DNA of 64,000 nucleotides, from positions 80,832 through 144,831 of the forward strand of contig NZ_JAHYSG010000016.1 of assembly GCF_022095675.1 (NCBI RefSeq). The letters are read 5' to 3'. This document shows, in pieces, positions 1-64,000 of the stretch. The first letter of the stretch is position 1, and the number at the start of each line of letters is the position of its first letter. Source of the stretch: Dactylosporangium sp. AC04546. Lineage in GTDB: Bacteria; Actinomycetota; Actinomycetes; Mycobacteriales; Micromonosporaceae. The translations under genes and the position numbers were made by a program. The notes under the pieces were generated by a model. The model was not told where the DNA came from. It searched no databases and saw only the letters and a program-made list of their open reading frames with translations.

Positions 1-1053
1 TTGTGCCCCGATTTTCTTCAGCCGGCGCTTCGCGAAGAAGCCGCCGATGCCACCCGATACCGCAGCCCGGAGGGCCTCGTCGAGATCATCGAGCGGAGAG
101 CCGGTCGAGAGCGCGGTGCGGACCGGCTCGAGGCGCAGGCCGTAAGCAAGGTCACGGGCGGCCTCACCCGCGGCGAGCAACAGGTCGGCGTCCCACGCGT
201 CCTGTCCGCCGCGGAGGTTCTCCACCACGAGGTCCAGCTCGTAGCGGTTCTCTTCGGTGGCGACCACCGACGAGACGGTGATCCGCTTCTTGAGGCTCTC
301 CCAGGTGTCCAGCTGGACCATGTCGTGCTCGGCGTCGGACTGCACGAACTCGACGAGGCCCTCGACGCTGCGGAAGAGCAGGAGCTTGCCCTCGTGGCTG
401 AGGAAGACGGGAACCTCCTCAGGCTCGGGCTCCTCCTCTTCCTCCTCCTCTTCTTCTGCCTCGTCCTCTACTTCTTCGTCTTCTGCTTCGTCGTCGGCCG
501 CGGCTTCGTCCGATTCGTCGGACTCCGTGTCATCCTTGTCGACGTCCTTGGCCGCGGCGGAACTTTCATCGGCCTCATCGTCCGTCGCGGCGGCGGTCTC
601 CTCGTCGGACTCGTCGCCGTCCTTCTTCTTCGCGGCGGCGGACGTCTTCTTCTTGGCGCGCGCGGGCTCCGGCTCGGGCTCTTCCTCGAACAGCTCGGGG
701 TTCTCGAGGATGACGACCTCGTCCTCGTCGACCTCGTCCTCCCGGCGCCGCAGCACCGCGAAGTCGTCGTCCTCGTCCTCGGCGACCTGGGTCGGCGTCA
801 GCTCGTTGGACATGCGGTAGGCCCGCAGGGTGTAGCCGACGCCCTTGGGCAGCGCGAGCTCGATCGGCTCGATCTTGACGTCGCCCCACATCGCGTCGGC
901 GAGAGCGGACCGCTCGGCGCCTTCGTCCTCGACGTCCTCGACCTCGTCGACCTCTTCGTCGGTGAGCTCGTCAGAAACCTCGACCGGCTCGTCCTTCTTC
1001 GGGTCCTTCTTCGCGGCGGACGAAGCAGACGAACGGGATGACTGGCGGGCCAC
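1..1053 (-). CDS. Acidic 'primosomal'-type actinobacterial protein, partial (C-terminus beyond window)
   Basis: The frame is open from a GTG at 1053 to the window edge (351 codons, no stop), so the C-terminus is missing. GTG is preferred over an ATG at 1065 because a GGAGG sits 5 nt before it. The protein has a short basic/Ser-rich N-terminus. A conserved-looking block (about residues 45-95) is followed by a long low-complexity Asp/Glu stretch broken by KKK segments (about 100-225), and then by a globular C-terminal part beginning VPVFLSHEGKLLLF. Actinobacterial proteins of this build are often labelled primosomal protein or hypothetical. I see no catalytic motif and would not assign a role. 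The acidic tract suggests a nucleic-acid mimic or protein-binding linker, which is inference. Confidence 0.7.
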   Translation of the reverse strand, partial: MARQSSRSSASSAAKKDPKKDEPVEVSDELTDEEVDEVEDVEDEGAERSALADAMWGDVKIEPIELALPKGVGYTLRAYRMSNELTPTQVAEDEDDDFAVLRRREDEVDEDEVVILENPELFEEEPEPEPARAKKKTSAAAKKKDGDESDEETAAATDDEADESSAAAKDVDKDDTESDESDEAAADDEAEDEEVEDEAEEEEEEEEEPEPEEVPVFLSHEGKLLLFRSVEGLVEFVQSDAEHDMVQLDTWESLKKRITVSSVVATEENRYELDLVVENLRGGQDAWDADLLLAAGEAARDLAYGLRLEPVRTALSTGSPLDDLDEALRAAVSGGIGGFFAKRRLKKIGAQ

Positions 1054-1133
1054 TGTGACCTCCATAGTCGGCTCGGCGTGCGGGCACACGTGGCCTCGCG
1101 CACAAACACCCTAGTGTGTCCGGAGTGCGGCGG

Positions 1134-2009
1134 TCAGACCCCCTTGGGGTGCCACACCGTCTTGATCTCCAGCAGCGACAGCATCCGGGATACGCCCGGG
1201 TCAGCGGACCAGTCGGGGCTGCTCGGGCGGATCACCCGCTTCAGGTTCTCCGCTGCCGCGACCTCGAACTCGCCCCCGAGTGTGGGATCCGTCACACCGG
1301 TGAGATCGATGGCGTTGACGTCCATGTGCGCCGCCAGCCATGGCCCCATCTCGGCGACCTTGCCGGTCAGCAGGTTCACGACCCCGCCCGGCAGGTCGGA
1401 GGTGGCCAGCACCTCGGCGAGCGAGACGGCGGGCAGCGGCCGGTCCTCGGACGCGATCACGACCACGGTGTTGCCGCCGACGATCGCCGGCGCGACGACG
1501 CTGACGAGGCCGAGCAGCGACGAGTCGGCGGGCGCCACGATCCCGACCACGCCGGTCGGCTCGGGGGAGGACAGGTTGAAGTACGGCCCGGCGACGGGGT
1601 TGGCCCCGCCGTGGATCTGCGCGATCTTGTCGGACCACCCGGCGTACCACACCCAGCGGTCGATCGCGGCGTCCACCAGTACCGCCGCATCCTTCCGGGA
1701 CACCCCCTCCGCGGCCTTCACCTCGGCCACGAACTGGTCCCGGCGGCCCTCCAGCATCTCCGCGACCCGGTAGAGGATCTGCCCGCGGTTGTACGCCGTG
1801 GCGCCGGACCACTTGCCGGTCGCGGCGCGGGCCGCCTTCACGGCGTCGCGCACGTCCTTGCGGGAGGCGAGCGCCGCGTTCGCCAGGAACTCGCCGGAGG
1901 GGGAGTGCACCTGGTACGACCTCCCGGACTCGCTGCGCGGGAACGCGCCGCCGATGAAGAGCTTGTAGGTCTTGCGGACGGCGAGGCGCGCGGGCGTCTC
2001 AGTGCTCAA
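1134..2009 (-). CDS. Aldehyde dehydrogenase-like protein lacking the catalytic cysteine
   Basis: This aligns by eye with the N-terminal NAD-binding half of the aldehyde dehydrogenase family (IGGAFPRSESG, GVVGIVAPADSSLL, AIVGGNTVVV). The proton-relay NFP motif is replaced by APADSS, and there is no cysteine anywhere, so it should not oxidise aldehydes. It stops at about 291 aa where a normal enzyme has 470-500. I place the start at TTG 2009: a GGAGG precedes it by 6 nt, and it overlaps the stop of the upstream dehydrogenase by 11 nt, which implies translational coupling. An ATG at 2036 would add nine residues. A structural or regulatory partner of the neighbouring active enzyme is the simplest inference; a truncated gene is the alternative. 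Confidence 0.75.
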   Translation of the reverse strand: MSTETPARLAVRKTYKLFIGGAFPRSESGRSYQVHSPSGEFLANAALASRKDVRDAVKAARAATGKWSGATAYNRGQILYRVAEMLEGRRDQFVAEVKAAEGVSRKDAAVLVDAAIDRWVWYAGWSDKIAQIHGGANPVAGPYFNLSSPEPTGVVGIVAPADSSLLGLVSVVAPAIVGGNTVVVIASEDRPLPAVSLAEVLATSDLPGGVVNLLTGKVAEMGPWLAAHMDVNAIDLTGVTDPTLGGEFEVAAAENLKRVIRPSSPDWSADPGVSRMLSLLEIKTVWHPKGV

Positions 2010-3429
2010 GATAGGCCTCCAGCCCGTGCCGGCCACCCTCGCGGCCGTAGCCCGACTCCTTGTAACCGCCGAACGGCGAGGCGGGGTCGAACTTGTTGAA
2101 CGTGTTGGCCCAGACGACGCCGGCGCGCAGCTGGTCCGCGATCTCGAGGATCCGGGAGCCCTTCTCGGTCCAGACCCCGGCGGACAGCCCGTACGGCGTG
2201 TTGTTCGCCTTCTCGACCGCCTCGGCGGGCGTGCGGAAGGTGAGCACCGACAGCACCGGCCCGAAGATCTCCTCGCGGGCGATCCGGTGCGCCTGGGTGA
2301 CCCCGGTGAAGATCGTGGGCGCGAACCAGAAGCCGCGCTCCGGCAGCTCGCACGGCGCCGACCAGCGCTCGGCGCCTTCCTCCTCGCCGACCTGGGAGAG
2401 CTCCCGGACGCGGGCGAGCTGGGCGGCCGAGTTGATCGCGCCGACGTCGGTGTTCTTGTCGAGCGGGTCGCCGACGCGCAGCCGCGCCATCCGGCGCTTC
2501 AGGGACGCCAGGAACTCCTCGGCGACCGACTCCTGCAGCAGCAGCCGCGAGCCGGCGCAGCACACGTGGCCCTGGTTGAAGAAGATGCCGTTGACGACGC
2601 CCTCGACCGCCTGGTCGATCGCCGCGTCGTCGAACACGATGTTCGCCGCCTTGCCGCCCAGCTCCAGGGTGAGCTTCTTGCGGCTACCGGCGACGGCCCG
2701 CGCGATCGCCCGCCCGACCTCGGTCGACCCGGTGAACGCCACCTTGTCGACGCCGGCGTGCTCGACGAGCAGCCGCCCGGTCTCCCCGGCGCCGGTCACG
2801 ATGTTGACCACGCCCAGCGGCAGCTCGGCCTGCTGGCAGATCTCGGCGAACAGCAGCGCCGTGAGCGGCGTCGTCTCGGCCGGCTTCAGCACGACCGTGT
2901 TGCCCGCGGCGAGCGCCGGGGCGATCTTCCAGGCCAGCATGAGCAGCGGGAAGTTCCACGGGATGACCTGGCCGGCCACGCCGAGCGGCTTCGGGTCGGG
3001 CCCGAAGCCGGCGTAGGGCAGCTTGTCGGCCCAGCCCGCGTAGTAGAAGAAGTGCGCAGCGACGAGCGGCACGTCGACGTCGCGGGACTCGCGGATCGGC
3101 TTGCCGTTGTCCAGCGACTCCAGGACCGCGAGCTCGCGGGCCCGCTCCTGGATGATCCGGGCGATCCGGAAGAGGTACTTCGCCCGCTCCCGCCCCGGCA
3201 TCGGCCCCCAGACCGTGTCGAAGGCGTGCCGCGCGGCGCGGACGGCGTCGTCGATGTCGGCGGCGTCGGCGCAGGCGATGTCGGCGAGGAGCTCCTCGCT
3301 GGCCGGGTTGATCGACTTGAAGGGCTCGCCCTTGCCGTCGACGAACTCGCCGTTGATGAAGAGGCCATACGACGAGCGGATGTCGACGATCGACCGCGAC
3401 TCCGGCGCCGGTGCGTACTGGAAGTCCAT
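1999..3429 (-). CDS. NAD(P)-dependent aldehyde dehydrogenase
   Basis: Full-length (476 aa) member of the aldehyde dehydrogenase superfamily, oxidising an aldehyde to the acid in the cytosol. All key residues are visible: IPWNFP with Asn159, Lys182 in VLKPAE, FTGSTEVG, the general base Glu256 in LELGGK, the nucleophile Cys290 in GHVCCAGSR, and EEIFGPV near the C-terminus. It starts 7 nt downstream of deoC and overlaps the next gene, so deoC, this gene and the cysteine-less homologue look like one operon. Deoxyribose-phosphate aldolase releases acetaldehyde, and an aldehyde dehydrogenase beside deoC could remove it. That link is inference from position; the substrate cannot be read from the sequence. 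Confidence 0.92.
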   Translation of the reverse strand: MDFQYAPAPESRSIVDIRSSYGLFINGEFVDGKGEPFKSINPASEELLADIACADAADIDDAVRAARHAFDTVWGPMPGRERAKYLFRIARIIQERARELAVLESLDNGKPIRESRDVDVPLVAAHFFYYAGWADKLPYAGFGPDPKPLGVAGQVIPWNFPLLMLAWKIAPALAAGNTVVLKPAETTPLTALLFAEICQQAELPLGVVNIVTGAGETGRLLVEHAGVDKVAFTGSTEVGRAIARAVAGSRKKLTLELGGKAANIVFDDAAIDQAVEGVVNGIFFNQGHVCCAGSRLLLQESVAEEFLASLKRRMARLRVGDPLDKNTDVGAINSAAQLARVRELSQVGEEEGAERWSAPCELPERGFWFAPTIFTGVTQAHRIAREEIFGPVLSVLTFRTPAEAVEKANNTPYGLSAGVWTEKGSRILEIADQLRAGVVWANTFNKFDPASPFGGYKESGYGREGGRHGLEAYLEH

Positions 3430-3436
3430 CGTCGTC

Positions 3437-4372
3437 CTAGTCCAGGGTGAAGTAGTCGGGGCCCGAGTAGCGGCCGGTGGTCATCTTGGTGCGCTGCATG
3501 AGCAGGTCGTTGAGCAGCGTCGACGCGCCGAACCGGAAGCGGTCCGGGTCGAGCCAGTCCGGGCCGGCCGTCTCGTTGACCAGCACGAGGTACTTGATCG
3601 CGTCCTTGGCGGTCCGGATGCCCCCGGCGGGCTTCACGCCGATGATCCGGCCGGTCTGCTCGCGGAAGTCGCGCACGGCCTCCAGCATCACCAGCGTCAC
3701 GGGCAGCGTCGCCGCGGGCTGCACCTTGCCGGTCGACGTCTTGATGAAGTCGGCGCCGGCCAGCATCGCCAGCCAAGAGGCGCGGCGCACGTTGTCGAGC
3801 GTCGCCAGCTCGCCGGTCTCCAGGATGACCTTGAGGTGCGCGTCGCCGCACGCCTCCTTCACCGCCGCGATCTCGTCGTGGACCTCGGCGTATCGCCCGG
3901 CGAGGAACGCGCCCCGGCTGATCACCATGTCGATCTCGTCGGCGCCGGCCGCGACCGCCGCCCGCGTGTCGGCGAGCTTGACGTCGAGCGGCGCCTGGCC
4001 GGACGGGAACGCGGTCGCGACGCTCGCCAGGTGCACGCCGGTGCCGCGCAGGGCCTCGGCGGCCACCGGGATCATCGCCGGGTAGACGCAGATCGCCGCG
4101 GCGCTCGGACAGGTGGCGTCGGCCGGGTCGGGCCGCACCGCCTTGGCGCACAGCGCGCGGACCTTGCCCGGCGTGTCCGAGCCTTCCAGCGTGGTCAGGT
4201 CGACCATGCGGATGGCCAGGTCGAGGGCCTGGGCCTTGGCGGTCGTCTTGATCGAGCGGGTGCCGAGCATCGCGGCGCGCTGCTCCGCCCCGACCTGGTC
4301 GACGCCCGGCAAGCCGTGGAGGAAGGTCCGCAACGCGCCTTGTGAGCGCGCGACCTCGGCGGTGAGGGTCAT
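3437..4372 (-). CDS. deoC: Deoxyribose-phosphate aldolase
   Basis: DeoC cleaves 2-deoxyribose 5-phosphate to glyceraldehyde 3-phosphate and acetaldehyde in deoxynucleoside catabolism. The 311-aa protein shows the Schiff-base lysine Lys211 in [10 protein letters not shown] and the second lysine Lys247 in [10 protein letters not shown], together with ADEIDMVI. It is longer than the E. coli enzyme (about 259 aa), as is usual for the class I actinobacterial form with an N-terminal extension. The ATG at 4372 lies 7 nt after a TAGTAT box, so the mRNA is probably leaderless. The gene is divergent from upp with only 25 bp between start codons. Two aldehyde dehydrogenase-family genes follow in the same direction. 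Confidence 0.95.
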
Positions 4373-4379
4373 GTCCCAA

Positions 4380-4389
4380 ATACTAGGCT
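4380..4389. promoter_or_regulatory. Overlapping divergent -10 boxes for deoC and upp
   Basis: On the minus strand TAGTAT (4380-4385) lies 7 nt before the deoC ATG. On the plus strand TAGGCT (4384-4389) lies 8 nt before the upp GTG. The two boxes share the TA at 4384-4385. Only 25 bp separate the start codons, so each -35 region would fall inside the other gene. Both mRNAs should be leaderless, and the two polymerases could not occupy the site together. Confidence 0.6.
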
Positions 4390-4397
4390 GTCGGTCT

Positions 4398-5030
4398 GTG
4401 GACGTACTCGTGGTGGATCACCCCCTGGCCAAGTCGCGACTGACCGCGATGCGCGACGAACGCACCGACAACGGTGCCTTCCGGGCGGCATTGCACGAAC
4501 TCACCACGATGCTGGTGTACGAGGCGGCACGCTCGTTCGCGACCGAGACCTTCCCGGTCAAGACGCCGGTCGCGGTCGCCGAGGGCACCCGGCTGGCCAA
4601 CCCGCCGCTGCTCGTGCCGGTCCTGCGGGCCGGGCTGGGCATGGCCGACTCGGCGCTCGCGCTGTTGCCGGAGTCGTCGATGGGGTTCGTGGGGCTCGCC
4701 CGCGACGAGCACACGTTCCAGCCGCGCGCCTACATGGAGTCACTGCCACGTGACCTGGCCGGCATCCCCGTGCTGGTTCTCGACCCGATGCTCGCCACCG
4801 GCGGCTCGCTGGAGCACTGCGTGCGGCTGCTGGTCGACCGCGGCGCGACCGACATCACCGTGCTGTGCGTGCTGGCCGCGCCAGCCGGCATCGAGCGGCT
4901 GGCCAACTCGGGCCTGCCCATGCGCCTGGTGACGGCCGCCATCGACGAGAAGCTCAACGAGCGGATGTTCATCGTCCCCGGCCTCGGCGACGCGGGCGAC
5001 CGGCAGTTCGGGGGCATGCCCCGGTTCTGA
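4398..5030 (+). CDS. upp: Uracil phosphoribosyltransferase
   Basis: Upp makes UMP from uracil and PRPP in pyrimidine salvage. The 210-aa length is typical. Visible motifs include the N-terminal [15 protein letters not shown], the PRPP-binding DPMLATGGS, and the C-terminal uracil-binding [12 protein letters not shown]. Start GTG 4398 begins exactly where the conserved N-terminus (VLVVDHPLA) requires; the longer upstream frame runs antisense through deoC and is discarded. A TAGGCT box 8 nt upstream suggests leaderless expression. It is divergent from deoC, another nucleoside-salvage gene. Confidence 0.96.
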
Positions 5031-5031
5031 A

Positions 5032-5067
5032 ATCTCCCTTAGTTCCGGTCGCCGGATCGGGGGAGAT
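5032..5067 (+). terminator. Hairpin after upp
   Basis: ATCTCCC (5032-5038) pairs with GGGAGAT (5061-5067) and encloses a second stem, TCCGG/CCGGA, with a 3-nt loop. It begins 2 nt after the upp stop. There is no T-run, which is common for actinobacterial terminators. Confidence 0.5.
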
Positions 5068-5120
5068 GCGCTGCTCAGGGCTTGTCCGGCCGGCCAGGGC
5101 CGGGCCTACGGTGGCGGGCG

Positions 5121-5582
5121 ATGAAACATCGACGCGCCACCCACCGTCCGCGGCTGGCGGTCCTGGCCGCCGTCATCGGGCTGGCGGCCTCCGGAGCCAT
5201 CGCCTCGCCGGCGGCCCATGGGCCGGAGCGCCCGGATGTGCCGGCCGCTCAGCAGCTCGACGCCGGGGCCGGGCTCGGGGCGGCGCCGCAGCCCTCGAAG
5301 GCGCAGGCGAAGGCACCGGCAACCGAGCGCCGCTGCGGCCTCGACGCCAAGCTGGTGCCTGACTGCGGGCTGCTGTGGGGTGTGGCCCCCGGCGCGTTCA
5401 CCGACCTTCCGGCCTCGCGGACCCGTACCTGTTCGCCAGGCCCGGCGGCTACGGCAAGGCGATGGTGTACTTCGACTCCCCGAACGCCCCGAAGGGCGAC
5501 ACCCGCCCCGGACTCCTCCGAGCCGGCGCTGCGGGAGTTCCGCAAGCTGGCCGAGTCGACGACCTTCTCGGTGACGCTCTAG
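5121..5582 (+). pseudogene. Degenerate secreted glycoside hydrolase (GH26-like) remnant
   Basis: From ATG 5121 a signal peptide (KHRRATHRPR, hydrophobic LAVLAAVIGLAASGAIA) and a Pro/Ala linker lead to CGLDAKLVPDCGLLWGVAPGAFTD, which resembles the start of actinobacterial GH26 beta-mannanase-type domains. The match breaks at about 5404. Protein-like sequence continues in another frame (YLFARPGGYGKAMVYFDSPN, about 5420-5510), then returns to the first frame for SSEPALREFRKLAES up to TAG at 5580-5582. The VYFDS strand and final helix look like the end of the same domain. About 460 nt remain of an expected 1 kb or more, so a large internal deletion plus a frameshift has destroyed the gene. The family assignment is by resemblance only. 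Confidence 0.6.
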
Positions 5583-7195
5583 CGCAGGCCCAGGGCGGCC
5601 GCGGTCTCGGTGCGCAGCGCCGCCAGCGATGCCGCTGCCGTCTCGCGGGCCTTGCGGATGTCGCCGTCGACGACCGGCTCGACGACCTCCAGGTAGGCCT
5701 TGAGCTTCGGCTCGGTGCCCGACGGGCGCACCACCACGCGGGTCGTGCCGGCCCGCACGATGAGCACGTCGGACTCGGGCAGCCGGTCCTCGATGCCGGT
5801 CACCGGCTCGTCGAGCAGCTCGGCCGGCGGCCGGCGGCGGATGGTGGCCATCGCGTCGGCGATCTCGGACAGGTCGTCGACGCGGACCGAGAGCTGGTCG
5901 GTGGCGTGCACCCCGTACTGCACGGCGAGCTCGTCCAGCCGGTCGCCGAGGGTGCGCAGCTCCGCCTTCAGCCCGGCGGCGAGCTCGCACACCAGCAGGG
6001 CGGCGGTGATGCCGTCCTTGTCGCGGACCATGGGGGGCGCCACGCAGTATCCCAGCGCCTCCTCATAGCCGTAGACGAGATCGTCGCCGGCCCGCACGAT
6101 CCACTTGAAGCCGGTCAGCGTCTCGCCGTAGGGCAGCCCGCGGGCGGCGCACATGCGCGACAGCAAGCTCGACGACACGATCGTGGTCGCGTAGCGGCCC
6201 CGCACCCCGCGTCGCATCAGGTGGTCGGCGAGCAGCGCGCCCACCTCGTCGCCGCGCAGCAGGCGCCAGCCGCCGTCGTCGAGCGGGATGGCGACCGCGC
6301 ACCGGTCGGCGTCGGGGTCGTTGGCGATCGCGATGTCGGCCCCCGCCTCCTTGGCCAGGGCGAGCAGCAGGTCGGTCGCGCCCGGCTCCTCCGGGTTGGG
6401 GAACGCGACGGTCGGGAAGTCGGCGTCGGGCTCGGCCTGGGCCTCGACCACGAACGGTGCCGGATAGCCGGCGGCGGTGAGCGTCGCGACGAACACGTCC
6501 CGCCCGACGCCGTGCATCGGGCTGTACGCCACGACGAGGTCGCGCGGCACCTCCGGGTCGATGACGCCGATCGCGGCGTCGACATACGCCTGGACGATCT
6601 CATCGGTCAGCACCTCGCCCGGCGGGCCCAGCGGCACGTCGGCGAGCGGCCCGACGACCCGGATCGCGTGCTCGATCTCGACGTCGGCCGGCGGCACGAT
6701 CTGGGAGCCGTCGCCGAGATACACCTTGTAGCCGTTGTCCTGCGGAGGGTTGTGGCTGGCGGTGACCATGACGCCCGCGGCCGCGCCGTGCTGCCGGACG
6801 GCGAACGCGAGCACCGGCGTCGGCAGCGGGCGGGGCATGAGCAGCGCCGGCCGCCCGGCCCCGGTCGCCACCCGGGCCGTCTCGACCGCGAACGCGTGCG
6901 AGCCGTGCCGGGCGTCGTAGCCGACGACGAGCGGCCCCGGGACCCGGTTGTCGGCCAGCCAGCGGACCAGGCCGGCGGCGGCCGCGCGCACCACGGCCAG
7001 GTTCATGCCGTTGGGCCCGGCGCGCAGCGGCCCGCGCAGGCCGGCCGTGCCGAAGCGGAGCGGCCCGGCGAACCGGTCGGCCAGGTCGTCGCCCCGATCC
7101 AGGGCGGCCCGCAGCTCTTCGCGGGTCGCCGGATCGGGGTCGTCGGCCAGCCAGGCCTCGGCCTCGGCCCGCAGGTCACGCTCCGTGGAGGTCAT
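5579..7195 (-). CDS. Phosphoglucomutase/phosphomannomutase family protein
   Basis: Alpha-D-phosphohexomutase of 538 aa, interconverting hexose 1- and 6-phosphates for sugar-nucleotide and glycogen metabolism. The phosphoserine loop TASHNPPQDNGYKVY, the metal loop NDPDADRCA and the phosphate-binding RPSGTEPKLKAY are all present. I start at ATG 7195 (TSTERDLRAEAEAWL); an upstream in-frame ATG at 7243 adds an unlikely segment. The stop overlaps the end of the preceding pseudogene tail to tail. Glucose versus mannose preference cannot be decided from the sequence; the length and N-terminus resemble the actinobacterial PmmB type. Confidence 0.92.
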   Translation of the reverse strand: MTSTERDLRAEAEAWLADDPDPATREELRAALDRGDDLADRFAGPLRFGTAGLRGPLRAGPNGMNLAVVRAAAAGLVRWLADNRVPGPLVVGYDARHGSHAFAVETARVATGAGRPALLMPRPLPTPVLAFAVRQHGAAAGVMVTASHNPPQDNGYKVYLGDGSQIVPPADVEIEHAIRVVGPLADVPLGPPGEVLTDEIVQAYVDAAIGVIDPEVPRDLVVAYSPMHGVGRDVFVATLTAAGYPAPFVVEAQAEPDADFPTVAFPNPEEPGATDLLLALAKEAGADIAIANDPDADRCAVAIPLDDGGWRLLRGDEVGALLADHLMRRGVRGRYATTIVSSSLLSRMCAARGLPYGETLTGFKWIVRAGDDLVYGYEEALGYCVAPPMVRDKDGITAALLVCELAAGLKAELRTLGDRLDELAVQYGVHATDQLSVRVDDLSEIADAMATIRRRPPAELLDEPVTGIEDRLPESDVLIVRAGTTRVVVRPSGTEPKLKAYLEVVEPVVDGDIRKARETAAASLAALRTETAAALGLR

Positions 7196-7220
7196 GCGAC
7201 CTTCATAGCACGGCCCGGTC

Positions 7221-9149
<1,929 letters not shown>

Positions 9150-9761
9150 AGGCAGTAAACCGTCATGGGAGGGGAGGGTTGACTTCTCGCCCCACTATCT
9201 TGCGTGCTCCCGCCCGTCGAAGAAAGGTGGGGTCCTGTCCTTCACCGTACCGTGACCCGGGCGCGACCCTGCGTGCTGATCTTGTCGCGCTCCGGACCAT
9301 TCCAGGATTGAAACGGTTCGTTCGGGGAACCGAAACGGTACGTCACCGCGTCTACGCAGATGACGGAAACCTCTGCGGAACACCCGTGAAGCAGATTTCC
9401 TGGAGTTTGGCGAGTGTTCGCCGATTGACGGACGTCCGGTCCGGCACCGAGCCCCGGCTCCGTGCCAGCCTGCGACGTTCGCCGTCACTGTGCGTCAAAT
9501 CTGACCGACAGTGACGATGACGCCGCTGTGAAAACTTATCGCGACAGCACGTGACCGTGACGCGAGTCGCCCGTTGAAGGAGGTGGGGGGTACTTGTTGG
9601 CGAGCCAACCTGCAAGTATGCACCTCCGGTCGGGTTTGAGTGACGCTCAGCAATCCGAACATCACCAGAATGATGTTGCGCTCCGTCACCTTGACCCGGT
9701 TAGTCTGTCCATGGCACGCATGGGGCGGGCCGCTCCATTAGACCGAAATAGAGAACTCACC
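9150..9761. other. Long divergent intergenic region
   Basis: About 600 bp lie between the kinase and the amidohydrolase with no convincing gene. Visible elements are a repeated GAAACGGTTCG/GAAACGGTACG pair (9307-9345) with CGGTTC/GAACCG arms, and a strong Shine-Dalgarno AAGGAGG at 9577-9583. An imperfect palindrome, TTGGC-GA-GCCAA with outer CTTG/CAAG, lies at 9592-9617, and a TAGTCT box at about 9700. The region probably holds the promoter and operator for the amidohydrolase, with a long 5' region or an upstream start. Confidence 0.4.
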
Positions 9762-11048
9762 GTGACGAGAGCGCTGACGCTGCCCGATCCTGCCGCATCT
9801 GCGGCGCGGTCTGTCAGCAAGTTGACGTCGTCCTGGCCCGAGACTCCGCCTGGGGCCGATCCGCTGCCCGGTCAACTCGACCGATGGCTTGCCTCCCGTG
9901 GGGCCGAGCTTGTAGCGGTGCGACGTCACATTCACGCGCACCCGGAGCTGTCCGGCCACGAGTTCGAGACCGCGGCGCTCGTCGCCCGCGAGCTCACCCG
10001 CGCCGGGCTGTCCCCGCGCATGCTGCCCAAGGGCAACGGCGTGATGTGCGACATCGGCTACGGCGACCGGGTGATCGCGCTGCGCGCCGACCTCGACGCG
10101 CTGCCCCTGCCCGACACCAAGGACGTGCCCTACCGCTCGACGGTCGACAACGTCTGCCACGCCTGCGGCCACGACGTCCACACGACGATCCTGCTGGGCG
10201 TCGGCCTCGCGCTGGCCCAGCTGGCCGAGCGCGACGAGCTGCCGGGCCGGGTCCGCCTGCTGTTCCAGCCGGCCGAGGAGACGATGCCGTCGGGCGCGCC
10301 CGAGGTCATCGCCGCCGGCGGGCTCAAGGACGTGGCCGCGATCTATGCCCTGCACTGCGCGCCGCAGCTGCCGGTCGGCCTGGTCGGGGTCCGCTCCGGC
10401 CCGTTCACGGCGGCCGCCGACAAGATCGAGGTCCGGCTCACCGGCCGCGGCGGGCACACCGCCCGCCCGCACCTGACCGCCGACCTGGTCCACGCGCTGG
10501 GCCGCATCCTGGTCGACGTCCCGTCGCTGCTCGACCGCAAGCTCGACGCCCGGGCCGGCGTCTCGATGGTCTGGGGCGCGGTGCGCGCCGGCGAGGCGGC
10601 CAACGCGATCCCGATCGAGGGCATCGCCCGGGGCACCATCCGGGTGCTGAGTCGCGAGGCCTGGCGCGAGGTGCCCGAGCTGGTCACCAAGCTGGTCCAC
10701 GACGTCATCGCGCCGACCGGCGCCGACGTCGAGGTCAACTACACCCGGGGCGTCCCGCCCGTGGTCAACGACCGGCTCGCCACCGCGATCATCGCGGGCG
10801 CGGCCGCCGCGGCCCTCGGCCCGGAGCGGGTCGTCGAGGCCGAGATCAGCATGGGTGGCGAGGACTTCGCGTTCTACGTCGACAACGTGCCCGGCTCGAT
10901 GATCCGCCTCGGCGTCGGCGTGCCCGGCTCGGAGACCAAGTTCGACATCCACCAGTCGGCCTTCGACGTCGACGAGCGGTCGATCGGCTACGGGGTGCGC
11001 GTCATGGTGCACACCGCGCTGGCCGCCCTGAGCGCCGGGGCGTTCTGA
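9762..11048 (+). CDS. M20 family metallo-amidohydrolase
   Basis: Zinc-dependent amidohydrolase of the M20D (N-acyl-amino-acid/hippurate hydrolase) group, about 428 aa. Visible are HPELSGHEFETAALV near the N-terminus, the metal-binding CHACGHDVHTT, the catalytic/metal PAEE in LLFQPAEETMPSGA, YALHCAPQLPVG, the dimerisation-lid segment with RGGHTARPH, and GGEDFAFY near the end. GTG 9762 is chosen because it begins just upstream of the conserved domain. In-frame ATG 9711 (behind a TAGTCT box) and TTG 9594 (behind AAGGAGG) would add 17 or 56 residues without family similarity. The enzyme likely removes acyl groups from amino acids in the cytosol; the substrate is unknown. Confidence 0.85.
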   Translation: MTRALTLPDPAASAARSVSKLTSSWPETPPGADPLPGQLDRWLASRGAELVAVRRHIHAHPELSGHEFETAALVARELTRAGLSPRMLPKGNGVMCDIGYGDRVIALRADLDALPLPDTKDVPYRSTVDNVCHACGHDVHTTILLGVGLALAQLAERDELPGRVRLLFQPAEETMPSGAPEVIAAGGLKDVAAIYALHCAPQLPVGLVGVRSGPFTAAADKIEVRLTGRGGHTARPHLTADLVHALGRILVDVPSLLDRKLDARAGVSMVWGAVRAGEAANAIPIEGIARGTIRVLSREAWREVPELVTKLVHDVIAPTGADVEVNYTRGVPPVVNDRLATAIIAGAAAAALGPERVVEAEISMGGEDFAFYVDNVPGSMIRLGVGVPGSETKFDIHQSAFDVDERSIGYGVRVMVHTALAALSAGAF

Positions 11049-11089
11049 CCCGACTGACAAATCGACCATCATCTGGTAACCCGGCATGT

Positions 11090-13330
11090 ATGGTCACCGA
11101 GTTGCGCGTGCACGGTGTCACCGGCTCCCGCGCGGAGGACGTCCTCGATCGTCCCCTCCTGCACCGGGTGGCCGGCGACACCGACGCCGGCTTCTTCCGC
11201 CCGCGCCCTGAGTACGGCGCGACCCGTGGCCCCGGCGGCGCCGTCCTGGAGGCGTACCGCTGGGGCAACCTCACCGCCGGCGCCGCCGCCCGCGCGCTCT
11301 GGCTGCTCCTGCTGCCGTTCATGCTGGCCAACGTCGCCCTCTGGCTGCGCCCCGACGTCCAGCCCGGCCCGCGCGCCGCGATCCGGGCGCTGACCCGCAT
11401 CTTCGCGCTCACGATGACCGCGTCGTTCGTGCTGTCGTTCGTCGAGGTCTCGATGGACCTCGTCGGCTGGCAGTGCGCGAACACCGCCGGCTGCCTCGAC
11501 GGCCGCTGGTACCTCAGCCCCCTCACCGACACCAGCACCAGCCGCCGCCTCGCGCTCACCGCGCTGATCCCGATCCTCGCGATCGCGTTCCTGTGGTTCC
11601 TCGGCCGGCGGACCTGGTCGCGGTACGAGGCGTTCCCGGCCGCCACCGAGGGCGACGGGGACGGGCTGGCCCACCCGTGCTTCTGGAACGGCAAGCCGCT
11701 CGTCGGGCGGCTCCGCTCGCTGCACATCGCGTTCGCCTACGCCACGCTCGACGCGGTACTGCTGGGCATCCTGGTGCCGCGCGACCGGCACTGGCTCGGC
11801 TACACGCTCGCCGGCGCGTGCCTGGTGCTCCTCGTCGCCTGCGCCGTCGCGGTGACCGTGCGGCCCGTCGTGGACCGCGACCGCCCGGCCCGCTGGGCGC
11901 TCGGCTTCACCCGCGCGGCGAGCTACGGCGCGGTGGTGCTCACCGTCTTCACGCTCGCCTACGCGTCGCTGGAGCGGGACCCGTGGACGGCGACCGGGCG
12001 GCTGCCGGTGTTCGGCGGGACGGTGACCGCGCTGTTCGCCGTACAACTGGTGCTGCTGATGATCCTGGGAGCGGTCGTCCTCGGCAGCCGTCCCAAGGGG
12101 ACGTTCCTGCAGGGGCTGACCGGGCCGATCGTGGCGAGCATCGGGCTCGGGGTCGCGGTCGCGTTCTCGGCCGGGCTGTCCTACCGGGTCGCCGACTTCC
12201 TCGACCGGCGCCGGCTGCCGTCCTCGGCCGACTACGTCCCCTGGCAGCCGCTCCAGCCGCCGCCGACCTACGAGTGGGCCGCCGCCGGCTTCGTGCTGAT
12301 GCTCGTCATCATGCTCGTCGTGGCGCTCGTCGCCGGGCTGCCGCTGAACCGGCGGCTGCGCAGCTACGCGCGGGTCGTCACCGACGCCGACTTCCGCGGC
12401 GGGCGCCAGCAGGACCCGGCCCGCGCGAAGCGGATCGACACCGCGATCGCCGACGCGCTCATCACCGACCACGTCGGCCGGATGCTGCTGTGGGTGTTCA
12501 TCCCGACCGCCGTCGCGGCCGTCGCCGCGACCTGCCTCGCGCTGTTCGCGATCCGGCCGGTGCGGCTCGCCCCGCCGAACTCGGTCCCGGCCGAGGTGCT
12601 GTCGTTCGCCGTGAACCTGGGGACGTACCTCATCGGCCTGGCCGTGCTCGGGCTCGTCCTCATCGGCGTGCTCGCCTACCGGTACCAGCGCTTCCGCCGG
12701 ATCGTCGGGGTGCTGTGGGACCTCGGCACGTTCTGGCCGCGTGCCGCGCACCCGCTGGCGCCGCCGTGCTACGCCGAGCGGGTCGTGCCGGAGCTGGCCG
12801 GCCGCGCGTCCTGGCTCGCCGCCGAGCAGGGCGGGGTGATCCTGTCGGGGCACAGTCAGGGGTCGGTGCTGGCGGCCGCCACGGTACTGCAGATGCCCCC
12901 CGAGGCACAGTCCCGCGCGGCCCTGCTGACCTACGGCTCGCCGCTGCGGCGCCTCTACGCGCGCTTCTTCCCCGCCTACGTCAACGACGCCGTGCTCACC
13001 CAGGTCGGTGCGGTGCTGGCCCGGCCCGCGGTACCGGGCCAGCACACCCCCCGTTGGGTCAACCTGTGGCGGGACACCGACCCCATCGGCGGACCGATGG
13101 AGTCGCCGGCCGCACGCGACGTGCGGTTCGTCGACCCGCCGGGCTTCGGCATCACGCCCGGCGACACGGTGTTCCCCAAGGTTGACGGACACTCCGGCTA
13201 TCAGCAGCAACCGGGATTCGGTTCCGCGGTCAGCGGTCTCCTGCAGGACCTGTCGGGTCCGCCGGATTCGTCGGTGCCGCGTCAGCCGGCGGCTCCGGCG
13301 ACCGACCAGTTTCCGCAGATCCAGGCCTAG
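11090..13330 (+). CDS. Polytopic membrane protein with lipase-like serine-hydrolase tail
   Basis: Predicted 746-aa protein starting at ATG 11090 (VTELRVHGVTGS). It has a short N-terminal segment resembling the start of an alpha/beta hydrolase (RVHGVTGSRAEDVL). About ten hydrophobic segments follow, spread over residues 65-560. The cytosolic C-terminal part contains the nucleophile-elbow motif SGHSQGS (about 583-589), then YGSPLRRLY and a late VDGHSGY that may supply the histidine. This fits a membrane-embedded lipase/esterase; the substrate is unknown. The last 101 bp overlap the 3' end of the opposing DUF4349 gene. It follows the amidohydrolase by 41 bp and may share its transcript. Confidence 0.75.
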   Translation: MVTELRVHGVTGSRAEDVLDRPLLHRVAGDTDAGFFRPRPEYGATRGPGGAVLEAYRWGNLTAGAAARALWLLLLPFMLANVALWLRPDVQPGPRAAIRALTRIFALTMTASFVLSFVEVSMDLVGWQCANTAGCLDGRWYLSPLTDTSTSRRLALTALIPILAIAFLWFLGRRTWSRYEAFPAATEGDGDGLAHPCFWNGKPLVGRLRSLHIAFAYATLDAVLLGILVPRDRHWLGYTLAGACLVLLVACAVAVTVRPVVDRDRPARWALGFTRAASYGAVVLTVFTLAYASLERDPWTATGRLPVFGGTVTALFAVQLVLLMILGAVVLGSRPKGTFLQGLTGPIVASIGLGVAVAFSAGLSYRVADFLDRRRLPSSADYVPWQPLQPPPTYEWAAAGFVLMLVIMLVVALVAGLPLNRRLRSYARVVTDADFRGGRQQDPARAKRIDTAIADALITDHVGRMLLWVFIPTAVAAVAATCLALFAIRPVRLAPPNSVPAEVLSFAVNLGTYLIGLAVLGLVLIGVLAYRYQRFRRIVGVLWDLGTFWPRAAHPLAPPCYAERVVPELAGRASWLAAEQGGVILSGHSQGSVLAAATVLQMPPEAQSRAALLTYGSPLRRLYARFFPAYVNDAVLTQVGAVLARPAVPGQHTPRWVNLWRDTDPIGGPMESPAARDVRFVDPPGFGITPGDTVFPKVDGHSGYQQQPGFGSAVSGLLQDLSGPPDSSVPRQPAAPATDQFPQIQA

Positions 13331-14495
13331 CCTCCGGTGCCGGTGCCGCACCTGCCCCGTCCTGGCCACTTGAAACCCGGTCGTCCGGCTTGCTGCCGAT
13401 CGGCTGGGTGGCGTCGGGAACGGCCCGGCCCGCGCCGCCCGGCCCCGGGGGCGGTGGGACCGGTCCGGGCGGCGCGGAGATCGGGGCGGGGCGGTGCATC
13501 TGACGCGGTGGCGCCATCGGGCCGGTCGGCGCCATCGGGCCGGTCGGCGGCATCGGGCCGGTCGGCGGCATGGGCCGCGGCGGCACCGGACCGCCGGGCG
13601 CGGCCATCGCGAGCGCCGGCCGCTTCGGCCGGAACCGCCGCAGCAGCCAGACGAGCAGGTAGATCGGCACGCCCAGGACCAGCAGCCACGGCAGCAGCCA
13701 CCCGAGCACGGTCAGCGCCACCCGCGCCGAGGTGAGGAACGCCGACCAGCCGTTGCGCAGCCCGACGCCGATGCCGAGCTCCTCCTTGTCGACGGCGGCC
13801 TCCGGCCCCAGCAGTACCAGCGTGATGGTCGACAGCGCGGTCAGCCCGTCCAGCTTCCGCTTGCGGGCCTGGAGCGACTCGAGGTCGGACTCGCGCCGGG
13901 ACAGCTCCGACTCGAGCGCGGTGATCTCGCTGATCGTCTGCGCCTTGGCCAGCAGCGCGCGGATCCGGTCGACGCTCGCCTGGGCCGTCTGCAGCCGCGA
14001 CTCCACGTCGACCACCTGGTCGGTGACGTCCTGCGCGGAGATCTGCCGGTCCTCCTCGTTGCCGAGCCCCTTGAGCTGGTCGAGCGTCGCGCTGAACTTG
14101 GCCGCCGGCACGCGCAGCGTCAGCGTGCCCTGCGACCGCCGGTCGTCGTGCCGGCGGTTGTCGCCGCCGACGAACCCGCCGGCCCCGGTGGCGTAGGCGA
14201 TCGCTCGCTCCGCGGCCGCGTCCACGTCGTCGACCCGGACCGTCATCGTGCCCGAGTAGATGATCGAGCGGTTGTCGACGTCGAGGTTGTCCGGGACCTT
14301 GCCGGGCTGGTTGCCCTGGGCCGCCTTGTCCTGGCCCGGTCCGGCGCCGGCCCCTTCCTGCATCGGCGCCACCGCGGGCGCCGCGCCGCCGCTGTCGCTA
14401 CTGGAATCCCTGGCACTACTGCCGCACCCGCTCAGCGCCATCAGCACGGAGGCGAGTGCTCCCGTGACGAACAGTGTGGTGCGCCTGACTGACAT
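13230..14495 (-). CDS. DUF4349-type lipoprotein
   Basis: A 421-aa protein starting at ATG 14495 with a GGAGG 4 nt upstream. The signal peptide ends in a lipobox (MALSGCGSS), so it should be lipid-anchored outside the membrane. The DUF4349 region (about 75-245: DNRSIIYSGTMTVRVDDV, then a long heptad segment ESRLQTAQASVDRIRALLAKAQ) contains a coiled coil. A hydrophobic helix (about 268-295) follows, then a Pro-rich C-terminal tail containing four PTGPM-type repeats. Its role is unknown; DUF4349 proteins are putative envelope lipoproteins. It is convergent with, and overlaps, the membrane hydrolase gene by 101 bp. Confidence 0.85.
   Translation of the reverse strand: MSVRRTTLFVTGALASVLMALSGCGSSARDSSSDSGGAAPAVAPMQEGAGAGPGQDKAAQGNQPGKVPDNLDVDNRSIIYSGTMTVRVDDVDAAAERAIAYATGAGGFVGGDNRRHDDRRSQGTLTLRVPAAKFSATLDQLKGLGNEEDRQISAQDVTDQVVDVESRLQTAQASVDRIRALLAKAQTISEITALESELSRRESDLESLQARKRKLDGLTALSTITLVLLGPEAAVDKEELGIGVGLRNGWSAFLTSARVALTVLGWLLPWLLVLGVPIYLLVWLLRRFRPKRPALAMAAPGGPVPPRPMPPTGPMPPTGPMAPTGPMAPPRQMHRPAPISAPPGPVPPPPGPGGAGRAVPDATQPIGSKPDDRVSSGQDGAGAAPAPEARPGSAETGRSPEPPADAAPTNPADPTGPAGDR
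13507..13571. repeat. 15-bp tandem repeat encoding PTGPM
   Basis: About four copies of a 15-bp unit (GGCGCCATCGGGCCG/GTCGGCGGCATCGGG register) lie in the 3' part of the DUF4349 gene. They encode P-T-G-P-M repeats in the Pro-rich tail, so the tail length may vary between strains. Confidence 0.75.
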
Positions 14496-14608
14496 GACGC
14501 CTCCTGGGTAGGGTCGATCGGGCGATCGAACTGCACCCTGGGACGTGGCCGGGGGTCGCATCGGTTCCCGGCGCTTGTGTCACGGTTCTGCCACGAGGAG
14601 GTCACCGG

Positions 14609-15241
14609 ATGCGCATCACCAAGTACACCCACGCCTGCCTGCGCCTGGAACACGCCGGTGGGATCATGGTGATCGATCCCGGCGTGTTCAGCGAACCCGA
14701 GGCACTGGACGATGCCGACGCGGTCCTCATCACGCACGAGCACTTCGACCACATCGACGTCGACCGCCTGCGCGCGGCCGCGGCCAAGCAGCCCGCCCTG
14801 ACCGTCTACACCCACCCCGACGTCGACGCGCAGCTCACCGAGCTGGACGCGGAGAAGTTCGCGGTGGCCCCGGGCGACACGTTCGTGGCCGCGGGCATGA
14901 CCGTGCGCGCCCACGGCGGGATGCACGCGGTCATCCACCCCGACATCCCGCGCATCGTCAACGTGGCGTTCCTGATCGAGAGCCCCGACGGCCCGATCTA
15001 CCACCCGGGCGACTCGTTCCACGTCCCCGACGAGGAGGTCGCGACCCTGTTCGTGCCGGTCTCCGCCCCTTGGCTGAAGCTGTCGGAGGCGATCGACTTC
15101 GTCCGCGCGGTCGGCCCGGAGCGGGCCTTCGCCCTGCACGACAGCCTGCTCGTCGAGGCCGGCCAGCAGATCGTGACCGGCCACATGAACCGCCTGTCCG
15201 GCACCCACTACACCCGCCTCGACCCGGGCACGACGATCTAG
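14609..15241 (+). CDS. MBL-fold metallo-hydrolase
   Basis: A 210-aa metallo-beta-lactamase-fold protein of the UlaG/L-ascorbate-6-P-lactonase-like branch. The metal motif HEHFDHID (about 51-58) and a distal YHPGDSFHVP supply the metal ligands, and HGGMHAVIHPDIPR sits between them. It lacks other domains. ATG 14609 has a strong GAGGAGG 7 nt upstream. It is divergent from the DUF4349 lipoprotein gene and convergent, end to end, with the exonuclease gene. The substrate cannot be inferred; a hydrolase of phosphoester or lactone type is typical of this branch. Confidence 0.9.
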   Translation: MRITKYTHACLRLEHAGGIMVIDPGVFSEPEALDDADAVLITHEHFDHIDVDRLRAAAAKQPALTVYTHPDVDAQLTELDAEKFAVAPGDTFVAAGMTVRAHGGMHAVIHPDIPRIVNVAFLIESPDGPIYHPGDSFHVPDEEVATLFVPVSAPWLKLSEAIDFVRAVGPERAFALHDSLLVEAGQQIVTGHMNRLSGTHYTRLDPGTTI

Positions 15242-15811
15242 CTAGGGCGTCCAGTTCATCAGGTTCGCGAACAGCTCGGCCTGCTCGATCGCGTCGTCGA
15301 GCGCGTGGTGGGTGTGCCGCCGCTGCGACAGCAGGTGCTTCGGCATGCGCCCCTTGACCGCGGCGCCGAGCGGCACGCCGGCCTTCACGGCGTACGTCGT
15401 CTTCATGTCGAGGCACCCCGAGTGCCCGAACACGCTCGCGCCGACGAACCGCAGCAGGTACCAGTACAGGAACATCCAGTCGAACACCGCCGGGTAGGCG
15501 ACGATGACCGGCCGGGCGTCCCCGGCGGTGCGGGTGACCCACGCACTCAGCTCGGCCATGGCCGTGGCCGGGTCGGCCCCCTCGCGCAGCAGCGTGTCGC
15601 GGTCGAGCCCGGACACGGCGAGCGCCTCGGGCACGAAGTCGTCGCTGATCGGCCGCAGCTCCCGGTAGAACGTGTGCTCGGTGGGGTCGGCGCCCCGGAA
15701 GGTACCGTCGAATCTCCCGGCGACCGCGAGACCGACGCTGACCATCGAGTAGGGCCCGGGAATCGGCCCGTCGGCCTCAACATCCAGCGAGAAATAGACG
15801 TCGGCACGCAT
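15242..15811 (-). CDS. DEDD-fold 3'-5' exonuclease-like protein
   Basis: A 189-aa single-domain protein with an RNase T/DnaQ-like layout: the first acidic motif is SLDVEADG (D10, E12), a middle segment contains FDWMFLYWYLL, and a final HHALDDAIEQAEL gives the His/Asp pair. It probably trims single-stranded 3' ends of RNA or DNA in the cytosol. Start ATG 15811 follows a TAAGGT box by 6 nt, so the mRNA should be leaderless. That box shares its TA with the -10 of the divergent coiled-coil gene. The stop lies immediately next to that of the MBL hydrolase. Confidence 0.82.
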   Translation of the reverse strand: MRADVYFSLDVEADGPIPGPYSMVSVGLAVAGRFDGTFRGADPTEHTFYRELRPISDDFVPEALAVSGLDRDTLLREGADPATAMAELSAWVTRTAGDARPVIVAYPAVFDWMFLYWYLLRFVGASVFGHSGCLDMKTTYAVKAGVPLGAAVKGRMPKHLLSQRRHTHHALDDAIEQAELFANLMNWTP

Positions 15812-15817
15812 GCGGTG

Positions 15818-15827
15818 ACCTTACGCT
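15818..15827. promoter_or_regulatory. Overlapping divergent -10 boxes (exonuclease / coiled-coil gene)
   Basis: Minus-strand TAAGGT (15818-15823) is 6 nt from the exonuclease ATG, and plus-strand TACGCT (15822-15827) is 7 nt from the GTG at 15835. They share TA at 15822-15823, the same arrangement as deoC/upp. Confidence 0.6.
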
Positions 15828-15834
15828 CGGCATC

Positions 15835-16674
15835 GTGGAGGATGCGCTCGCGGGCATCGCGGCCCGGCTGTACGCCGCGCCGCCGGAGGAGTTCGTCGCG
15901 GTACGCACGGAGGAGGTGGCGCGCGCCCGCAAGGCCAAGGACACGGCCCTGGCCGCCGCGATCGGCAAGCTGCGCAAGCCGACGCTGGCGGCGTGGCTGG
16001 TCAACCGCCTGTCCCACGAGCGCCCCGACCTGATCGAGGAGCTGCTGGCCCTGGCCGAGGACCTCCGTACGGCGCAACGCGAACTCCGCGGCGCCGACCT
16101 GCGCGAGCTGTCCACCCGCCGCCGCACGCTGCTGGCCACCCTGACCCGCGAGGCGACCCGCCTGGCCGGCCCGGACCGCACCACCCTCCCGTCGACGGAG
16201 GTCGAGAACACGCTGGCCGCGGCCCTGGCCGACGAGGAGGTGGCCCTGGCGGTCCGCGCGGGCACCCTGACGAAGGCGTTGGAGTACACAGGCTTCGGCG
16301 AGACCCCACGCCCACAGCTACGGTTGGTCCAGGGCGGGGGTTCGCCCTCGCCGGCTGTGACCTTGGATTCGGCCCCTGAGCCGCCCGTCCAGCCGGGCAA
16401 GGTGACCGCCGTCCGTTCAACCCCGTCGGAGGACGAGCGGGCCCGCCGAGCCGAGTCCCGCCGCCGCGAGGAGGAACGCCGCCGCGCCGAGGAGGACCAC
16501 GCCCGCGCGGTGAAGCAGGCCCGCAAGGAGCTGATGACGGCCCTGCAGCAGCTTTCGGACGCGGAGACCGCGAAGCAGGATGCCGAACGGGCGCTGGCGG
16601 CCGCGGAGAAGGCGATCACTCAGGCCGAGAAGCGCGTCAACCTGGCCCAGGCCGCCCTGTCCGACCTGGGCTGA
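15835..16674 (+). CDS. Hypothetical coiled-coil protein
   Basis: A 279-aa protein that I cannot assign to a function. The N-terminal half (1-165) is a helical Ala/Leu/Arg-rich domain with KPTLAAWLVNRLS, a pattern seen in uncharacterised actinobacterial proteins. A Pro-rich linker follows (about 165-195). The C-terminal third is a highly charged coiled coil (ESRRREEERRRAEEDHARA, then Ala/Lys/Glu heptads) ending SDLG. There is no signal peptide or membrane segment. GTG 15835 is 7 nt from a TACGCT box and is probably leaderless. It is divergent from a nuclease gene, so a nucleic-acid-related role is conceivable but not shown. Confidence 0.8.
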   Translation: MEDALAGIAARLYAAPPEEFVAVRTEEVARARKAKDTALAAAIGKLRKPTLAAWLVNRLSHERPDLIEELLALAEDLRTAQRELRGADLRELSTRRRTLLATLTREATRLAGPDRTTLPSTEVENTLAAALADEEVALAVRAGTLTKALEYTGFGETPRPQLRLVQGGGSPSPAVTLDSAPEPPVQPGKVTAVRSTPSEDERARRAESRRREEERRRAEEDHARAVKQARKELMTALQQLSDAETAKQDAERALAAAEKAITQAEKRVNLAQAALSDLG

Positions 16675-16878
16675 TGTTCTTTTGACTCGGGCCCGTGCAA
16701 GTGACGACCGTCGCTCCCGCCAGACACCGCTGGTGCCGCCGGTGCATCCGCCCCGGCGGCACGGACGCTGCCATCACCGTCGCCCCAAGGACCCGCGACC
16801 TCCGGCCGCGCAGGCGTCCGCGGCGCTTGCGCCCCGGGTCCGGCCGCGGCTGCGACACCGACGTCTCACCCTACGTTC

Positions 16879-16932
16879 ATGATCGATGGCGCCGTTTGGC
16901 TGCCATGACAGCCACAACTCGCCATCGATCAT
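16879..16932. repeat. Palindromic element A
   Basis: Outer arms ATGATCGATGGC (16879-16890) and GCCATCGATCAT (16921-16932) are perfectly complementary. An inner stem TGGCTG (16897-16902) / CAGCCA (16909-16914) closes a CCATGA loop. The same plan occurs at 17105-17162 and 63780-63837 with different arm sequences. Confidence 0.75.
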
Positions 16933-16985
16933 CGGCCGACTCGCCCACGGCGGCGACATCGCTCACGCTCGGGTCCACAGCGACC

Positions 16986-17008
16986 CAAGATCGGCAGCTC
17001 TGCGCCTC
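16986..17008. repeat. 23-bp direct repeat, copy 1
   Basis: Identical over 23 bp to 17307-17329 (begins CAAGATCGGCAGCTC). This copy has lost the complementary right arm that the second copy keeps, so it looks like a decayed half of the same hairpin element. Confidence 0.65.
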
Positions 17009-17104
17009 ACTCGTGCGGGAAGGGCGGCGCCGTGGTCTCCAAGACCCGCCGTCCGGGCGCCGGCCGAGGTGGATCTCACGGCAATCCGCGCCGGGTCGGC
17101 CGTT

Positions 17105-17162
17105 CCATGATCAAGGGAAACCTGTGGCTGCCAGGACAGCCAAATATTTCCCTTGATCATGG
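17105..17162. repeat. Palindromic element B
   Basis: A perfect 16-bp inverted repeat: CCATGATCAAGGGAAA (17105-17120) and its complement at 17147-17162. The inner stem TGGCTG (17125-17130) / CAGCCA (17137-17142) closes a CCAGGA loop. It is best preserved of the three family members in the window. Confidence 0.8.
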
Positions 17163-17305
17163 CGCAGCTCGCGACAACTCTCCCGGCCGTGGTCGACGCG
17201 GCGAGCGGGGATCCCCACGCCGGCCACCGCCTCCTGGCTCGGCCCGATGGGCTCGCGGAGGTCCGACGGAGCGACCGCCGCCAGCCCGCCGCCGGCGACG
17301 AGCAG

Positions 17306-17344
17306 ACAAGATCGGCAGCTCTGCGCCTCGAGCGCCGATCTTGT
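17306..17344. repeat. Hairpin containing copy 2 of the 23-bp repeat
   Basis: ACAAGATCGGC (17306-17316) pairs with GCCGATCTTGT (17334-17344). GCTC (17318-17321) pairs with GAGC (17330-17333), with a single unpaired A at 17317 and an 8-nt loop. The stem totals 15 bp. The left arm and loop are repeated at 16986-17008. Confidence 0.7.
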
Positions 17345-17459
17345 GGGCGATCAAGCGGCGGTGGCCGCAAGGGACGGGTAGTGGCGGGGCGGGAGGTTGA
17401 TGGGTGGACACGAACGTGTGGCTTCACCGTGATCCGTCAGGCGAGGCAGAATGTCCCGC

Positions 17460-18209
17460 GTGACTCCCGAGCAGGCGGCCGCGGCGGCGAAGCAGGCTGT
17501 GCTGGTCCTGGGCGGCGCCTTCAGCGACGACCCCAAGACCATGCGCAGGGCTCGCCAGATCGGGCTGACCGGCTGGGCCTTCTACGTGGCCGGGCGCGGC
17601 GGCGCCCTCGGGGACGTGCGGGCCGACACCGTCGCGGCGGCGCTCGGGTTCATCGCGCCCGAGGCCGTGCAGGACGGGTGGGACGCGGCGCGGAAGGTCG
17701 CGCCGCCCGAGCGGATCGCCGCCGACAACCTCGACGAGTGCTGCCGCTGGGGGCGCGAGCGCCTCGAAAGTTTCTACGCCCTCACCCGCCTCGTCGAGCT
17801 CGCCGAGCGGGTCGTGGTCAGCGCCGAGACGGCCGGGATGCCGCTCTTCGCGGCCTGGCGGGCCATGCCGCTGCCCGACGACTCGCCGGGCGCGCGGGCG
17901 GCCGTGCTGGCCCACCTGCTGCGCGAGCACCGCGGGGCCGCGCACCTGCTGGCCATCCGGGCCAGCGGCCTCAGCCCCCTGGAGGCGATCATCTCCGGGC
18001 CCGACGGCGAGGCCGGCGCCACCGCGTTCGGCTGGCAGCCGCCCTACCCGGCGTTCGAGCCGCTGGTCCGCCGTCGCAGCTGGGCCGAGGCGCTCACCGA
18101 CCGGATCGCCGGCGAGGCGTTCAAGGCACTGGCTCCGGCCGAACGGGCCGAGCTCGTCAACCTGCTCGACGCCGCCGTCGTCGCGGTGAAGGAGGCCGTC
18201 CCTCAGTGA
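17460..18209 (+). CDS. SCO6745-family protein
   Basis: About 249 aa, matching by eye the uncharacterised actinobacterial SCO6745 family: TPEQAAAAAKQ, GLTGWAFYVAGRGGALGDV, then AALGFIAPEAVQDGW, and a C-terminal half with HLLREHRGAAHLLA and SGLSPLEAIISG. It is predicted soluble and all-helical, and no catalytic motif is recognised. I prefer GTG 17460, which begins MTPEQ as in homologues and lies 7 nt after a CAGAAT box; ATG 17451 is three codons earlier. The stop overlaps the GNAT start (GTGA), so the two are co-translated. Confidence 0.75.
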   Translation: MTPEQAAAAAKQAVLVLGGAFSDDPKTMRRARQIGLTGWAFYVAGRGGALGDVRADTVAAALGFIAPEAVQDGWDAARKVAPPERIAADNLDECCRWGRERLESFYALTRLVELAERVVVSAETAGMPLFAAWRAMPLPDDSPGARAAVLAHLLREHRGAAHLLAIRASGLSPLEAIISGPDGEAGATAFGWQPPYPAFEPLVRRRSWAEALTDRIAGEAFKALAPAERAELVNLLDAAVVAVKEAVPQ

Positions 18210-19150
18210 AGATCCGTGGATGCACCCTGCGCGATGTGCCGGCCATCCTCACCGTCACTCGCGCGAGCGACATCGCCTCGCTCGGCGAGCCCGACTGGTC
18301 CGAGGCCGAGGTCGTCGAGACGCTCACCGCCCCCAACCACGACCCGGCCGTCGACTCCTGGCTGGCGTTCGACGCCGACGGCGAGCCGCTCGCCTGGGCG
18401 TACGTCGACAACCCCCAGCGCGGCGTCCGCGACAACGTCGAGGTGTACGCGGTGCCCGAGCGGGGGGCCGTGGGATACGTGCCGCTGCTCGACCTGGCCA
18501 TCGCCCGGGTCGCCGAGCGGGCCCGCGAGAACGGGTACCCCGAGGTCGTCCTGCGGGCGGGTGCGCTCGCCGCCGAATCCGCATATCTGGCGGTACTGGC
18601 GGAAAAAGGCTTCAAGTTCGTCAAACGGCACGCTCGGATGAACCGAGCCCTCACCGGCGAGGAGCGCGCCCCCGAGGGCCACCCCATCCGCCCGGTCAAG
18701 AGCGAAGAACTCGGACGCTTCCACGAGGTGCTCGAGGCGGCGTTCGCCGACACGCCCGACTACCAGCCGACACCGTACGACACGTGGCGGGAGGCGATCG
18801 ACCGCCTGCCCTCGGTCAGCTTCGACGAGTGGTTCGTCTACACCGACGGGGACGAGATCGTCGGCGTCCTGCAGTCCGCCGACCAGGCCGTCGAGCACAA
18901 CGAGGGCTGGGTCAAGAACCTCGCGGTCCTCCGGAGCCACCGCAAGCGCGGCGTCGGCGGAGCGCTGCTGCGCACGGCCTTCGCGGCGTACGCGGCGAAG
19001 GGGCGCGCGTCGGCCGGGCTGGGCGTGGACCTGACCAACCCGACCGGGGCGTACCAGCTCTACGAGGGCGTCGGGATGACGGTGACGTTCGCGGCCGACA
19101 TGTGGGAGCGGGCCGTCACGGCATCGCCGTCTTCGTCGGCCGCGACCTGA
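18206..19150 (+). CDS. Tandem-domain GNAT N-acetyltransferase
   Basis: A 314-aa protein with two GNAT folds, a layout like mycothiol synthase but not clearly MshD. The N-terminal domain (about 1-145) is less canonical. The C-terminal domain (about 160-305) has the acetyl-CoA loop RSHRKRGVGGALL preceded by VKNLAVL, and NPTGAYQLYEGVGM near the end. Start GTG 18206 overlaps the upstream stop by 4 nt, with a GGAGG 11 nt upstream, so the pair is an operon. The 3' end overlaps the opposing GGCT-like gene by 35 bp. The acceptor substrate is unknown. Confidence 0.85.
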   Translation: MKIRGCTLRDVPAILTVTRASDIASLGEPDWSEAEVVETLTAPNHDPAVDSWLAFDADGEPLAWAYVDNPQRGVRDNVEVYAVPERGAVGYVPLLDLAIARVAERARENGYPEVVLRAGALAAESAYLAVLAEKGFKFVKRHARMNRALTGEERAPEGHPIRPVKSEELGRFHEVLEAAFADTPDYQPTPYDTWREAIDRLPSVSFDEWFVYTDGDEIVGVLQSADQAVEHNEGWVKNLAVLRSHRKRGVGGALLRTAFAAYAAKGRASAGLGVDLTNPTGAYQLYEGVGMTVTFAADMWERAVTASPSSSAAT

Positions 19151-19571
19151 GCTCCTGGAGGTAGTCCTCGGGCGCGCCGGCCTTCGCCGCCGCGTTGGCG
19201 ATCTCGGCCAGGTACCACGCCGTGGGCAGGCCGCCCTCGTAGCCGTTGAAGACGTAGACCCACGCGGTCGCCTCGCCGTCGAGGGTGGCGACCCGCAGGT
19301 GCAGCTTCTGGTAGGTGCCGGCGAGCGCGCCCTCGACCTCGTCGAGCTGCTTCTCGTCGTTGGGGTGCACGTCGTAGAGCGCGACGAAGACCCGGTCGCC
19401 CGGCGACTCGACGATCGTGGTGACCGAGCCCTCCCAGCCGAGGATGTCCTCCCCGGCGAAGGTGAGGCGCCAGCCCTCGAGCCAGCCGGTGCCGATCATC
19501 GGCGAATACGGACAGTAGGCCCGCATGCGGGCCGGGTCTAAGTTCGAGCCATACGCGGCGTAATGACGCAC
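19116..19571 (-). CDS. Gamma-glutamylcyclotransferase-like protein
   Basis: A 151-aa GGCT/AIG2-like protein with the hallmark AAYGSNLD at residues 5-12 and FAGEDILGWEGSVTTIV around the expected catalytic region. GGCT-fold proteins release 5-oxoproline from gamma-glutamyl peptides, but many homologues have other roles. GTG 19571 starts just before the YGSNL strand, and a TATCGT box 7 nt upstream indicates leaderless transcription. It is convergent with the GNAT gene (35-bp overlap). Confidence 0.85.
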   Translation of the reverse strand: MRHYAAYGSNLDPARMRAYCPYSPMIGTGWLEGWRLTFAGEDILGWEGSVTTIVESPGDRVFVALYDVHPNDEKQLDEVEGALAGTYQKLHLRVATLDGEATAWVYVFNGYEGGLPTAWYLAEIANAAAKAGAPEDYLQELRSRPTKTAMP

Positions 19572-19725
19572 GGCGATGACGATAGACCCGACCGGGTGCG
19601 CGAGAGAATACTGCAGAGCGTGTCGGATTCGGATCCACTCGTCGGCGCGAGGTGCACCGTTCGGCTGGTGCGCTGGGGGCGGGTGGGAGAATAGGACCGA
19701 ATCGTCGACGAGGGGTGGGGCAGTC

Positions 19726-21129
19726 GTGGGCCGGATCGTGATCATCGGAGGGGGCCCGGCGGGCTACGAGGCGGCACTGGTCGCCGCGCAGCTCGACGCG
19801 GAGGTCACCGTGATCGAGGCCGAAGGCGCAGGTGGCGCGTGCGTGCTGCACGACTGCGTGCCGTCCAAGACGTTCATCGCGAGCTCCGATGTCGTCACCG
19901 CGCACCTCGACACCGAGCAGTTCGGGGTGATCGGCCCGGAGGGGCCCGACGTGCGGGTCGACGCGGCCGCGGTGCACCAGCGGGTCAAACGGCTCGCGTC
20001 CGCCCAATCCGGCGACATCCACGCCAAACTGGTCAAGGCCGGTGTGGACTTCGTCACGGGCACGGCGCGCCTCGGTGAGGACACGCTGGGTCACACCCAT
20101 GCGGTCGAGGTGACCCCTGTGGGCGGTGACGCTCCGTATGTCATCAACGCGTCGACCGTCTTGATCGCCACCGGCGCCACCCCCAGGGTCCTGCCGACCG
20201 CGGTCCCCGACGGCGAGCGGATCCTGACCTGGCGCCAGGTGTATGACCTGCCGAAGCTCCCCGAGCACCTCATCGTGGTCGGCTCGGGTGTCACCGGCGC
20301 CGAGTTCGCCTCGGCCTACCTCGCCATGGGCATCGAGGTCACCCTGGTCTCCAGCCGCGACCGGGTCATGCCGCACGAGGACCCCGACGCCGCCATGGCG
20401 ATCGAGCGCGTCTTCCGCACCCGCGGCATGACGATCCTCAACAACTCGCGCGCCGCGGCCGCCCGGCGAACGCCCGACGGCGTCGTGGTCGAGCTGGCCG
20501 ACGGCCGCAGCGTCGTGGGCTCCCACGTGCTGATGGCGGTGGGTTCGGTACCGCAGACGCAGTCCCTCGGCCTGGCCGAGTACGGCGTCGAGGTCGCCCC
20601 CGGCGGCTACGTGACCGTCGACCGCGTCTCCCGCACCAACGTCCCCGGCGTCTACGCCGCCGGCGACTGCACCGGCCTGCTCCCGCTGGCCAGCGTCGCC
20701 GCCATGCAGGGCCGCATCGCCATGTGGCACGCGCTCGGCGAGGCGGTCGCCCCGCTGAAGCTGCGCACGGTCGCCGCCAACGTGTTCACCGACCCCGAGC
20801 TGGCGAGCGTCGGCATCACCCAGTCCGACATCGACAGCGGCAAGGTCCCGGCCCGCTCGGTCATGCTGCCGCTGGCCGGCAACGCGCGGGCCAAGATGGC
20901 CGGCCTCGACGACGGCTTTGTGAAGATCTTCTGCCGCCCGGCGTCGGGGTTGGTTGTCGGCGGCGTCGTGGTCGCACCGCGGGCGAGCGAGCTGATCATG
21001 CCGATCGCGATGGCGGTGGAGAACCACCTGAGCGTCGACCAGCTCGCCCACACGATCACGATCTACCCGTCGATCTCCGGCTCGATCGCCGAGGCCGCCC
21101 GCCAGCTCATGCAGCACGACGAGGAGTAG
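19726..21129 (+). CDS. Dihydrolipoamide-dehydrogenase-like NAD(P)H:quinone reductase (LpdA type)
   Basis: A 467-aa flavoprotein disulfide reductase fold: FAD motif IVIIGGGPAGYEA at the start, NAD motif IVVGSGVTGAEFAS, and AGDCTG near residue 310. The cysteine pair region is GGACVLHDCVPSKT (C-x4-C kept). The C-terminal His-x4-Glu that lipoamide dehydrogenases use is replaced by ITIYPSISGSIAEAAR, so lipoamide reduction is doubtful. Mycobacterial LpdA (Rv3303c) has this pattern and reduces quinones, which is the best guess here. GTG 19726 starts the Rossmann strand. Cytosolic; redox or virulence-type functions of LpdA are not transferable without testing. Confidence 0.85.
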   Translation: MGRIVIIGGGPAGYEAALVAAQLDAEVTVIEAEGAGGACVLHDCVPSKTFIASSDVVTAHLDTEQFGVIGPEGPDVRVDAAAVHQRVKRLASAQSGDIHAKLVKAGVDFVTGTARLGEDTLGHTHAVEVTPVGGDAPYVINASTVLIATGATPRVLPTAVPDGERILTWRQVYDLPKLPEHLIVVGSGVTGAEFASAYLAMGIEVTLVSSRDRVMPHEDPDAAMAIERVFRTRGMTILNNSRAAAARRTPDGVVVELADGRSVVGSHVLMAVGSVPQTQSLGLAEYGVEVAPGGYVTVDRVSRTNVPGVYAAGDCTGLLPLASVAAMQGRIAMWHALGEAVAPLKLRTVAANVFTDPELASVGITQSDIDSGKVPARSVMLPLAGNARAKMAGLDDGFVKIFCRPASGLVVGGVVVAPRASELIMPIAMAVENHLSVDQLAHTITIYPSISGSIAEAARQLMQHDEE

Positions 21130-21132
21130 GCC

Positions 21133-21645
21133 TCACAGCTCGCGGTAGATGTCCCGGGCGTAGTCGGCGACGGCCGCCCGGGTCACCGTGGCCTCGATCG
21201 GCAGCACCTCCAGGCAGCGGCGCAGCGCCTCGGTCAGGATCGGCCGGGGCACCCGCATCGAGACGGTGCAGTGCGGCACCCACTCGCCGGGGTTGTAGAG
21301 CGGCAGGCTCGCGATGCCCGCGTCGGCCAGCCGCTGCCACACCAGCGCCTGGTGGCGCATGAGCTCGGGTGTCGGCGCCAGCCCGAGGAACACGACCCGC
21401 CCGACGAAGACGCCGGCGAACTGGAAGTTCAGCCGCAGCGGCGCGGCGACGTCCACGCCGGCCAGCGCCGCGGCCACCGCGGCGGGGTCCAGGGCGCGCG
21501 CCGCGACGAGGGACACGTGCGGGCGGTGCTTGCCGTCGTGCGGCGTGCGCAGCGTCTGCACGCCCAGGTCCTCCAGCAGGTCCCAGAGCACGCGGATCCG
21601 CCGGGTCGACCGCTCGTCGAGGTGCAGCTCGATGGAGGCGACCAC
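21133..21645 (-). CDS. 2'-5' RNA ligase/phosphodiesterase family protein
   Basis: A 170-aa protein of the 2H phosphoesterase superfamily, with two catalytic H-x-S/T motifs: HVSLVAAR (about residue 43) and HCTVSMRV (about 126). Such proteins act on 2'-5' or cyclic phosphates in RNA; the physiological role is usually unknown. The GTG at 21645 follows the Fpg stop by 1 nt, so the two genes form an operon. Convergent with the flavoprotein gene, 3 bp apart. Confidence 0.85.
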   Translation of the reverse strand: MVASIELHLDERSTRRIRVLWDLLEDLGVQTLRTPHDGKHRPHVSLVAARALDPAAVAAALAGVDVAAPLRLNFQFAGVFVGRVVFLGLAPTPELMRHQALVWQRLADAGIASLPLYNPGEWVPHCTVSMRVPRPILTEALRRCLEVLPIEATVTRAAVADYARDIYREL

Positions 21646-21646
21646 G

Positions 21647-22459
21647 TCACGGCTCCCGCTGGCAGAGCGGGCACCAGTACGCGTTGCGCGCGGTGAGCAC
21701 CGCCGTGCGCACCGGCGTGCCGCAGACCAGGCAGGGCTGCCCGGTGCGGCGGTACACGTACACCTCGCCGCCGTGCCGGTCGACCCGGGGCGCGCGGCCC
21801 ATCGCCTCCGGCGTGTGCGCACTGTGGACCGTGTCGATCCGCCCGTCGGCCACGCCGCTGCGCATCAGCGTGCGCAGGTCTGCCCAGATGGCCTGCCACT
21901 GCCCGTACCGCAGCCGCTTCCCGGTCGTCGTGGGCGGCAGCCCGGCCCGGAAGAGTGCCTCCGTCACGTAGATGAGGCCCGCGCCGGCCACAATGGACTG
22001 GTCCATGAGCAGCCCCATGAGCGTGCGCCCCGACCCGCGGATGCGCGCGAACGCGGTGTCCCCGTCGTCGTCCGCGGCCAGCGGATCCGGGCCGAGCCGA
22101 GCGTGCAGCGCGTCGACCTCGCCCGGGTCGAGCAGCTCGCAGGCGGTCGGGCCGCGCAGGTCGAGCCAGTGGTCGGCGTTGACCATCCGCAGCCGGATCT
22201 CGCCGACCTCGGCCGGCGCCGGCCCGTCGCCGTCGGTGAACTTGCCGTAGAGCCCGAGGTGGATGTGCAGCGTGTCGCCGCCCGAGTAGTGGTGCAGCAG
22301 GTGCTTGCCGTGCGCCTCGGTGGCCTCGAGCACCCGCCCGTCGAGCCGCTGCGCACCGGCCGCGAACCGGCCCTGCGGGCTGCTGACCTCGACCGGGCGC
22401 CCGCCGAACAGCTTCCGGTGGCGCTCGGCGAGGCGGTGGATGGTGTGACCTTCGGGCAC
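21647..22459 (-). CDS. Fpg/Nei-family DNA glycosylase
   Basis: A base-excision repair glycosylase/AP lyase of 270 aa. The N-terminal Pro-Glu (PEGHTIHRLA) provides the catalytic proline. The helix-2-turn-helix region contains GLIYVTEALFRAGLPP. A C-terminal zinc finger CLVCGTPV...YWCPLC has C-x2-C spacing on both sides. PEGHT rather than PELPEVE points to the Nei2-like actinobacterial branch that removes oxidised bases. GTG 22459 is 6 nt from a perfect TATAAA box (minus strand, 22471-22466). It is divergent from the Thr leader of the tRNA-synthetase gene. Confidence 0.93.
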   Translation of the reverse strand: MPEGHTIHRLAERHRKLFGGRPVEVSSPQGRFAAGAQRLDGRVLEATEAHGKHLLHHYSGGDTLHIHLGLYGKFTDGDGPAPAEVGEIRLRMVNADHWLDLRGPTACELLDPGEVDALHARLGPDPLAADDDGDTAFARIRGSGRTLMGLLMDQSIVAGAGLIYVTEALFRAGLPPTTTGKRLRYGQWQAIWADLRTLMRSGVADGRIDTVHSAHTPEAMGRAPRVDRHGGEVYVYRRTGQPCLVCGTPVRTAVLTARNAYWCPLCQREP

Positions 22460-22465
22460 CGACCG

Positions 22466-22503
22466 TTTATACCCTCCGCCTCCGCACGGCGGCGCGCTAT
22501 TCT
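22466..22503. promoter_or_regulatory. Divergent leaderless promoters for Fpg and the Thr leader
   Basis: TATAAA on the minus strand (22471-22466) lies 6 nt from the Fpg GTG. TATTCT on the plus strand (22498-22503) lies 6 nt from the leader-peptide GTG at 22510. Neither has an obvious -35. The spacing predicts that both transcripts begin at the start codon. Confidence 0.6.
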
Positions 22504-22509
22504 CGTGGC

Positions 22510-22563
22510 GTGAGTCGCAGCGCACTGTCCACGACGACGCCGGGCCTTCCCCGGCGGCGCTGA
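22510..22563 (+). CDS. Threonine-rich leader peptide (candidate attenuator ORF)
   Basis: A 17-codon ORF, MSRSALSTTTPGLPRRR then TGA, with three consecutive ACG threonine codons at 22531-22539. The GTG start is exactly 6 nt from a TATTCT box, so translation should begin at the mRNA 5' end. Eighteen nt after its stop a 10-bp GC-rich hairpin with a T-run begins (22581-22611), followed by a threonyl-tRNA synthetase gene. This is the classic layout of ribosome-mediated attenuation: stalling at Thr codons when charged tRNA-Thr is scarce would prevent the terminator. The peptide is inferred, not proven. Confidence 0.65.
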   Translation: MSRSALSTTTPGLPRRR

Positions 22564-22580
22564 CGCGACGTTTTTCTCGC

Positions 22581-22611
22581 AAGCTCCGGGGCCGCGCTCC
22601 CGGAGCTTTTT
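22581..22611 (+). terminator. Attenuator hairpin before the ThrRS-like gene
   Basis: AAGCTCCGGG (22581-22590) pairs with CCCGGAGCTT (22599-22608) around an 8-nt loop and runs into five T residues (22607-22611). CCCCGG at 22549-22554, inside the leader ORF, can pair with CCGGGG at 22586-22591 in the left arm, giving a possible antiterminator. Confidence 0.7.
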
Positions 22612-22655
22612 CTGTGCCCGCGGTCGCGGCTCCTCCCGTCCAGAAGGAGTCAGTC

Positions 22656-23846
22656 GTGCAGGACCACCGCAAGCTCGGCCGTGAGCTCGAGCTCTTCCAC
22701 TCCGACCCGCTCGTCGGCGCCGGGCTGCCGCTGTGGCTGCCCGACGGTGCCGCCGCCCGGCGCGCGGTCGAGGACTACGTGTACGCGCTGGAGAGACGCG
22801 CCGGCTACCAGCATGTGTACTCGCCGCCGATGGCCAAGGTGGAGATGTACCACCGCTCCGGCCACCTCCCGCACTTCGCCGACGACATGTTCCCGCCGAT
22901 GGCGCTGGGGGAGCACGACCAGTTCGTGCTGCGGCCGAGCCTCTGCCCGCACCACGCGGCGGTGTTCAACGCCCGCGGCCGCTCCTACCGCGAGCTTCCG
23001 CTGCGCATCGGCGAGATCGGCGGCATGTACCGCGCCGAGCGCTCGGGTGTGCTGGGCGGGCTGTCCCGGGTGCGGGCGATCACCCTCAACGACGGGCACG
23101 TGTTCTGCGCCGAGGAGCAGGTGTTCTCGGAGGTCGTCGCCGCGCTCGCGCTGATGAGGGTGGTGCACGCGGCCCTGGGCTTCGAGCCCGCGTACTTCCG
23201 GCTCTCACTGCGCGGCGACTCGGACAAGTTCGTCGACGACCCGGCGATGTGGTCGAAGGCGACCGAGGTGCTGCGCGAGGCGCTCGCCGCGGTCGGCCTG
23301 CCCTACGTGGAGGCGCCGGGCGAGGCCGCCTTCTACGGCCCGAAGATCGACGTGCAGCTCGTCGACCACGCCGGCCGGGAGGGCACCCTGGCGACCGTCC
23401 AGGTCGACTACTTCCAGCCGACCCGCTTCGACCTGTCCTATGTGGACGAGCACGGCGAGCGGCGCCGCCCGGCCATGGTCCACCGCAGCGCCGCGGGCAG
23501 CATGGAGCGGCTCTTCGCCCACCTCATCGAGGTGCACGAGGGTGCGTTCCCAGCCTGGTTCGCTCCCGTGCAGCTGGCGATCCTCCCGGTCGGCGAGGCG
23601 TCGGCGCGGGCGTTCGCGGCCCGGTGCCGCTCCCTCGATCTGCGGATTCAGGAGTTGTACAGCGGGAGCCTCGGCGCCCGCATCCGAGCCGCACGAAAGG
23701 TCCCGTTCGTGGCCGTGATCGGTGCGCAGGAGCTCGCCGACGGCACCGTCTCGCTGCGCTCACGGGGCTCGGAGGAGGTGCGGGTGCTCCCGGTCGAGGA
23801 GGCCCTGTCGTTCCTGGCGGCGCGGTGCCGAGCGCCGCTGGACTAA
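22656..23846 (+). CDS. Short threonyl-tRNA synthetase paralogue (no TGS/editing domains)
   Basis: Class II synthetase of 396 aa that contains only the ThrRS catalytic core (about 1-300) and anticodon-binding domain (about 305-390). The N-terminal TGS and editing domains of the usual 640-690-aa enzyme are absent. The zinc ligands that select threonine are kept: Cys97 in SLCPHH, His148 in NDGHVFC, His276 in MVHRS, at nearly E. coli spacing. Motif 2 is altered (GGMYRAE instead of the usual CHRNE-type). Start GTG 22656 has AGAAGGAG 6 nt upstream. It presumably charges tRNA-Thr, and the upstream Thr leader supports that. Without editing it could mischarge serine. A stress-induced or inhibitor-resistant backup enzyme is inference. 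Confidence 0.88.
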   Translation: MQDHRKLGRELELFHSDPLVGAGLPLWLPDGAAARRAVEDYVYALERRAGYQHVYSPPMAKVEMYHRSGHLPHFADDMFPPMALGEHDQFVLRPSLCPHHAAVFNARGRSYRELPLRIGEIGGMYRAERSGVLGGLSRVRAITLNDGHVFCAEEQVFSEVVAALALMRVVHAALGFEPAYFRLSLRGDSDKFVDDPAMWSKATEVLREALAAVGLPYVEAPGEAAFYGPKIDVQLVDHAGREGTLATVQVDYFQPTRFDLSYVDEHGERRRPAMVHRSAAGSMERLFAHLIEVHEGAFPAWFAPVQLAILPVGEASARAFAARCRSLDLRIQELYSGSLGARIRAARKVPFVAVIGAQELADGTVSLRSRGSEEVRVLPVEEALSFLAARCRAPLD

Positions 23847-23870
23847 ATACCCGGGGCCACTCGGGTCGTC

Positions 23871-24638
23871 ATGGGGGATGTGAGCGTACTTCGGATGGGC
23901 GGCGTGGCAGCCGCGGTGCTGTTGCTGGCCGCGTGCTCCACGCCGCCGTCCTACTCCTCCTCTCCTGCGTCCCCGGCTCCCGCGACGACATCGCCGTCCG
24001 CATCCCCGAGTCCCGCGCCTTCGCTGTCTCCGTCCGCTGTTCCCACCTATCCCGCCGTCGGTGGCGGCCGGTTCGTGTTCGCCGCCACCCCCGGCCCGGT
24101 CGCGGGCGCGGCCGGGCGGCTGCTGACCTACCGCGTCGGGGTAGAGACCGATATTTCCGGTATTTCGGTAGACGACTTCGCCGCCGAAGCGGCGACGACC
24201 TTCGCCGACCCGCGCGGGTGGACCACGACCGGGCAGTGGCGGCTGCGCCGGGCCGGCGCCGGCGAGCGGTACGACTTCACGCTGTTCCTCGCCACGCCCG
24301 CGACCCGTGACCAGCTGTGCGACAGCTCATACGACCGGTACACCTCCTGCCGCAACGCCGACAGCGTCGTCATCAACGTCGCCCGCTGGGTCCGCGGTGT
24401 GCCCGACTACGGCGGCGACCTCGCGTCATACCGGCAGTACGTCATCAACCACGAGACCGGCCACCGACTCGGCCGCGGTCACGAGCTGTGCCCGGGCCCG
24501 GGCCGCCCGGCACCGGTCATGCAGCAGCAGACGCTCGGCATGCACGGCTGCGTGCCCAACCCGTGGCCGATCGTCGACGGCCGCCCCTATGCCGGCCGCT
24601 CCGGGCAGTACGACGACCCGACTCCGAAAGACCCATAA
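23871..24638 (+). CDS. DUF3152 lipoprotein, zincin-like
   Basis: A 255-aa protein with a signal peptide ending in the lipobox LLLAACS (Cys about 22) and a Ser/Pro/Ala linker (25-65). The DUF3152 domain (about 70-245) follows: TYRVGVETDISGIS, DDFAAEAATTFADPRGW, VVINVARWVRG, and a metalloprotease-like NHETGHRLGRGHELC. The HExxH is modified (HETGH) but followed by the GxxH spacing of extended zincins. So an extracytoplasmic metallopeptidase-like fold is likely; activity is unproven. ATG 23871 is used; GTG 23880 is an alternative. Confidence 0.85.
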   Translation: MGDVSVLRMGGVAAAVLLLAACSTPPSYSSSPASPAPATTSPSASPSPAPSLSPSAVPTYPAVGGGRFVFAATPGPVAGAAGRLLTYRVGVETDISGISVDDFAAEAATTFADPRGWTTTGQWRLRRAGAGERYDFTLFLATPATRDQLCDSSYDRYTSCRNADSVVINVARWVRGVPDYGGDLASYRQYVINHETGHRLGRGHELCPGPGRPAPVMQQQTLGMHGCVPNPWPIVDGRPYAGRSGQYDDPTPKDP

Positions 24639-24670
24639 ACGCTCGGCGGCCCCGCGCCCGTCTAGGGAGT

Positions 24671-25171
24671 GTGCACGTCGACTTCGCGGAGTTCGTGCTG
24701 GCGCGAACGCCGGCCCTGCTGCGCTTCGCCTACCTGCTGACGGGTGACCGGCACCTCGCCGAGGACCTCACCCAGGAGGCGCTGGTGCGCGCCCACCGGC
24801 GGTGGTCGGCGATCACCGCCGACGTGGGCCCCGAGCCGTACGTGCGGCAGGCGGTCCTGCGCCAGTTCCTGTCCTGGCGGCGGCGCCGCTCGTTCTTCGA
24901 GCGCCCCGCCGCCGAGCTGCCCGAGCGGCCGCTCCCCGACGACTTCGCCGACCGGGTCGCGGTGAGCGACGAGATGTGGTCACTGCTGCGCCGGCTGCCG
25001 AGGTCGCAGCGGGCGGTGGTGGTGCTGCGGTACTACGAGGATCTCCCCGACGCGGAGATCGCCCGGCTGCTGGGCTGCTCCCCGGCGACGGTGCGGGTCC
25101 ACGCGTTCCATGCGTTGCGACGACTCCGGGCGGCGCTCACGCCGGCCCGGCTGCCGGGAGGGCAGAGATGA
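24671..25171 (+). CDS. SigE-type ECF RNA polymerase sigma factor
   Basis: A 166-aa sigma-70 family factor of the actinobacterial SigE (SCO-type) subfamily. Region 2 is FAYLLTGDRHLAEDLTQEALVRAHRRW, followed by a short linker. Region 4 is RLPRSQRAVVVLRYYEDLPDAEIARLLGCSPATVRVHAFHALRRLR. It directs polymerase to a stress or envelope regulon. GTG 24671 is the likely start; a TAGGGA lies only 2 nt before it. The stop overlaps the next start as ATGA, so it is coupled to a membrane protein that probably acts as its anti-sigma factor. Confidence 0.9.
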   Translation: MHVDFAEFVLARTPALLRFAYLLTGDRHLAEDLTQEALVRAHRRWSAITADVGPEPYVRQAVLRQFLSWRRRRSFFERPAAELPERPLPDDFADRVAVSDEMWSLLRRLPRSQRAVVVLRYYEDLPDAEIARLLGCSPATVRVHAFHALRRLRAALTPARLPGGQR

Positions 25172-26187
25172 TGCACGAGGTCGAGGAGCGCCTGCGGTCG
25201 GCGCTGCGGGACCACGCCGAGGACGCGCCGGCCGGCGCCGCCATGCTGACCGCGGTGGTGGTCGAGTCCGGGCGCCGCCGGCGCCGCGCGGTGGTCGCGT
25301 CGGCGGCGGCTGCGGTGACGGCCGTCCTGGCCGGCGTGGCGCTCTCGGTCCCGCTGCTGTCCCCGGCGCCCGCGCTGACGGTCGCCGCGCCACCCACCAC
25401 CGCGCCACCGACCGTCACGCCACCGGCGGTTGCGCCGTCGGTGGCCGGCCTGGTTCCAGCTGCTGTGCCGGGGAAGGTGACCTTCCCGCTCACCGCCCCG
25501 TCGGTCGCCGGCTACGGCGTGCCGTCGGTCTGGCGCGCGGTCGCCCGCCCGTACCTCCGCCAGACCGTCCAGGAGGCGGAGCCCGGTGGCGTGATGGCGT
25601 TCAGCGCGGCCGCCTACCCGGTTCGCCCCGAGGCGCTCGGCCCGTCGACGGCGACGACGGTCCGCGGCCGCCCGGCGACGGTGGTCGAGTGGTCGGACGA
25701 GACCGGCGTCCAGCGCTCGCTGGTCTGGCAGGAGGACCCGGCCACCTGGATCGAGCTGCGCACCGAACCCGTCGCGGCGGACCCGGACCGCCTCCGCGCC
25801 TACGCCGAGTCGCTGCGGGCCCAGCCCGCGAACGGTCCGGTCCCGTTCACGTTCGCGCTGATGCCGGCCGGCTGGACCGTGGACAACATCATGCCGACGT
25901 CGGTGACGTTCTGCCCGCCGGACGTGCTGCCCGGCCAGGGCTTCACCGACAAGCTCGCGGTCATGCTGAACACGACGGCCGACCCGTCGGGCACCGCGGT
26001 GAAGGTCGGCACCCGCGGAGGATGGCTGCATCACCAGGAGGACTCGACCACACTGGAGGTGCCGCTCGGCGACGGCCGCTCGCTGGTCTTCCAGCTCATG
26101 GGCCGCGCCACGCTGAGCGACGAGGACCTGGTCCGCCTGGCCGCCGGCACGGCGGTGACCCCGGATGCCGAGGTCGGCAACGGCTGA
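25168..26187 (+). CDS. Putative anti-sigma/membrane partner of the sigma factor
   Basis: A 339-aa protein translationally coupled to the sigma gene (ATGA overlap). A 40-residue cytosolic N-terminus (HEVEERLRSALRDHAEDAP) precedes one membrane helix (about 42-65), then a Thr/Pro linker (73-95) and a roughly 235-residue extracytoplasmic domain. No zinc-binding HxxxCxxC anti-sigma motif is visible. Topology and position fit an anti-sigma factor, as is usual for SigE-type ECF pairs, but the short N-terminus makes this tentative. Confidence 0.7.
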   Translation: MMHEVEERLRSALRDHAEDAPAGAAMLTAVVVESGRRRRRAVVASAAAAVTAVLAGVALSVPLLSPAPALTVAAPPTTAPPTVTPPAVAPSVAGLVPAAVPGKVTFPLTAPSVAGYGVPSVWRAVARPYLRQTVQEAEPGGVMAFSAAAYPVRPEALGPSTATTVRGRPATVVEWSDETGVQRSLVWQEDPATWIELRTEPVAADPDRLRAYAESLRAQPANGPVPFTFALMPAGWTVDNIMPTSVTFCPPDVLPGQGFTDKLAVMLNTTADPSGTAVKVGTRGGWLHHQEDSTTLEVPLGDGRSLVFQLMGRATLSDEDLVRLAAGTAVTPDAEVGNG

Positions 26188-26246
26188 GTGCATTGTGCCG
26201 CAACGGAGTTAGGAATCGGGTGGTTACCGGCAGACCGCCGCGTAGC

Positions 26247-26266
26247 TGTACATATGTGCATACAGT
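26247..26266 (+). promoter_or_regulatory. Palindrome and -10 box before the YbjQ gene
   Basis: TGTACATATGTGCA (26247-26260) is a 14-bp palindrome with one mismatch. It abuts the -10 TACAGT (26261-26266), which is 6 nt from GTG 26273. A repressor bound here would block the promoter. The AT-rich stretch stands out from its surroundings. Confidence 0.5.
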
Positions 26267-26272
26267 TTGGCT

Positions 26273-26614
26273 GTGCTGGTTGTGACCACTGAAGGGTTGC
26301 CGGGGTACGAGATCACCACCGTCCTCGGCGAGGTGCTTGGCGTGGTGGCCACGTCGCGCAACCCGTTCGCGGCCGGGATCCGGTCCACCGAGGGCGGGCC
26401 GGGGCAGGACATGTCGCAGTTCCTGGTGCAGACGCGCTCACGCGCGGTCGGTCAGATGGTCGCCGCGGCCGAGCACCGCGGCGCCAACGCGATCGTCGGC
26501 ATGCGCTTCGACCACCGCGACGTGACCAACACGTGGGTCGAGCTGTGCGCCTACGGCACGGCGGTCATCGCCGTCGCGCTGCACCAGCGCACCGGCGCCC
26601 ACGCCGCCGCCTGA
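26273..26614 (+). CDS. YbjQ (UPF0145) family protein
   Basis: A 113-aa small protein of the YbjQ family: TTEGLPGYEITTVLGEVLGVV, SRNPFAAGIRST, a linking helix with R.R.AVGQMVAAAEHRGANAIVGMRFD, and a final YGTAVIAV. The fold forms pentamers in homologues; a heavy-metal-binding role is suggested for the family but unproven. GTG 26273 is exactly 6 nt from TACAGT, so the mRNA is leaderless and the TTG at 26267 is not used. A palindrome lies directly upstream. Convergent with the carboxylase gene, 1 bp apart. Confidence 0.9.
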   Translation: MLVVTTEGLPGYEITTVLGEVLGVVATSRNPFAAGIRSTEGGPGQDMSQFLVQTRSRAVGQMVAAAEHRGANAIVGMRFDHRDVTNTWVELCAYGTAVIAVALHQRTGAHAAA

Positions 26615-26615
26615 G

Positions 26616-28367
26616 CTACCGCAGCTCGGCGATCACGGCGCCCGCGGAGACGACCTCGCCGACCTTGGCCTGCAGGCCGGTCACCACGCCGGCCTTGTGG
26701 GCGTTGAGCGGCTGCTCCATCTTCATCGCCTCGAGGACGACGATCAGGTCGCCCTCCGCGACCGTGTCGCCCTCCGCGACCGCGATCTTCACGATCGTGC
26801 CCTGCATCGGGCTGGTCAGGGCGTCGCCGCTCGCGGCGCCGGACTGCTGCTTGCCCGCCGAGCGACGGCGAGGGGCGGCGGCTGCGGCGGCCGGGGCGGC
26901 GCCGCCGGCCGGCAGGCCGCCGGGGAACACCACCTCCAGGCGCTTGCCGCCGACCTCGACCACAACCGTCGAGCGGGCCGGGGCGTCGGCCGCCGGGGCG
27001 GCGGTGGCGGTGAACGGCGGGACCTCGTTGACCCACTCGGTCTCGATCCAGCGCGTGTGCACGCGGAACGGCTCGTCGGTGAAGGCCGGGTCGCGCAACA
27101 CGGCCCGGTGGAAGGGCAGCGCGGTGGCCATGCCCTCGACGACCATCTCGTCGAGGGCGCGGCGGGCCCGCTCGATCGCCTGCTCGCGGGTCTCGCCGAC
27201 GATGATCACCTTGGCCAGCAGCGAGTCGAAGTTGCCGCCGATGACGCTGCGCGACTCGATGCCGGTGTCGACCCGGATGCCCGGGCCCGTCGGCAGGGTC
27301 AGGGTGGTCACCGCGCCCGGCGCGGGCAGGAAGTTGCGGCCCGGGTCCTCGCCGTTGATGCGGAACTCGATGGCGTGGCCGCGTGGCGTGGGGTCGGCGT
27401 CGAAGCGCAGCTTCTCGCCGTCGGCGATGCGGAACTGCTCGCGGACCAGGTCGACGCCGGCGGTCTCCTCGGTGACCGGGTGCTCGACCTGGAGGCGGGT
27501 GTTGACCTCCAGGAAGGAGATCGTGCCGTCGTTGCCGACGAGATACTCGACCGTGCCGGCCCCGTGGTAGCCGGCCTCCTTGCAGATCGCCTTGGCCGAC
27601 TCGTGGATCTGCGCGCGCTGGGCGGCGGTGAGGAACGGGGCGGGCGCCTCCTCGACCAGCTTCTGGTGGCGGCGCTGCAGCGAGCAGTCGCGCGTGCCCA
27701 TCACCACGACGTTGCCGTGCTGGTCGGCGAGGACCTGGGCCTCCACGTGGCGGGGCTGGTCGAGATACCGCTCGACGAAGCACTCCCCGCGGCCGAACGC
27801 CGCGACGGCCTCCCGCGTGGCCGACTCGAACAGGGCCGGGATCTCCTCGATCGTGCGGGCGACCTTGAGGCCGCGGCCGCCGCCGCCGAACGCGGCCTTG
27901 ATGGCCACCGGCAGCCCATGCTGCTCGGCGAACGCCACGATCTCCGTCGCGTCGCGCACCGGGTCGGGCGTGCCCGGCACCAGCGGCGCTCCGGCCCGCT
28001 GCGCGATGTGCCGCGCGGTGACCTTGTCGCCGAGGTCACGAATCGCCTGCGGGGTCGGCCCGATCCAGGTGATGCCGGCGTCGATGACCGCCTGCGCGAA
28101 GTCCGCGTTCTCCGAGAGGAAGCCATACCCCGGGTGGACAGCGTCCGCCCCGGCCTGCCGGCAGACGTCGATGAGCTTGTCGATGCGCAGGTAGGAGTCG
28201 GCCGCCGTGTCGCCGCCGAGGGCATAGGCCTCGTCGGCCAGGCGCACGTGCAGCGCGTCGCGATCGGAGTCCGCATAGACGGCCACGCTCGCCAGCCCAG
28301 CGTCGCGGCAGGCTCGGATGACGCGGACGGCGATCTCGCCCCGATTGGCGATGAGAACCTTGCGCAC
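26616..28367 (-). CDS. Acyl-CoA carboxylase alpha subunit (biotin carboxylase + BCCP)
   Basis: A 583-aa fused protein. The biotin carboxylase domain (1-445) starts [20 protein letters not shown] and has the ATP-grasp loop [12 protein letters not shown] and [15 protein letters not shown] linker with [11 protein letters not shown] follows, then the biotin carboxyl carrier domain with EAMKMEQPL, whose lysine takes biotin from BirA. Together with beta and epsilon subunits it carboxylates acetyl- or propionyl-CoA for fatty-acid and methylmalonyl-CoA supply. GTG 28367 has GGGAG 8 nt upstream. The likely partners lie 6-12 kb away in this window. Confidence 0.94.
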
Positions 28368-28484
28368 GCTGAACGCTCCCTTGGGTGGACCCTCCGGCGC
28401 AGTCTAAGCCAACGGTCTGACACTCACGGTTGCCAAGAAAGTCACTCGGAGCCGTTAGTCAAGTTTTCCTATTACGCTTGTGTC

Positions 28485-29114
28485 GTGTCCACTACGCGTC
28501 TGATGATCATGGGACTGGTCTCGTACCTCCAGCCTGTCCACGGCTACGACATCCGCAAGGAGTTGACGAGCTGGAACGTCGAGAGCTGGGCCAACGTGCA
28601 GCCCGGGTCGATCTATCACGCGCTGCGCAAGATGACCGAGGAGGGCCTCCTGGAGGAGGTCGACACCGAGCGGGTGGACAACCGGCCGGCCCGCACGCGG
28701 TACCGGATGACCAAGGAGGGTGAGGCCGAGTACCAGGCCCTGCTCCGCAAGTACTGGTGGGAGTACCAGGAGCCGGTCGACCCCTTCCTGGCCGCGTTCG
28801 CGTTCCTGCCCTCGCTGCCGCGCGCCGAGGCGGCCGGCGCGCTGCGGGCCCGGGCCCGGCTCCTCGAAGGCTGGATCGCGACCTATCGCGAGGCCGGTGA
28901 CGACTGGGCCGCCAGTAAGCCGGTGCACGTCTCGTGGCAGTTCGAGCTGACCACGCTGCGCTGCGAGGTCGAGGCCCGCTGGTGCCACGACGTCGCGAGC
29001 CGCATCGAGGCAGGTGAGGGCGAGCACTTCAACGAGCGTCCGCACGGCGATGCCGAGGAGTGGCGCAAGGCCATCCGTGACCAGTTCGGGGAGCCCGTCG
29101 ACGAAGACGAGTAA
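28485..29114 (+). CDS. PadR-family transcriptional regulator
   Basis: A 209-aa PadR regulator. The winged helix (about 8-85) contains MIMGLVSYLQPVHGYDIRKEL, NVQPGSIYHALRKMTEEGLLEE and the wing TRYRMTKEGEAEYQALL. The C-terminal part is a helical dimerisation domain with EWRKAIRDQFGE. It probably represses the ABC exporter genes 80 bp downstream, whose promoter spacer contains a palindrome. GTG 28485 lies 6 nt after TACGCT, implying a leaderless mRNA. Confidence 0.92.
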   Translation: MSTTRLMIMGLVSYLQPVHGYDIRKELTSWNVESWANVQPGSIYHALRKMTEEGLLEEVDTERVDNRPARTRYRMTKEGEAEYQALLRKYWWEYQEPVDPFLAAFAFLPSLPRAEAAGALRARARLLEGWIATYREAGDDWAASKPVHVSWQFELTTLRCEVEARWCHDVASRIEAGEGEHFNERPHGDAEEWRKAIRDQFGEPVDEDE

Positions 29115-29132
29115 GACGCGACATATTCAAGC

Positions 29133-29162
29133 TTGACCGCGCGAACTATATCGCGTTACGGT
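29133..29162 (+). promoter_or_regulatory. ABC exporter promoter with palindrome in the spacer
   Basis: TTGACC (29133-29138) and TACGGT (29157-29162) are 18 bp apart. The spacer holds CGCGA-ACTATA-TCGCG (29140-29155), a perfect 5-bp-arm palindrome with an AT-rich centre. It is a natural PadR operator candidate because the PadR gene ends just upstream. Confidence 0.6.
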
Positions 29163-29193
29163 CTCTGTGCTGAGACGAGGACAGGGGACCGTC

Positions 29194-30147
29194 ATGATCG
29201 AAACGAAGGGCCTGCGGAAGTCGTTCCGCTCCCGAGCCGGTCGCGAGACCAAGGTGGTCGAGGCAGTTCGCGGGGTGGACCTCTCCGTCAAGGAGGGGGA
29301 GATCTTCGGATTCCTCGGGCCCAACGGCGCCGGCAAGACCACCACACTGCGCATGCTGGCGACGCTCATCACGCCCGACGGTGGCGAGGCCACCATCGCG
29401 GGCGTCGACCTGTTGAAGGAGCCCGGCGAGGTGCGCCGCCGGATCGGCTACGTCGCCCAGGGCGGCAGCACCTGGGACGAGAGCACCGCTCGCGAGGAAC
29501 TGGTGCTGCAGGCCCGCTTCTACGGCATCGGCAAGGCGGAGGCGCAGCGCCGCGCGGGCAGGGCGCTCCAGGCGTTCCAGCTGGACGAGTACGCCGACCG
29601 CCGCACCAAGACCTACTCGGGCGGCCAGCGCCGCAGGGTCGACATCGCGCTCGGCATCATCCACGAGCCGAAGATCGTCTTCCTCGACGAGCCGACCACC
29701 GGGCTCGACCCGCAGAGCCGGGCCCACATGTGGGACGAGGTCCGCCGCCTCCGCGAGGAGGGCATGACCGTCTTCATCACCACGCACTACCTCGACGAGG
29801 CCGACGCGCTCTGCGACCGCATCGCGATCATGGACCACGGCGAGATCGTCACCGAGGGCACCGTCGACGCGCTCAAGCGCGAGGTGGCCGGTGACGTCGT
29901 GACCGTCGGGGTCAACGGGTCCGCGAGCTTCGCCGCCGACCTGCTGCAGAACCAGGACTACGTGCGCAGCGTCGAGCAGAAGAACGGCGAGCTGCGGCTG
30001 TATGTCGACGAGGGCGCCGTGGCCATCCCGCACATCCTGCGCCTGCTGGACCACGCCGGGGTCACCCTGGGCTCGATGGAGCTGCACCGGCCGAGCCTCG
30101 ACGACGTGTTCCTGATCAAGACCGGCCGTTCCCTGAGGGAGTCCTGA
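29194..30147 (+). CDS. DrrA-type ABC exporter ATP-binding protein
   Basis: A 317-aa ATPase of the daunorubicin-resistance (DrrA) type. Walker A is GPNGAGKTT, the Q-loop region is YVAQGG, the signature is YSGGQRRRVDIA, and Walker B is IVFLDEPTTGLDP followed by the switch H in TTHYLDEAD. The C-terminal domain (about 235-317, SASFAADLLQNQ...SLDDVFL) is typical of DrrA. It energises export by the permease encoded 1 bp downstream. A palindrome within the promoter and the upstream PadR gene suggest substrate-inducible control. Confidence 0.93.
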   Translation: MIETKGLRKSFRSRAGRETKVVEAVRGVDLSVKEGEIFGFLGPNGAGKTTTLRMLATLITPDGGEATIAGVDLLKEPGEVRRRIGYVAQGGSTWDESTAREELVLQARFYGIGKAEAQRRAGRALQAFQLDEYADRRTKTYSGGQRRRVDIALGIIHEPKIVFLDEPTTGLDPQSRAHMWDEVRRLREEGMTVFITTHYLDEADALCDRIAIMDHGEIVTEGTVDALKREVAGDVVTVGVNGSASFAADLLQNQDYVRSVEQKNGELRLYVDEGAVAIPHILRLLDHAGVTLGSMELHRPSLDDVFLIKTGRSLRES

Positions 30148-30148
30148 C

Positions 30149-30904
30149 GTGAAGTTCTTCCGCGACACCTGGCTGGTCTTCCAGCGCCAGATGCAGCTGA
30201 TGCTCCGCAACCCGGTGTGGCTGATCGTCGGGATCATCCAGCCACTGTTCTACCTGCTGCTGTTCGCGCCGCTGCTGAAGCCGGCGCTGGGCGTGCAGAC
30301 CAACGCCGAGGCCTACAAGCTCTTCGTCCCCGGCCTCCTCGTGCTGCTGGCGATGTTCGGCTCGCTGTTCACCGGCTTCGGCCTGATCGCGGAGCTGCGG
30401 GCCGGCGTCATCGAGCGCAGCCGGGTCACCCCGGTCAGCCGGCTCGCGCTGCTCGTCGGCCGGTCCCTGCGCGACGTCGTCTCGCTGCTGTTCCAGGCCC
30501 TGCTCATCGTGCTCATCGCGGTGGCCTTCGGGCTGAAGGTGGCGGTGCTCGACGTGATCGCCGCGTTCGTGCTGATGGCGGTCATCTCGCTCATGCTGTC
30601 GGCGTTCTCCTATGCGATCTCGCTCAAGCTGCGCAGCGAGGACGCGCTGGCCCCGCTGCTCAACACGATCTCCCAGCCGCTGCTGCTCACCGCCGGCATC
30701 CTGCTGCCGCTGACGTTCGCGCCGAAGTGGCTCAAGACGGTCGCCGACTGGAACCCGTTCTCGTGGGCGGTCGACGGGGTGCGCGCGCTCTTCGCCGGCG
30801 ACCCGGGCGCCAACTCGGTCTGGCAGGCCGCGGTGATCATCGGCGGCCTGACCGTCATCACGGTGGTCTGGGCGTCCCGGGCCTTCGCCAAGGGCATCCG
30901 CTAA
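30149..30904 (+). CDS. ABC-2 type transporter permease
   Basis: A 251-aa membrane permease of the DrrB/ABC-2 type with about six hydrophobic segments, starting with a long N-terminal re-entrant-like segment (WLIVGIIQPLFYLLLFAPLL). The conserved WNPFSWAVDGVRALF lies near the end. GTG 30149 starts 1 bp after the ATPase stop. Together the pair likely exports a hydrophobic compound; the substrate is unknown. Confidence 0.92.
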   Translation: MKFFRDTWLVFQRQMQLMLRNPVWLIVGIIQPLFYLLLFAPLLKPALGVQTNAEAYKLFVPGLLVLLAMFGSLFTGFGLIAELRAGVIERSRVTPVSRLALLVGRSLRDVVSLLFQALLIVLIAVAFGLKVAVLDVIAAFVLMAVISLMLSAFSYAISLKLRSEDALAPLLNTISQPLLLTAGILLPLTFAPKWLKTVADWNPFSWAVDGVRALFAGDPGANSVWQAAVIIGGLTVITVVWASRAFAKGIR

Positions 30905-30971
30905 TCGGGTCCAGAGCCGATAGGCCCCGACCAAAATCAGCTTGGCTGTACCGGTAACGACCGTCACCCTC

Positions 30972-31000
30972 ACGGCCCCTTCCACCGCGGAAGGGGCCGT
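30972..31000 (+). terminator. Terminator after the ABC exporter operon
   Basis: A 12-bp perfect stem, ACGGCCCCTTCC (30972-30983) with its complement (30989-31000), around a 5-nt loop, 67 bp after the permease stop. It lacks a T-run, as often in actinomycetes. Confidence 0.7.
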
Positions 31001-31014
31001 GACACCGTCAGTCA

Positions 31015-32208
31015 GTGCCCCGTCTCGTCCGCGACCGCATCACCTGGGTCATCTACCTCCAGCTGGCCCTGTGGTGCTATTTCCTCTACGGCTTCGGCCC
31101 GGTGGCCCCGCTGCTGCGCGACGAGCTGCACATCTCCAGCACCCTCGCCGGCCTGCACGGCACCGGCTTCGCCGTCGGCGGCATCGTCGGCGGGGCGATC
31201 CTCCCCGCCCTGACCCGCCGCCTCGGCCGGCACCGGCTGGTCTGGACCGGCCTCGGCCTGGTCAGCGTGGCCGCGGTCGGCATGTTCACCGCCCACCACC
31301 TCGCGCTGACGCTCACCTTCGCCACGCTCGGCTCGTTCGGCGGCTCCCTCGCCGTCAACGGGATCAACTCCGCGCTCACCGAGCACCACGGCCCCTCCGC
31401 CCCGGCCGCGATCAGCGAGGCCAACGCGGCCGCGGCCAGCGTCGGCCTGATCGCGCCGCTGATCGTCGGGCTCACGTTCAGCGCCGGCCTGGGCTGGCGG
31501 ACCGGCCTGGTGCTCATGGTCGGCCCGGTGATCCTGCTCGCCTTCCTGGGGAAGATCCGGATTCCGGAGCCGATCGCGGCCCGGACCGACGCCCACGGCC
31601 CGGACCGGCCGCTCCCGCGCACCTACTGGCTCGCCTTCGCGAGCCTCTTCGCCACCGGCTCGATCGAGGTCTGCCTCACCCTCTGGGGCAGCGACGTGCT
31701 GCGCGACCACGCCCACGTCTCGCCGGGCGTGGCCACCGCGGCGGTCTCGACGCTCATCGCCGGCATGGTGGCCGGCCGCCTGATCGGCGGCCGGCTGCTG
31801 CTGGTCTTCCGCCCGACCCGCATGCTGCTGGCCGCGCTCGGAGTGAGCCTGGCCGGCTTCGCGCTCTTCTGGAGCGCGACCGTGCCCTGGCTGGCGATGG
31901 GCGGCCTGTTCGCCTGCGGGCTGGGCGTCGGGCTGCACTACCCGCTCGGTATCGGCCTCGCGCTCGCCCACTCCGACGGCCAGCCCGACCTCGCCGCGGC
32001 CCGGGCCTCGTTCGCCGTCGGCATCTCGTTCGCCGTGGCCCCGTTCGCCCTCGGCGCGCTGGCCGACGCGGTCGGCCCGCACACCGCGTTCCTGCTGGTG
32101 CCGGTGTTCATCGCGGTCGCCGCCGTCGCCGTCGTCCGGCTCGACGTGGTGACCCGGCCGCCCGACCTGGACGACCTGAGCCGCACACCCAACGTCACCG
32201 CGGCCTAG
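31015..32208 (+). CDS. MFS transporter
   Basis: A 397-aa major facilitator with twelve predicted transmembrane helices. It starts VPRLVRDRITWVIYLQLALW and has a loop RRLGRHRLVW between helices 2 and 3, matching the MFS A-motif position. No substrate-specific motif is visible; drug efflux or nutrient uptake are both possible. GTG 31015 starts 14 bp after a terminator hairpin, so it has its own promoter nearby. A 169-bp hairpin element lies just after the stop. Confidence 0.88.
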   Translation: MPRLVRDRITWVIYLQLALWCYFLYGFGPVAPLLRDELHISSTLAGLHGTGFAVGGIVGGAILPALTRRLGRHRLVWTGLGLVSVAAVGMFTAHHLALTLTFATLGSFGGSLAVNGINSALTEHHGPSAPAAISEANAAAASVGLIAPLIVGLTFSAGLGWRTGLVLMVGPVILLAFLGKIRIPEPIAARTDAHGPDRPLPRTYWLAFASLFATGSIEVCLTLWGSDVLRDHAHVSPGVATAAVSTLIAGMVAGRLIGGRLLLVFRPTRMLLAALGVSLAGFALFWSATVPWLAMGGLFACGLGVGLHYPLGIGLALAHSDGQPDLAAARASFAVGISFAVAPFALGALADAVGPHTAFLLVPVFIAVAAVAVVRLDVVTRPPDLDDLSRTPNVTAA

Positions 32209-32216
32209 GAGAGGGC

Positions 32217-32385
32217 CTAAGGCCTGTTTCATGACTGGGGTCGGAGCTGAGGCGGAGTCCAGATTTCGTCTGGCGTCGCCCCGCGGAAGTCCGGCTACCG
32301 GTGTTGTAACCGGGCTTTCGCGGGGTGGCGCCAGACGGAATCTGGGCCCGCCGCAGCCCGGCCTCAGTCATGAAACAGGCCTTAG
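32217..32385. mobile_element. MITE-like 169-bp hairpin element
   Basis: The ends are perfect 21-bp inverted repeats (32217-32237 and 32365-32385). Complementarity continues inwards almost to the centre with a few single-base differences, so the whole element can fold on itself (arms about 80 bp). It encodes no transposase. Removing a TA at each end (CTA-AGGCC ... GGCCT-TAG) leaves a symmetric element flanked by TA, which fits TA target duplication. It lies between the converging MFS and methyltransferase genes and supplies the methyltransferase stop codon (32382-32384). It could also act as a bidirectional terminator. Confidence 0.75.
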
Positions 32386-33041
32386 CTGCGGCGTGCGATT
32401 GTCAGGCCGTCCGCGATCGGCAGCAGCACCGACTCCACCCGCTCGTCGTCCAGCACGCGACGGTTGAACTCCTGCATCGCCCGGGTGCCCGGGTCGGCCG
32501 GCGACTCGTCGATGATGTGCCCGTGCCGCAGCACGTTGTCGACGAGGATCAGGCCGCCGGGGCGCATCCGCGGTACCAACGCCTCCCAATAGCCGAGGTA
32601 GCCGGTCTTGTCGGCGTCGATGAAGGCCAGGTCGAGGTGTGGCTCCGCGGGCAGGGTCGCCAGCGTCTCGGCCGCCGGGCCCAGGCGCAGCTCGATCCGG
32701 TCGGTGAGGCCGGCCCGCTGCCAGTAGCGCCGGGCGATGCTCGTGTACTCCTCGGAGACGTCGAAGCAGACCAGCCGGCCGCCGTCGGCCAGGCCGCGCG
32801 CGATGGCGATCGACGACAGCCCGGTGAAGGTGCCGATCTCGACCGCCTCCCGTGCACCCGCGATCCGGGTCAGCAGGGTGAGGAAGGCCGCCTGCTCGGG
32901 GGCGACCTGCATGCCGGCGTCGAGCGGCAGGACGCGCTCCGTCTCGGCGATCAGGTCGCGCACCAGCTCGTCCGGCTCGCTGCCGTTGGCCACGACATAT
33001 TCCTGGAGCTCCGCCGTGAGCGGGAGTGTCTGTTTCGTCAT
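32382..33041 (-). CDS. SAM-dependent O-methyltransferase (class I, catechol type)
   Basis: A 219-aa enzyme of the O-methyltransferase family 3 (CCoAOMT/catechol type): EIGTFTGLSSIAIARGL is the SAM motif I, CFDVSEEY motif II, and DLAFIDADKTGYLGYWE carries the metal-binding aspartates, followed by NVLRHG. It methylates a hydroxyl group on a small, perhaps catecholic molecule. ATG 33041 starts 10 bp after maf, so the two are an operon. The stop codon TAA lies inside the terminal repeat of the adjacent MITE-like element, so the native C-terminus may have been changed. Confidence 0.9.
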   Translation of the reverse strand: MTKQTLPLTAELQEYVVANGSEPDELVRDLIAETERVLPLDAGMQVAPEQAAFLTLLTRIAGAREAVEIGTFTGLSSIAIARGLADGGRLVCFDVSEEYTSIARRYWQRAGLTDRIELRLGPAAETLATLPAEPHLDLAFIDADKTGYLGYWEALVPRMRPGGLILVDNVLRHGHIIDESPADPGTRAMQEFNRRVLDDERVESVLLPIADGLTIARRS

Positions 33042-33051
33042 GGGATCATCC

Positions 33052-33648
33052 CTACCAGAGCGAGGTGACCGGAATGCCGATCGAGGCGAGCAGGTTGCGC
33101 AGCGTGGGCAGGGACAAACCGACGACATTGCCGTGATCGCCCTCGATGCGCTCCACGAACAGCCCGCCGAGCCCGTCGATGGTGAACGCGCCGGCCACCT
33201 GCAGCGGCTCGCCCGAGGCCACGTACGCGGCGATCTCCTCGTCCGACGCCTCGGCGAAGTGGACGGTGGTGCCGACCGTGGCCGTCGCCTCCTTGCCGGT
33301 GCCGGTGTCGACGAGGCAATGCCCGGTGTACAGCACCCCGGACCGCCCGCGCATCTTCTGCCAGCGGCTGGTGGCGTCGGCCGCGTCGACCGGCTTGCCG
33401 AGGATCTCACCGTCGAACGCGAGCACCGAGTCGCAGCCCAGCACCAGCGCGTCGGCATGCGCGGAAGGCAGCGTCGCCGCCACCGCCCGGGCCTTCAGCC
33501 CGGCGAGCGTGCCCGCGAGCGTGGCCGCGTCACCGGCCTCGACCGCCGACTCGTCGACCCCGCTGACGATGACCTGCGGTGACAGCCCGGCGGAGGTGAG
33601 CAGGCGCCGGCGGGCCGGGCTGGCCGAGGCGAGAATGAATGTCTTCAC
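33052..33648 (-). CDS. maf: Maf-family nucleotide pyrophosphatase
   Basis: A 198-aa Maf protein hydrolysing non-canonical or specific NTPs (dTTP/UTP type) to prevent misincorporation; also linked to septum formation. Motifs: FILASASPARRRLL at the start, LGCDSVL with the catalytic Asp region, GKP, and the final EGDHGNVVGLSLP. GTG 33648 lies 7 nt after TAGCGT and is divergent from mscL with 30 bp between starts, so both are leaderless. The O-methyltransferase follows in the same transcript. Confidence 0.93.
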   Translation of the reverse strand: MKTFILASASPARRRLLTSAGLSPQVIVSGVDESAVEAGDAATLAGTLAGLKARAVAATLPSAHADALVLGCDSVLAFDGEILGKPVDAADATSRWQKMRGRSGVLYTGHCLVDTGTGKEATATVGTTVHFAEASDEEIAAYVASGEPLQVAGAFTIDGLGGLFVERIEGDHGNVVGLSLPTLRNLLASIGIPVTSLW

Positions 33649-33678
33649 ACCTAGAACGCTAGCCGTAGCATCGCGGCC

Positions 33679-34281
33679 ATGCGGAAGCTCTGGGCGGAGT
33701 TCAAGGCGATCGCGATCGGCGGCACGGTCCTGGACCTGGCGCTCGGTTTCATCATCGGATCGGCCTTCGCCACGCTCATCCAGTCGTTCGTGACCAACCT
33801 GTTCCTGCAGCTCGTCGCCGCCGTCGTCGGCGAGCCCGACTTCCAGAAGCTCCAGGTCAACGTGCACAACACGCCGCTGAAGTACGGCGTGTTCCTCAAC
33901 GACCTGCTCCAGTTCGTGCTGCTCGCGGTCGCCCTGTTCGTGATCATCAAGTTCATGACCTGGATCGGCGTCGAGCGTGGACGGTCGCTGGACACGCGCC
34001 CCTGCCCGTTCTGCTACGACCGGGTCCCGACCGGCGCGCTGATGTGCCGCTCGTGCGGCCAGCAGCTGGTCGCCGAGCTGCCGTCGCTGCCCGAGGCCGA
34101 GCGCCTGCTGGCCGACCGGGAGGCCCGCCGCTGGCCCACGTTGCCGCCGATCGCGATCCCGCGGCGGCGGACCGGACCGGGCGCGCCGACTAGCGCCAGC
34201 GAGGGCGAGCACCCGGAAGCGCGCTCTCGCGCCACCGGGAGCGGGCCGGACGAGCCGGGGGAGCGGCCGGCGTCAGGCTGA
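33679..34281 (+). CDS. mscL: Large-conductance mechanosensitive channel with C-terminal zinc ribbon
   Basis: A 200-aa protein whose first 95 residues match MscL: FKAIAIGGTVLDLALGFIIGSAFATLIQSFV for TM1, then a periplasmic loop and TM2 LLQFVLLAVALFVIIKFM. Instead of the usual short amphipathic C-terminus there is a zinc ribbon CPFCYDRV...LMCRSCGQQL (about 112-130) and a Pro-rich disordered tail. The channel releases solutes on hypo-osmotic shock; the ribbon is cytosolic and could gate or bind a partner (inference). ATG 33679 is 7 nt after TAGCAT, so leaderless. The last 92 bp overlap the opposing epsilon-subunit gene. Confidence 0.9.
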   Translation: MRKLWAEFKAIAIGGTVLDLALGFIIGSAFATLIQSFVTNLFLQLVAAVVGEPDFQKLQVNVHNTPLKYGVFLNDLLQFVLLAVALFVIIKFMTWIGVERGRSLDTRPCPFCYDRVPTGALMCRSCGQQLVAELPSLPEAERLLADREARRWPTLPPIAIPRRRTGPGAPTSASEGEHPEARSRATGSGPDEPGERPASG

Positions 34282-34360
34282 ACAGGGCCCCCACGATCGC
34301 CGCGACCTCCTCGGCCGTCGGCGTGCCGCGAACGACCTTGAACAGCGGTTCCTCCGACAC
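34190..34360 (-). CDS. Acyl-CoA carboxylase epsilon subunit
   Basis: A 56-aa small protein: EEPLFKVVRGTPTAEEVAAIVGALFSL followed by a basic Pro/Arg tail with SRWRESALPG. The core VVRG.PT.EE.AA and the SRW are diagnostic for AccE/PccE, the small subunit that stimulates actinobacterial acyl-CoA carboxylases by joining alpha and beta subunits. GTG 34360 has GGAGG 5 nt upstream. It would normally sit directly next to the beta-subunit gene and maf; here 4.2 kb with a surface protein and kinase lie between. The 3' part is antisense to the mscL tail. Confidence 0.85.
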   Translation of the reverse strand: MSEEPLFKVVRGTPTAEEVAAIVGALFSLTPAAPPARPARSRWRESALPGARPRWR

Positions 34361-34469
34361 GTGATCCTCCCGGACAAGTTCACGAAACGTTGTCGTCCTG
34401 CGAGCATACGCACACCTCAGCGGCGCATACTCGGATGGAACGGGAGTCGATGGCGAATTGGGGGACGCA

Positions 34470-36650
34470 TTGACAAACGTCCGGATTCGCGCCATGTCGG
34501 CGGCGTCGGCGATTGTGCTGCTCGCGGTACTGCTGCCGAAAACGCCGTCGTATGCGCGTGAAGGCGAGTCGCCCGTGTCGATCTCCGCGTCGCTGCACTA
34601 CCTCGTCACGTTCGTCGCGCGGGCCTGCGACAACTACGCCTCGGTCATGGGCAACCGGGTGCGCGACGACCACCTGGAGGCGGCGGCGCTGCCCAGCCGC
34701 GACAACGCGTACCGCGACGGCCAGGCCGTCGACCCCGCCGTCGAGGCCGTCAACGGCGGCGGGTGCGTGCCCCTCAACGGCTGGCAGTTCTCGCTCGGCA
34801 GCGGGCACGAGAAGAAGGGCGCCTACTCCACCGTCACCGGGGCGGCCGCGGGCTCCGGCGCCACCGCGGCCGGGCTGCCGCTGCTCGACGGCATGGGCCA
34901 GAAGACCGACAAGACCATCGACGGGGCGGTGACCCTCCAGCTCAGCGACGAGCAGGCGAAGGCGGCCGCGCGCCGCCAGCTCTGGGTGCAGGGCGGCACG
35001 CCGGGCGACCCGCTGCTCGCCGGGTCGCTGCCCGGCTACGGGTTCGGGGCGCTGCGCTGCGCGGCCGACGGGCACAGCGGCGGCAACGTCCAGTGGCTCG
35101 GCTTCCCAGCCGGCACCCGGCACGTCTTCTGCTACGGGTACTACGTCAAGGGCGCCCAGCCGACCGCCACCCTCGTGGTCCGGGCCCGCACGACGCAGCC
35201 GCCGGGTTACCCGCAGCGCTTCGCGTTCGACGCGAGCCCGAGCTACAACGCCGACAAGCGGGTCTCCGTCGACGCCGTCACCGACGCCACGTTCGTGCGC
35301 AGCGCGGGCGGCGCGCCGAACACGGTCGTGTCGCGCACCCCGGCCGGCTGGACGCTGAGCGACGTCGCCTGCACGGCGAGCGGCGGCGGGCGCAGCCAGA
35401 CGGCGACCGACCTGCCCACCGGCAGCGCCACCGTCACGCTCAGCGCCGGCGAGACGGTGATCTGCACGTTCACCTACGCGCCGCCCGCCTCGCCGCCGGG
35501 CCTGACCCTGCGGGTCTTCAGCGACCACGCAGGCGGCCAGTTCGGCCTGTCGGTCGGCGGCGACGGCGGCCCGCGGGCGCTCACGGCGAGCCCGGCGGGC
35601 GACGGCTCCGCGGCCGCGGCGACCGGCGCCGACCTCGGCGCGCTGCTGCCGGGGGCCTACCCGGTGACGGTCACCGCCCCGGCCGGCGACGCGTCGTCGT
35701 GGAGCCTGACCGGCGCCGCCTGCGGCCAGACCGAGCTCAAACCCGAGGGCATGACGGTGACCGTGATGGTCGCCGCGGGCGTCCCGACCGACTGCACGCT
35801 GCGCGTCAGTCGCAAGGTCGGCGGCCTCGAGCTGCGCGGGGTGACCGTCGGCGGCACCGGCGCCGCGTCGTTCACGGTCACGCCGGTCCGCGAGGGCGTG
35901 CCGGGCTGGTCGGGCGTGGCGACGACGACCGGGCTCGGCGTGGCCGCGGTCGCGCAGGGTGACGTGCCGCAGGCGCTGCCGTTCGGCGACTACCTGGTGA
36001 CCCCGATCCCGCCCGTCTCCACTGTGGACGGCCGCTGGAAGCTCAGCTCCTTCGCCTGCGATCCGGGCAGGTCCCAGGAGATTCCCAACGTGGGAGCGGA
36101 CGTCGTGCCCCTGACGCCCGGCGAGTCGGCCGCCAAGTGCACGGCGACCTACATGTTCGAGTCCGCCCAGCGGCTCCAGGTGACGCTCCGCTTCTCCGGC
36201 AACGTCGACGGCCGCGCCGGGGCCGTGGTCATCGACATCAGCTGCGAGGACGGCTCGACCGGCCGCGCGGTGCTCGGCGGCGACGACAACAGCGAGGCGG
36301 CGCTGCCCGAGCCGCTGGGCTTCCTGGCCCCGACGAAGTGCACGATCGCCAGACCGGAGACACCCGTGGCCAAGGACGCCGCGGTGTCGGTGAGCGCGTC
36401 GCTCGACCCGGCGCCCGGCAACGCGCCGCTCGGCATCCCGGCGACCGTCGACATCGGCGGCGACGTCGAGCTGTATGCGGTGATCGTCACGGTCACGTTC
36501 ACCGCGACCGCCGAGGTGCCCGCCCAGCAGAAGGTCCTGGACACCTTCCGGGTCCTGCCGGTGGCCCTGATCGGCGCCGGCCTGGTCGGTATCGGCCTGC
36601 TCATCCTATTGATCATGGTGTTGCGGTCCAGGTCATACCGGGAAGAGTGA
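34470..36650 (+). CDS. Large membrane-anchored surface protein
   Basis: About 726 aa starting at TTG 34470 (GGGGGA 4 nt upstream). A signal peptide (SAASAIVLLAVLLPKTPSYA) precedes an approximately 650-residue extracellular part with few Lys and paired Cys. Repeating beta-rich modules of the type TPAGWTLSDVAC...TVICTFTYAP recur, about four times between residues 250 and 670. They resemble SpaA/DUF5979-like stalk domains. A C-terminal membrane helix (about 697-722) and a basic RSRSYREE follow; no LPxTG. It probably projects from the cell surface. The Ser/Thr kinase gene starts 56 bp later and may be co-transcribed. Confidence 0.75.
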   Translation: MTNVRIRAMSAASAIVLLAVLLPKTPSYAREGESPVSISASLHYLVTFVARACDNYASVMGNRVRDDHLEAAALPSRDNAYRDGQAVDPAVEAVNGGGCVPLNGWQFSLGSGHEKKGAYSTVTGAAAGSGATAAGLPLLDGMGQKTDKTIDGAVTLQLSDEQAKAAARRQLWVQGGTPGDPLLAGSLPGYGFGALRCAADGHSGGNVQWLGFPAGTRHVFCYGYYVKGAQPTATLVVRARTTQPPGYPQRFAFDASPSYNADKRVSVDAVTDATFVRSAGGAPNTVVSRTPAGWTLSDVACTASGGGRSQTATDLPTGSATVTLSAGETVICTFTYAPPASPPGLTLRVFSDHAGGQFGLSVGGDGGPRALTASPAGDGSAAAATGADLGALLPGAYPVTVTAPAGDASSWSLTGAACGQTELKPEGMTVTVMVAAGVPTDCTLRVSRKVGGLELRGVTVGGTGAASFTVTPVREGVPGWSGVATTTGLGVAAVAQGDVPQALPFGDYLVTPIPPVSTVDGRWKLSSFACDPGRSQEIPNVGADVVPLTPGESAAKCTATYMFESAQRLQVTLRFSGNVDGRAGAVVIDISCEDGSTGRAVLGGDDNSEAALPEPLGFLAPTKCTIARPETPVAKDAAVSVSASLDPAPGNAPLGIPATVDIGGDVELYAVIVTVTFTATAEVPAQQKVLDTFRVLPVALIGAGLVGIGLLILLIMVLRSRSYREE

Positions 36651-36706
36651 TCGAGGGTGGAACCGGGCTGTCTCAGAGGTGCCACCGTTGGGTAACTTGC
36701 TAGGTG

Positions 36707-38536
36707 ATGACCCAGCCCAAAGCCTTGATCGCCGAGCGTTACCGACTGATCGAGTCGCTCGGCGCGGGCGGCATGGGCCGAGTGTGGCTGGCCCGCGACG
36801 AGATGCTCCGCCGTGACGTGGCGATCAAGGAGGTCATCCTCCCCGAGGGGCTGACCGCCGAGGAGCGCGAGGAGCTGCGCCTTCGCACGCTGCGGGAGGC
36901 GCGGGCCGCGGCCCGGCTCAACGACCCCAACGTCGTGCGGATCTACGACGTGATCCAGTCCGAGCAGGCGCCCTGGATCGTGATGGAGTACGTGCCCTCG
37001 CGGTCCCTGCACCAGGTGATCACCGACGAGGGGCCGCTGCCCCCGGAGCGGGTCGCGCAGATCGGGCTCGCGGTGCTCAGCGCGCTGCGCGCGGCCCACG
37101 CCGCCGGGGTGCTGCACCGCGACGTCAAGCCCGGCAACGTGCTGCTGGCCGACACCGGCCGGGTCGTGCTCACCGACTTCGGGCTGGCCGTGTTCGAGGG
37201 CGGCGACGGTGCCGTGACGCGGCCGGGGCTGATTCTCGGCTCGCCGCAGTACATCTCGCCCGAGCGCGCCCGCGAGGGCACCTCGGGGCCGGAGTCGGAC
37301 ATGTGGTCGCTCGGCGCCACGCTCTACGCGGCCGTCGAGGGGCGCTCGCCCTACGCACGCTCGACGACCTTCGCGACGCTGACCGCGCTCGCGACCGAGG
37401 ATCCCGACCCGCCGACCCGGGCCGGCGTGATGAAGCCGGTGCTCAACGCCCTGCTGCGCAAGGACCCGAGGGCCCGCGCGGGCGTCGCGGAGACGGAGCG
37501 GCTGCTGCAGCGGGCGGCGGCGGGCGAGGGCCGCGGCTTCCCCTGGTCGCTGCCCGCCCTGCCGTCGCTGCCGCGGCCCCGGCGGTCCCGGGAGGGCCAC
37601 TCGGGCTCGTCGAGTGTCCGTTCGCGCAGCTCCGAGCCGGTGGCGCCGGTCAGTGCCCCGCCGGACGGGGCCTCAGACCACTCGCCGGTGCCGTTCGACG
37701 TTCGCCCCGAAGCGCGCGTCGAGTTCCCCGGCCGCGCCCGGGGCAGCGCGGTGGTCGGCCCGCCTCCATCGCCCGTTGTCTCCAGCGGTGCCTCCGGAGG
37801 TGCCTCCGGAGTTGTCTTCGTGGAGGACGACGACGACAGCACCGTCCCGGCCGGGCAGCGCTGGAAGTGGATCGCGGCCGGGGCCGCCGCGGTCGTCCTC
37901 GCCGTCGTCGCGGTCATCGTCCTGTCCGACGAGGGCAGCTCGCCGCCCGCGGAGCCCCCCGTGACCGGCCAGGCCGCCCGGCCCACCAGCGCCGCGCCCT
38001 CGCCCTCGCCGTCGGTTTCCCTTTCGCCGCAGGTGCAGGGCTCGTTCGGTCCCGACGTCATGCAGCTGCCGCCGGGGTACCACTACGAGAGCGACCCGAA
38101 GTGGGGCTGGACGGTGGCCGTGCCGGACGGCTGGATCAAGACGCCCCACGAGACGTCCGAGTCGATGGTGTACTTCGTGAGCAACACCGATCCGCGCATC
38201 CGCATGGGCGTCGACACCACGTTCACCCCGCCCCCCGACGCGGTGGCCGACTGGGAGCAGCAGGAGCGCGCCCGGCTCCGCAACGGCCTGTACCCGAACT
38301 ACGTGCGGGTCGGGATCAACCCCGTCACCAACTTCCACGGACAGTGCGCCGACTGGCAGTGGACGTACGACAGCTCCCAGGGCGGCCGGCTGCACGTGTC
38401 CAACCTCGGCTGCCGTGTCCGGGACAACCTCGGGCACGCGCTCTACTGGCAGGCGCCCGATTCGCTGTGGGACACGGAGCCGGTGACCACGATGTACGGC
38501 ATCATCAAGGTCTCGTTCCGGCCGAAGCCCGCCTAA
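36707..38536 (+). CDS. Membrane Ser/Thr protein kinase with extracellular domain
   Basis: A 609-aa PknB-type kinase: glycine loop GAGGMG (19-24), Lys41 in [14 protein letters not shown] (Asp139), TDFG (Asp157), SPE. A Ser/Pro-rich linker (270-380) precedes the membrane helix at about 385-407. The extracellular Ser/Pro stalk leads to a domain with [13 protein letters not shown] and two Cys. This domain resembles that of the kinase at 7221-9149; neither has PASTA repeats. ATG 36707 (TAACTT box 8 nt upstream) is preferred over the GTG 36704. It follows a surface-protein gene. The stop overlaps the carboxylase gene stop by 4 bp. Confidence 0.92.
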
Positions 38537-40098
38537 AGCGGGATGTTGCCGTGCTTCTTCGGCGGCAGCTTCTCCCGCTTGGTGCGCAGCAGCCGCAGCG
38601 CCCGCACGATCTCCACGCGCGTCGTCGACGGCGCGATGACGCTGTCCACGTAGCCGCGCTCGGCCGCGACGTACGGGTTGGCCAGCGTGTCCTCGTACTG
38701 CTGGATCAGCTCGGCCCGCAGCGCCGCCGGGTCGGCCGCCTCGCGCAGCTCCTGCCGGTAGAGGATGTTGACCGCGCCCTGCGCGCCCATGACCGCGATC
38801 TGCGCCGTCGGCCAGGCGAAGTTGAGGTCGGCGCCGAGGTGCTTGGAGCCCATGACGTCGTACGCGCCGCCGTACGCCTTGCGGGTGATGACGGTGACCT
38901 TCGGTACCGTGGCCTCGGCATATGCGTAGATCAGCTTGGCACCCCGCCGGATGATCCCGTCCCACTCCTGGCTGGCACCGGGCAGGAAGCCCGGCACGTC
39001 GACGAACGTCAGGATCGGGATGTTGAACGCGTCGCAGGTGCGCACGAACCGCGCCGCCTTCTCCGACGCGTCGATGTCCAGGCAGCCCGCGAAGTGCATC
39101 GGCTGGTTGGCGACGACCCCGACCGGGTGGCCCTCCACGCGGCCGAAGCCGACGATGATGTTCTGCGCGAACAGGGGCTGGACCTCGAGGAAGTCCTCGA
39201 CGACGGCCTCGATGACACCGTGCATGTCGTACGGCTGGTTCGCCGAGTCGGGGATGATCGAGTCGAGCTTGTCGGCCGGCAGCTCGGGCTCCGCCGCCTG
39301 GGCGACGGGCACGTCGTCGAGGTTGTTCGACGGCAGATACGACAGCAGCGCCTTCACGTACTCGATCGCGTCGTCCTCGTCGGTGGCCAGGTAGTGCGCG
39401 TTGCCCGACTTCGTGTTGTGCGTCCGGGCCCCGCCCAGCTCCTCGAACTCGACGTCCTCGCCGGTCACCGTCTTGATCACGTCGGGGCCGGTGATGAACA
39501 TGTGCGAGGTCTGGTCGACCATCACGGTGAAGTCGGTGACCGCCGGCGAGTACACGGCGCCGCCCGCACACGGACCCATGATCAGCGAGATCTGCGGGAT
39601 CACGCCGGACGCGCGCACGTTGCGGAAGAAGATCTCGCCGTAGAGGCCCAGCGAGACGACGCCCTCCTGGATCCGCGCTCCGCCGGAGTCGTTGATCCCG
39701 ACGACCGGGCAGCCGATCTTCATGGCGAGGTCCATGACCTTGACGATCTTCTCGCCGAACACCTCGCCGAGGCTGCCGCCGAAGACCGTGAAGTCCTGCG
39801 CGAACACGCACACCTGCCGGCCGTCGACGGTGCCGTAGCCGGTGACCACCCCGTCGCCGTACGGCCGCGTCTCCTCCAGGCCGAAGTTGGTCGACCGGTG
39901 CCGGGCCAGCTCGTCGAGCTCCACGAACGACCCCGCGTCGAGCAGTAGGTCGATCCGCTCGCGGGCCGTCTTCTTGCCCCTGGAGTGCTGCTTCTCGACC
40001 GCCCGCGCCGAGCCGGCGTGCACGGCCTCCTCGGTGCGGCGCTCCAGATCGGCGAGCTTTCCGGCCGTGGTGTGGATGTCCGCGTGCTTGATGGTCAC
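38533..40098 (-). CDS. pccB: Acyl-CoA (propionyl-CoA) carboxylase beta subunit
   Basis: Carboxyltransferase subunit of about 521 aa. Both crotonase-fold halves are complete: [43 protein letters not shown] and [12 protein letters not shown] in the first, and [10 protein letters not shown] with [16 protein letters not shown] in the second. It transfers CO2 from biotin on the alpha subunit to propionyl- or acetyl-CoA, feeding methylmalonyl-/malonyl-CoA. GTG 40098 is chosen because TACGAT lies 7 nt before it; ATG 40107 overlaps that box. It is divergent from birA (38 bp between starts). Confidence 0.94.
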
Positions 40099-40136
40099 GC
40101 TGGGCATCGTAATCGCAGCCGAACTAGGGTCGGGCT

Positions 40137-40985
40137 GTGAACATTTACACCGACCTGGAGCGCCCGCCGCTGCGGCCCCTCGCGCTGCGCCGCGCGCTGG
40201 TCGTCCCGGGCGGTTTCTGGACCGATCTGCGCGTGGTGGCTTCGACCGGCTCGACCAACGCCGACGTGGCCGCCCTGGCCGCTTCGGGCGCCCCGGAGGG
40301 CCTGGTCATCGTGGCCGAGCAGCAGACCGCCGGTCGTGGCCGCCTGGGCCGCCAGTGGGAGTCGCCCCCGCGGGCCGGCCTTGCCCTGAGCATCCTGCTG
40401 CGCCCTTCGCCTTTGGTCCCGCCGTCGCGCCTGGGCTGGCTGCCGCTGCTGGCCGGGGTCGCCCTCGCCGAGTCGGTTCGCCGGGTGGCGCGCCTCGACG
40501 CCTACCTGAAGTGGCCCAACGACCTGCTCCTCCAGGGCGACCGCAAGACCGCCGGCATCCTGGCCGAGGGCGTCGCCGACGGCGCCGTCGTCGTCGGGAT
40601 CGGCCTGAACACCACGCTCCGTGAGCACGAGCTGCCCCGCCCGGACGTCACGTCGCTGGCCCTGGCCGGCGCGGCGAGCGCGGACCGCGATCCACTGCTC
40701 CGCGCGCTCCTGCGTTCTTTCCAGGAGTTGTACCTCCAGTGGCGCGACGCCGCCGGCGACCCCGCCACGTCGGGCCTGCGCGAGGCCTACCTCTTCCACT
40801 GCGGCACCATCGGCCGCCGGGTCCGGGCGTCCCTCCCAGGCGGCGTCTCGTTGACGGGAGTCGCCACCGGGATCGACGATGACGGAAGACTGCAGGTCAC
40901 GGACCAGTTCGGTGCCGTCCACGCGGTCGCTGCAGGCGACGTCGTGCACGTCAGGCCAGATTCAGCGGGAGATACGGCCGGGTAG
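40137..40985 (+). CDS. birA: Biotin--protein ligase
   Basis: A 282-aa BirA without a DNA-binding N-terminal domain, so it biotinylates but should not repress. Motifs: [10 protein letters not shown], the biotinyl-AMP loop [17 protein letters not shown], and the C-terminal SH3-like domain with [13 protein letters not shown]. It loads biotin on the alpha subunit at 26616. GTG 40137 follows TAGGGT by 6 nt: leaderless. It is divergent from the carboxylase beta subunit, its client complex. Confidence 0.95.
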
Positions 40986-41051
40986 CGGAGTGCCCCTCCG
41001 GGGCCAGAGGGTCTAGCCTCACTGCCGACATTCATGAACGAGGAGGTTGGC

Positions 41052-41597
41052 GTGGGGTTCCCGGAAAGCGTCCTCACCAAGGACGAGCAGGTGGTGCTGC
41101 ACCTGCACCCCCACTGGAAAGCGCTGTTCCTGCCGGTGGTCTGGTTCGTGCTGGCCGCAGCCGCGGTCGCCGCGGTCGCGATCTTCACCAGCCTGGCCGG
41201 CATCGGCATCCTGATCATCGCGGCCGTCGCGTTGGTCGTGGTCATCGTGGTGACGGTGTGGCCCTGGATCAAGTGGCGCACCACGCACTACGTGTTCACC
41301 AACGAGCGGGTCATCATGCGCAGCGGCGTCTTCTCCCGCAGCGGCCGTGACATCCCCCTGGGCCGGGTGAACGACGTGTCGTTCTCGCACACGCTCTTCG
41401 AGCGCATGCTGGGTTGCGGCACCCTGACCATCGAGTCGGCGGGCGAGCGCGGCCAGGTCCAGCTGACGGACCTGCCCCAGGTGGAGAAGACCCAGAGCGT
41501 CCTGTACGAACTGGTGGACGCAGACCGCCAGAAGCACACCTTCGGCGACGACGACCGCGAGGCCCTGGTCAACGAGATCAAGAACGACAACGCGTAA
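41052..41597 (+). CDS. Bacterial PH-domain membrane protein
   Basis: A 181-aa protein with two transmembrane helices (about 25-75) followed by a bPH2-type (YdbS-like) domain: TTHYVFTNERVIMRSGVFSRSGRDIPLGRVNDVSF is its hallmark start. The role is unknown; such proteins sit in the cytoplasmic membrane. GTG 41052 has AGGAGG 5 nt upstream and is preferred over ATG 41034. It follows birA by 66 bp, as in related actinomycetes, and is ended by a strong terminator. Confidence 0.88.
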   Translation: MGFPESVLTKDEQVVLHLHPHWKALFLPVVWFVLAAAAVAAVAIFTSLAGIGILIIAAVALVVVIVVTVWPWIKWRTTHYVFTNERVIMRSGVFSRSGRDIPLGRVNDVSFSHTLFERMLGCGTLTIESAGERGQVQLTDLPQVEKTQSVLYELVDADRQKHTFGDDDREALVNEIKNDNA

Positions 41598-41604
41598 CAA
41601 CAGC

Positions 41605-41647
41605 GCGAGCCGAACCCCGTGCGGGTTCGGCTCGCGTTTTCGTTTTG
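41605..41647 (+). terminator. Strong intrinsic terminator after the PH-domain gene
   Basis: A 14-bp perfect stem (41605-41618 with 41624-41637), loop CGTGC, then TTTTCGTTTT. It is the clearest Rho-independent terminator in the window and faces the opposing ispH gene, which ends 12 bp further on. Confidence 0.9.
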
Positions 41648-41658
41648 TGCTCCCGCGG

Positions 41659-42651
41659 TCAGCTCAGGGTCTTGGCGACCTCGGCGGCGCGGGCGGCGGC
41701 GCCGGCCTTCATGTCGCGCTTGAGCTCCTGCGGCAGGGAGAACACCAGCTTCTCCTGCGCCGTGGTGATCTCGGCGACGTCACCGAACCCGCGCTCGGCG
41801 AGGAAGTCGAGGACCTCCATCACCAGCTCGTCCGGCACCGACGCACCCGACGTGACGCCGACGGTCGTCGCGCCGGCGAGCCACTCGTCCTGGATCTCGC
41901 TGGCGTAGTCGATCAGGTAGCCCGCCTTGGCCCCGGCGTCGACCGCCACCTCACGCAGCCGCTGCGAGTTCGACGAGTTCTGCGATCCGACGACGAGCAC
42001 CAGGTCGCAGTTCGGCGCCATGGCCTTGACCGCGTCCTGCCGGTTCGACGTCGCGTAGCAGATGTCGTCGCTCGGCGGCGACATCAGCAGCGGCAGCTTC
42101 GTCTTGAGCCGCGCGACCGTCTCCAGCGTCTCGTCCACCGACAGCGTCGTCTGCGACAGCCAGACCACCTTCGACGGGTCACGGACGGTGACCTTGTCGA
42201 CGCTGTCCGGCCCGTCGACCAGCTGAATGTGCGCCGGTGCCTCACCGGTCGTGCCGACGACCTCTTCGTGCCCTTCGTGACCGATGAGCAGAATGTCGTA
42301 GTCGTCGGCGGCGAACCGGCGAGCCTCCTGGTGGACCTTGGTCACCAGCGGGCAGGTCGCGTCGATGGCCTTCAGCGAACGAGCCTTCGCCTGGTCGTGC
42401 ACCTCAGGCGCGACCCCGTGGGCCGAGAAGACCACGGTCGCCCCCTCCGGCACCTCGTCGTTCTCCTCGACGAAGATCGCGCCCTTCGCCTGCAGCGTGC
42501 TCACGACGTGCTTGTTGTGCACGATCTCCTTGCGGACGTAGATCGGCGCGCCGTACAGCTTGAGCGCTTCCTCGACAGTCTGGACCGCCCGGTCCACGCC
42601 GGCGCAGTAGCCGCGGGGCTTGGCAAGCAGGACACGCTTCGAACCAGTCAC
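41659..42651 (-). CDS. ispH: 4-hydroxy-3-methylbut-2-enyl diphosphate reductase
   Basis: The last enzyme of the MEP pathway, reducing HMBPP to IPP and DMAPP, 330 aa. The iron-sulphur ligands Cys16 (RGYCAGV), Cys100 (DATCPLV) and Cys198 (SDDICYAT), the catalytic VSAHG-type [10 protein letters not shown] and TTLSVDET are all present. GTG 42651 lies 6 nt after TACCAT (minus strand), so the mRNA is leaderless. Precursors feed the cis-prenyltransferase at 58731. Confidence 0.96.
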
Positions 42652-42771
42652 CCCGCCATGGTACGTGCCACCGCCGACAACCCGCCTCGCCGCAAGAGCG
42701 GCAACTCGCCCACCCCGCGCCCAAACCCCGCGCCCAGCCTTCGCCCAAACCCACCCAAAGGGTCCTCCGGC

Positions 42772-42905
42772 CGGCCGGGCGCGGCGAACTTCTCCTGGCT
42801 GGGTGCGGCGAGCGGCTGTTCTGGCTGGGTGCGGCGAGCTGTTCTGGCCGGGTGCGGCGAGCTGTCCTGGCCGGGCGCGGCGAACCGTTCTGGCCGGACG
42901 TCGTC
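42772..42905. repeat. 23-bp tandem repeat array
   Basis: About five and a half copies of a 23-bp unit of the form CTGGCCGGGTGCGGCGAG + CTGTT. Unit starts are 42772, 42795 (with a 3-bp insertion), 42821, 42844, 42867 and 42890 (partial). It fills the gap between ispH and the ABC permease stop. Copies differ by a few transitions. It could vary in copy number. Confidence 0.8.
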
Positions 42906-45222
42906 AACCCCATCGCCCGCCCCGTCGCAGGAACGGCACCGCGCTCGCCGCCACCGCCAGCGCACCGCACACGCCGACCACCGCCGCGAGCGTGCCCCAC
43001 GGCATGACCAGGGTCACATCCGCCCCGATCTCCTCGGCCAGCCCGGCCCTCGCCTCGAACAGCGCCGGCACGGCCACCGCGAGCCCCAGCAGCGTCCCGA
43101 CCCCCACCGCGACCAGCGCCTCGACCACGACGACCCGTAACGTCTGCCCGGTCGTCGCCCCGGTGCGGTGGAGGGTGACGAACTCCTGCCGCCGCCCGTA
43201 CGTCGCCATCAGCAGCGTGTTCGCCACCGCCAGCCCGGTATACCCGACGGAGATCCCGAGCAGCACCGCCAGGAACAGGTCGATCAGATCTCCCTCCTCG
43301 GCCGCCTCCCGCTCGACATACGCCCTGGCCGTCAGCTCCTCAGCCCCCGCCGCCGGCGTGAACGGCCCGGCCAGATAGACCACCTCGGTCAGCGCCGTCG
43401 GATCGTGTGCCCGCACGAGCGCCCGGGGCAGCATGACCGTGTCGATGAACACCTCGTCGCTCACCTGGGCGACCGCCACCGACCGCACCGTGCCGTCCAC
43501 GAACCGCAGCGGCACGGACTCCCCGACCCGCCAGCCGAGGGACGGCGCCGCGACCAGCCCGTCGACCTCGGCCGCCCCCGTCGCCCGGATCGGCTCGCCC
43601 GACGCCAGGTACACCACGCTGGACAGCTCCGACCGCCCCCGCTGCGCCTGCACCGCCGCCTCGGACAGGCCCGGCGCCGCCGCCGGCGCGGCGACCGCCC
43701 GCTCGGGGATCTTCGCGGTGTCCTCGATGCCGACGGCCTCGTTGGCGGTCTGGAATGTGCCCACCAGCAACACGGCGAACCCCACCGCGGCCAGCACCGG
43801 CGCCGCCGTCGACGCCACCCGCCGCGCCGCCACGGCGGTGCCCTCGCGGACCAGCATGCCGGTGGCGCTGCGCCGGAACGGCCACGACACCAGCCGGACC
43901 ACCGGCACCACCACGGCCGGCGCCAGCAGCGCGGCCGCGACCAGCAGCACCATCGCCGAGCCGAGCACGATCGTCGGCTTCTGCTCCGCGGTCGACCCCG
44001 GCAGCAGCGCCGCGAGCCCGCCGCCGACCACGACGCCCAGGCCGCCGAAGATCCAGCGGGACAGGGTCATCGGCCGCTTCTCGGCTGCCGCCTCGCGCAG
44101 CGCGTCGAGCGCCGGCACGCGACTCGCCCGCCGTGCGGACAGCCACACCCCGATCGCGGCCACGACCAGCCCGGCGACCAGGGCCGCCGCCATCGCCCAC
44201 CACGACAGCCCGACCCGGAACCCGGCCGGCTCCAGCCCGACCGCCACGAACGGCCCCTCCAGCAGCGGCGCCAGCAGCGCCCCGCCGATCGCGCCGAGCA
44301 CGCCCGCCCCCAGCGCGACGAGCAGCACCTCGGCCAGCAGCAGGCGCCGCACCTGCCCCGGCGTCGCCCCGATCGCCCGCAGCAGCCCGATCTCCCGCCG
44401 CCGCTGCGCCGCACTGAACGCACACGTGGAGGCCACGACGAACACGGCCACGAACCCGCCCACGAGCACCGTCGCGATGATCAGCTGCGCACCGAGCCAG
44501 CGCGTCCGCGTGTCCTGCGCCGGCTCGGCCGCCGACCGCTCGGCGCCCGTGAGCGGCTTGCCCAGCGCGCCGAGCCCCAGCCCGTCGGCCACGCGCTCCG
44601 CATCGGCGCCGGGCGTGAGCCGGAGCCCGATCACGGTGACGCCGCCGGCCAGCGAACGGGCGGTCGCCTCGTCGACATACAGCCCCGGCCCGTCGATCGT
44701 CCCGGTCACCGTCCACGTCGCCGGGCCCGCGGCGGTGAGGACCGGCAGCTGCCCGCCGACCGGCACCCCGAGGGCGGCATCGACCACGACCCCGCCGGGC
44801 CTGTCCGGCGCGCTTCCTTGCACCAGCTCGTACGGGCTGAGGCCGGCCGACGCCCACCCCCGTCCACTGTGGACGGCGTCGCGCGGGTTGCCGACCGGTC
44901 TGCCGTCGACGAGCCGCTGCACGTAGAACGTCCGGTCGGGGATCGCGGCCGCCACCCCGGGCGCCCGACCGGTCCGCGCGACCAGCTGGTCGACCTCCTC
45001 GGGCGACCACGGGCGATAGGTGAGGAACCCGCCCTCCGGCGGGTCGTAGCTCGGCGACGCGATCAGCACCTCGGCCGCCGCCAGCGGCTTCGGCGTGCGC
45101 GGCTGCGCGGACGCCCACAGCGCGAGGCTGCCGGAGATGACCGCCACGCCGACGGCCAGGGCGGCGAACGTGCCGAGGAAGCTCGCCCAGCGGTGCCGGA
45201 CCATCTCTTTGGCCAGGATCAT
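42904..45222 (-). CDS. FtsX-like ABC transporter permease
   Basis: A 772-aa permease with two FtsX/MacB-type modules: an N-terminal helix, a large extracytoplasmic domain (about 45-255), a three-helix FtsX block (QRRREIGLLRAIGATPGQVRRLLL at about 270-295), a second extracytoplasmic domain (about 480-650), and a final block with YGRRQEFVTLHRTGATTGQTLR. Such transporters act in envelope stress, lipoprotein or antimicrobial peptide handling rather than classical import. ATG 45222 overlaps the ATPase stop (ATGA). It belongs with the ATPase and, by the shared regulatory region, the two-component system opposite. Confidence 0.93.
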   Translation of the reverse strand: MILAKEMVRHRWASFLGTFAALAVGVAVISGSLALWASAQPRTPKPLAAAEVLIASPSYDPPEGGFLTYRPWSPEEVDQLVARTGRAPGVAAAIPDRTFYVQRLVDGRPVGNPRDAVHSGRGWASAGLSPYELVQGSAPDRPGGVVVDAALGVPVGGQLPVLTAAGPATWTVTGTIDGPGLYVDEATARSLAGGVTVIGLRLTPGADAERVADGLGLGALGKPLTGAERSAAEPAQDTRTRWLGAQLIIATVLVGGFVAVFVVASTCAFSAAQRRREIGLLRAIGATPGQVRRLLLAEVLLVALGAGVLGAIGGALLAPLLEGPFVAVGLEPAGFRVGLSWWAMAAALVAGLVVAAIGVWLSARRASRVPALDALREAAAEKRPMTLSRWIFGGLGVVVGGGLAALLPGSTAEQKPTIVLGSAMVLLVAAALLAPAVVVPVVRLVSWPFRRSATGMLVREGTAVAARRVASTAAPVLAAVGFAVLLVGTFQTANEAVGIEDTAKIPERAVAAPAAAPGLSEAAVQAQRGRSELSSVVYLASGEPIRATGAAEVDGLVAAPSLGWRVGESVPLRFVDGTVRSVAVAQVSDEVFIDTVMLPRALVRAHDPTALTEVVYLAGPFTPAAGAEELTARAYVEREAAEEGDLIDLFLAVLLGISVGYTGLAVANTLLMATYGRRQEFVTLHRTGATTGQTLRVVVVEALVAVGVGTLLGLAVAVPALFEARAGLAEEIGADVTLVMPWGTLAAVVGVCGALAVAASAVPFLRRGGRWG

Positions 45223-45977
45223 CCGAGGTCCCTCGTCTCCAGGTGGGCCATCCGGGAGGCGATTTGCTCGGCGCCGCGGGGCTCCCGCAGCTCGTCGACG
45301 ATCGCGCCGTCGGCCAGGAACAGCACCCGGTCGGCGTGCGCCGCCGCGAGCGGGTCGTGGGTCACCATGACGACCGTCTGCGCGTGCCGGTCGACGGCCG
45401 AGCGCAGCAGCCGCAGCACCTCGCGCGAGGCCGTGTTGTCGAGCGCGCCGGTCGGCTCGTCGGCGAAGAGCACGGCCGGCTCGGTGACGAGCGCGCGAGC
45501 GATCGCCACCCGTTGCTGCTGGCCGCCTGACAGCTCGCTCGGCCGGTGCGTCGCCCGGTCGGCGAGGCCCACCTCCCGCAGCATCGAGCGGACCTGACCG
45601 GCGGCGGCGCGCCGACCGGCGAGGCGCAGCGGCAGCTCGACATTCTGCTCGGCGGTGAGCGCGCCGACCAGGTTGAACGCCTGGAACACGAACCCGACCC
45701 GCTCACGGCGCACCCGCGTCAACGCCTTCTCGGACAGGGGCGTGAGGTCGACGCCGTCGATGAGCACGCGTCCCTCGGTCACCCGGTCGAGCCCGGCCGC
45801 GCAGTGCAGCAGCGTCGACTTGCCCGAACCGGACGGGCCCATCACGGCGGTGAAGCTCGCCGGGGCGAACCCGACGGTGATGTGGTCGAGCGCGGTCACC
45901 GTGTGCTCGCCGGCGCCGAAGCGACGGGTCACGGACCACAGCTCGACGGCTTGGCGGGTCTGCAGTGTCGTTGTCAC
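45219..45977 (-). CDS. MacB/LolD-type ABC transporter ATP-binding protein
   Basis: A 252-aa ATPase: Walker A GPSGSGKST, Q-loop FVFQAFNL, signature LSGGQQQRVAIARAL, Walker B AVLFADEPTGALD, switch H in VMVTHDP. The layout is that of the LolD/MacB/BceA family partnering with FtsX-type permeases. I use GTG 45977 (TTTLQTRQAVELW); a TTG at 45989 would add four residues. It is translationally coupled to the permease. The divergent two-component genes recall BceRS-BceAB antibiotic-sensing modules, but the kinase here is NarL-type. Confidence 0.93.
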   Translation of the reverse strand: MTTTLQTRQAVELWSVTRRFGAGEHTVTALDHITVGFAPASFTAVMGPSGSGKSTLLHCAAGLDRVTEGRVLIDGVDLTPLSEKALTRVRRERVGFVFQAFNLVGALTAEQNVELPLRLAGRRAAAGQVRSMLREVGLADRATHRPSELSGGQQQRVAIARALVTEPAVLFADEPTGALDNTASREVLRLLRSAVDRHAQTVVMVTHDPLAAAHADRVLFLADGAIVDELREPRGAEQIASRMAHLETRDLG

Positions 45978-45997
45978 GGGTTCGAGCAAACCGGTTC

Positions 45998-46064
45998 GGA
46001 GCAGCGAGCACAGTCGAGCAGAGTCGACTCTTTGTAGTAGACCCTGCTCTACTGTGCCTGCTCC
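45998..46064. promoter_or_regulatory. Long inverted repeat between ABC transporter and two-component genes
   Basis: Left arm 45998-46023 and right arm 46042-46064 are complementary over GGAGCAG, GCACAGT and GAGCAG blocks, with one mismatch and a 3-nt bulge. The left arm also contains a 10-bp direct repeat (GAGCACAGTC, GAGCAGAGTC). It is the likely binding region of the response regulator, controlling both directions. Confidence 0.65.
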
Positions 46065-46087
46065 GCGCCGGCGGTACCGTCGCGTCT

Positions 46088-47320
46088 GTGCCAGTCCGAT
46101 CCGCCTTCGAAGCGCTGCACATGCGCCCCACCAAGCTCCTCACGTCGCGATGGCCGTGGCGCTCGTTCGCCTATGTCGCCACGAGCGCCGTGCTGGGGCT
46201 CGCCACCCTGGGTGTGCTCACGGCGCTGCTCGTGCTGGGCGCGTTGTTCAGCGTCGTGGTGGTGGGGCTGGCGGCCTTCGTGGCGATCGCGCTGTCCGGC
46301 CTCGCCGTCGCCCGGATCGAGCGGTGGCGCATCACGCTCGTCGAGGGCGAGGAGCTGCCCGACCCGCACCGCGCGCCGGACGAGCCGGGCTTCCGCGCCT
46401 GGGTCTGGTTCCGGCTGAAGGAGGCGGCGACCTGGCGCGAGCTGGGCTATGCGATGGCGCTGGTCTCGATCATGTGCTGGCTCGACTCGCTCGTCATCGC
46501 CCTGGGCGTCTACGTGCTGTTCGCGCTGTGGTTCGCGCCGTTCTACATCGACGACGTGCCGCTGGTCTGGACGCTGTCGATGTCGGCGTTCGGGTTCGTC
46601 GTCGCGGTGCTGTATGCCTACGGGCTGATCGCCTGGGCCGTCGCCCGGGCCGCGGTCACCCGCGCGGTGCTCGGGCCGCGCGACGACGACCCGCGGATGA
46701 TCGAGCTCAACCGGTCGCGCGCAAGGCTGGTCGACGCCTTCGAGATCGAGCGGCGGCGGATCGAGCGCGACCTGCACGACGGCGCGCAGCAGCGCCTGGT
46801 CGCGCTCAACATCGAGCTCGGGCTTGCCCGGCTCGAGCTGCCCGAGGGTTCGGCGGCGGCCGCGTCGGTCGAGCGTGCGCACCGGCTGACCAGGGAGGCG
46901 CTCGACGACCTGCGGGAGCTGATCCGCGGGGTGCATCCGAAGATCCTCACCGACCGGGGCCTGGATGCCGCGCTGCACGAGGTCGCCGACCGGGCGGCGG
47001 TGCCGGTCGACCTGGACCTGAGCCTGCCCGACCGGCTGCCGCAGCACGTGGAGGTCGCGGCGTATTTCGCGGTGGTCGAGGCGCTGACCAACGTGACCAA
47101 GCACAGCAGCGCCAAGCGCGCGAAGGTGGCGGCGTCGGTGCGTTACGGGCGGCTGAGCGTGCAGGTGCGCGACGATGGGCAGGGCGGCGCGGATCCGACG
47201 CGTGGCACCGGCCTCACCGGGCTGGTCGACCGGGTCGCGGCCATTGACGGCAAGGTGGCGTTGGCCAGTCCGCCAGGCGGGCCGACGGTGGTGCATGTGG
47301 AGATTCCGTGCGAATTGTGA
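46088..47320 (+). CDS. NarL-type sensor histidine kinase
   Basis: A 410-aa kinase with four or so N-terminal membrane helices in two pairs (about 25-80 and 125-190), no extracellular domain to speak of, then HisKA_3 with the phospho-acceptor His230 in IERDLHDGAQQRLVAL, and a HATPase domain (EALTNVTKHSSAKR N-box, DDGQGGADPTRGTGL G-box). The intramembrane-sensing shape fits kinases linked to ABC transporters. GTG 46088 lies 7 nt after TACCGT: leaderless. It overlaps the response-regulator gene by 13 nt. Confidence 0.93.
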   Translation: MPVRSAFEALHMRPTKLLTSRWPWRSFAYVATSAVLGLATLGVLTALLVLGALFSVVVVGLAAFVAIALSGLAVARIERWRITLVEGEELPDPHRAPDEPGFRAWVWFRLKEAATWRELGYAMALVSIMCWLDSLVIALGVYVLFALWFAPFYIDDVPLVWTLSMSAFGFVVAVLYAYGLIAWAVARAAVTRAVLGPRDDDPRMIELNRSRARLVDAFEIERRRIERDLHDGAQQRLVALNIELGLARLELPEGSAAAASVERAHRLTREALDDLRELIRGVHPKILTDRGLDAALHEVADRAAVPVDLDLSLPDRLPQHVEVAAYFAVVEALTNVTKHSSAKRAKVAASVRYGRLSVQVRDDGQGGADPTRGTGLTGLVDRVAAIDGKVALASPPGGPTVVHVEIPCEL

Positions 47321-47952
47321 TCGCCGAGGACGGCGTGCTCATCCGGGAGGGCATCACCGGACTGCTGACCCGGTTCGGCCATGAGGTGGCCGCCGCGGTC
47401 GGCGACGCCGGGGCGTTGACGGCGGCCGTCGAGGAGCATCGGCCCGATCTCGTCGTGACCGACGTCCGGATGCCGCCCACGTTCAGCGACGAGGGGCTGC
47501 AGGCGGCGATCGCGCTGCGGAAGGCGCATCCGCGGCTGGCGGTGCTGGTGCTGAGTCAGTACATCGAACAGACCTACGCGAAGGAATTACTGGAGTCGGC
47601 GCGGCGCGGCGGCGTCGGCTATCTGCTGAAGGACCGCATCGGCGACGTCGCGGAGTTCGCCGACGCGGTCGAGCGGGTGGCCACCGGGCACACGGTCATG
47701 GACCCGGAGGTGGTGGGGCAGCTGCTCGGCCGCCGGCGGGACCCGCTGGCCCGGTTGACGCCCAAGGAGCGGCAGGTGCTCGGGCTGATGGCCGAGGGCC
47801 GGTCCAACGCGGCCATCGCCCGCACGCTAACGGTCACCGACGCGGCCGTCGCCAAGCACATCGGCAACGTGTTCGCGAAGCTCGACCTGCCGGCCAACGA
47901 CGACGACCAGCACCGCCGCGTGCGCGCGGTGCTGGAGTACCTCCGAGGGTGA
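47308..47952 (+). CDS. NarL/LuxR-type response regulator
   Basis: A 214-aa regulator: receiver domain with acidic AED at 6-8, phospho-acceptor Asp52 in VVTDVRMP, and the conserved Lys in GYLLKDRIGD. LuxR-type helix-turn-helix at about 150-205: LTPKERQVLGLMAEGRSNAAIARTLTVTDAAVAKHIGNVFAKL. Partner of the preceding kinase (13-nt overlap). It probably binds the inverted repeat at 45998-46064 and controls the ABC transporter and itself. Confidence 0.94.
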   Translation: MRIVIAEDGVLIREGITGLLTRFGHEVAAAVGDAGALTAAVEEHRPDLVVTDVRMPPTFSDEGLQAAIALRKAHPRLAVLVLSQYIEQTYAKELLESARRGGVGYLLKDRIGDVAEFADAVERVATGHTVMDPEVVGQLLGRRRDPLARLTPKERQVLGLMAEGRSNAAIARTLTVTDAAVAKHIGNVFAKLDLPANDDDQHRRVRAVLEYLRG

Positions 47953-48035
47953 CCGGTGCCGCAGCGCATGCGGGAAGGGCGCGCGCCTGACGAACCTGAC
48001 CAGAAACTGTCAGACCCGGTGCGTAGGGTGTCGCT

Positions 48036-49256
48036 ATGACCACGCCACAGCAGCCAGCCTCCACGAGCGACGAGCCGTGGCCGGTTCGTGTGGTCAGCCA
48101 GAAGATCGGCGCCTGGATCAGCAAGCTCGGCTGGATCTGGGTCGACGGGCAGGTCGCCCAGATCACCCGCCGCCCGGGCACCAACACGGTGTTCCTCACG
48201 CTGCGCGACCCGTCCGCCGACCTGAGCCTGACCGTGACGACCAACCGTGACGTGGTCGACCTCGGGGCGCCCAACCTCACCGACGGGGCGCGGATCGTCG
48301 TGCACGCGCGCCCGGAGTTCTATGCGGCCCGTGGGTCGCTGAGCCTGCGGGCCGACGAGATCCGGCAGGTCGGGCTGGGTGAGCTGCTCGCCCGGCTGGA
48401 GCAGGTGAAGAAGCTGCTGGCGGCCGAGGGGCTGTTCGACCGGGCGCGCAAGCGGCGGCTGCCGTTCCTGCCGGCCCGGGTCGGGCTGATCACCGGGCGG
48501 GCCAGCGCCGCCGAGCGGGACGTGCTCACCAACGCGCGGCGGCGGTGGCCGACGGTCGACTTCCGGGTGATCAACGTGGCCGTGCAGGGGCCGTCGGCGG
48601 TTCCGCAGATCATCGACGCTCTGGCGGTGCTCGACCGCGACGAGACGATCGACGTGATCGTGCTCGCGCGCGGGGGTGGCTCGACGGAGGACCTGCTGCC
48701 GTTCTCCGACGAGGCGCTGTGCCGAGCCGTGTTCGCCTGCCGGACGCCGGTCGTGTCCGCCGTCGGGCACGAGACCGACGTCCCGCTCGTCGACTTCGTC
48801 GCCGACGTGCGCGCGTCGACGCCGACCGACGCCGCCAAGCGGATCGTGCCCGACCTCAACGACGAGCTGCGGCTGATCGGCCAGGCCAAGCAGCGGCTCG
48901 ACCGGGCGCTGCGCGGGCTGCTCGACCGGGAGCAGCACCGGCTCGACCTGATCCGGTCGCGGCCCTCGATCGCCCGGCCGCTCACCATGGTCGACAGCCG
49001 CGCCGCCGAGGTGTCCGCGCTCCGCGACCGGGCGAGCCGCAACCTGAGCCACCGGCTCGACCGGGCCGGCGCCGAGCTCGGGCACACGCTCGCCCGCCTG
49101 CGCACGCTGTCGCCGTCCGCGACGCTCCAGCGCGGCTATGCGATCGTCCAGCGCGAGGACGGCGCCGTGGTCCGGGCGCCGCGCGAGGTGTCGGCCAAAG
49201 ACCAGCTCCGCATCCGGCTCGCCGACGGCGAGCTGACCGCGACCGTCAACGAGTGA
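48036..49256 (+). CDS. xseA: Exodeoxyribonuclease VII large subunit
   Basis: A 406-aa XseA that, with XseB, degrades single-stranded DNA in repair. An N-terminal OB-fold ([24 protein letters not shown]), the catalytic domain ([70 protein letters not shown]) and a C-terminal coiled coil are present; ends [13 protein letters not shown] 48036 is 6 nt from TAGGGT, so leaderless. Followed 17 bp later by a small GNAT-like gene and then xseB. Confidence 0.96.
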
Positions 49257-49273
49257 GACCGGGGGAGGGTTTC

Positions 49274-49579
49274 GTGTCGCTGCGCATCCAGGAGTGTCTG
49301 CTGGCGAGTGCCAGCAACGGGCCGTTCACCGTGACGGTCGGCGGTGGGGCCGCGGTCGCCGTGCGCGACGGCATCAGCGAGGTGGCGGGCATCGCGGTCC
49401 GGCTGAAGTACGAGCGCCGCGGCATCGGCGGCGCGCTGACCCTGAACCTGACCCGGGCCGCCCACGCCGCGGGCGCGACACTGGTGTTCCTGACCCCCGG
49501 CGGTGACGCGCAGGAGCGGGTCTCTTCAAGAGTGGGCTACCGACGCACCGATTCGGTGCTGTTCCTGTCGAAGGAGTAG
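49274..49579 (+). CDS. Reduced GNAT-like protein (internally truncated)
   Basis: A 101-aa ORF between xseA and xseB. The second half has the GNAT acetyl-CoA motif (RLKYERRGIGGALTLNL) and the end of the fold (VFLTPGGDAQERVSSRVGYRRTDSVLFL). The first 40 residues (SLRIQECLLASASNGPFTV) look like the beginning of the same protein. A normal GNAT would need at least 140 residues, so the substrate-binding middle appears deleted in frame. GTG 49274 has a good GGGGGAGGG upstream. It may be non-functional but the frame is intact. Confidence 0.65.
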   Translation: MSLRIQECLLASASNGPFTVTVGGGAAVAVRDGISEVAGIAVRLKYERRGIGGALTLNLTRAAHAAGATLVFLTPGGDAQERVSSRVGYRRTDSVLFLSKE

Positions 49580-49585
49580 GCGGAG

Positions 49586-49786
49586 ATGACCGAGCCGAAG
49601 ACGGACGGCCCCGAGCTGTCGTACGAGCAGGCCCGCGCCGAGCTCGCCACCGTCGTGGAGAAGCTGGAGTCGGGCGGCACCACGCTCGAAGAGTCCCTGG
49701 CCTTATGGGAGCGCGGCGAGCAGCTCGCGGTCGTCTGCCAGCGCTGGCTCGACGCCGCCCGCGCCCGCCTCACGGCTTCGTCATAG
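49586..49786 (+). CDS. xseB: Exodeoxyribonuclease VII small subunit
   Basis: A 66-aa helical protein: SYEQARAELATVVEKLESGGTTLEESLALWERGEQL is the XseB signature. Binds the XseA coiled coil. ATG 49586 comes 6 bp after the small GNAT-like gene, in the xseA operon. The last 17 bp overlap the opposing TetR gene. Confidence 0.95.
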   Translation: MTEPKTDGPELSYEQARAELATVVEKLESGGTTLEESLALWERGEQLAVVCQRWLDAARARLTASS

Positions 49787-50471
49787 GGATGCCGATGTAG
49801 CGGGCCTGGGCCTGCATCTGGTGGTCGAAGAACGCGGCCGGCGTCGTCACCGTGTTCTGGAGCTGGCCGAAGATCTCGAAGCTCACCTGGCCGAAGAGCA
49901 TCACCCAGGCCGACAGCGCCCGGGCCACGACCCGTAGCGGCGCGTCGGGAGCGATCGCCTCGCTGATGCGCCGGATGTCCCGCTCCACCTCGGGGCCGGG
50001 GAGTGGGTCGTCGTTGTCCGGGATCGCGCCCGACACGAAGCCGTCCTGGACGATCGTGCCCAGGACCGTCGCCGCCCGCGTCGCGGCCGCCACCGTGTCC
50101 TGCGGCGCCCGGTAGCCGGGGACCGGGCTGCCGTAGATGAGCGCGTACTCGTGAGGGTGCGCCACCGCCCAGGTCCGCACCGCCGTGCACATCGCCATCC
50201 ACCGGGCGTGCAGCGCTTCGCGCGGCACCTGCGCCTCGGCCTGCTCCACCGTCGAGCCCAGCGCGTTGTAGGCATCGAGGATCAACGCCGTCAGCAGGTC
50301 GTCCCGGCTCGCGAAGTACCGGTAGACAGCCGACGACACCATCCCCAGGTCGCGGGCGACGGCGCGCAGCGACAGGTTCGCGCCCTCCGTCGCCAGCTGC
50401 TGCCGCGCGATCTCCTTGATCTCGTCGATCATCTCCGCCCGGACCCGGGCACGCAGTGAGGTCGCCTTCAT
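49770..50471 (-). CDS. TetR-family transcriptional regulator
   Basis: A 233-aa regulator: N-terminal helix-turn-helix (LSLRAVARDLGMVSSAVYRYFASRDDLLTALI, about 33-65) with a WHG/TetR_C-type ligand-binding domain. It is divergent from an NAD(P)-dependent oxidoreductase, and two symmetric GAGCANTGCTC sites lie between them. It probably represses both itself and that gene until a small ligand binds. ATG 50471 begins KATSLRARVRAEM. Confidence 0.93.
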   Translation of the reverse strand: MKATSLRARVRAEMIDEIKEIARQQLATEGANLSLRAVARDLGMVSSAVYRYFASRDDLLTALILDAYNALGSTVEQAEAQVPREALHARWMAMCTAVRTWAVAHPHEYALIYGSPVPGYRAPQDTVAAATRAATVLGTIVQDGFVSGAIPDNDDPLPGPEVERDIRRISEAIAPDAPLRVVARALSAWVMLFGQVSFEIFGQLQNTVTTPAAFFDHQMQAQARYIGIPMTKP

Positions 50472-50492
50472 GCCTCCATGTTCGCATGCTCT

Positions 50493-50550
50493 GTTGCGTG
50501 AGCAGTGCTCTCGGTCTTATGCTCTAAATCGAGAGCACTGCTCACACAAC
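50493..50550. promoter_or_regulatory. Paired TetR operator and promoter
   Basis: Arms 50493-50513 and 50530-50550 form a 21-bp inverted repeat with one mismatch. Each arm holds its own 11-bp palindrome, GAGCA-G-TGCTC (50500-50510) and GAGCA-C-TGCTC (50533-50543), 33 bp centre to centre. A possible promoter TTGCGT (50494-50499) / TATGCT (50518-50523), spacer 18, is embedded, so two repressor dimers on the same DNA face would block it. Confidence 0.75.
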
Positions 50551-50562
50551 GGGAGGCCGGAA

Positions 50563-51483
50563 ATGCACGTCATCGTCGGAGCCGGATCCATCGGTACCGC
50601 CATCGCCGAAGAGCTGGCAGCGGCCGGGACCCCGTCCACGGTCGTCACCAGGAGCGGCAGCGGGCCGGTGCATCCGCTGGTCAAGCGGACCGCCGCCGAC
50701 GTATCGGACGCGGCGGCGTTCCGGAAGGTCGCCAAGGGGGCGACGGTGATCTACAACTGCGTGAACCCGCCGTACCACGCGTGGCCCAAGGAGTGGCCGC
50801 CGATCTCGCGGTCCATGATCACGGCCGCCGAGGAGAACGACGCGGTGCTGGCGATCACCGGGAACCTGTACGGCTACGGGCCGGTCGACCGGCCGATGAC
50901 CGAGGACATGCCGCTGGCGGCGACCAGTGTCAAGGGCCGCGTGCGGGCGGCGATGTGGGAGGAGGCGCTGGCCGCGCCGATCCGGACGCTCGAGGTGCGG
51001 GCGTCGGACTACATCGGTCCGCGGTACACGATCATGGAGATGACGCTGCCGGCGATGCGGGCCGGGAAGACGGCCTGGGTGCCGGGGGCGCTGGACGTGC
51101 CGCACTCGTACACGTACGTGGGCGACGTGGCCCACACGCTGGTCGAGCTCGCGTCGGACCAGCGGGCCTGGGGCAAGGCCTGGCACGCGCCGACAGCCCC
51201 GCCGCTCACCGCCCGCGAGATCCTGACCAGGCTGGCGAAGGTGGCCGGGCTGCCGGCGCCGCGGCTGCGCTCCTACCCGCTGCTGGCGGTGCGGGCCGCG
51301 GCGCTGACCGACAAGTTCGTCAAGGAGTTCCTCGAGGTGCGGTACCAGCACGTCCGCCCGTTCGTGCTCGACTCCGAGAGGGTCAGGGCGACGTTCGGGC
51401 TGACGTACACGCCGCTCGACGAGGCGCTCTACAGGACCGCGGTGGGCTCGGAGAAGGTGCCGTCGAAGTCCACCAGCGAGTAG
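50563..51483 (+). CDS. NAD(P)-dependent epimerase/reductase (atypical SDR)
   Basis: A 306-aa Rossmann protein of the NAD-dependent epimerase/dehydratase group. The cofactor loop is [16 protein letters not shown], followed by [17 protein letters not shown] and [14 protein letters not shown], and a mid-region [13 protein letters not shown]; the Tyr-x3-Lys is not in the canonical form. It probably acts as a quinone/NADPH-type or small-molecule reductase. ATG 50563 has GGGAGG upstream. Induction via the TetR operator suggests a detoxifying role (inference). The 3' end overlaps glpX by 55 bp. Confidence 0.85.
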
Positions 51484-52445
51484 GCGCGCAGCTTCTCCAG
51501 GCGGTGGAACGAGTCGATCCAGCGGATCGTGCCGGAGCGCGAGCGCATGACGATGGACTGGGTGTACGCACCGCCGGAGCGGTAACGGACGCCCTTGAGC
51601 AGGTCGCCGCTGGTCACACCGGTCGCGCAGAAGAACATGTTGTCGCCGCCGACGAGGTCGTCGGTGTGCAGCACGCGCGACAGGTCGTGGCCGGCGGCGA
51701 TCGCCGTGTCCCGCTCGGCGTCGTCCCGCGGCCACAGCTTGGCCTGGATCGCGCCGCCCATGCACTTGAGGGCGACGGCGGCCACGATGCCTTCAGGTGT
51801 ACCGCCGATGCCCATCAGGACATCCGTCTCGCTGCCCTCGCGGGCGGCGCTGATCGCGCCGGCGATGTCGCCGTCGGAGATGAACCGGATGCGGGCCCCG
51901 GTCTGGCGCACCTGCTGGATCAGCTGCTCGTGCCGCGGCCGGTCGAGGACGCAGACGGTCAGCTCGGACACGCTGGAGCGCTTGACCCGGGCGATGCGCT
52001 TGAGGTTCTCCTCGACGCCGGCCTCGATGTCGATCACGTCGGCGCACTCGGGGCCCACAGCGAGCTTCTCCATGTAGAAGACGGCGCTCGGGTCGAACAT
52101 CGCGCCCCGCTCGGCGACGGCGAGCACGGCCAGGGCGTTGGGCATGCCCTTGCTCATCAGCGTCGTGCCGTCGACCGGGTCCACGGCCACGTCGACCTCC
52201 GGCCCGGTGCCGTCGCCGACGCGCTCGCCGTTGTACAGCATCGGGGCGTTGTCCTTCTCGCCCTCGCCGATCACCACGACCCCCTGCATGGGGACCGAGT
52301 TGATCAGCAGGCGCATCGCGTCGACGGCTGCTCCGTCGCCGCCGTTCTTATCACCCCGCCCCACCCAGCGACCGGCGGCCATTGCCGCCGCCTCGGTGAC
52401 CCGGACCAGGTCAAGGGCCAGGTTGCGATCCATCTCACGGCTCAT
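51429..52445 (-). CDS. glpX: Class II fructose-1,6-bisphosphatase
   Basis: GlpX dephosphorylates fructose 1,6-bisphosphate in gluconeogenesis; 338 aa. Lithium/metal-type motifs are visible: [44 protein letters not shown] and [18 protein letters not shown]. It works together with pckG at 59613. ATG 52445 begins [17 protein letters not shown]. Divergent from the DUF4245 gene, as is usual in actinomycetes. A perfect palindrome at 52567 lies in between. Confidence 0.96.
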
Positions 52446-52566
52446 TGCGGCACTCCTCGCGCATCGTTGCGTGGGCGTGGTTCACGGCTGTATCCGTCAT
52501 GGTGTCAGGCCATGCGTCTGAACGCTCGTTCGCTCGCCAATGCGTGGGCCATTTCATGCTGCACTC

Positions 52567-52584
52567 CCCACTGTTTGCAGTGGG
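52567..52584. promoter_or_regulatory. Palindrome between glpX and DUF4245
   Basis: CCCACTG (52567-52573) TTTG CAGTGGG (52578-52584) is a perfect 7-bp-arm palindrome in the 163-bp divergent region. It may be an operator or a small hairpin. Confidence 0.45.
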
Positions 52585-52608
52585 ATTCCGATCGGTCACG
52601 ATGGGAGG

Positions 52609-53145
52609 GTGGAGACCGAGACCGAAACCGCAGCAGCACCGCAGCCGCGCGCCGGGCGCCGGCCGCGGGACATGGCACTGTCCATGATCGTTCTGCTGGT
52701 CCCGGTGTTCCTGCTGGTGGTGTTCTACCGTTTCCTCGGCAACGAGTCGCCCCCGGCCGTCGACACGACCGAGGTCTACGGCTCGGTCCAGCGCGCCGGG
52801 CAGTTCGAGCTGCTCAAGCCCGAGGGCCTCCCCAGCGACTGGCGCATCGCGTCGGCCACCTACACCGACGGCGTGCTGCGGCTCGGCATCACGGCGCCCG
52901 ACGACGGGGCGATGCAGCTGGTGGAGAGCGCCAAGCCGACCGACGTCCTGGTCGCCGACGTGGTGGCGAAGGGCGCCAAGCCGGCGGACACGGTGATGAT
53001 CAACGGCATGGAGTGGCGGCGGTACTCCGACGCCCGTCCCGGCGAGCGGGCCCTGGTCCAGGTGAGCGGCGACCGGACGGTCGTCGTCGTCGGCCGGGCG
53101 AGCGACGCGCAGCTCACGCAGCTGGCCGGCAGCCTCAAGGCGTAG
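52609..53145 (+). CDS. DUF4245 membrane-anchored protein
   Basis: A 178-aa protein with a short acidic/Pro N-terminus, one membrane helix (MALSMIVLLVPVFLLVVFYRFL, about 23-44), and an extracytoplasmic DUF4245 domain (TTEVYGSVQRAGQF, VMINGMEWRRYSD, TVVVVGRASDAQLTQLA). It is conserved next to glpX in actinobacteria but of unknown function. GTG 52609 gives ETETETAAAPQP; it lies 6 nt after CACGAT. Confidence 0.88.
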   Translation: METETETAAAPQPRAGRRPRDMALSMIVLLVPVFLLVVFYRFLGNESPPAVDTTEVYGSVQRAGQFELLKPEGLPSDWRIASATYTDGVLRLGITAPDDGAMQLVESAKPTDVLVADVVAKGAKPADTVMINGMEWRRYSDARPGERALVQVSGDRTVVVVGRASDAQLTQLAGSLKA

Positions 53146-53226
53146 ACAGGCCGAAGCCGACCGCCGTCCCCGCGCCCTCGGTGGACTCGAGCGATCATGA
53201 GGCGTGGTCGAGGCGCGGCACGCGGT

Positions 53227-53550
53227 TCATCGCAGCACCTGCTCCAGGACGAGCTCGGCGGCCCTGCGGTCGGACACGTCCTGCGCGATCTCGACGAAGC
53301 CCCGGACCGAGCCGTCGGGATGCCGGACCGCGGTCAGCTGCCCGTGTGACCAGAAGCTGGGTCGAGGAGGTAGATGGCGCTCCTGCGCGCCGGCCGCGAC
53401 GTATGGCAGCGAGAGCGCCGGTAGCCCCAGCTTCTGGGCCTTGTCGAGCGTGGTCGCGACCTCGGGCGTGCCGGTGAGGTCGACGCCGGGCGCCATGGCC
53501 GCCGTGGTGGCGATCGTGCGGCCGGTCACCTGGAGACGGACGCCCACCAC
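53227..53550 (-). pseudogene. PAS-domain remnant
   Basis: A 107-aa frame whose end (SFWSHGQLTAVRHPDGSVRGFVEIAQDVSDRRAAE) is a PAS/PAC signature found in signalling proteins. The sequence before it (TGRTIATTAAMAPGVDLTG, RHLPPRPSFW) no longer forms a PAS domain. There is no kinase, GGDEF or other output domain before the stop at 53227, and no good start signal. It is most likely the eroded remainder of a PAS sensor gene. Confidence 0.5.
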
Positions 53551-53592
53551 GACCTGTTGATCGGCGGTGCGCGACGGGTGTTGAGGAGTTGC

Positions 53593-54561
53593 TCAGCCGT
53601 TGTCGGACGAGTGCCCCGGGAACAGGTGCGCCGAGGGGTCGATGATGATCGCGGCGTTGTTGACGGCGGTGGCGGCCTCGCCGAAGCCGACCGCGATCAG
53701 GCGGACCTTCCCGGGATACTCGCTGATGTCCCCGGCGGCGAAGACCCGCGGCAGGTTGGTCGCGGTCGTCGAGTCGACCTTGATGTGCCGCTTGTCGAGC
53801 TCCAGGCCCCAGCCGGCCAACGGGCCGAGGTCGGCGGTGAACCCGAGCGCCGCCACGATCGTGTCGGCCGGCAGCATGCGGGGCTCGGCGCCGCGGACGG
53901 TCACCTCGACGCCGGCGCAGCGCGAGTTGCCGTGGATGCGGCTGACCTCGGCGTTGACCACGACCTCGATCGGCAGCGTCTTCACCTTGGCCACCGTGGA
54001 GGCGTGCGCGCGGAACTTGTCGCGGCGGTGCACCAGGGTGACCGACTTGGCGATCGGCTGCAGGGCGAGCGCCCAGTCGAACGCGGAGTCGCCGCCGCCG
54101 ACGATGACCACGTCGTGGCCGGCGAGGTCGGCGAGGTGCGGCACGAAGAAGATCACGCCCTCGCCGCCGAACTCGGCTGCGGCCGGCAGCGGGCGGGCGG
54201 TGAAGCTGCCGAGCCCGCCGGTGATGAGGACCGCCCCGCAGTGCAGCTGCTGCCCGTCGGAGAGCGACAGCACCGGCCGCTCCTCCACATAGGACAGCTC
54301 GTCGGCCCGGACGCCCAGCAGATAATCCGGGTTGAACTGCGCTGCCTGCTCGACGAGGTTGGCGACCAGGTCGCGGCCGCGGATGCCGGGGAAGCCGGCG
54401 ACGTCGAAGATCATTTTCTCCGGGTACATCGCGGTGACCTGCCCGCCGGGCTCGGGCAGCGCGTCGATGAGGGCCGTGGACAGCCCGCGGAAGCCCGCAT
54501 AGTAGGCCGCGAACAGTCCGGCCGGGCCCGCACCGACGATGGCGAGGTCAACTTCCCGCAT
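53593..54561 (-). CDS. Ferredoxin--NADP reductase (TrxR-like type)
   Basis: A 322-aa flavoprotein with the FAD motif LAIVGAGPAGLFAAYYAG, GGQVTAMYPEKMIFDVAGFPGIRG, the NADP motif VVIVGGGDSAFDWALAL and RRDKFRAHASTV, and the C-terminal VFAAGDISEYPGKVRLIAVGFGEAATAVNNA. There is no CxxC, so it is not thioredoxin reductase but the YumC-type ferredoxin-NADP reductase. It supplies low-potential electrons or NADPH. ATG 54561 is 7 nt after TACCGT: leaderless. Confidence 0.93.
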   Translation of the reverse strand: MREVDLAIVGAGPAGLFAAYYAGFRGLSTALIDALPEPGGQVTAMYPEKMIFDVAGFPGIRGRDLVANLVEQAAQFNPDYLLGVRADELSYVEERPVLSLSDGQQLHCGAVLITGGLGSFTARPLPAAAEFGGEGVIFFVPHLADLAGHDVVIVGGGDSAFDWALALQPIAKSVTLVHRRDKFRAHASTVAKVKTLPIEVVVNAEVSRIHGNSRCAGVEVTVRGAEPRMLPADTIVAALGFTADLGPLAGWGLELDKRHIKVDSTTATNLPRVFAAGDISEYPGKVRLIAVGFGEAATAVNNAAIIIDPSAHLFPGHSSDNG

Positions 54562-54607
54562 GCCGGTGACGGTACGGCGGCCGCGTACCACCCGACAACC
54601 CTCCCGA

Positions 54608-55267
54608 TCAACTCGGCTCAGGATCAAGCTCCAGAGGGTCGGCCCGCTCCACGCTCCGCGGCCTGCGGCGTCGGAAGATCACCGCGGCGACCAGGCCGGC
54701 GATGAACCCGCACAGATGCCCCTGCCAGCTGATGCCCTCCTCGCCGGGGAGCACCCCGAAGAGTTGCCAGCCGTAGAGCAGGCCGATCAGGACGCCGACC
54801 GCGATGTGCCACAGGCTGTGCTCGACCACGCCCCGCATGAGGATGACGCCGAGGTAGCCGAAGATCACGCCGCTCGCGCCGACCACGATCGTGCCCTCGT
54901 CGCCGATGAACCAGACGCCCACCCCGGCGACCAGCGCGATGAACGCGGTCGTCAGCAGGAAGCGGGCGGTGCCGGCGGCCAGCACGAACGTGCCGAGCAG
55001 GATCAGCGGGATGCTGTTGGCCAGCACGTGGCCGAAGCCGGCGTGCAGGAACGGCGCGAAGAGGATGCCGTCGAGGCCGTCGATCTCGTGGGGCTTGATG
55101 CCGCCGTCCCGGTCGAGCCGGTTGCCGTTGAGGCGGTCGACGAACTCGATCGCGAACAGGACCGGGACGAAGGCGCACATGGCGACGAACGCTCGGCCGA
55201 TCGAGGCGTAGAAGGCCTCCGTGCCGAACCGCATCGCGTCGTCTTGCCGGGCGTCGTCGAGACTCAC
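54608..55267 (-). CDS. Rhomboid-family intramembrane serine protease
   Basis: A 219-aa protease with six transmembrane helices: HAGFGHVLANS in the loop and helix 2, the catalytic serine in GASGVIFGYLG, and the catalytic histidine in GHLCGFIAG. It cleaves single-pass membrane proteins; the target is unknown. GTG 55267 is 6 nt from TACCAC and 43 bp after a terminator hairpin. Confidence 0.93.
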   Translation of the reverse strand: MSLDDARQDDAMRFGTEAFYASIGRAFVAMCAFVPVLFAIEFVDRLNGNRLDRDGGIKPHEIDGLDGILFAPFLHAGFGHVLANSIPLILLGTFVLAAGTARFLLTTAFIALVAGVGVWFIGDEGTIVVGASGVIFGYLGVILMRGVVEHSLWHIAVGVLIGLLYGWQLFGVLPGEEGISWQGHLCGFIAGLVAAVIFRRRRPRSVERADPLELDPEPS

Positions 55268-55310
55268 GCCACTGTGGTAACAGGTCCGCGCCACCGGCGC
55301 CACTCAGCAA

Positions 55311-55349
55311 AATCCCGGCCCCCGGTGATGTACACCGAAGGCCGGGATT
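55311..55349 (-). terminator. Terminator after the transglycosylase gene
   Basis: AATCCCGGCC (55311-55320) pairs with GGCCGGGATT (55340-55349), with an inner CGGTG/CACCG stem. Read on the minus strand the stem runs into TTTTG. It starts 11 bp after the stop of the transglycosylase gene. Confidence 0.8.
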
Positions 55350-55360
55350 GTAGGTATTTT

Positions 55361-56044
55361 CTAGTACCAGCCGGTGTTCTGGCTGTGCTGCCAAGCCGCG
55401 CAGGGCGTCTTGTAGCGGCCCTTGATATAGCCGAGGCCCCAGCGGATCTGGGTTTCCGGGTTGGTCTTCCAGTCGGCGCCGACAGTGGCCATCTTGCTGC
55501 CGGGCAAGGCCTGCGGGATGCCGTAGGCCCCGCTGCTCTTGTTCTGCGCCGTGGTGGTCCAGTGGCTCTCCTTGTCCCAGAGCTTCTCCAGGCAAGGCAT
55601 CTGGTCGAGCCCGAAGCCGACGCCCTGCAGCACAGCGCAGCCGATCTTCTTGTTGCCCGAGTAGACGTTGCACGAGGACGGCACCGGGTACTTCGGCGGC
55701 GAGTTCGAGGGCGCGCGCGTCTTGTTGCGGCTCGCCTCCTCCTCAGCCTTCCGCCGGGCCTCGTCCTCGGCGGCCTTGGCCTGCGCGGCAGCCGCGGACG
55801 CGGCCTCCTGCGCCTTGCTCTGAGCGTCAGCCGGCGCGCTGCTCGGCGCGGGCGTGGCCGACGGTGTCGAATCCTTCAACGCGGCAGCGTCGGCGGCGTG
55901 AACGGGATCGGCCGACGCTTCATGCTGGGTCTGTCGGTTGGCGATCACGAGCCCGGCCACGAGCGCCACGATGAGGACGCCCAACGCACTGCCTGCTCGA
56001 ACCATGCCGACCCGGTGCCACAGCCGGATCACGAAGATATCCAT
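55361..56044 (-). CDS. Lytic transglycosylase (SLT-like) membrane-anchored protein
   Basis: A 227-aa protein: an N-terminal membrane helix (about 15-35), a long Ala/Glu/Lys coiled-coil stalk (55-108), a Pro linker, and a C-terminal SLT-like domain. The catalytic Glu159 lies in LWDKESHWTTTAQN, followed by GAYGIPQALPGSKMA and WGLGYIKGRYKTPCAAW. Such enzymes cleave peptidoglycan glycan strands, like resuscitation-promoting-type proteins. ATG 56044 is used; GTG 56032 is possible. A CRP-like site and a structured leader lie upstream. Confidence 0.85.
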   Translation of the reverse strand: MDIFVIRLWHRVGMVRAGSALGVLIVALVAGLVIANRQTQHEASADPVHAADAAALKDSTPSATPAPSSAPADAQSKAQEAASAAAAQAKAAEDEARRKAEEEASRNKTRAPSNSPPKYPVPSSCNVYSGNKKIGCAVLQGVGFGLDQMPCLEKLWDKESHWTTTAQNKSSGAYGIPQALPGSKMATVGADWKTNPETQIRWGLGYIKGRYKTPCAAWQHSQNTGWY

Positions 56045-56062
56045 TCGTCGGGGACAGGGACC

Positions 56063-56115
56063 CGGTGCGGCCCGGGTCCGGACGAGCCACACTCGTCCGG
56101 ACCGGTGACGCACCG
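56063..56115 (-). other. Structured leader of the transglycosylase gene
   Basis: GTCCGGACGAG (56076-56086) pairs perfectly with CTCGTCCGGAC (56092-56102), loop 5 nt, and outer CGGTGCG/CGCACCG (56063-56069 with 56109-56115) can extend it. It is either a 5' UTR structure or the phoH terminator; it starts 18 bp before the gene. No recognised riboswitch consensus. Confidence 0.5.
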
Positions 56116-56206
56116 TGAGCGCCTGATGCCGGCTTGCCTGGCGTCATGCGCTCGAGACCCACCATCGCCTAGTGCATTCGGAGGTGAGAAGCCAAACGAT
56201 GTCATC

Positions 56207-56222
56207 TGTGATGTTAATCACG
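56207..56222. promoter_or_regulatory. CRP-like site upstream of the transglycosylase
   Basis: TGTGA-TGTTAA-TCACG matches the cAMP-receptor-protein consensus TGTGA-N6-TCACA except the last base. It lies about 165 bp from the start codon, between phoH and the transglycosylase gene. CRP homologues are known in actinobacteria, and in mycobacteria one controls rpfA. Confidence 0.55.
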
Positions 56223-56259
56223 TGACAATTCGGGCTGTTTTCCTCATCTAGGGCGCTGA

Positions 56260-57837
56260 TCAGCGCTCGAATGGCAGGTCTTCCAGCAGATCCGTGACGA
56301 CCTCCGCGATTGCCGAACGCTCCGAACGGGTGAGGGTGACGTGTGCGAAGAGGGGATGGCCCTTCAGTGCCTCGATCACCGCGGCAATACCGTCATGCCG
56401 ACCCACCCGGAGGTTGTCACGCTGTGCTACGTCGTGGGTCAAAATCACCCGCGAATTCGTCCCGATGCGCGACAGCACGGTCAGCAGGACGCCCCGTTCG
56501 AGGGACTGCGCCTCGTCGACGATCACGAAGGCGTCGTGGAGGCTCCGGCCGCGGATGTGGGTCAGCGGGAGCACCTCCAGCATTCCGCGCGCCGCGACCT
56601 CCTCCATGACGTTGTCGTGCACGAGCGCGCCGAGCGTGTCGAACACGGCCTGGGCCCACGGCGACATCTTCTCGGACTCGCTGCCAGGCAGGTAGCCGAG
56701 CTCCTGGCCGCCGACCGCGTAGAGCGGGCGGAAGACGATCACCTTCTTGTGCCTGCGCCGCTCCATGACCTGCTCCAGGCCGGCGCAGAGGGCCAGCGCG
56801 GACTTGCCGGTGCCGGCCCGGCCGCCCAGCGACACGATCCCGACCGACTCGTCGAGCAGGATGTCGAGGGCGACGCGCTGCTCGGCCGAGCGGCCGCGCA
56901 CGCCGAACGCCTCCCGGTCGCCGCGCACCAGCCGCACCGACTTGTCGGTGCCCACCCGGCCCAGCGCCGAACCGTTGGGGGAGGTCAGCACCAGGCCCGT
57001 GTGCACCGGCAGGTCGCCGGCGCCGTCGACGTCGATCGCCTCGCCCGCATAGAGCCGCTTGACGTCGTCCTCGCCGACGCCGAGCTCGACCATGCCGGTC
57101 CAGCTCGCGTCGGAGGCCGGCCCGGGCTGGTACTCGTCGGCGGCCAGGCCGACCGAGCCCGCCTTGACCCGCAGCGGCATGTCCTTGGTGACCAGCAGGA
57201 CGTCCTGCCCCTCGGCCTGCAGCGCGAGCGCCACCGCGAGGATGCGGGCGTCGTCGGTGTCGGCCCGGAAACCGGCCGGCAGCACGTGCTGGTCGGCGTG
57301 GTTGAGCTCGACCCGCAGGGTGCCCCCGGCGTCGGTCAGCGGTAGCGGCTCGTCGAGCCGGCCGTGCTTGGCCCGCAGCTCGTCCAGGAAGCGCAGCGAG
57401 CGCCGCGCGAAGTAGCCCAGCTCGGGGTGGTGCCGTTTCCCTTCGAGTTCGGAGATGACGACCAGCGGCAGCACGACGTCGTGCTCGCCGAAGCGCAGGA
57501 ACGCGCCGGGATCGGCCAGCAGTACCGAGGTGTCCAGCACGAAGGTGCGGCGGGAGGGTCCGGGCTCGGCCTTCTTGCGGCTGCGCCGCACGGCCTTCAC
57601 GGGCTCTGGCGCAGGCTCCAGGCTGGCTTCGGAGGCCTTCTGGGCGCGGCCGCGGGGAGAGGGGGCTGCTGCGGAGGGACTACGGCGAACGGTCACGGGA
57701 TCTCCGGGGGCGGGCACCTCGCCGCCCGCACTCGCGTCCTCCGACGCCCGCACGGGGTCGGGTGCTGGGCCCCGTGGCTTCACTGGTGATCGAGCGGTCC
57801 GGGCCTCGGATGGCCGGGAAACCCCCTGCCACAGCAC
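56260..57837 (-). CDS. PhoH2-type PIN-PhoH protein
   Basis: A fused PIN endoribonuclease and PhoH ATPase/helicase (PhoH2), up to 525 aa. The first 95 residues are Pro/Ala-rich and disordered. PIN domain about 97-245 (Asp102 in [11 protein letters not shown], Asp195/196, TKDM). PhoH domain: Walker A GRAGTGKS (339-346), VIVDEAQS. PhoH2 unwinds and cleaves RNA in mycobacteria. GTG 57837 is the longest start; an internal GTG further down may be real because the conserved domain only begins near residue 97. Divergent from otsB. Confidence 0.9.
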
Positions 57838-57960
57838 TGACGCTAACCGGTACTTGCCGAATCCACTAGATCGGCTGGGTAATTCAGGGTGAACCCCCGC
57901 CCTGTGAGGTACGCGAAGCTACCCACACGTAGTGAAAATTCATCAGTACTCTGGGATACC

Positions 57961-58743
57961 ATGGGCGCCCCTGAGATCTTCGCAGCGACGGCGGCGCGGG
58001 CCGGCCGTTGCGCCTTCTTCTTCGACTTCGACGGCACGCTGGCCCCGATCCGCGAGGATCCCGGCTCGGTGCAGCCCGCATCCGGCATCGTCGAGGCGCT
58101 GGGCGAGCTCAACCGCCGCCTCGGCAAGGTCGTGATCGTGTCCGCCCGGCCCGCGGAGTTCCTCCGGGACCGCTTCCGCGACCTGCCCGACGTCGCCGTC
58201 TTCGGCCTCTACGGGCTGGAGGTGCAGCGGGCCGGCGGGCCGGTCGAGACCGACCCGAGCGCGGCGCCCTTCGTCCCCGTCATGCGCGACCTGGCCGACC
58301 GGGCCCGGGCGGAGCTGCCGGCGGGCACGCTCGTGGAGTACAAGCGGATCGCCGTGGCCATCCACTGGCGCACCGCGCCGCAGACCGGGCCCGAGGTGGA
58401 ACAGTGGGCCAAGGAGCGCGCGAGCGAGCTCGGGCTGCGCCTCCAGGGCGGCCGGATGGTGCTCGAGCTGAAGCCGCCCGGGCAGCGCGACAAGGGCAGC
58501 GTCCTGCGCGAGGAGACCGAGGGCCTGAGCTGCGCCTGGTACTTCGGGGACGACCTGGCCGACCTGCGCGCCTTCGCCGCCCTCGACGCCCGCGCGGCGC
58601 AGGACCCCGACTTCCTGGCCGTGCGCGTCGCGGTCGCCAACGCGGAGACCGGCCACGCCCTCATCGAGGCGGCCGACCTGCAGGTCGACTCGCCGGAGGA
58701 CGTGCCCGGCCTGCTGCGGGAGCTGCTCGCTCAGGCGCCGTAG
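57961..58743 (+). CDS. otsB: Trehalose-6-phosphate phosphatase
   Basis: HAD-family phosphatase of 260 aa releasing trehalose from trehalose 6-phosphate. HAD motif I is FFDFDGTLAPI (Asp22, Asp24), motif II VSARP, motif III ELKPPGQRDKGS with the lysine, and motif IV YFGDDLAD. ATG 57961 lies 8 nt after TACTCT. No otsA is in the window. The last 13 bp overlap the cis-prenyltransferase gene. Confidence 0.93.
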   Translation: MGAPEIFAATAARAGRCAFFFDFDGTLAPIREDPGSVQPASGIVEALGELNRRLGKVVIVSARPAEFLRDRFRDLPDVAVFGLYGLEVQRAGGPVETDPSAAPFVPVMRDLADRARAELPAGTLVEYKRIAVAIHWRTAPQTGPEVEQWAKERASELGLRLQGGRMVLELKPPGQRDKGSVLREETEGLSCAWYFGDDLADLRAFAALDARAAQDPDFLAVRVAVANAETGHALIEAADLQVDSPEDVPGLLRELLAQAP

Positions 58744-59501
58744 CGGCGCTGGCGGTTGGCGTAGGAGCGCAGGGCGCGCAGGAAGTCGGTGCGGCGGAAG
58801 CTCGGCCAGTGCACGTCGCAGAAGTAGAACTCCGAGTGCGCGCTCTGCCACAGCAGGAAGCCGGACAGCCGCTGCTCACCGCTGGTGCGGATGACCAGGT
58901 CGGGGTCCGGCAGGCCGCGCGTGTAGAGGTGGTCGGAGATGTGGTCGACATCGAGGATCTCGGCCATCTCCTCGATCGTCGTGCCGGCCTTGGCGTGCTC
59001 GTGCAGCAGCGAGCGGACCGCGTCGGCGATCTCCCGCCGGCCGCCGTAGCCGACCGCCAGGCTGACCTGGGCGCCGCCGGTGCGGTCGATGGTCTTCTCC
59101 TGGGCCACCTTGAGCGCGTGGGCGGTGGCGCTGGGCAGCAGGTCGAGCGCGCCGACGATGCGCAGCTGCCACGGGTTGCGCTCGTTCGCCAGCTCGGCGG
59201 CGAGGTTCTCGATGATCTGGAGCAGCGGGTCGAGCTCCTGCGCCGGGCGCGACAGGTTGTCGGTCGACAGTAACCAGAGGGTGACGTGCTTGACGGTCGC
59301 GCCGTCGCACCACCGCAGGAGTTCCTTGATCCGCTCCGCGCCGACTCGATGTCCGTCGTTCGGGTCGACGTAACCCATCTCGCGCGCCCAGCGGCGGTTG
59401 CCGTCGACGATCACGCCGACGTGGCCCGGCTTGGGTTTGCCGGCGAGCTTTCGGGCGAGACGCTTCTCGTACAGCGAATAAACCAGGTCACGCAAGCCCA
59501 C
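58731..59501 (-). CDS. Cis-prenyltransferase (isoprenyl diphosphate synthase)
   Basis: A 256-aa undecaprenyl-diphosphate-synthase family enzyme: metal/substrate motif VIVDGNRRWAREMGY (Asp33), GHRVGAERIKELLRWC, LWLLSTDNLSRP, and RTSGEQRLSGFLLWQSAHSEFYF. It condenses IPP in cis to make polyprenyl carriers. The STDNLSRP segment resembles the short-chain mycobacterial enzyme, so product length is open. GTG 59501 is 8 nt after TAGTCT. A second copy elsewhere is usual in actinomycetes. Confidence 0.93.
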   Translation of the reverse strand: MGLRDLVYSLYEKRLARKLAGKPKPGHVGVIVDGNRRWAREMGYVDPNDGHRVGAERIKELLRWCDGATVKHVTLWLLSTDNLSRPAQELDPLLQIIENLAAELANERNPWQLRIVGALDLLPSATAHALKVAQEKTIDRTGGAQVSLAVGYGGRREIADAVRSLLHEHAKAGTTIEEMAEILDVDHISDHLYTRGLPDPDLVIRTSGEQRLSGFLLWQSAHSEFYFCDVHWPSFRRTDFLRALRSYANRQRRYGA

Positions 59502-59569
59502 GGCACAGAAGACTAGCGACCTACCGGGCAAAACAACACCGTTAGCCGTGCACAGGACAGTTGCGAATC

Positions 59570-59599
59570 GGCGGCCGGCCCGTTGCCGGACCGGCCGCC
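59570..59599 (-). terminator. Hairpin after pckG
   Basis: GGCGGCCGG (59570-59578) pairs with CCGGCCGCC (59591-59599), 14 bp past the pckG stop. No T-run on the minus strand. Confidence 0.6.
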
Positions 59600-59612
59600 C
59601 TTTCGTGTCCGG

Positions 59613-61439
59613 TCAGCCCAGCCGGGCCTTCAGTGCGTCCAGCTCGGCCCACAGCACGCCGGGCAGCTTGTCGCCGAACTTGGTGAACCATTCAGCCACC
59701 TGGGGGACCTCGGCCCGCCACTCGTCAAGATCGACGTGAAGAACGGCCGCCAGGTCCTCGGCCGACAGGTCGAGGCCGTCGACGTCGAGCGCGTCCGGGG
59801 TCGGCACGTGGCCGATCGGCGTCTCGATCGCGGCCGCGGTGCCCTCGATGCGCTCGACGACCCACTTGAGCACCCGGGAGTTCTCGCCGAAGCCCGGCCA
59901 GAGGAACCGGCCGTCGTCGCCGCGGCGGAACCAGTTGACGTAGAAGATCCGCGGCAGCTTGCCGGCGTCGCCGTCGACGCCCTTGCCCATCGCGATCCAG
60001 TGCGCGAAGTAGTCGCCCGCGTGGTACCCGATGAACGGCAGCATCGCCATGGGGTCCCGGCGGACCACCCCGACCTGCCCCACCGCGGCCGCCGTCGTCT
60101 CGCTGGACAGCGTCGCGCCCAGGTAGACGCCGTGAACCCAGTCACGGGCCTCGGTCACCAGCGGGATCGTCGTCTTGCGCCGCCCGCCGAACAGGATGGC
60201 GTCGATCGGCACGCCCTTGGGGTCGGCGTACTCGTCGGCGAGGATCGGGCACTGCTCGATCGGCGTGCAGAACCGCGAGTTGGGGTGCGAGGACGGGCCG
60301 TCGGCGGCCGGCGTCCAGTCGTGACCCTTCCAGTCGGTGAGGTGCGCGGGCGGCTCGCCCATGCCCTCCCACCAGATGTCGCCGTCGTCGGTGAGCGCGA
60401 CGTTGGTGAAGACCGAGTTGCCCCGGGCCAGCGTGCGCATCGCGTTGGGGTTGGTCTTCCAGTCGGTGCCGGGCGCGACGCCGAACAGCCCGAACTCCGG
60501 GTTGACCGCGTAGAGGCGGCCGTCCTCGCCGAAGCGCATCCAGGCGATGTCGTCGCCGAGCGTCTCGACCTTCCAGCCCGGGATCGTCGGCTCGAGCATG
60601 GCCAGGTTCGTCTTGCCGCACGCGCTCGGGAAGGCGGCGGCGATGTACTTCACCACGCCGGTCGGCGAGGTGAGCTTGAGGATGAGCATGTGCTCGGCCA
60701 GCCAGCCCTCGTCGCGCCCCATCACGCTGGCGATGCGCAGCGAGTAGCACTTCTTGCCGAGCAGCGAGTTGCCGCCGTAACCGGACCCGAAGCTCCAGAT
60801 CTCCCGCGTCTCCGGGAAGTGGGAGATGTACTTCGTGTCATTGCACGGCCACGCGACGTCGTCGGCGCCGTGCGCCAGCGGTGCGCCGACCGAGTGCAGG
60901 CAGGGCACGAACGGCGCGTCGGAGCCCATCTTCGCGAGCACCGCGCTGCCCATCCGGGTCATGATCCGCATCGACGCCACGACGTAGGGCGAGTCGGTCA
61001 GCTCGACGCCGAACATCGGCTGCTCGGCCGTGAGCGGTCCCATGCAGAAGGGGATGACGTACATCGTGCGGCCGCGCATGCAGCCGTCGTACAGCGCCGT
61101 CATGCGCCGCTTCATCTCGTCCGGCGCCATCCAGTTGTTCGTCGGGCCGGCGTCGGCCTCGTCGACCGAGCAGATGAAGGTGCGTTCCTCGACGCGGGCG
61201 ACGTCGTTGGGGTCGGTCCGCGCCCAGAACGAGTTCGGGCGCTTCTGGGGGTCCAGGCGCACCAGGGCGCCGGACTCGACGAGCTCGTCGGTGATCTGCC
61301 GCCACTCCTGCTCGGAGCCGTCGCACCAGACCACCCGCTCGGGTCTGGTGAGCTCGGCGACCTCGCGAATCCAGGCGAGCAGCCGAGGGTGCGACGTCGG
61401 CGCCTGGTCGAGACCGGGGACTATGGCTGGTGCTGACAT
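59613..61439 (-). CDS. pckG: GTP-dependent phosphoenolpyruvate carboxykinase
   Basis: A 608-aa PEPCK of the GTP type, interconverting oxaloacetate and PEP. Key segments: [28 protein letters not shown], the kinase loop [13 protein letters not shown] (catalytic Cys), GDDIAWM, and [16 protein letters not shown] 61439 has GAGGAG upstream. It shares the gluconeogenic theme with glpX. The 5' leader of about 98 nt carries two adjacent hairpins. Confidence 0.96.
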
Positions 61440-61471
61440 GGCGAACTCCTCGTGGTCGGCACTGACCCAGC

Positions 61472-61519
61472 CGTTCCGGGGTATGCCGGAACGCGACACG
61501 CGATGGAGCGAGCGTGTCG
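61472..61519 (-). other. Tandem hairpins in the pckG leader
   Basis: CGTTCCGG/CCGGAACG (61472-61479 with 61486-61493) and CGACACGC/GCGTGTCG (61494-61501 with 61512-61519) are perfect 8-bp stems placed directly end to end, between a TAGGCT -10 (61549-61544, minus strand) and the Shine-Dalgarno. Confidence 0.6.
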
Positions 61520-61729
61520 TGAACTGCACAGCTGATTTCCCTCAGCCTAAAACAGCCCGCTGACCACGGCACCGTGAGAGCTTGTGAAACGCTGCACAAA
61601 CCCCGGATAATCTCGCAGCCACTCGCAGAATTTCGCGCGAACTTTTCGTCAACCGCGCACCATCGAGCAAACTGTCCGGTCGGCCGATGACGGTCCCGCC
61701 GGAGCCACTGGTGCCGTAGCCTCTGCGAG

Positions 61730-62242
61730 GTGACGGAGTTGCAGTCCTCGTCTTCGCCGACGGCCGTTCCGGTGGCGCGGCCCACCGGCCTGCGCGGCCT
61801 CTACGCGCGGTTCGAGCACCTGGCGCACGAGCTTGGGAAGTTCGGCACGGTCGGCGCGATCTCGTTCGTCGTCGACTTCAGCATCTTCAACGTCCTGCTC
61901 TTCACCGACGTCCACCCGCTGCTCGCCGCCACGATCTCGATGGTGGTCGCGGCGACGGTCGCCTTCATCGGCAACCGCTTCTGGACCTGGCGCGACCGCG
62001 AGCGGACCAACCTGCGCCGTGAGTACTCGCTGTACTTCCTGTTCAACCTGGTCGGCCTGGCGATCGCGCTGCTCTGCCTGTGGTTCAGCCACTACGTGCT
62101 CGGCGCGGTGTGGCCGTTCTTCGAGGGCAAGCTCGCCGACAACATCGCCAAGAACCTGGTCGGCATGGCCCTGGGCACGATGTTCCGCTTCTGGTCGTAC
62201 CGTCAGATCGTCTTCCGCAAGAAAGAGCCTGACGCTGCGTGA
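61730..62242 (+). CDS. GtrA-family membrane protein
   Basis: A 170-aa protein with four transmembrane helices of the GtrA family: FGTVGAISFVVDFSIFNVLL, NRFWTWRDRERTNLRREYSLYFLFNLVGL, and a final GTMFRFWSYRQIVF. GtrA-type proteins are thought to help move undecaprenyl-phosphate-linked sugars across the membrane. GTG 61730 is 7 nt from TAGCCT: leaderless. A second GtrA follows 113 bp later. Divergent from pckG. Confidence 0.92.
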   Translation: MTELQSSSSPTAVPVARPTGLRGLYARFEHLAHELGKFGTVGAISFVVDFSIFNVLLFTDVHPLLAATISMVVAATVAFIGNRFWTWRDRERTNLRREYSLYFLFNLVGLAIALLCLWFSHYVLGAVWPFFEGKLADNIAKNLVGMALGTMFRFWSYRQIVFRKKEPDAA

Positions 62243-62355
62243 TCGACCCCTGGTGGTAACGGGGTGATTGCGAAGGTGACAAGGTACGGGTGACCTGGCC
62301 CGCAGTGGTACGTGTGGAGCGGGCGTCACTTGGCGACCTACCGTAAGGTTGCACG

Positions 62356-62937
62356 GTGCGCCTTGCCAGCAATCTTCGCGACCGGTACGTGCCTGAGCGC
62401 TACCAGTCGCTCGTGACCGAGCTGTTCAAGTTCGCCGCCGTCGGTGGCGTGAACACGGTCATCGACTACACAGTCCTCAACCTGCTGTTGTCGATCGGCC
62501 CGCTCAAGGCCAAGATCGTCGCCGCCGTCGTGGCGACCACGGCGTCCTACGTGCTCAACCGCCAGTGGACCTTCCAGTCCCGCGACCGCAGCACGGTCCG
62601 CCGCGAATACACGCTGTTCTTCGCACTCAACGGCGTGGGCCTGCTGATCCAGGGCGCGGTGCTCGCGGTGGCCAAGTACGGCCTCGACTTCAGCGAGCAC
62701 AACAGCGACGACCGCCTGGCATTCAACATCGCCAACGCGGTGGGCATCGCGGTGGCGATGGTCTTCCGCTTCTGGGCGTACCGCACGTTCGTCTTCCGCC
62801 CGACCCCCGCCACTCCGGAGGAGGAGTTGGAGGCCGAGGTGGAGGCGCTGGAGGCGGCCCTCACGGACGTGGCGGTGGCCCCGTCCCCGCGTCACGCCGA
62901 GGAGGACGACCTGGAGGACGCCGCGGCCCGCCGCTAG
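62356..62937 (+). CDS. GtrA-family membrane protein, second copy
   Basis: A 193-aa paralogue: FKFAAVGGVNTVIDYTVLNLLL, NRQWTFQSRDRSTVRREYTLFFALNGVGL, and MVFRFWAYRTFVFRPT, followed by an extra acidic cytosolic tail (EEELEAEVEALEAAL...) absent from the first copy. GTG 62356 lies 6 nt after TAAGGT, so it has its own leaderless promoter. The two may act as partners of one glycosyltransferase system. Confidence 0.92.
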   Translation: MRLASNLRDRYVPERYQSLVTELFKFAAVGGVNTVIDYTVLNLLLSIGPLKAKIVAAVVATTASYVLNRQWTFQSRDRSTVRREYTLFFALNGVGLLIQGAVLAVAKYGLDFSEHNSDDRLAFNIANAVGIAVAMVFRFWAYRTFVFRPTPATPEEELEAEVEALEAALTDVAVAPSPRHAEEDDLEDAAARR

Positions 62938-63113
62938 CCGGGCACCCCGCGGCACCGGGCCCTCTCCGACGCCAGCCACCCCGGGCGCCCAGCCCTGTCC
63001 GGGGCCGGCCACCCCAGCTCGTCCGCTGGCGCCCAGCGTTTTCCGAGGCTGGCCGCCCCGCTTGCCCCGTCGGCACCCATCTCACTCCGGCGCCGGCCAC
63101 CACCGTTCGGTCC

Positions 63114-63223
63114 GCCGGTCAGCTCCGTCTGCCGTCGGCCAGCTTCGTCCGGACGGCGGTCAGCCTGTCGTCGGCGGGCAGCGTTGTCCGGCGGCGGTCA
63201 GCTCTTGCGGGATGGCGGTCAGC
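63114..63223. repeat. 20-bp degenerate tandem repeat
   Basis: Six units of about 20 bp with core GGCGGTCAGC start at 63114, 63134, 63154, 63173, 63194 and 63214. The last unit covers the stop codon of the neighbouring minus-strand gene. A looser repeat of CGGCCACC-type motifs precedes it (62960-63105). Confidence 0.65.
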
Positions 63224-63608
63224 GCGCCGTGGCAATCACGCTGATCGGCGGGTCACCGTGTGTGTACAGGGTGTCAACGACAACCTTGAGCCCGGGATTG
63301 GCCCGCACCCGGTCATAGGCACGCACCTTGATCCGCTCCCGATCAAACTCGATCCGCTCAGGCTTGTCGGGCGCGTACCGCACCCAGGTCTCCTCCCCGA
63401 TCATGGGCCCCGCAGTCCCGCGAAGCTTGACACTGATCGAGGCCATGAACGGCGCCCCGCTGTCGGGAAACACCTGCACACCGACGGTGTACCGAGCGGC
63501 GACGGTGTTCCCGTGCGAATCGACGTTCTGCAGGCCGAAATCGACGCGGGCGATCTCCCCGCGGGCGCTGACCGCATTGGCGCCGGGCTTCCGGCCAAAT
63601 CCAAACAT
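63219..63608 (-). CDS. Hypothetical protein
   Basis: A 129-aa soluble protein I cannot assign. It starts MFGFGRKPGANAV and looks like a beta-rich domain (VDFGLQNVDSHGNTVAARYTVGVQV, PFMASISVKLRG, ERIKVRAYDRVRANPGLKVVVDTLY). ATG 63608 is 7 nt after TAGCGT, supporting a real, leaderless gene. The stop lies in a tandem repeat. Confidence 0.75.
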   Translation of the reverse strand: MFGFGRKPGANAVSARGEIARVDFGLQNVDSHGNTVAARYTVGVQVFPDSGAPFMASISVKLRGTAGPMIGEETWVRYAPDKPERIEFDRERIKVRAYDRVRANPGLKVVVDTLYTHGDPPISVIATAR

Positions 63609-64000
63609 GCGCGAGACGCTATGCGCTGCGCCCCCACACTGACGATCATCTCTCCGACACTCGCCGGTACACCGACCGACACGCCCGCGGTCATTAACCC
63701 CCAAACGACCCGTAACCCCCCGGCCCCACGGCTGGCTTCGGCCGTCCGGACGCTCAACGCTCGATCATCAGGGCAAGCCCCATGATCGAGGGAAACATAT
63801 GGCTGCCATAGCAACCAGAAGTTTCCCTTGATCATGGCCCGTTCCCGCTCTCACCAGCCTCGCGACGCAAACCGACGCAAATCGCGCATTCGAAGTTTGG
63901 TTGAGTGTCGAGTCAGGGCGCGAAGAGCCCAGCTGCGAGGAGTTGGTGCGGGAGCAGCTGGTGTGGCGGGGGGCAGGCGCGGCGAGACGGGGGCAGGCGG
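63609..64000. other. Window end without recognised gene
   Basis: Contains palindromic element C (63780-63837). Nothing else could be recognised; short frames are not supported. Confidence 0.4.
63780..63837. repeat. Palindromic element C
   Basis: Arms 63780-63796 and 63821-63837 (17 bp, one mismatch) begin CCATGATCGAGGG. The inner TGGCTG/CAACCA stem contains a G-U pair. Same plan as elements A and B. Confidence 0.75.

Follow-up and report, generated by a model that had tools for sequence, protein, structure and literature searches.

How is a second, shortened threonyl-tRNA synthetase (ThrRS) gene switched on in Dactylosporangium sp. AC04546, and under which conditions might its product be needed? 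We address this question by computational analysis of a 64,000-nucleotide stretch of the genome (the window), in which the gene, here thrS2, occupies positions 22656–23846 on the + strand, the strand of all features described below. A -10 box, TATTCT (22498–22503), lies 6 nt 5′ of a 17-codon leader peptide ORF with a GTG start (VSRSALSTTTPGLPRRR; 22510–22563), which contains the putative regulatory codons ACG ACG ACG (ACGACGACG; 22531–22539). This arrangement had been proposed in a sequence-only reading of the locus and is confirmed here. The transcript probably starts at or adjoining the leader GTG (i.e., it would be leaderless). Among the ORFs of 8–40 codons on both strands of the window, the leader is the only one with TANNNT 5–9 nt upstream and three consecutive Thr codons. 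The pattern ACGACGACGCCGGN{2,9}CCGGC has a single match in the 13-Mb genome, located at the leader, and from none to six matches in each of 40 other genomes, partly at unrelated places.

Several RNA structures can be drawn around and beyond the Thr codons. An inner leader hairpin, CGCCGGG/CCCGGCG (segments 1:2; 22538–22556), lies directly 3′ of them; it is predicted by folding of the free leader, and its CCGG..CCGG is conserved. An outer stem (22518–22562), read from the sequence, would pair CAGCGC (22518–22523) with GCGCTG (22557–22562) and flank the Thr codons; by eye, relatives have similar pairs of changing sequence at this place. The second hairpin (3:4), AAGCTCCGGG/CCCGGAGCTT, comprises 10 bp (22581–22608) and continues into TTTTTCT at 22607–22613; hairpin and T-run (22581–22613) are probably an intrinsic terminator. 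A predicted alternative helix between GGGGCCGCG (22588–22596) and CGCGGCTCC (22625–22633) excludes the second hairpin (P = 0.035 vs. shuffles). The ribosome-binding site, GGAG, lies 6 nt 5′ of the thrS2 start codon (GTG, 22656), and a possible Shine-Dalgarno sequestor, with a counterpart helix in relatives, pairs CTCCT (22630–22634) with AGGAG (22645–22649). A scan of the whole window with Rfam found no family at gathering score, T-box included.

What kind of enzyme does the leader precede? ThrS2 has 396 amino acids and six Thr codons, all ACC. Its only Pfam domains are tRNA-synt_2b and HGTP_anticodon, in line with the earlier description of a ThrRS lacking the TGS and editing domains: Pfam detects in ThrS2 none of the N-terminal editing domain usual in bacteria, and the protein begins at the catalytic domain. 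It scores above the cut-off of the NCBIfam thrS model, with a match that begins at profile position 171. Cys97, His148, and His276, which the sequence-only reading had singled out, align with the Zn ligands Cys334, His385, and His511 of Escherichia coli ThrRS, which are named in a figure legend of PMC11252418, and among 169 relatives they are retained in 168, 168, and 167, respectively, with gaps in the other rows. ThrS2 thus has the class II core, the anticodon domain, and the Cys/His/His Zn ligands; the motif beside the Zn ligand is Ser/Ala-Leu in the ThrS2 type vs. Met-Asn in canonical enzymes. The search for a full-length thrS elsewhere in the genome, suggested with the first reading, found one (C59; 658 bits, profile positions 1–562), with tRNA_SAD present and TGS not reported by Pfam. 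Among those of the 82 tRNA matches in the genome that were read with ARAGORN, tRNA-Thr species with the anticodons CGU, UGU, and GGU are all present.

How widespread is the leader? The family search yielded at least 78 genomes with the short gene (77 matches of at least 370 bits, plus G022), from which 77 leaders were fetched; G089, whose match begins ∼100 nt from a contig end, was left out. At least three Thr codons and a -10 box precede thrS2 in 162 of 169 loci, which include some species twice. Five further loci have two leader Thr codons, one (L171) has none, and one (L102) is a full-length relative. Since the leader ORFs of relatives were chosen by their Thr run, presence was judged through an equal scan upstream of canonical thrS genes, which found a Thr leader with a -10 box in 0 of 20 (in two of the 20, the upstream stretch falls short of 400 nt, at 37 and 163 nt). 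Given 162 of 169 vs. 0 of 20, the leader is, by sequence comparison, not a chance ORF. A non-redundant set of 87 loci, drawn from 138 before 29 later Streptomyces loci were added, shows TANNNT 6–8 nt 5′ of the leader start without exception, a feature by which leaders were partly picked.

The codons of leader and gene differ sharply. Across 166 leaders (L038, L102, and L171 were not called), Thr is encoded by 461 ACG, 36 ACC, and 1 ACT codons (93% ACG), whereas only 11 of 1,033 Thr codons in 165 thrS2 genes are ACG; this count sets aside L102, canonical, and Myxococcota genes and leaves out 3 of 168 genes with fewer than 350 codons. In 20 canonical thrS genes, 85 of 345 Thr codons (24.6%) are ACG. 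Of the short ThrRS genes with at least five Thr, 24 of 27 are free of ACG vs. 0 of 211 flanking genes at the same loci, the latter being ORFs of at least 220 amino acids chosen by G+C at codon positions rather than annotated genes. A binomial log10 P of about -32 for the absence of ACG ignores kinship and is not usable as a probability. Lys and Asn are depleted as strongly as Thr in the actinobacterial paralogue, so low Thr alone was set aside as proof in Actinomycetota; unlike the missing ACG, it may be partly compositional.

A similar design occurs in Myxococcota, whose short ThrRSs form a clade separate from the actinobacterial branch. Thirty loci were found there, including one in the L059 genome; adding L059 itself and L062 gave 31 loci for inspection. 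All 31 have leaders with 6–10 Thr (ORFs picked by their Thr run, here without an equal-scan control), and their short ThrRS genes have a Thr content of 0.8% vs. 5.2%, with three to seven Thr, usually three. Most Myxococcota leaders mix ACC and ACG, and both ACC-type and ACG-type genes are found behind mixed leaders; isoacceptor-specific sensing is therefore not clean in this phylum. Nannocystis mirrors the codon logic, with ACC/ACT in the leader and only ACG in the gene. In one myxococcotal locus, L237, an in-frame stop shortens the ThrRS gene.

Are the RNA structures conserved as well? We aligned 46 of 49 leaders from Streptomyces/Nonomuraea-type relatives (group A1; the near-copies L065, L168, and L155 were dropped), in which mutually exclusive structures, with counterparts in the window, follow the leader ORF. 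The alternative helix (alignment columns 30–38 with 66–74) is paired at 97.6% vs. 36.5–51.3% in slid controls, with changes on both sides in five of nine pairs; it shows compensatory changes and excludes both the second hairpin and the Shine-Dalgarno sequestor. The second hairpin is 95.6% paired, and its number of pairs changed on both sides was matched in 71 of 500 shuffles. The sequestor helix is 86.9% paired, with one slid version reaching 74.2%. Of 500 shuffles, 8 attained its covariation score, 261 its both-side pair changes, and 496 its number of additional pair types, so this putative sequestor is weak. An RNA model searched against 61 Streptomyces genomes placed its 30 best matches all beside thrS2, though 9 of these 30 are training sequences. 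Of 71 loci outside group A1, no more than 20 have an alternative helix with P < 0.05.

The terminator is a different matter. Five or more T within 8 nt past the hairpin occur in only 6 of the 87 non-redundant loci (L001, L067, L006, L013, L115, and L139), three of them of Dactylosporangium type, and four or more in 23 of 87; a separate hairpin scan gave at least four U in 9 of 87, though it often picked other hairpins. A terminator was therefore ruled out as the family-wide output. In Streptomyces/Nonomuraea-type relatives, no T-run of five follows the hairpin and the covarying helices reach the Shine-Dalgarno region, so the output there looks translational. Thus, of the threonine attenuator first proposed from the sequence, the Thr leader and hairpins before an editing-less extra ThrRS prove conserved, as do the Thr runs and the covarying alternative helix among aligned homologous leaders, but the terminator does not generalize.

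We favor as probable the reading that the locus encodes an emergency ThrRS behind a ribosome-mediated attenuator, switched on when a Thr isoacceptor is uncharged and recoded for that very state. On a leaderless mRNA beginning at the leader ORF, the ribosome would have to translate ACG-ACG-ACG. With sufficient charged tRNA-Thr it would pass, and the second hairpin would form, causing termination (in the window) and/or leaving the Shine-Dalgarno locked by the downstream sequestor. With the ACG-reading tRNA uncharged, we infer that the ribosome stalls and covers the 5′ arm of both the first hairpin and the outer stem. The 3′ arms thereby freed would compete with the second hairpin, whose own 5′ arm and loop could then pair with the sequestor strand, freeing the ribosome site. 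Because the gene avoids ACG and most Thr, thrS2 should remain translatable during such starvation. Pairing of the 3′ arm of the first hairpin with the second hairpin is suggested by the sequences; covariation for it was not found, the CCGG being nearly invariant, and RNAalifold run on the entire first module returned no structure, which we attribute to length variation. Duplex z-score tests gave weak signals (means of -1.0 and -0.9) and picked the wrong hairpin in several Nonomuraea. In equilibrium folding with a masked ribosome at the stall site, the second hairpin persists (mean probability 0.90) and the alternative helix has a mean of 0.00; of eight Nonomuraea rows listed, three show the latter when the ribosome sits at the stop codon instead. 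The switch must therefore be kinetic, or the proposed direction is wrong.

Does the leader sense threonine, or stress in general? In the best-surviving alternative, which we nevertheless consider unlikely, thrS2 is mainly a WblC/WhiB7 target under antibiotic stress, and the leader senses the general slowing of drug-bound ribosomes, like uORFs of stress regulators. Using the criterion of GAAAWY 3 nt 5′ of a -35 with a spacer of 16–19, we found the exact motif at the WblC position in 22 of the 87 non-redundant loci vs. 0–2 at six shifted positions, and its AAA core in 40 of 87 vs. 0–4. The gene is also listed as WblC-activated in Streptomyces coelicolor (PMC7157823). A general stall sensor, however, needs no Thr run, which is among the most conserved features of the leader, and this alternative is likewise at odds with the near-absence of ACG from the gene and with Thr leaders in another phylum. 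The promoter element also fits into the preferred attenuator reading: since many relatives have it, translation stress probably arms the switch. The window itself has no exact GAAAWY at the thrS2 promoter; the AT-rich GTTTATACC (22465–22473), ∼30 nt 5′ of the -10 box, occupies the WblC position. By eye, GTTTATACC on the opposite strand is a probable -10 of a divergent nei/fpg-like gene.

Less likely again is a role of ThrS2 in protection against ThrRS inhibitors (borrelidin, obafluorin), with the leader reporting inhibition of the main enzyme. Such inhibition would leave tRNA-Thr uncharged, and a self-resistance copy, ObaO, is described in PMC11252418. The suggestion, already raised in the sequence-only reading, fares poorly against the residues concerned: all 167 ungapped rows have Gly at the position equivalent to Gly463, so that the ObaO-type replacement is absent. 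Resistance through Gln254, at the E. coli Leu489 position, was rejected because 15 of 20 canonical thrS also have Gln there. Somewhat more doubtful still is the idea that ThrS2 no longer supplies Thr-tRNA for translation and serves another pathway, merely tuned by its leader to Thr supply. The absence of the editing domain and the changed motif beside the Zn ligand would fit, and PMC9437257 describes synthetase-like proteins that have different functions, but the Zn ligands, the other checked catalytic positions, and the anticodon-binding domain are all kept. Finally, a plain intrinsic terminator behind a chance short ORF, conceivable in GC-rich DNA that yields many hairpins and short ORFs and with the leader pattern at unrelated places in some relatives, is refuted as to the ORF and scarcely credible overall in view of the conservation, helix controls, codon contrast, and window ORF scan.

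On a broader scale, and at close to an even call, we tentatively propose that two phyla independently evolved a starvation-proof, editing-less, near-Thr-free ThrRS gated by a one-isoacceptor Thr leader. In Actinomycetota the sensed codon would have been purged, and a covarying three-way RNA switch, with WblC/WhiB7 to arm it, would act mainly at the level of ribosome binding; Nannocystis would mirror the codon logic. The WblC/WhiB7-like promoter, the ACG-poor gene, and the Myxococcota parallel go beyond the earlier reading. If the attenuator reading is true, the locus would offer an almost complete natural example of selective charging, the sensor codon of the leader having been removed from the gene of the very enzyme under its control, and synonymous changes alone would suffice to test isoacceptor-specific starvation sensing. 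A possible role would also emerge for the short ThrRS copies widespread in Streptomyces, Micromonospora, and myxobacteria, along with the question of why cells accept an enzyme lacking the domain that corrects mischarging with serine at the very time when threonine is scarce.

How does the locus compare with known systems? Bacillus subtilis likewise has a second ThrRS, thrZ, induced when the first is insufficient, which differs from thrS2 in its T-box control and full length. Selective charging of tRNA isoacceptors was reportedly treated by Elf et al. in 2003, and under that theory controlled genes should avoid the sensed codon; in the case of thrS2, a whole clade shows this avoidance in nearly complete form. 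The theory, as cited in PMC1183508, has the starvation-sensitive codon used in the leader. The E. coli thr operon described there likewise attenuates through Thr codons in a leader peptide, but it is biosynthetic and uses eight ACC codons, whereas thrS2 is a synthetase target that uses ACG, and its output in relatives looks like sequestration of the ribosome site. Anabaena ThrRS T2 is also a second, poorly editing ThrRS used under stress; it is linked to zinc shortage, retains its editing domain, and has no leader peptide in the part of its description consulted (PMC4787780). Leader-peptide control of actinobacterial synthetase genes is further known from the Streptomyces leuS and trpS attenuators (PMC1262725). 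Closest is Streptomyces lividans, for which a leaderless Thr leader, thrL (MKRVRPFLETTPGFVPAR; SLIV_19412), upstream of thrS (SLIV_19410) was published in 2021 (PMC8079986). It ends in VPAR, as do the Streptomyces leaders of our survey, and SLIV_19410, judging from this leader, would be the short paralogue. The published leader is described as having two Thr and a single hairpin, as lacking a U-rich sequence, and as leaving termination "not clear"; the portions of that account consulted mention no short paralogue and do not treat conservation, alternative helices, codon bias, or Myxococcota. Our strongest new point lies in the codon logic: ACG is used in the leader and nearly absent from the enzyme gene.

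An extra threonyl-tRNA synthetase (ThrRS) gene in the window, thrS2, is preceded by a real, conserved regulatory device, which we class as a variant of leader-peptide attenuation. Its sequence strongly suggests that it senses charged tRNA-Thr. The anatomy proposed in the sequence-only reading is all in place: a TATTCT -10 box (22498–22503) lies 6 nt ahead of the GTG start of a 17-codon leader ORF, VSRSALSTTTPGLPRRR (22510–22563), with Thr codons ACG ACG ACG at 22531–22539. A first hairpin (CGCCGGG/CCCGGCG) immediately follows these codons, before the leader stop codon; a second, of 10 bp, lies 3' of the stop and continues into TTTTTCT (22581–22613). A GGAG ribosome site and the GTG start (22656) of thrS2, encoding a 396-residue ThrRS, complete the locus. 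The leader is the sole ORF of 8 to 40 codons in the 64-kb window with TANNNT 5 to 9 nt ahead and three consecutive Thr codons. The pattern ACGACGACGCCGGN{2,9}CCGGC matches the window's genome once, at the thrS2 leader, and also matched unrelated sites in some of the 40 other genomes searched. Protein comparison points to a Dactylosporangium-like actinomycete as the source, with D. sucinum the closest named relative (91% protein identity).

How widespread are the leader and the short enzyme? Conserved Thr runs, looked for across relatives, were seen: an ORF with three or more Thr codons, preceded by a -10 box, lies within 400 nt upstream at 162 of 169 loci of the short-ThrRS group in Actinomycetota. 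At five further loci the run is down to two Thr codons (L038 TSTP, L042 NTTP, L105 PTTP, L109 TTPP, and L173 TTAP). No Thr leader ORF is recognizable at L171, a thrS2 locus in a Streptomyces-group genome (G504), though the second hairpin and ribosome-site region are retained—a natural leader loss. Locus L102 has editing-domain sequence upstream (by eye) and is placed outside the short clade. The identical scan of canonical thrS genes of the family, two of which had less than 400 nt upstream, found a -10-preceded Thr-run ORF in 0 of 20 and any Thr-run ORF in 1 of 20. The motif ACGACGACG CCGG..CCGG is common, with few exceptions, to the 87 non-redundant aligned leaders. The leader ORF is not a chance occurrence. 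Within the window's family, at least 78 of 121 genomes sampled have a short ThrRS gene, and each of these 78 gives two matches, one short and one longer; the gene was also found in 74 of 150 Streptomyces genomes, one of which (G477) has two short copies, on contigs C200 and C316 (57% and 55% identical to the query). In an even sample of the phylum, 11 of 346 genomes matched at E ≤ 1e-106, including the window's own and the one carrying full-length L102.

Most surprising is how the codon choices of sensor and enzyme are paired. Thr runs in 166 leaders comprise 461 ACG, 36 ACC, and 1 ACT codons, whereas in 165 thrS2 genes of at least 350 codons ACG accounts for 11 of 1,033 Thr codons (1.1%), and 156 genes lack it altogether. 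In the matching region of 20 canonical thrS genes the share is 24.6% (85/345). The remaining NCG codons of the short genes lie just 8 to 11 points under canonical values (GCG 41 vs. 49%, CCG 71 vs. 81%, TCG 48 vs. 58%). Around 50 of the loci, all 211 flanking long ORFs contain ACG, which makes up 30.5% of their Thr codons; among the short ThrRS genes there with five or more Thr codons, 24 of 27 contain none. Low use of the cognate amino acid is a known principle in biosynthetic enzymes. Thr content is 1.5% in short ThrRS vs. 4.4% in canonical thrS, and none of those 211 ORFs is as low in Thr as the short-ThrRS mean. Since Lys and Asn fall as much as Thr in the actinobacterial short enzymes, however, only the missing ACG is specific. 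The window's genome encodes tRNA-Thr with anticodons CGU, GGU, and UGU, which allows ACG and ACC to be read mainly by different tRNAs; on this reading the leader would sense the ACG-reading tRNA, and the thrS2 gene would have been purged of ACG. The same genome has dense tRNA gene arrays on contigs C53, C71, and C131 (10, 11, and 6 genes), one with its own tRNA-Thr CGU and GGU; they may represent an accessory or mobile island of tRNA genes, or belong to the assembly's estimated 11.5% contamination.

The enzyme itself is, as claimed, a ThrRS without an editing domain. A domain search of the window's ThrS2, which scores above the NCBIfam thrS cut-off, detected nothing beyond the class II core and the anticodon domain. 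Its Zn ligands are kept; these and the equivalents of Tyr462, Gly463, and Gln484 are conserved in all ungapped rows among the 169 loci. Beside the Zn Cys (residues 95–96 of the window protein), most actinobacterial short copies replace the canonical Met-Asn (20/20) with Ser or Ala (163/169) followed by Leu (147/169). A full-length thrS, with 43% identity over the ThrS2 region and a detected editing-associated tRNA_SAD domain, was found on another contig of the window's genome. Loss of editing would permit serine mischarging unless corrected by the active site or the full-length partner; correction by a partner ThrRS has been proposed for Anabaena T1/T2 (PMC4787780).

In many relatives, the promoter suggests a second input. 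Across 87 non-redundant loci, positions -32 to -28 relative to the -10 box are 48 to 89% A/T, vs. 8 to 31% at remaining positions from -44 to -1, except -23 (57%). Correctly spaced, the exact GAAAWY occurs at 22 of 87 loci (0 to 2 at six shifted positions) and the AAA core at 40 (0 to 4); 28 further Streptomyces loci have 10 and 20, respectively. This element agrees in place and sequence with the WblC/WhiB7 element of Streptomyces coelicolor, whose WblC-activated thrS2 is presumably SCO3778. That species' thrS2 is among the WblC-activated genes listed in PMC7157823. In the window, GTTTATACC occupies the element's position and is probably also the -10 box of a divergent Fpg/Nei-like DNA glycosylase gene (by eye; 21647–22459, minus strand), which shares the intergenic region. 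This gene is probably leaderless too, because its GTG start lies about 6 nt from TATAAA on its own strand (22465–22473 region). Two genes from thrS2 is an ORF (21133–21822, minus strand) whose C-terminal part resembles 2H phosphoesterase/2'-5' RNA ligase (by eye).

What does the leader RNA do? In A1, an alignment of 46 of the 49 leaders ending in PAR or similar (Streptomyces, Nonomuraea, Jiangella, and some others), the RNA can be drawn with three helices, of which the middle (alternative) one is incompatible with the other two. For the second hairpin (columns 21–33/38–50), 95.6% of cells are paired (slid controls, 29.0 to 63.7%); its number of pairs changed on both sides was matched in 71 of 500 shuffles. 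The alternative helix, joining that hairpin's 5' arm and loop (30–38) to a downstream stretch (66–74), is paired in 97.6% (36.5 to 51.3%), and 5 of its 9 pairs show both-side changes, in 30 cells. Its values for paired cells, both-side-changed pairs, cells with such changes, and covariation score were each reached by none of the 500 shuffles, that for further pair types by 50. A Shine-Dalgarno sequestor (63–70/95–103; 86.9% paired, controls 39.6 to 74.2%) uses the same downstream stretch to pair with the Shine-Dalgarno region instead; its statistics are weak (shuffles matching covariation score 8/500, both-side-changed pairs 261/500, further types 496/500). Of the covarying terminator and antiterminator expected, the alternative helix stood in this group and the T-run terminator did not: across the 46 rows, the T-run after the second hairpin never reaches five (four at most, in loci L099 and L180), so the output here is likely ribosome access to the start. 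Among 71 other testable non-redundant loci, a downstream complement to the hairpin loop reached p < 0.05 in 20 (expected 3.6) and p < 0.2 in 37 (expected 14). The window is one of these loci: its candidate alternative helix pairs GGGGCCGCG with CGCGGCTCC (p 0.035) and, having a T-run as well, it may use both termination and sequestration. The 30 best matches (E ≤ 6e-9) of an A1 covariance model in 61 Streptomyces genomes, 9 of them used in building it, all lie immediately 5' of thrS2, and each of the 30 genomes where thrS2 was found contributes one; the switch therefore seems dedicated to thrS2 in Streptomyces. The second thrS2 copy of G477 is absent from these matches.

A ribosome stalled at the ACG codons would mask the 5' arms of an outer stem and the first hairpin, leaving their 3' arms, which adjoin the second hairpin, free; these would disfavor the second hairpin and let the alternative helix form. 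The conserved Thr leader and the covarying alternative helix of relatives speak for the proposed attenuator, which would sense Thr-tRNA shortage, but a masked-ribosome equilibrium fold of the 46 leaders did not reproduce the switch: mean probability of the second hairpin was 0.91 free, 0.80 with the ribosome on the stop codon, and 0.90 on stalling, and that of the alternative helix 0.00, 0.07, and 0.00. Control could also run in reverse, the alternative helix forming with the ribosome on the stop codon, as it did in 3 of 8 listed rows, all Nonomuraea. Whether stalling at the ACG codons throws the switch may depend on timing in the course of transcription, as it does in other attenuators.

Is the design unique to Actinomycetota? 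Two myxobacterial matches in the protein search, and 193 genomes searched around one of them (30 loci, including that genome), gave 31 loci in total. At every one of the 31, a short ORF carries six to ten Thr codons (typically VSFVITTTTTGTTTRFGG...); a search 4 to 10 nt ahead of these leaders turned up no TANNNT box. The short ThrRS (about 400 residues) has three Thr in 28 genes, four in 2, and seven in 1, or 0.8% vs. 5.2% in two canonical genes; no residue is depleted more than Thr (ratio 0.15), with Asn coming second (0.42). Thirty of the 31 genes each keep to a single Thr codon, either ACG or ACC. In Nannocystis (L062), the leader has ACC and ACT only and the gene ACG only (7/7), which alone is weak evidence because its flanking genes are ACG-rich (69 ACG and 42 ACC of 120). 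The other 30 leaders mix ACC and ACG, with both gene types behind them. A 59-sequence ThrRS tree keeps the short copies of Actinomycetota (29 rows, 100/98) apart from those of myxobacteria (12 rows, 100/100), divided by a 100/100 branch and with longer enzymes in between; unless the leader was already present in a full-length ancestor, the design would therefore have two or more origins.

Our literature search, of partial coverage, found no paper describing this conserved switch, a thrS2 gene poor in ACG, or the parallel in myxobacteria. Seliverstov et al. (2005; PMC1262725), where they treat threonine operons, report no conserved structures upstream. A Thr leader upstream of Streptomyces lividans thrS has already been published, described there with one hairpin and no uridine-rich sequence, termination being left open (PMC8079986). 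The Escherichia coli thr leader uses ACC, with eight such codons (PMC1183508), whereas thrS2 leaders use mostly ACG. In selective-charging theory, the leader codon is the most starvation-sensitive one, which an ACG sensor ahead of an ACG-poor thrS2 fits.
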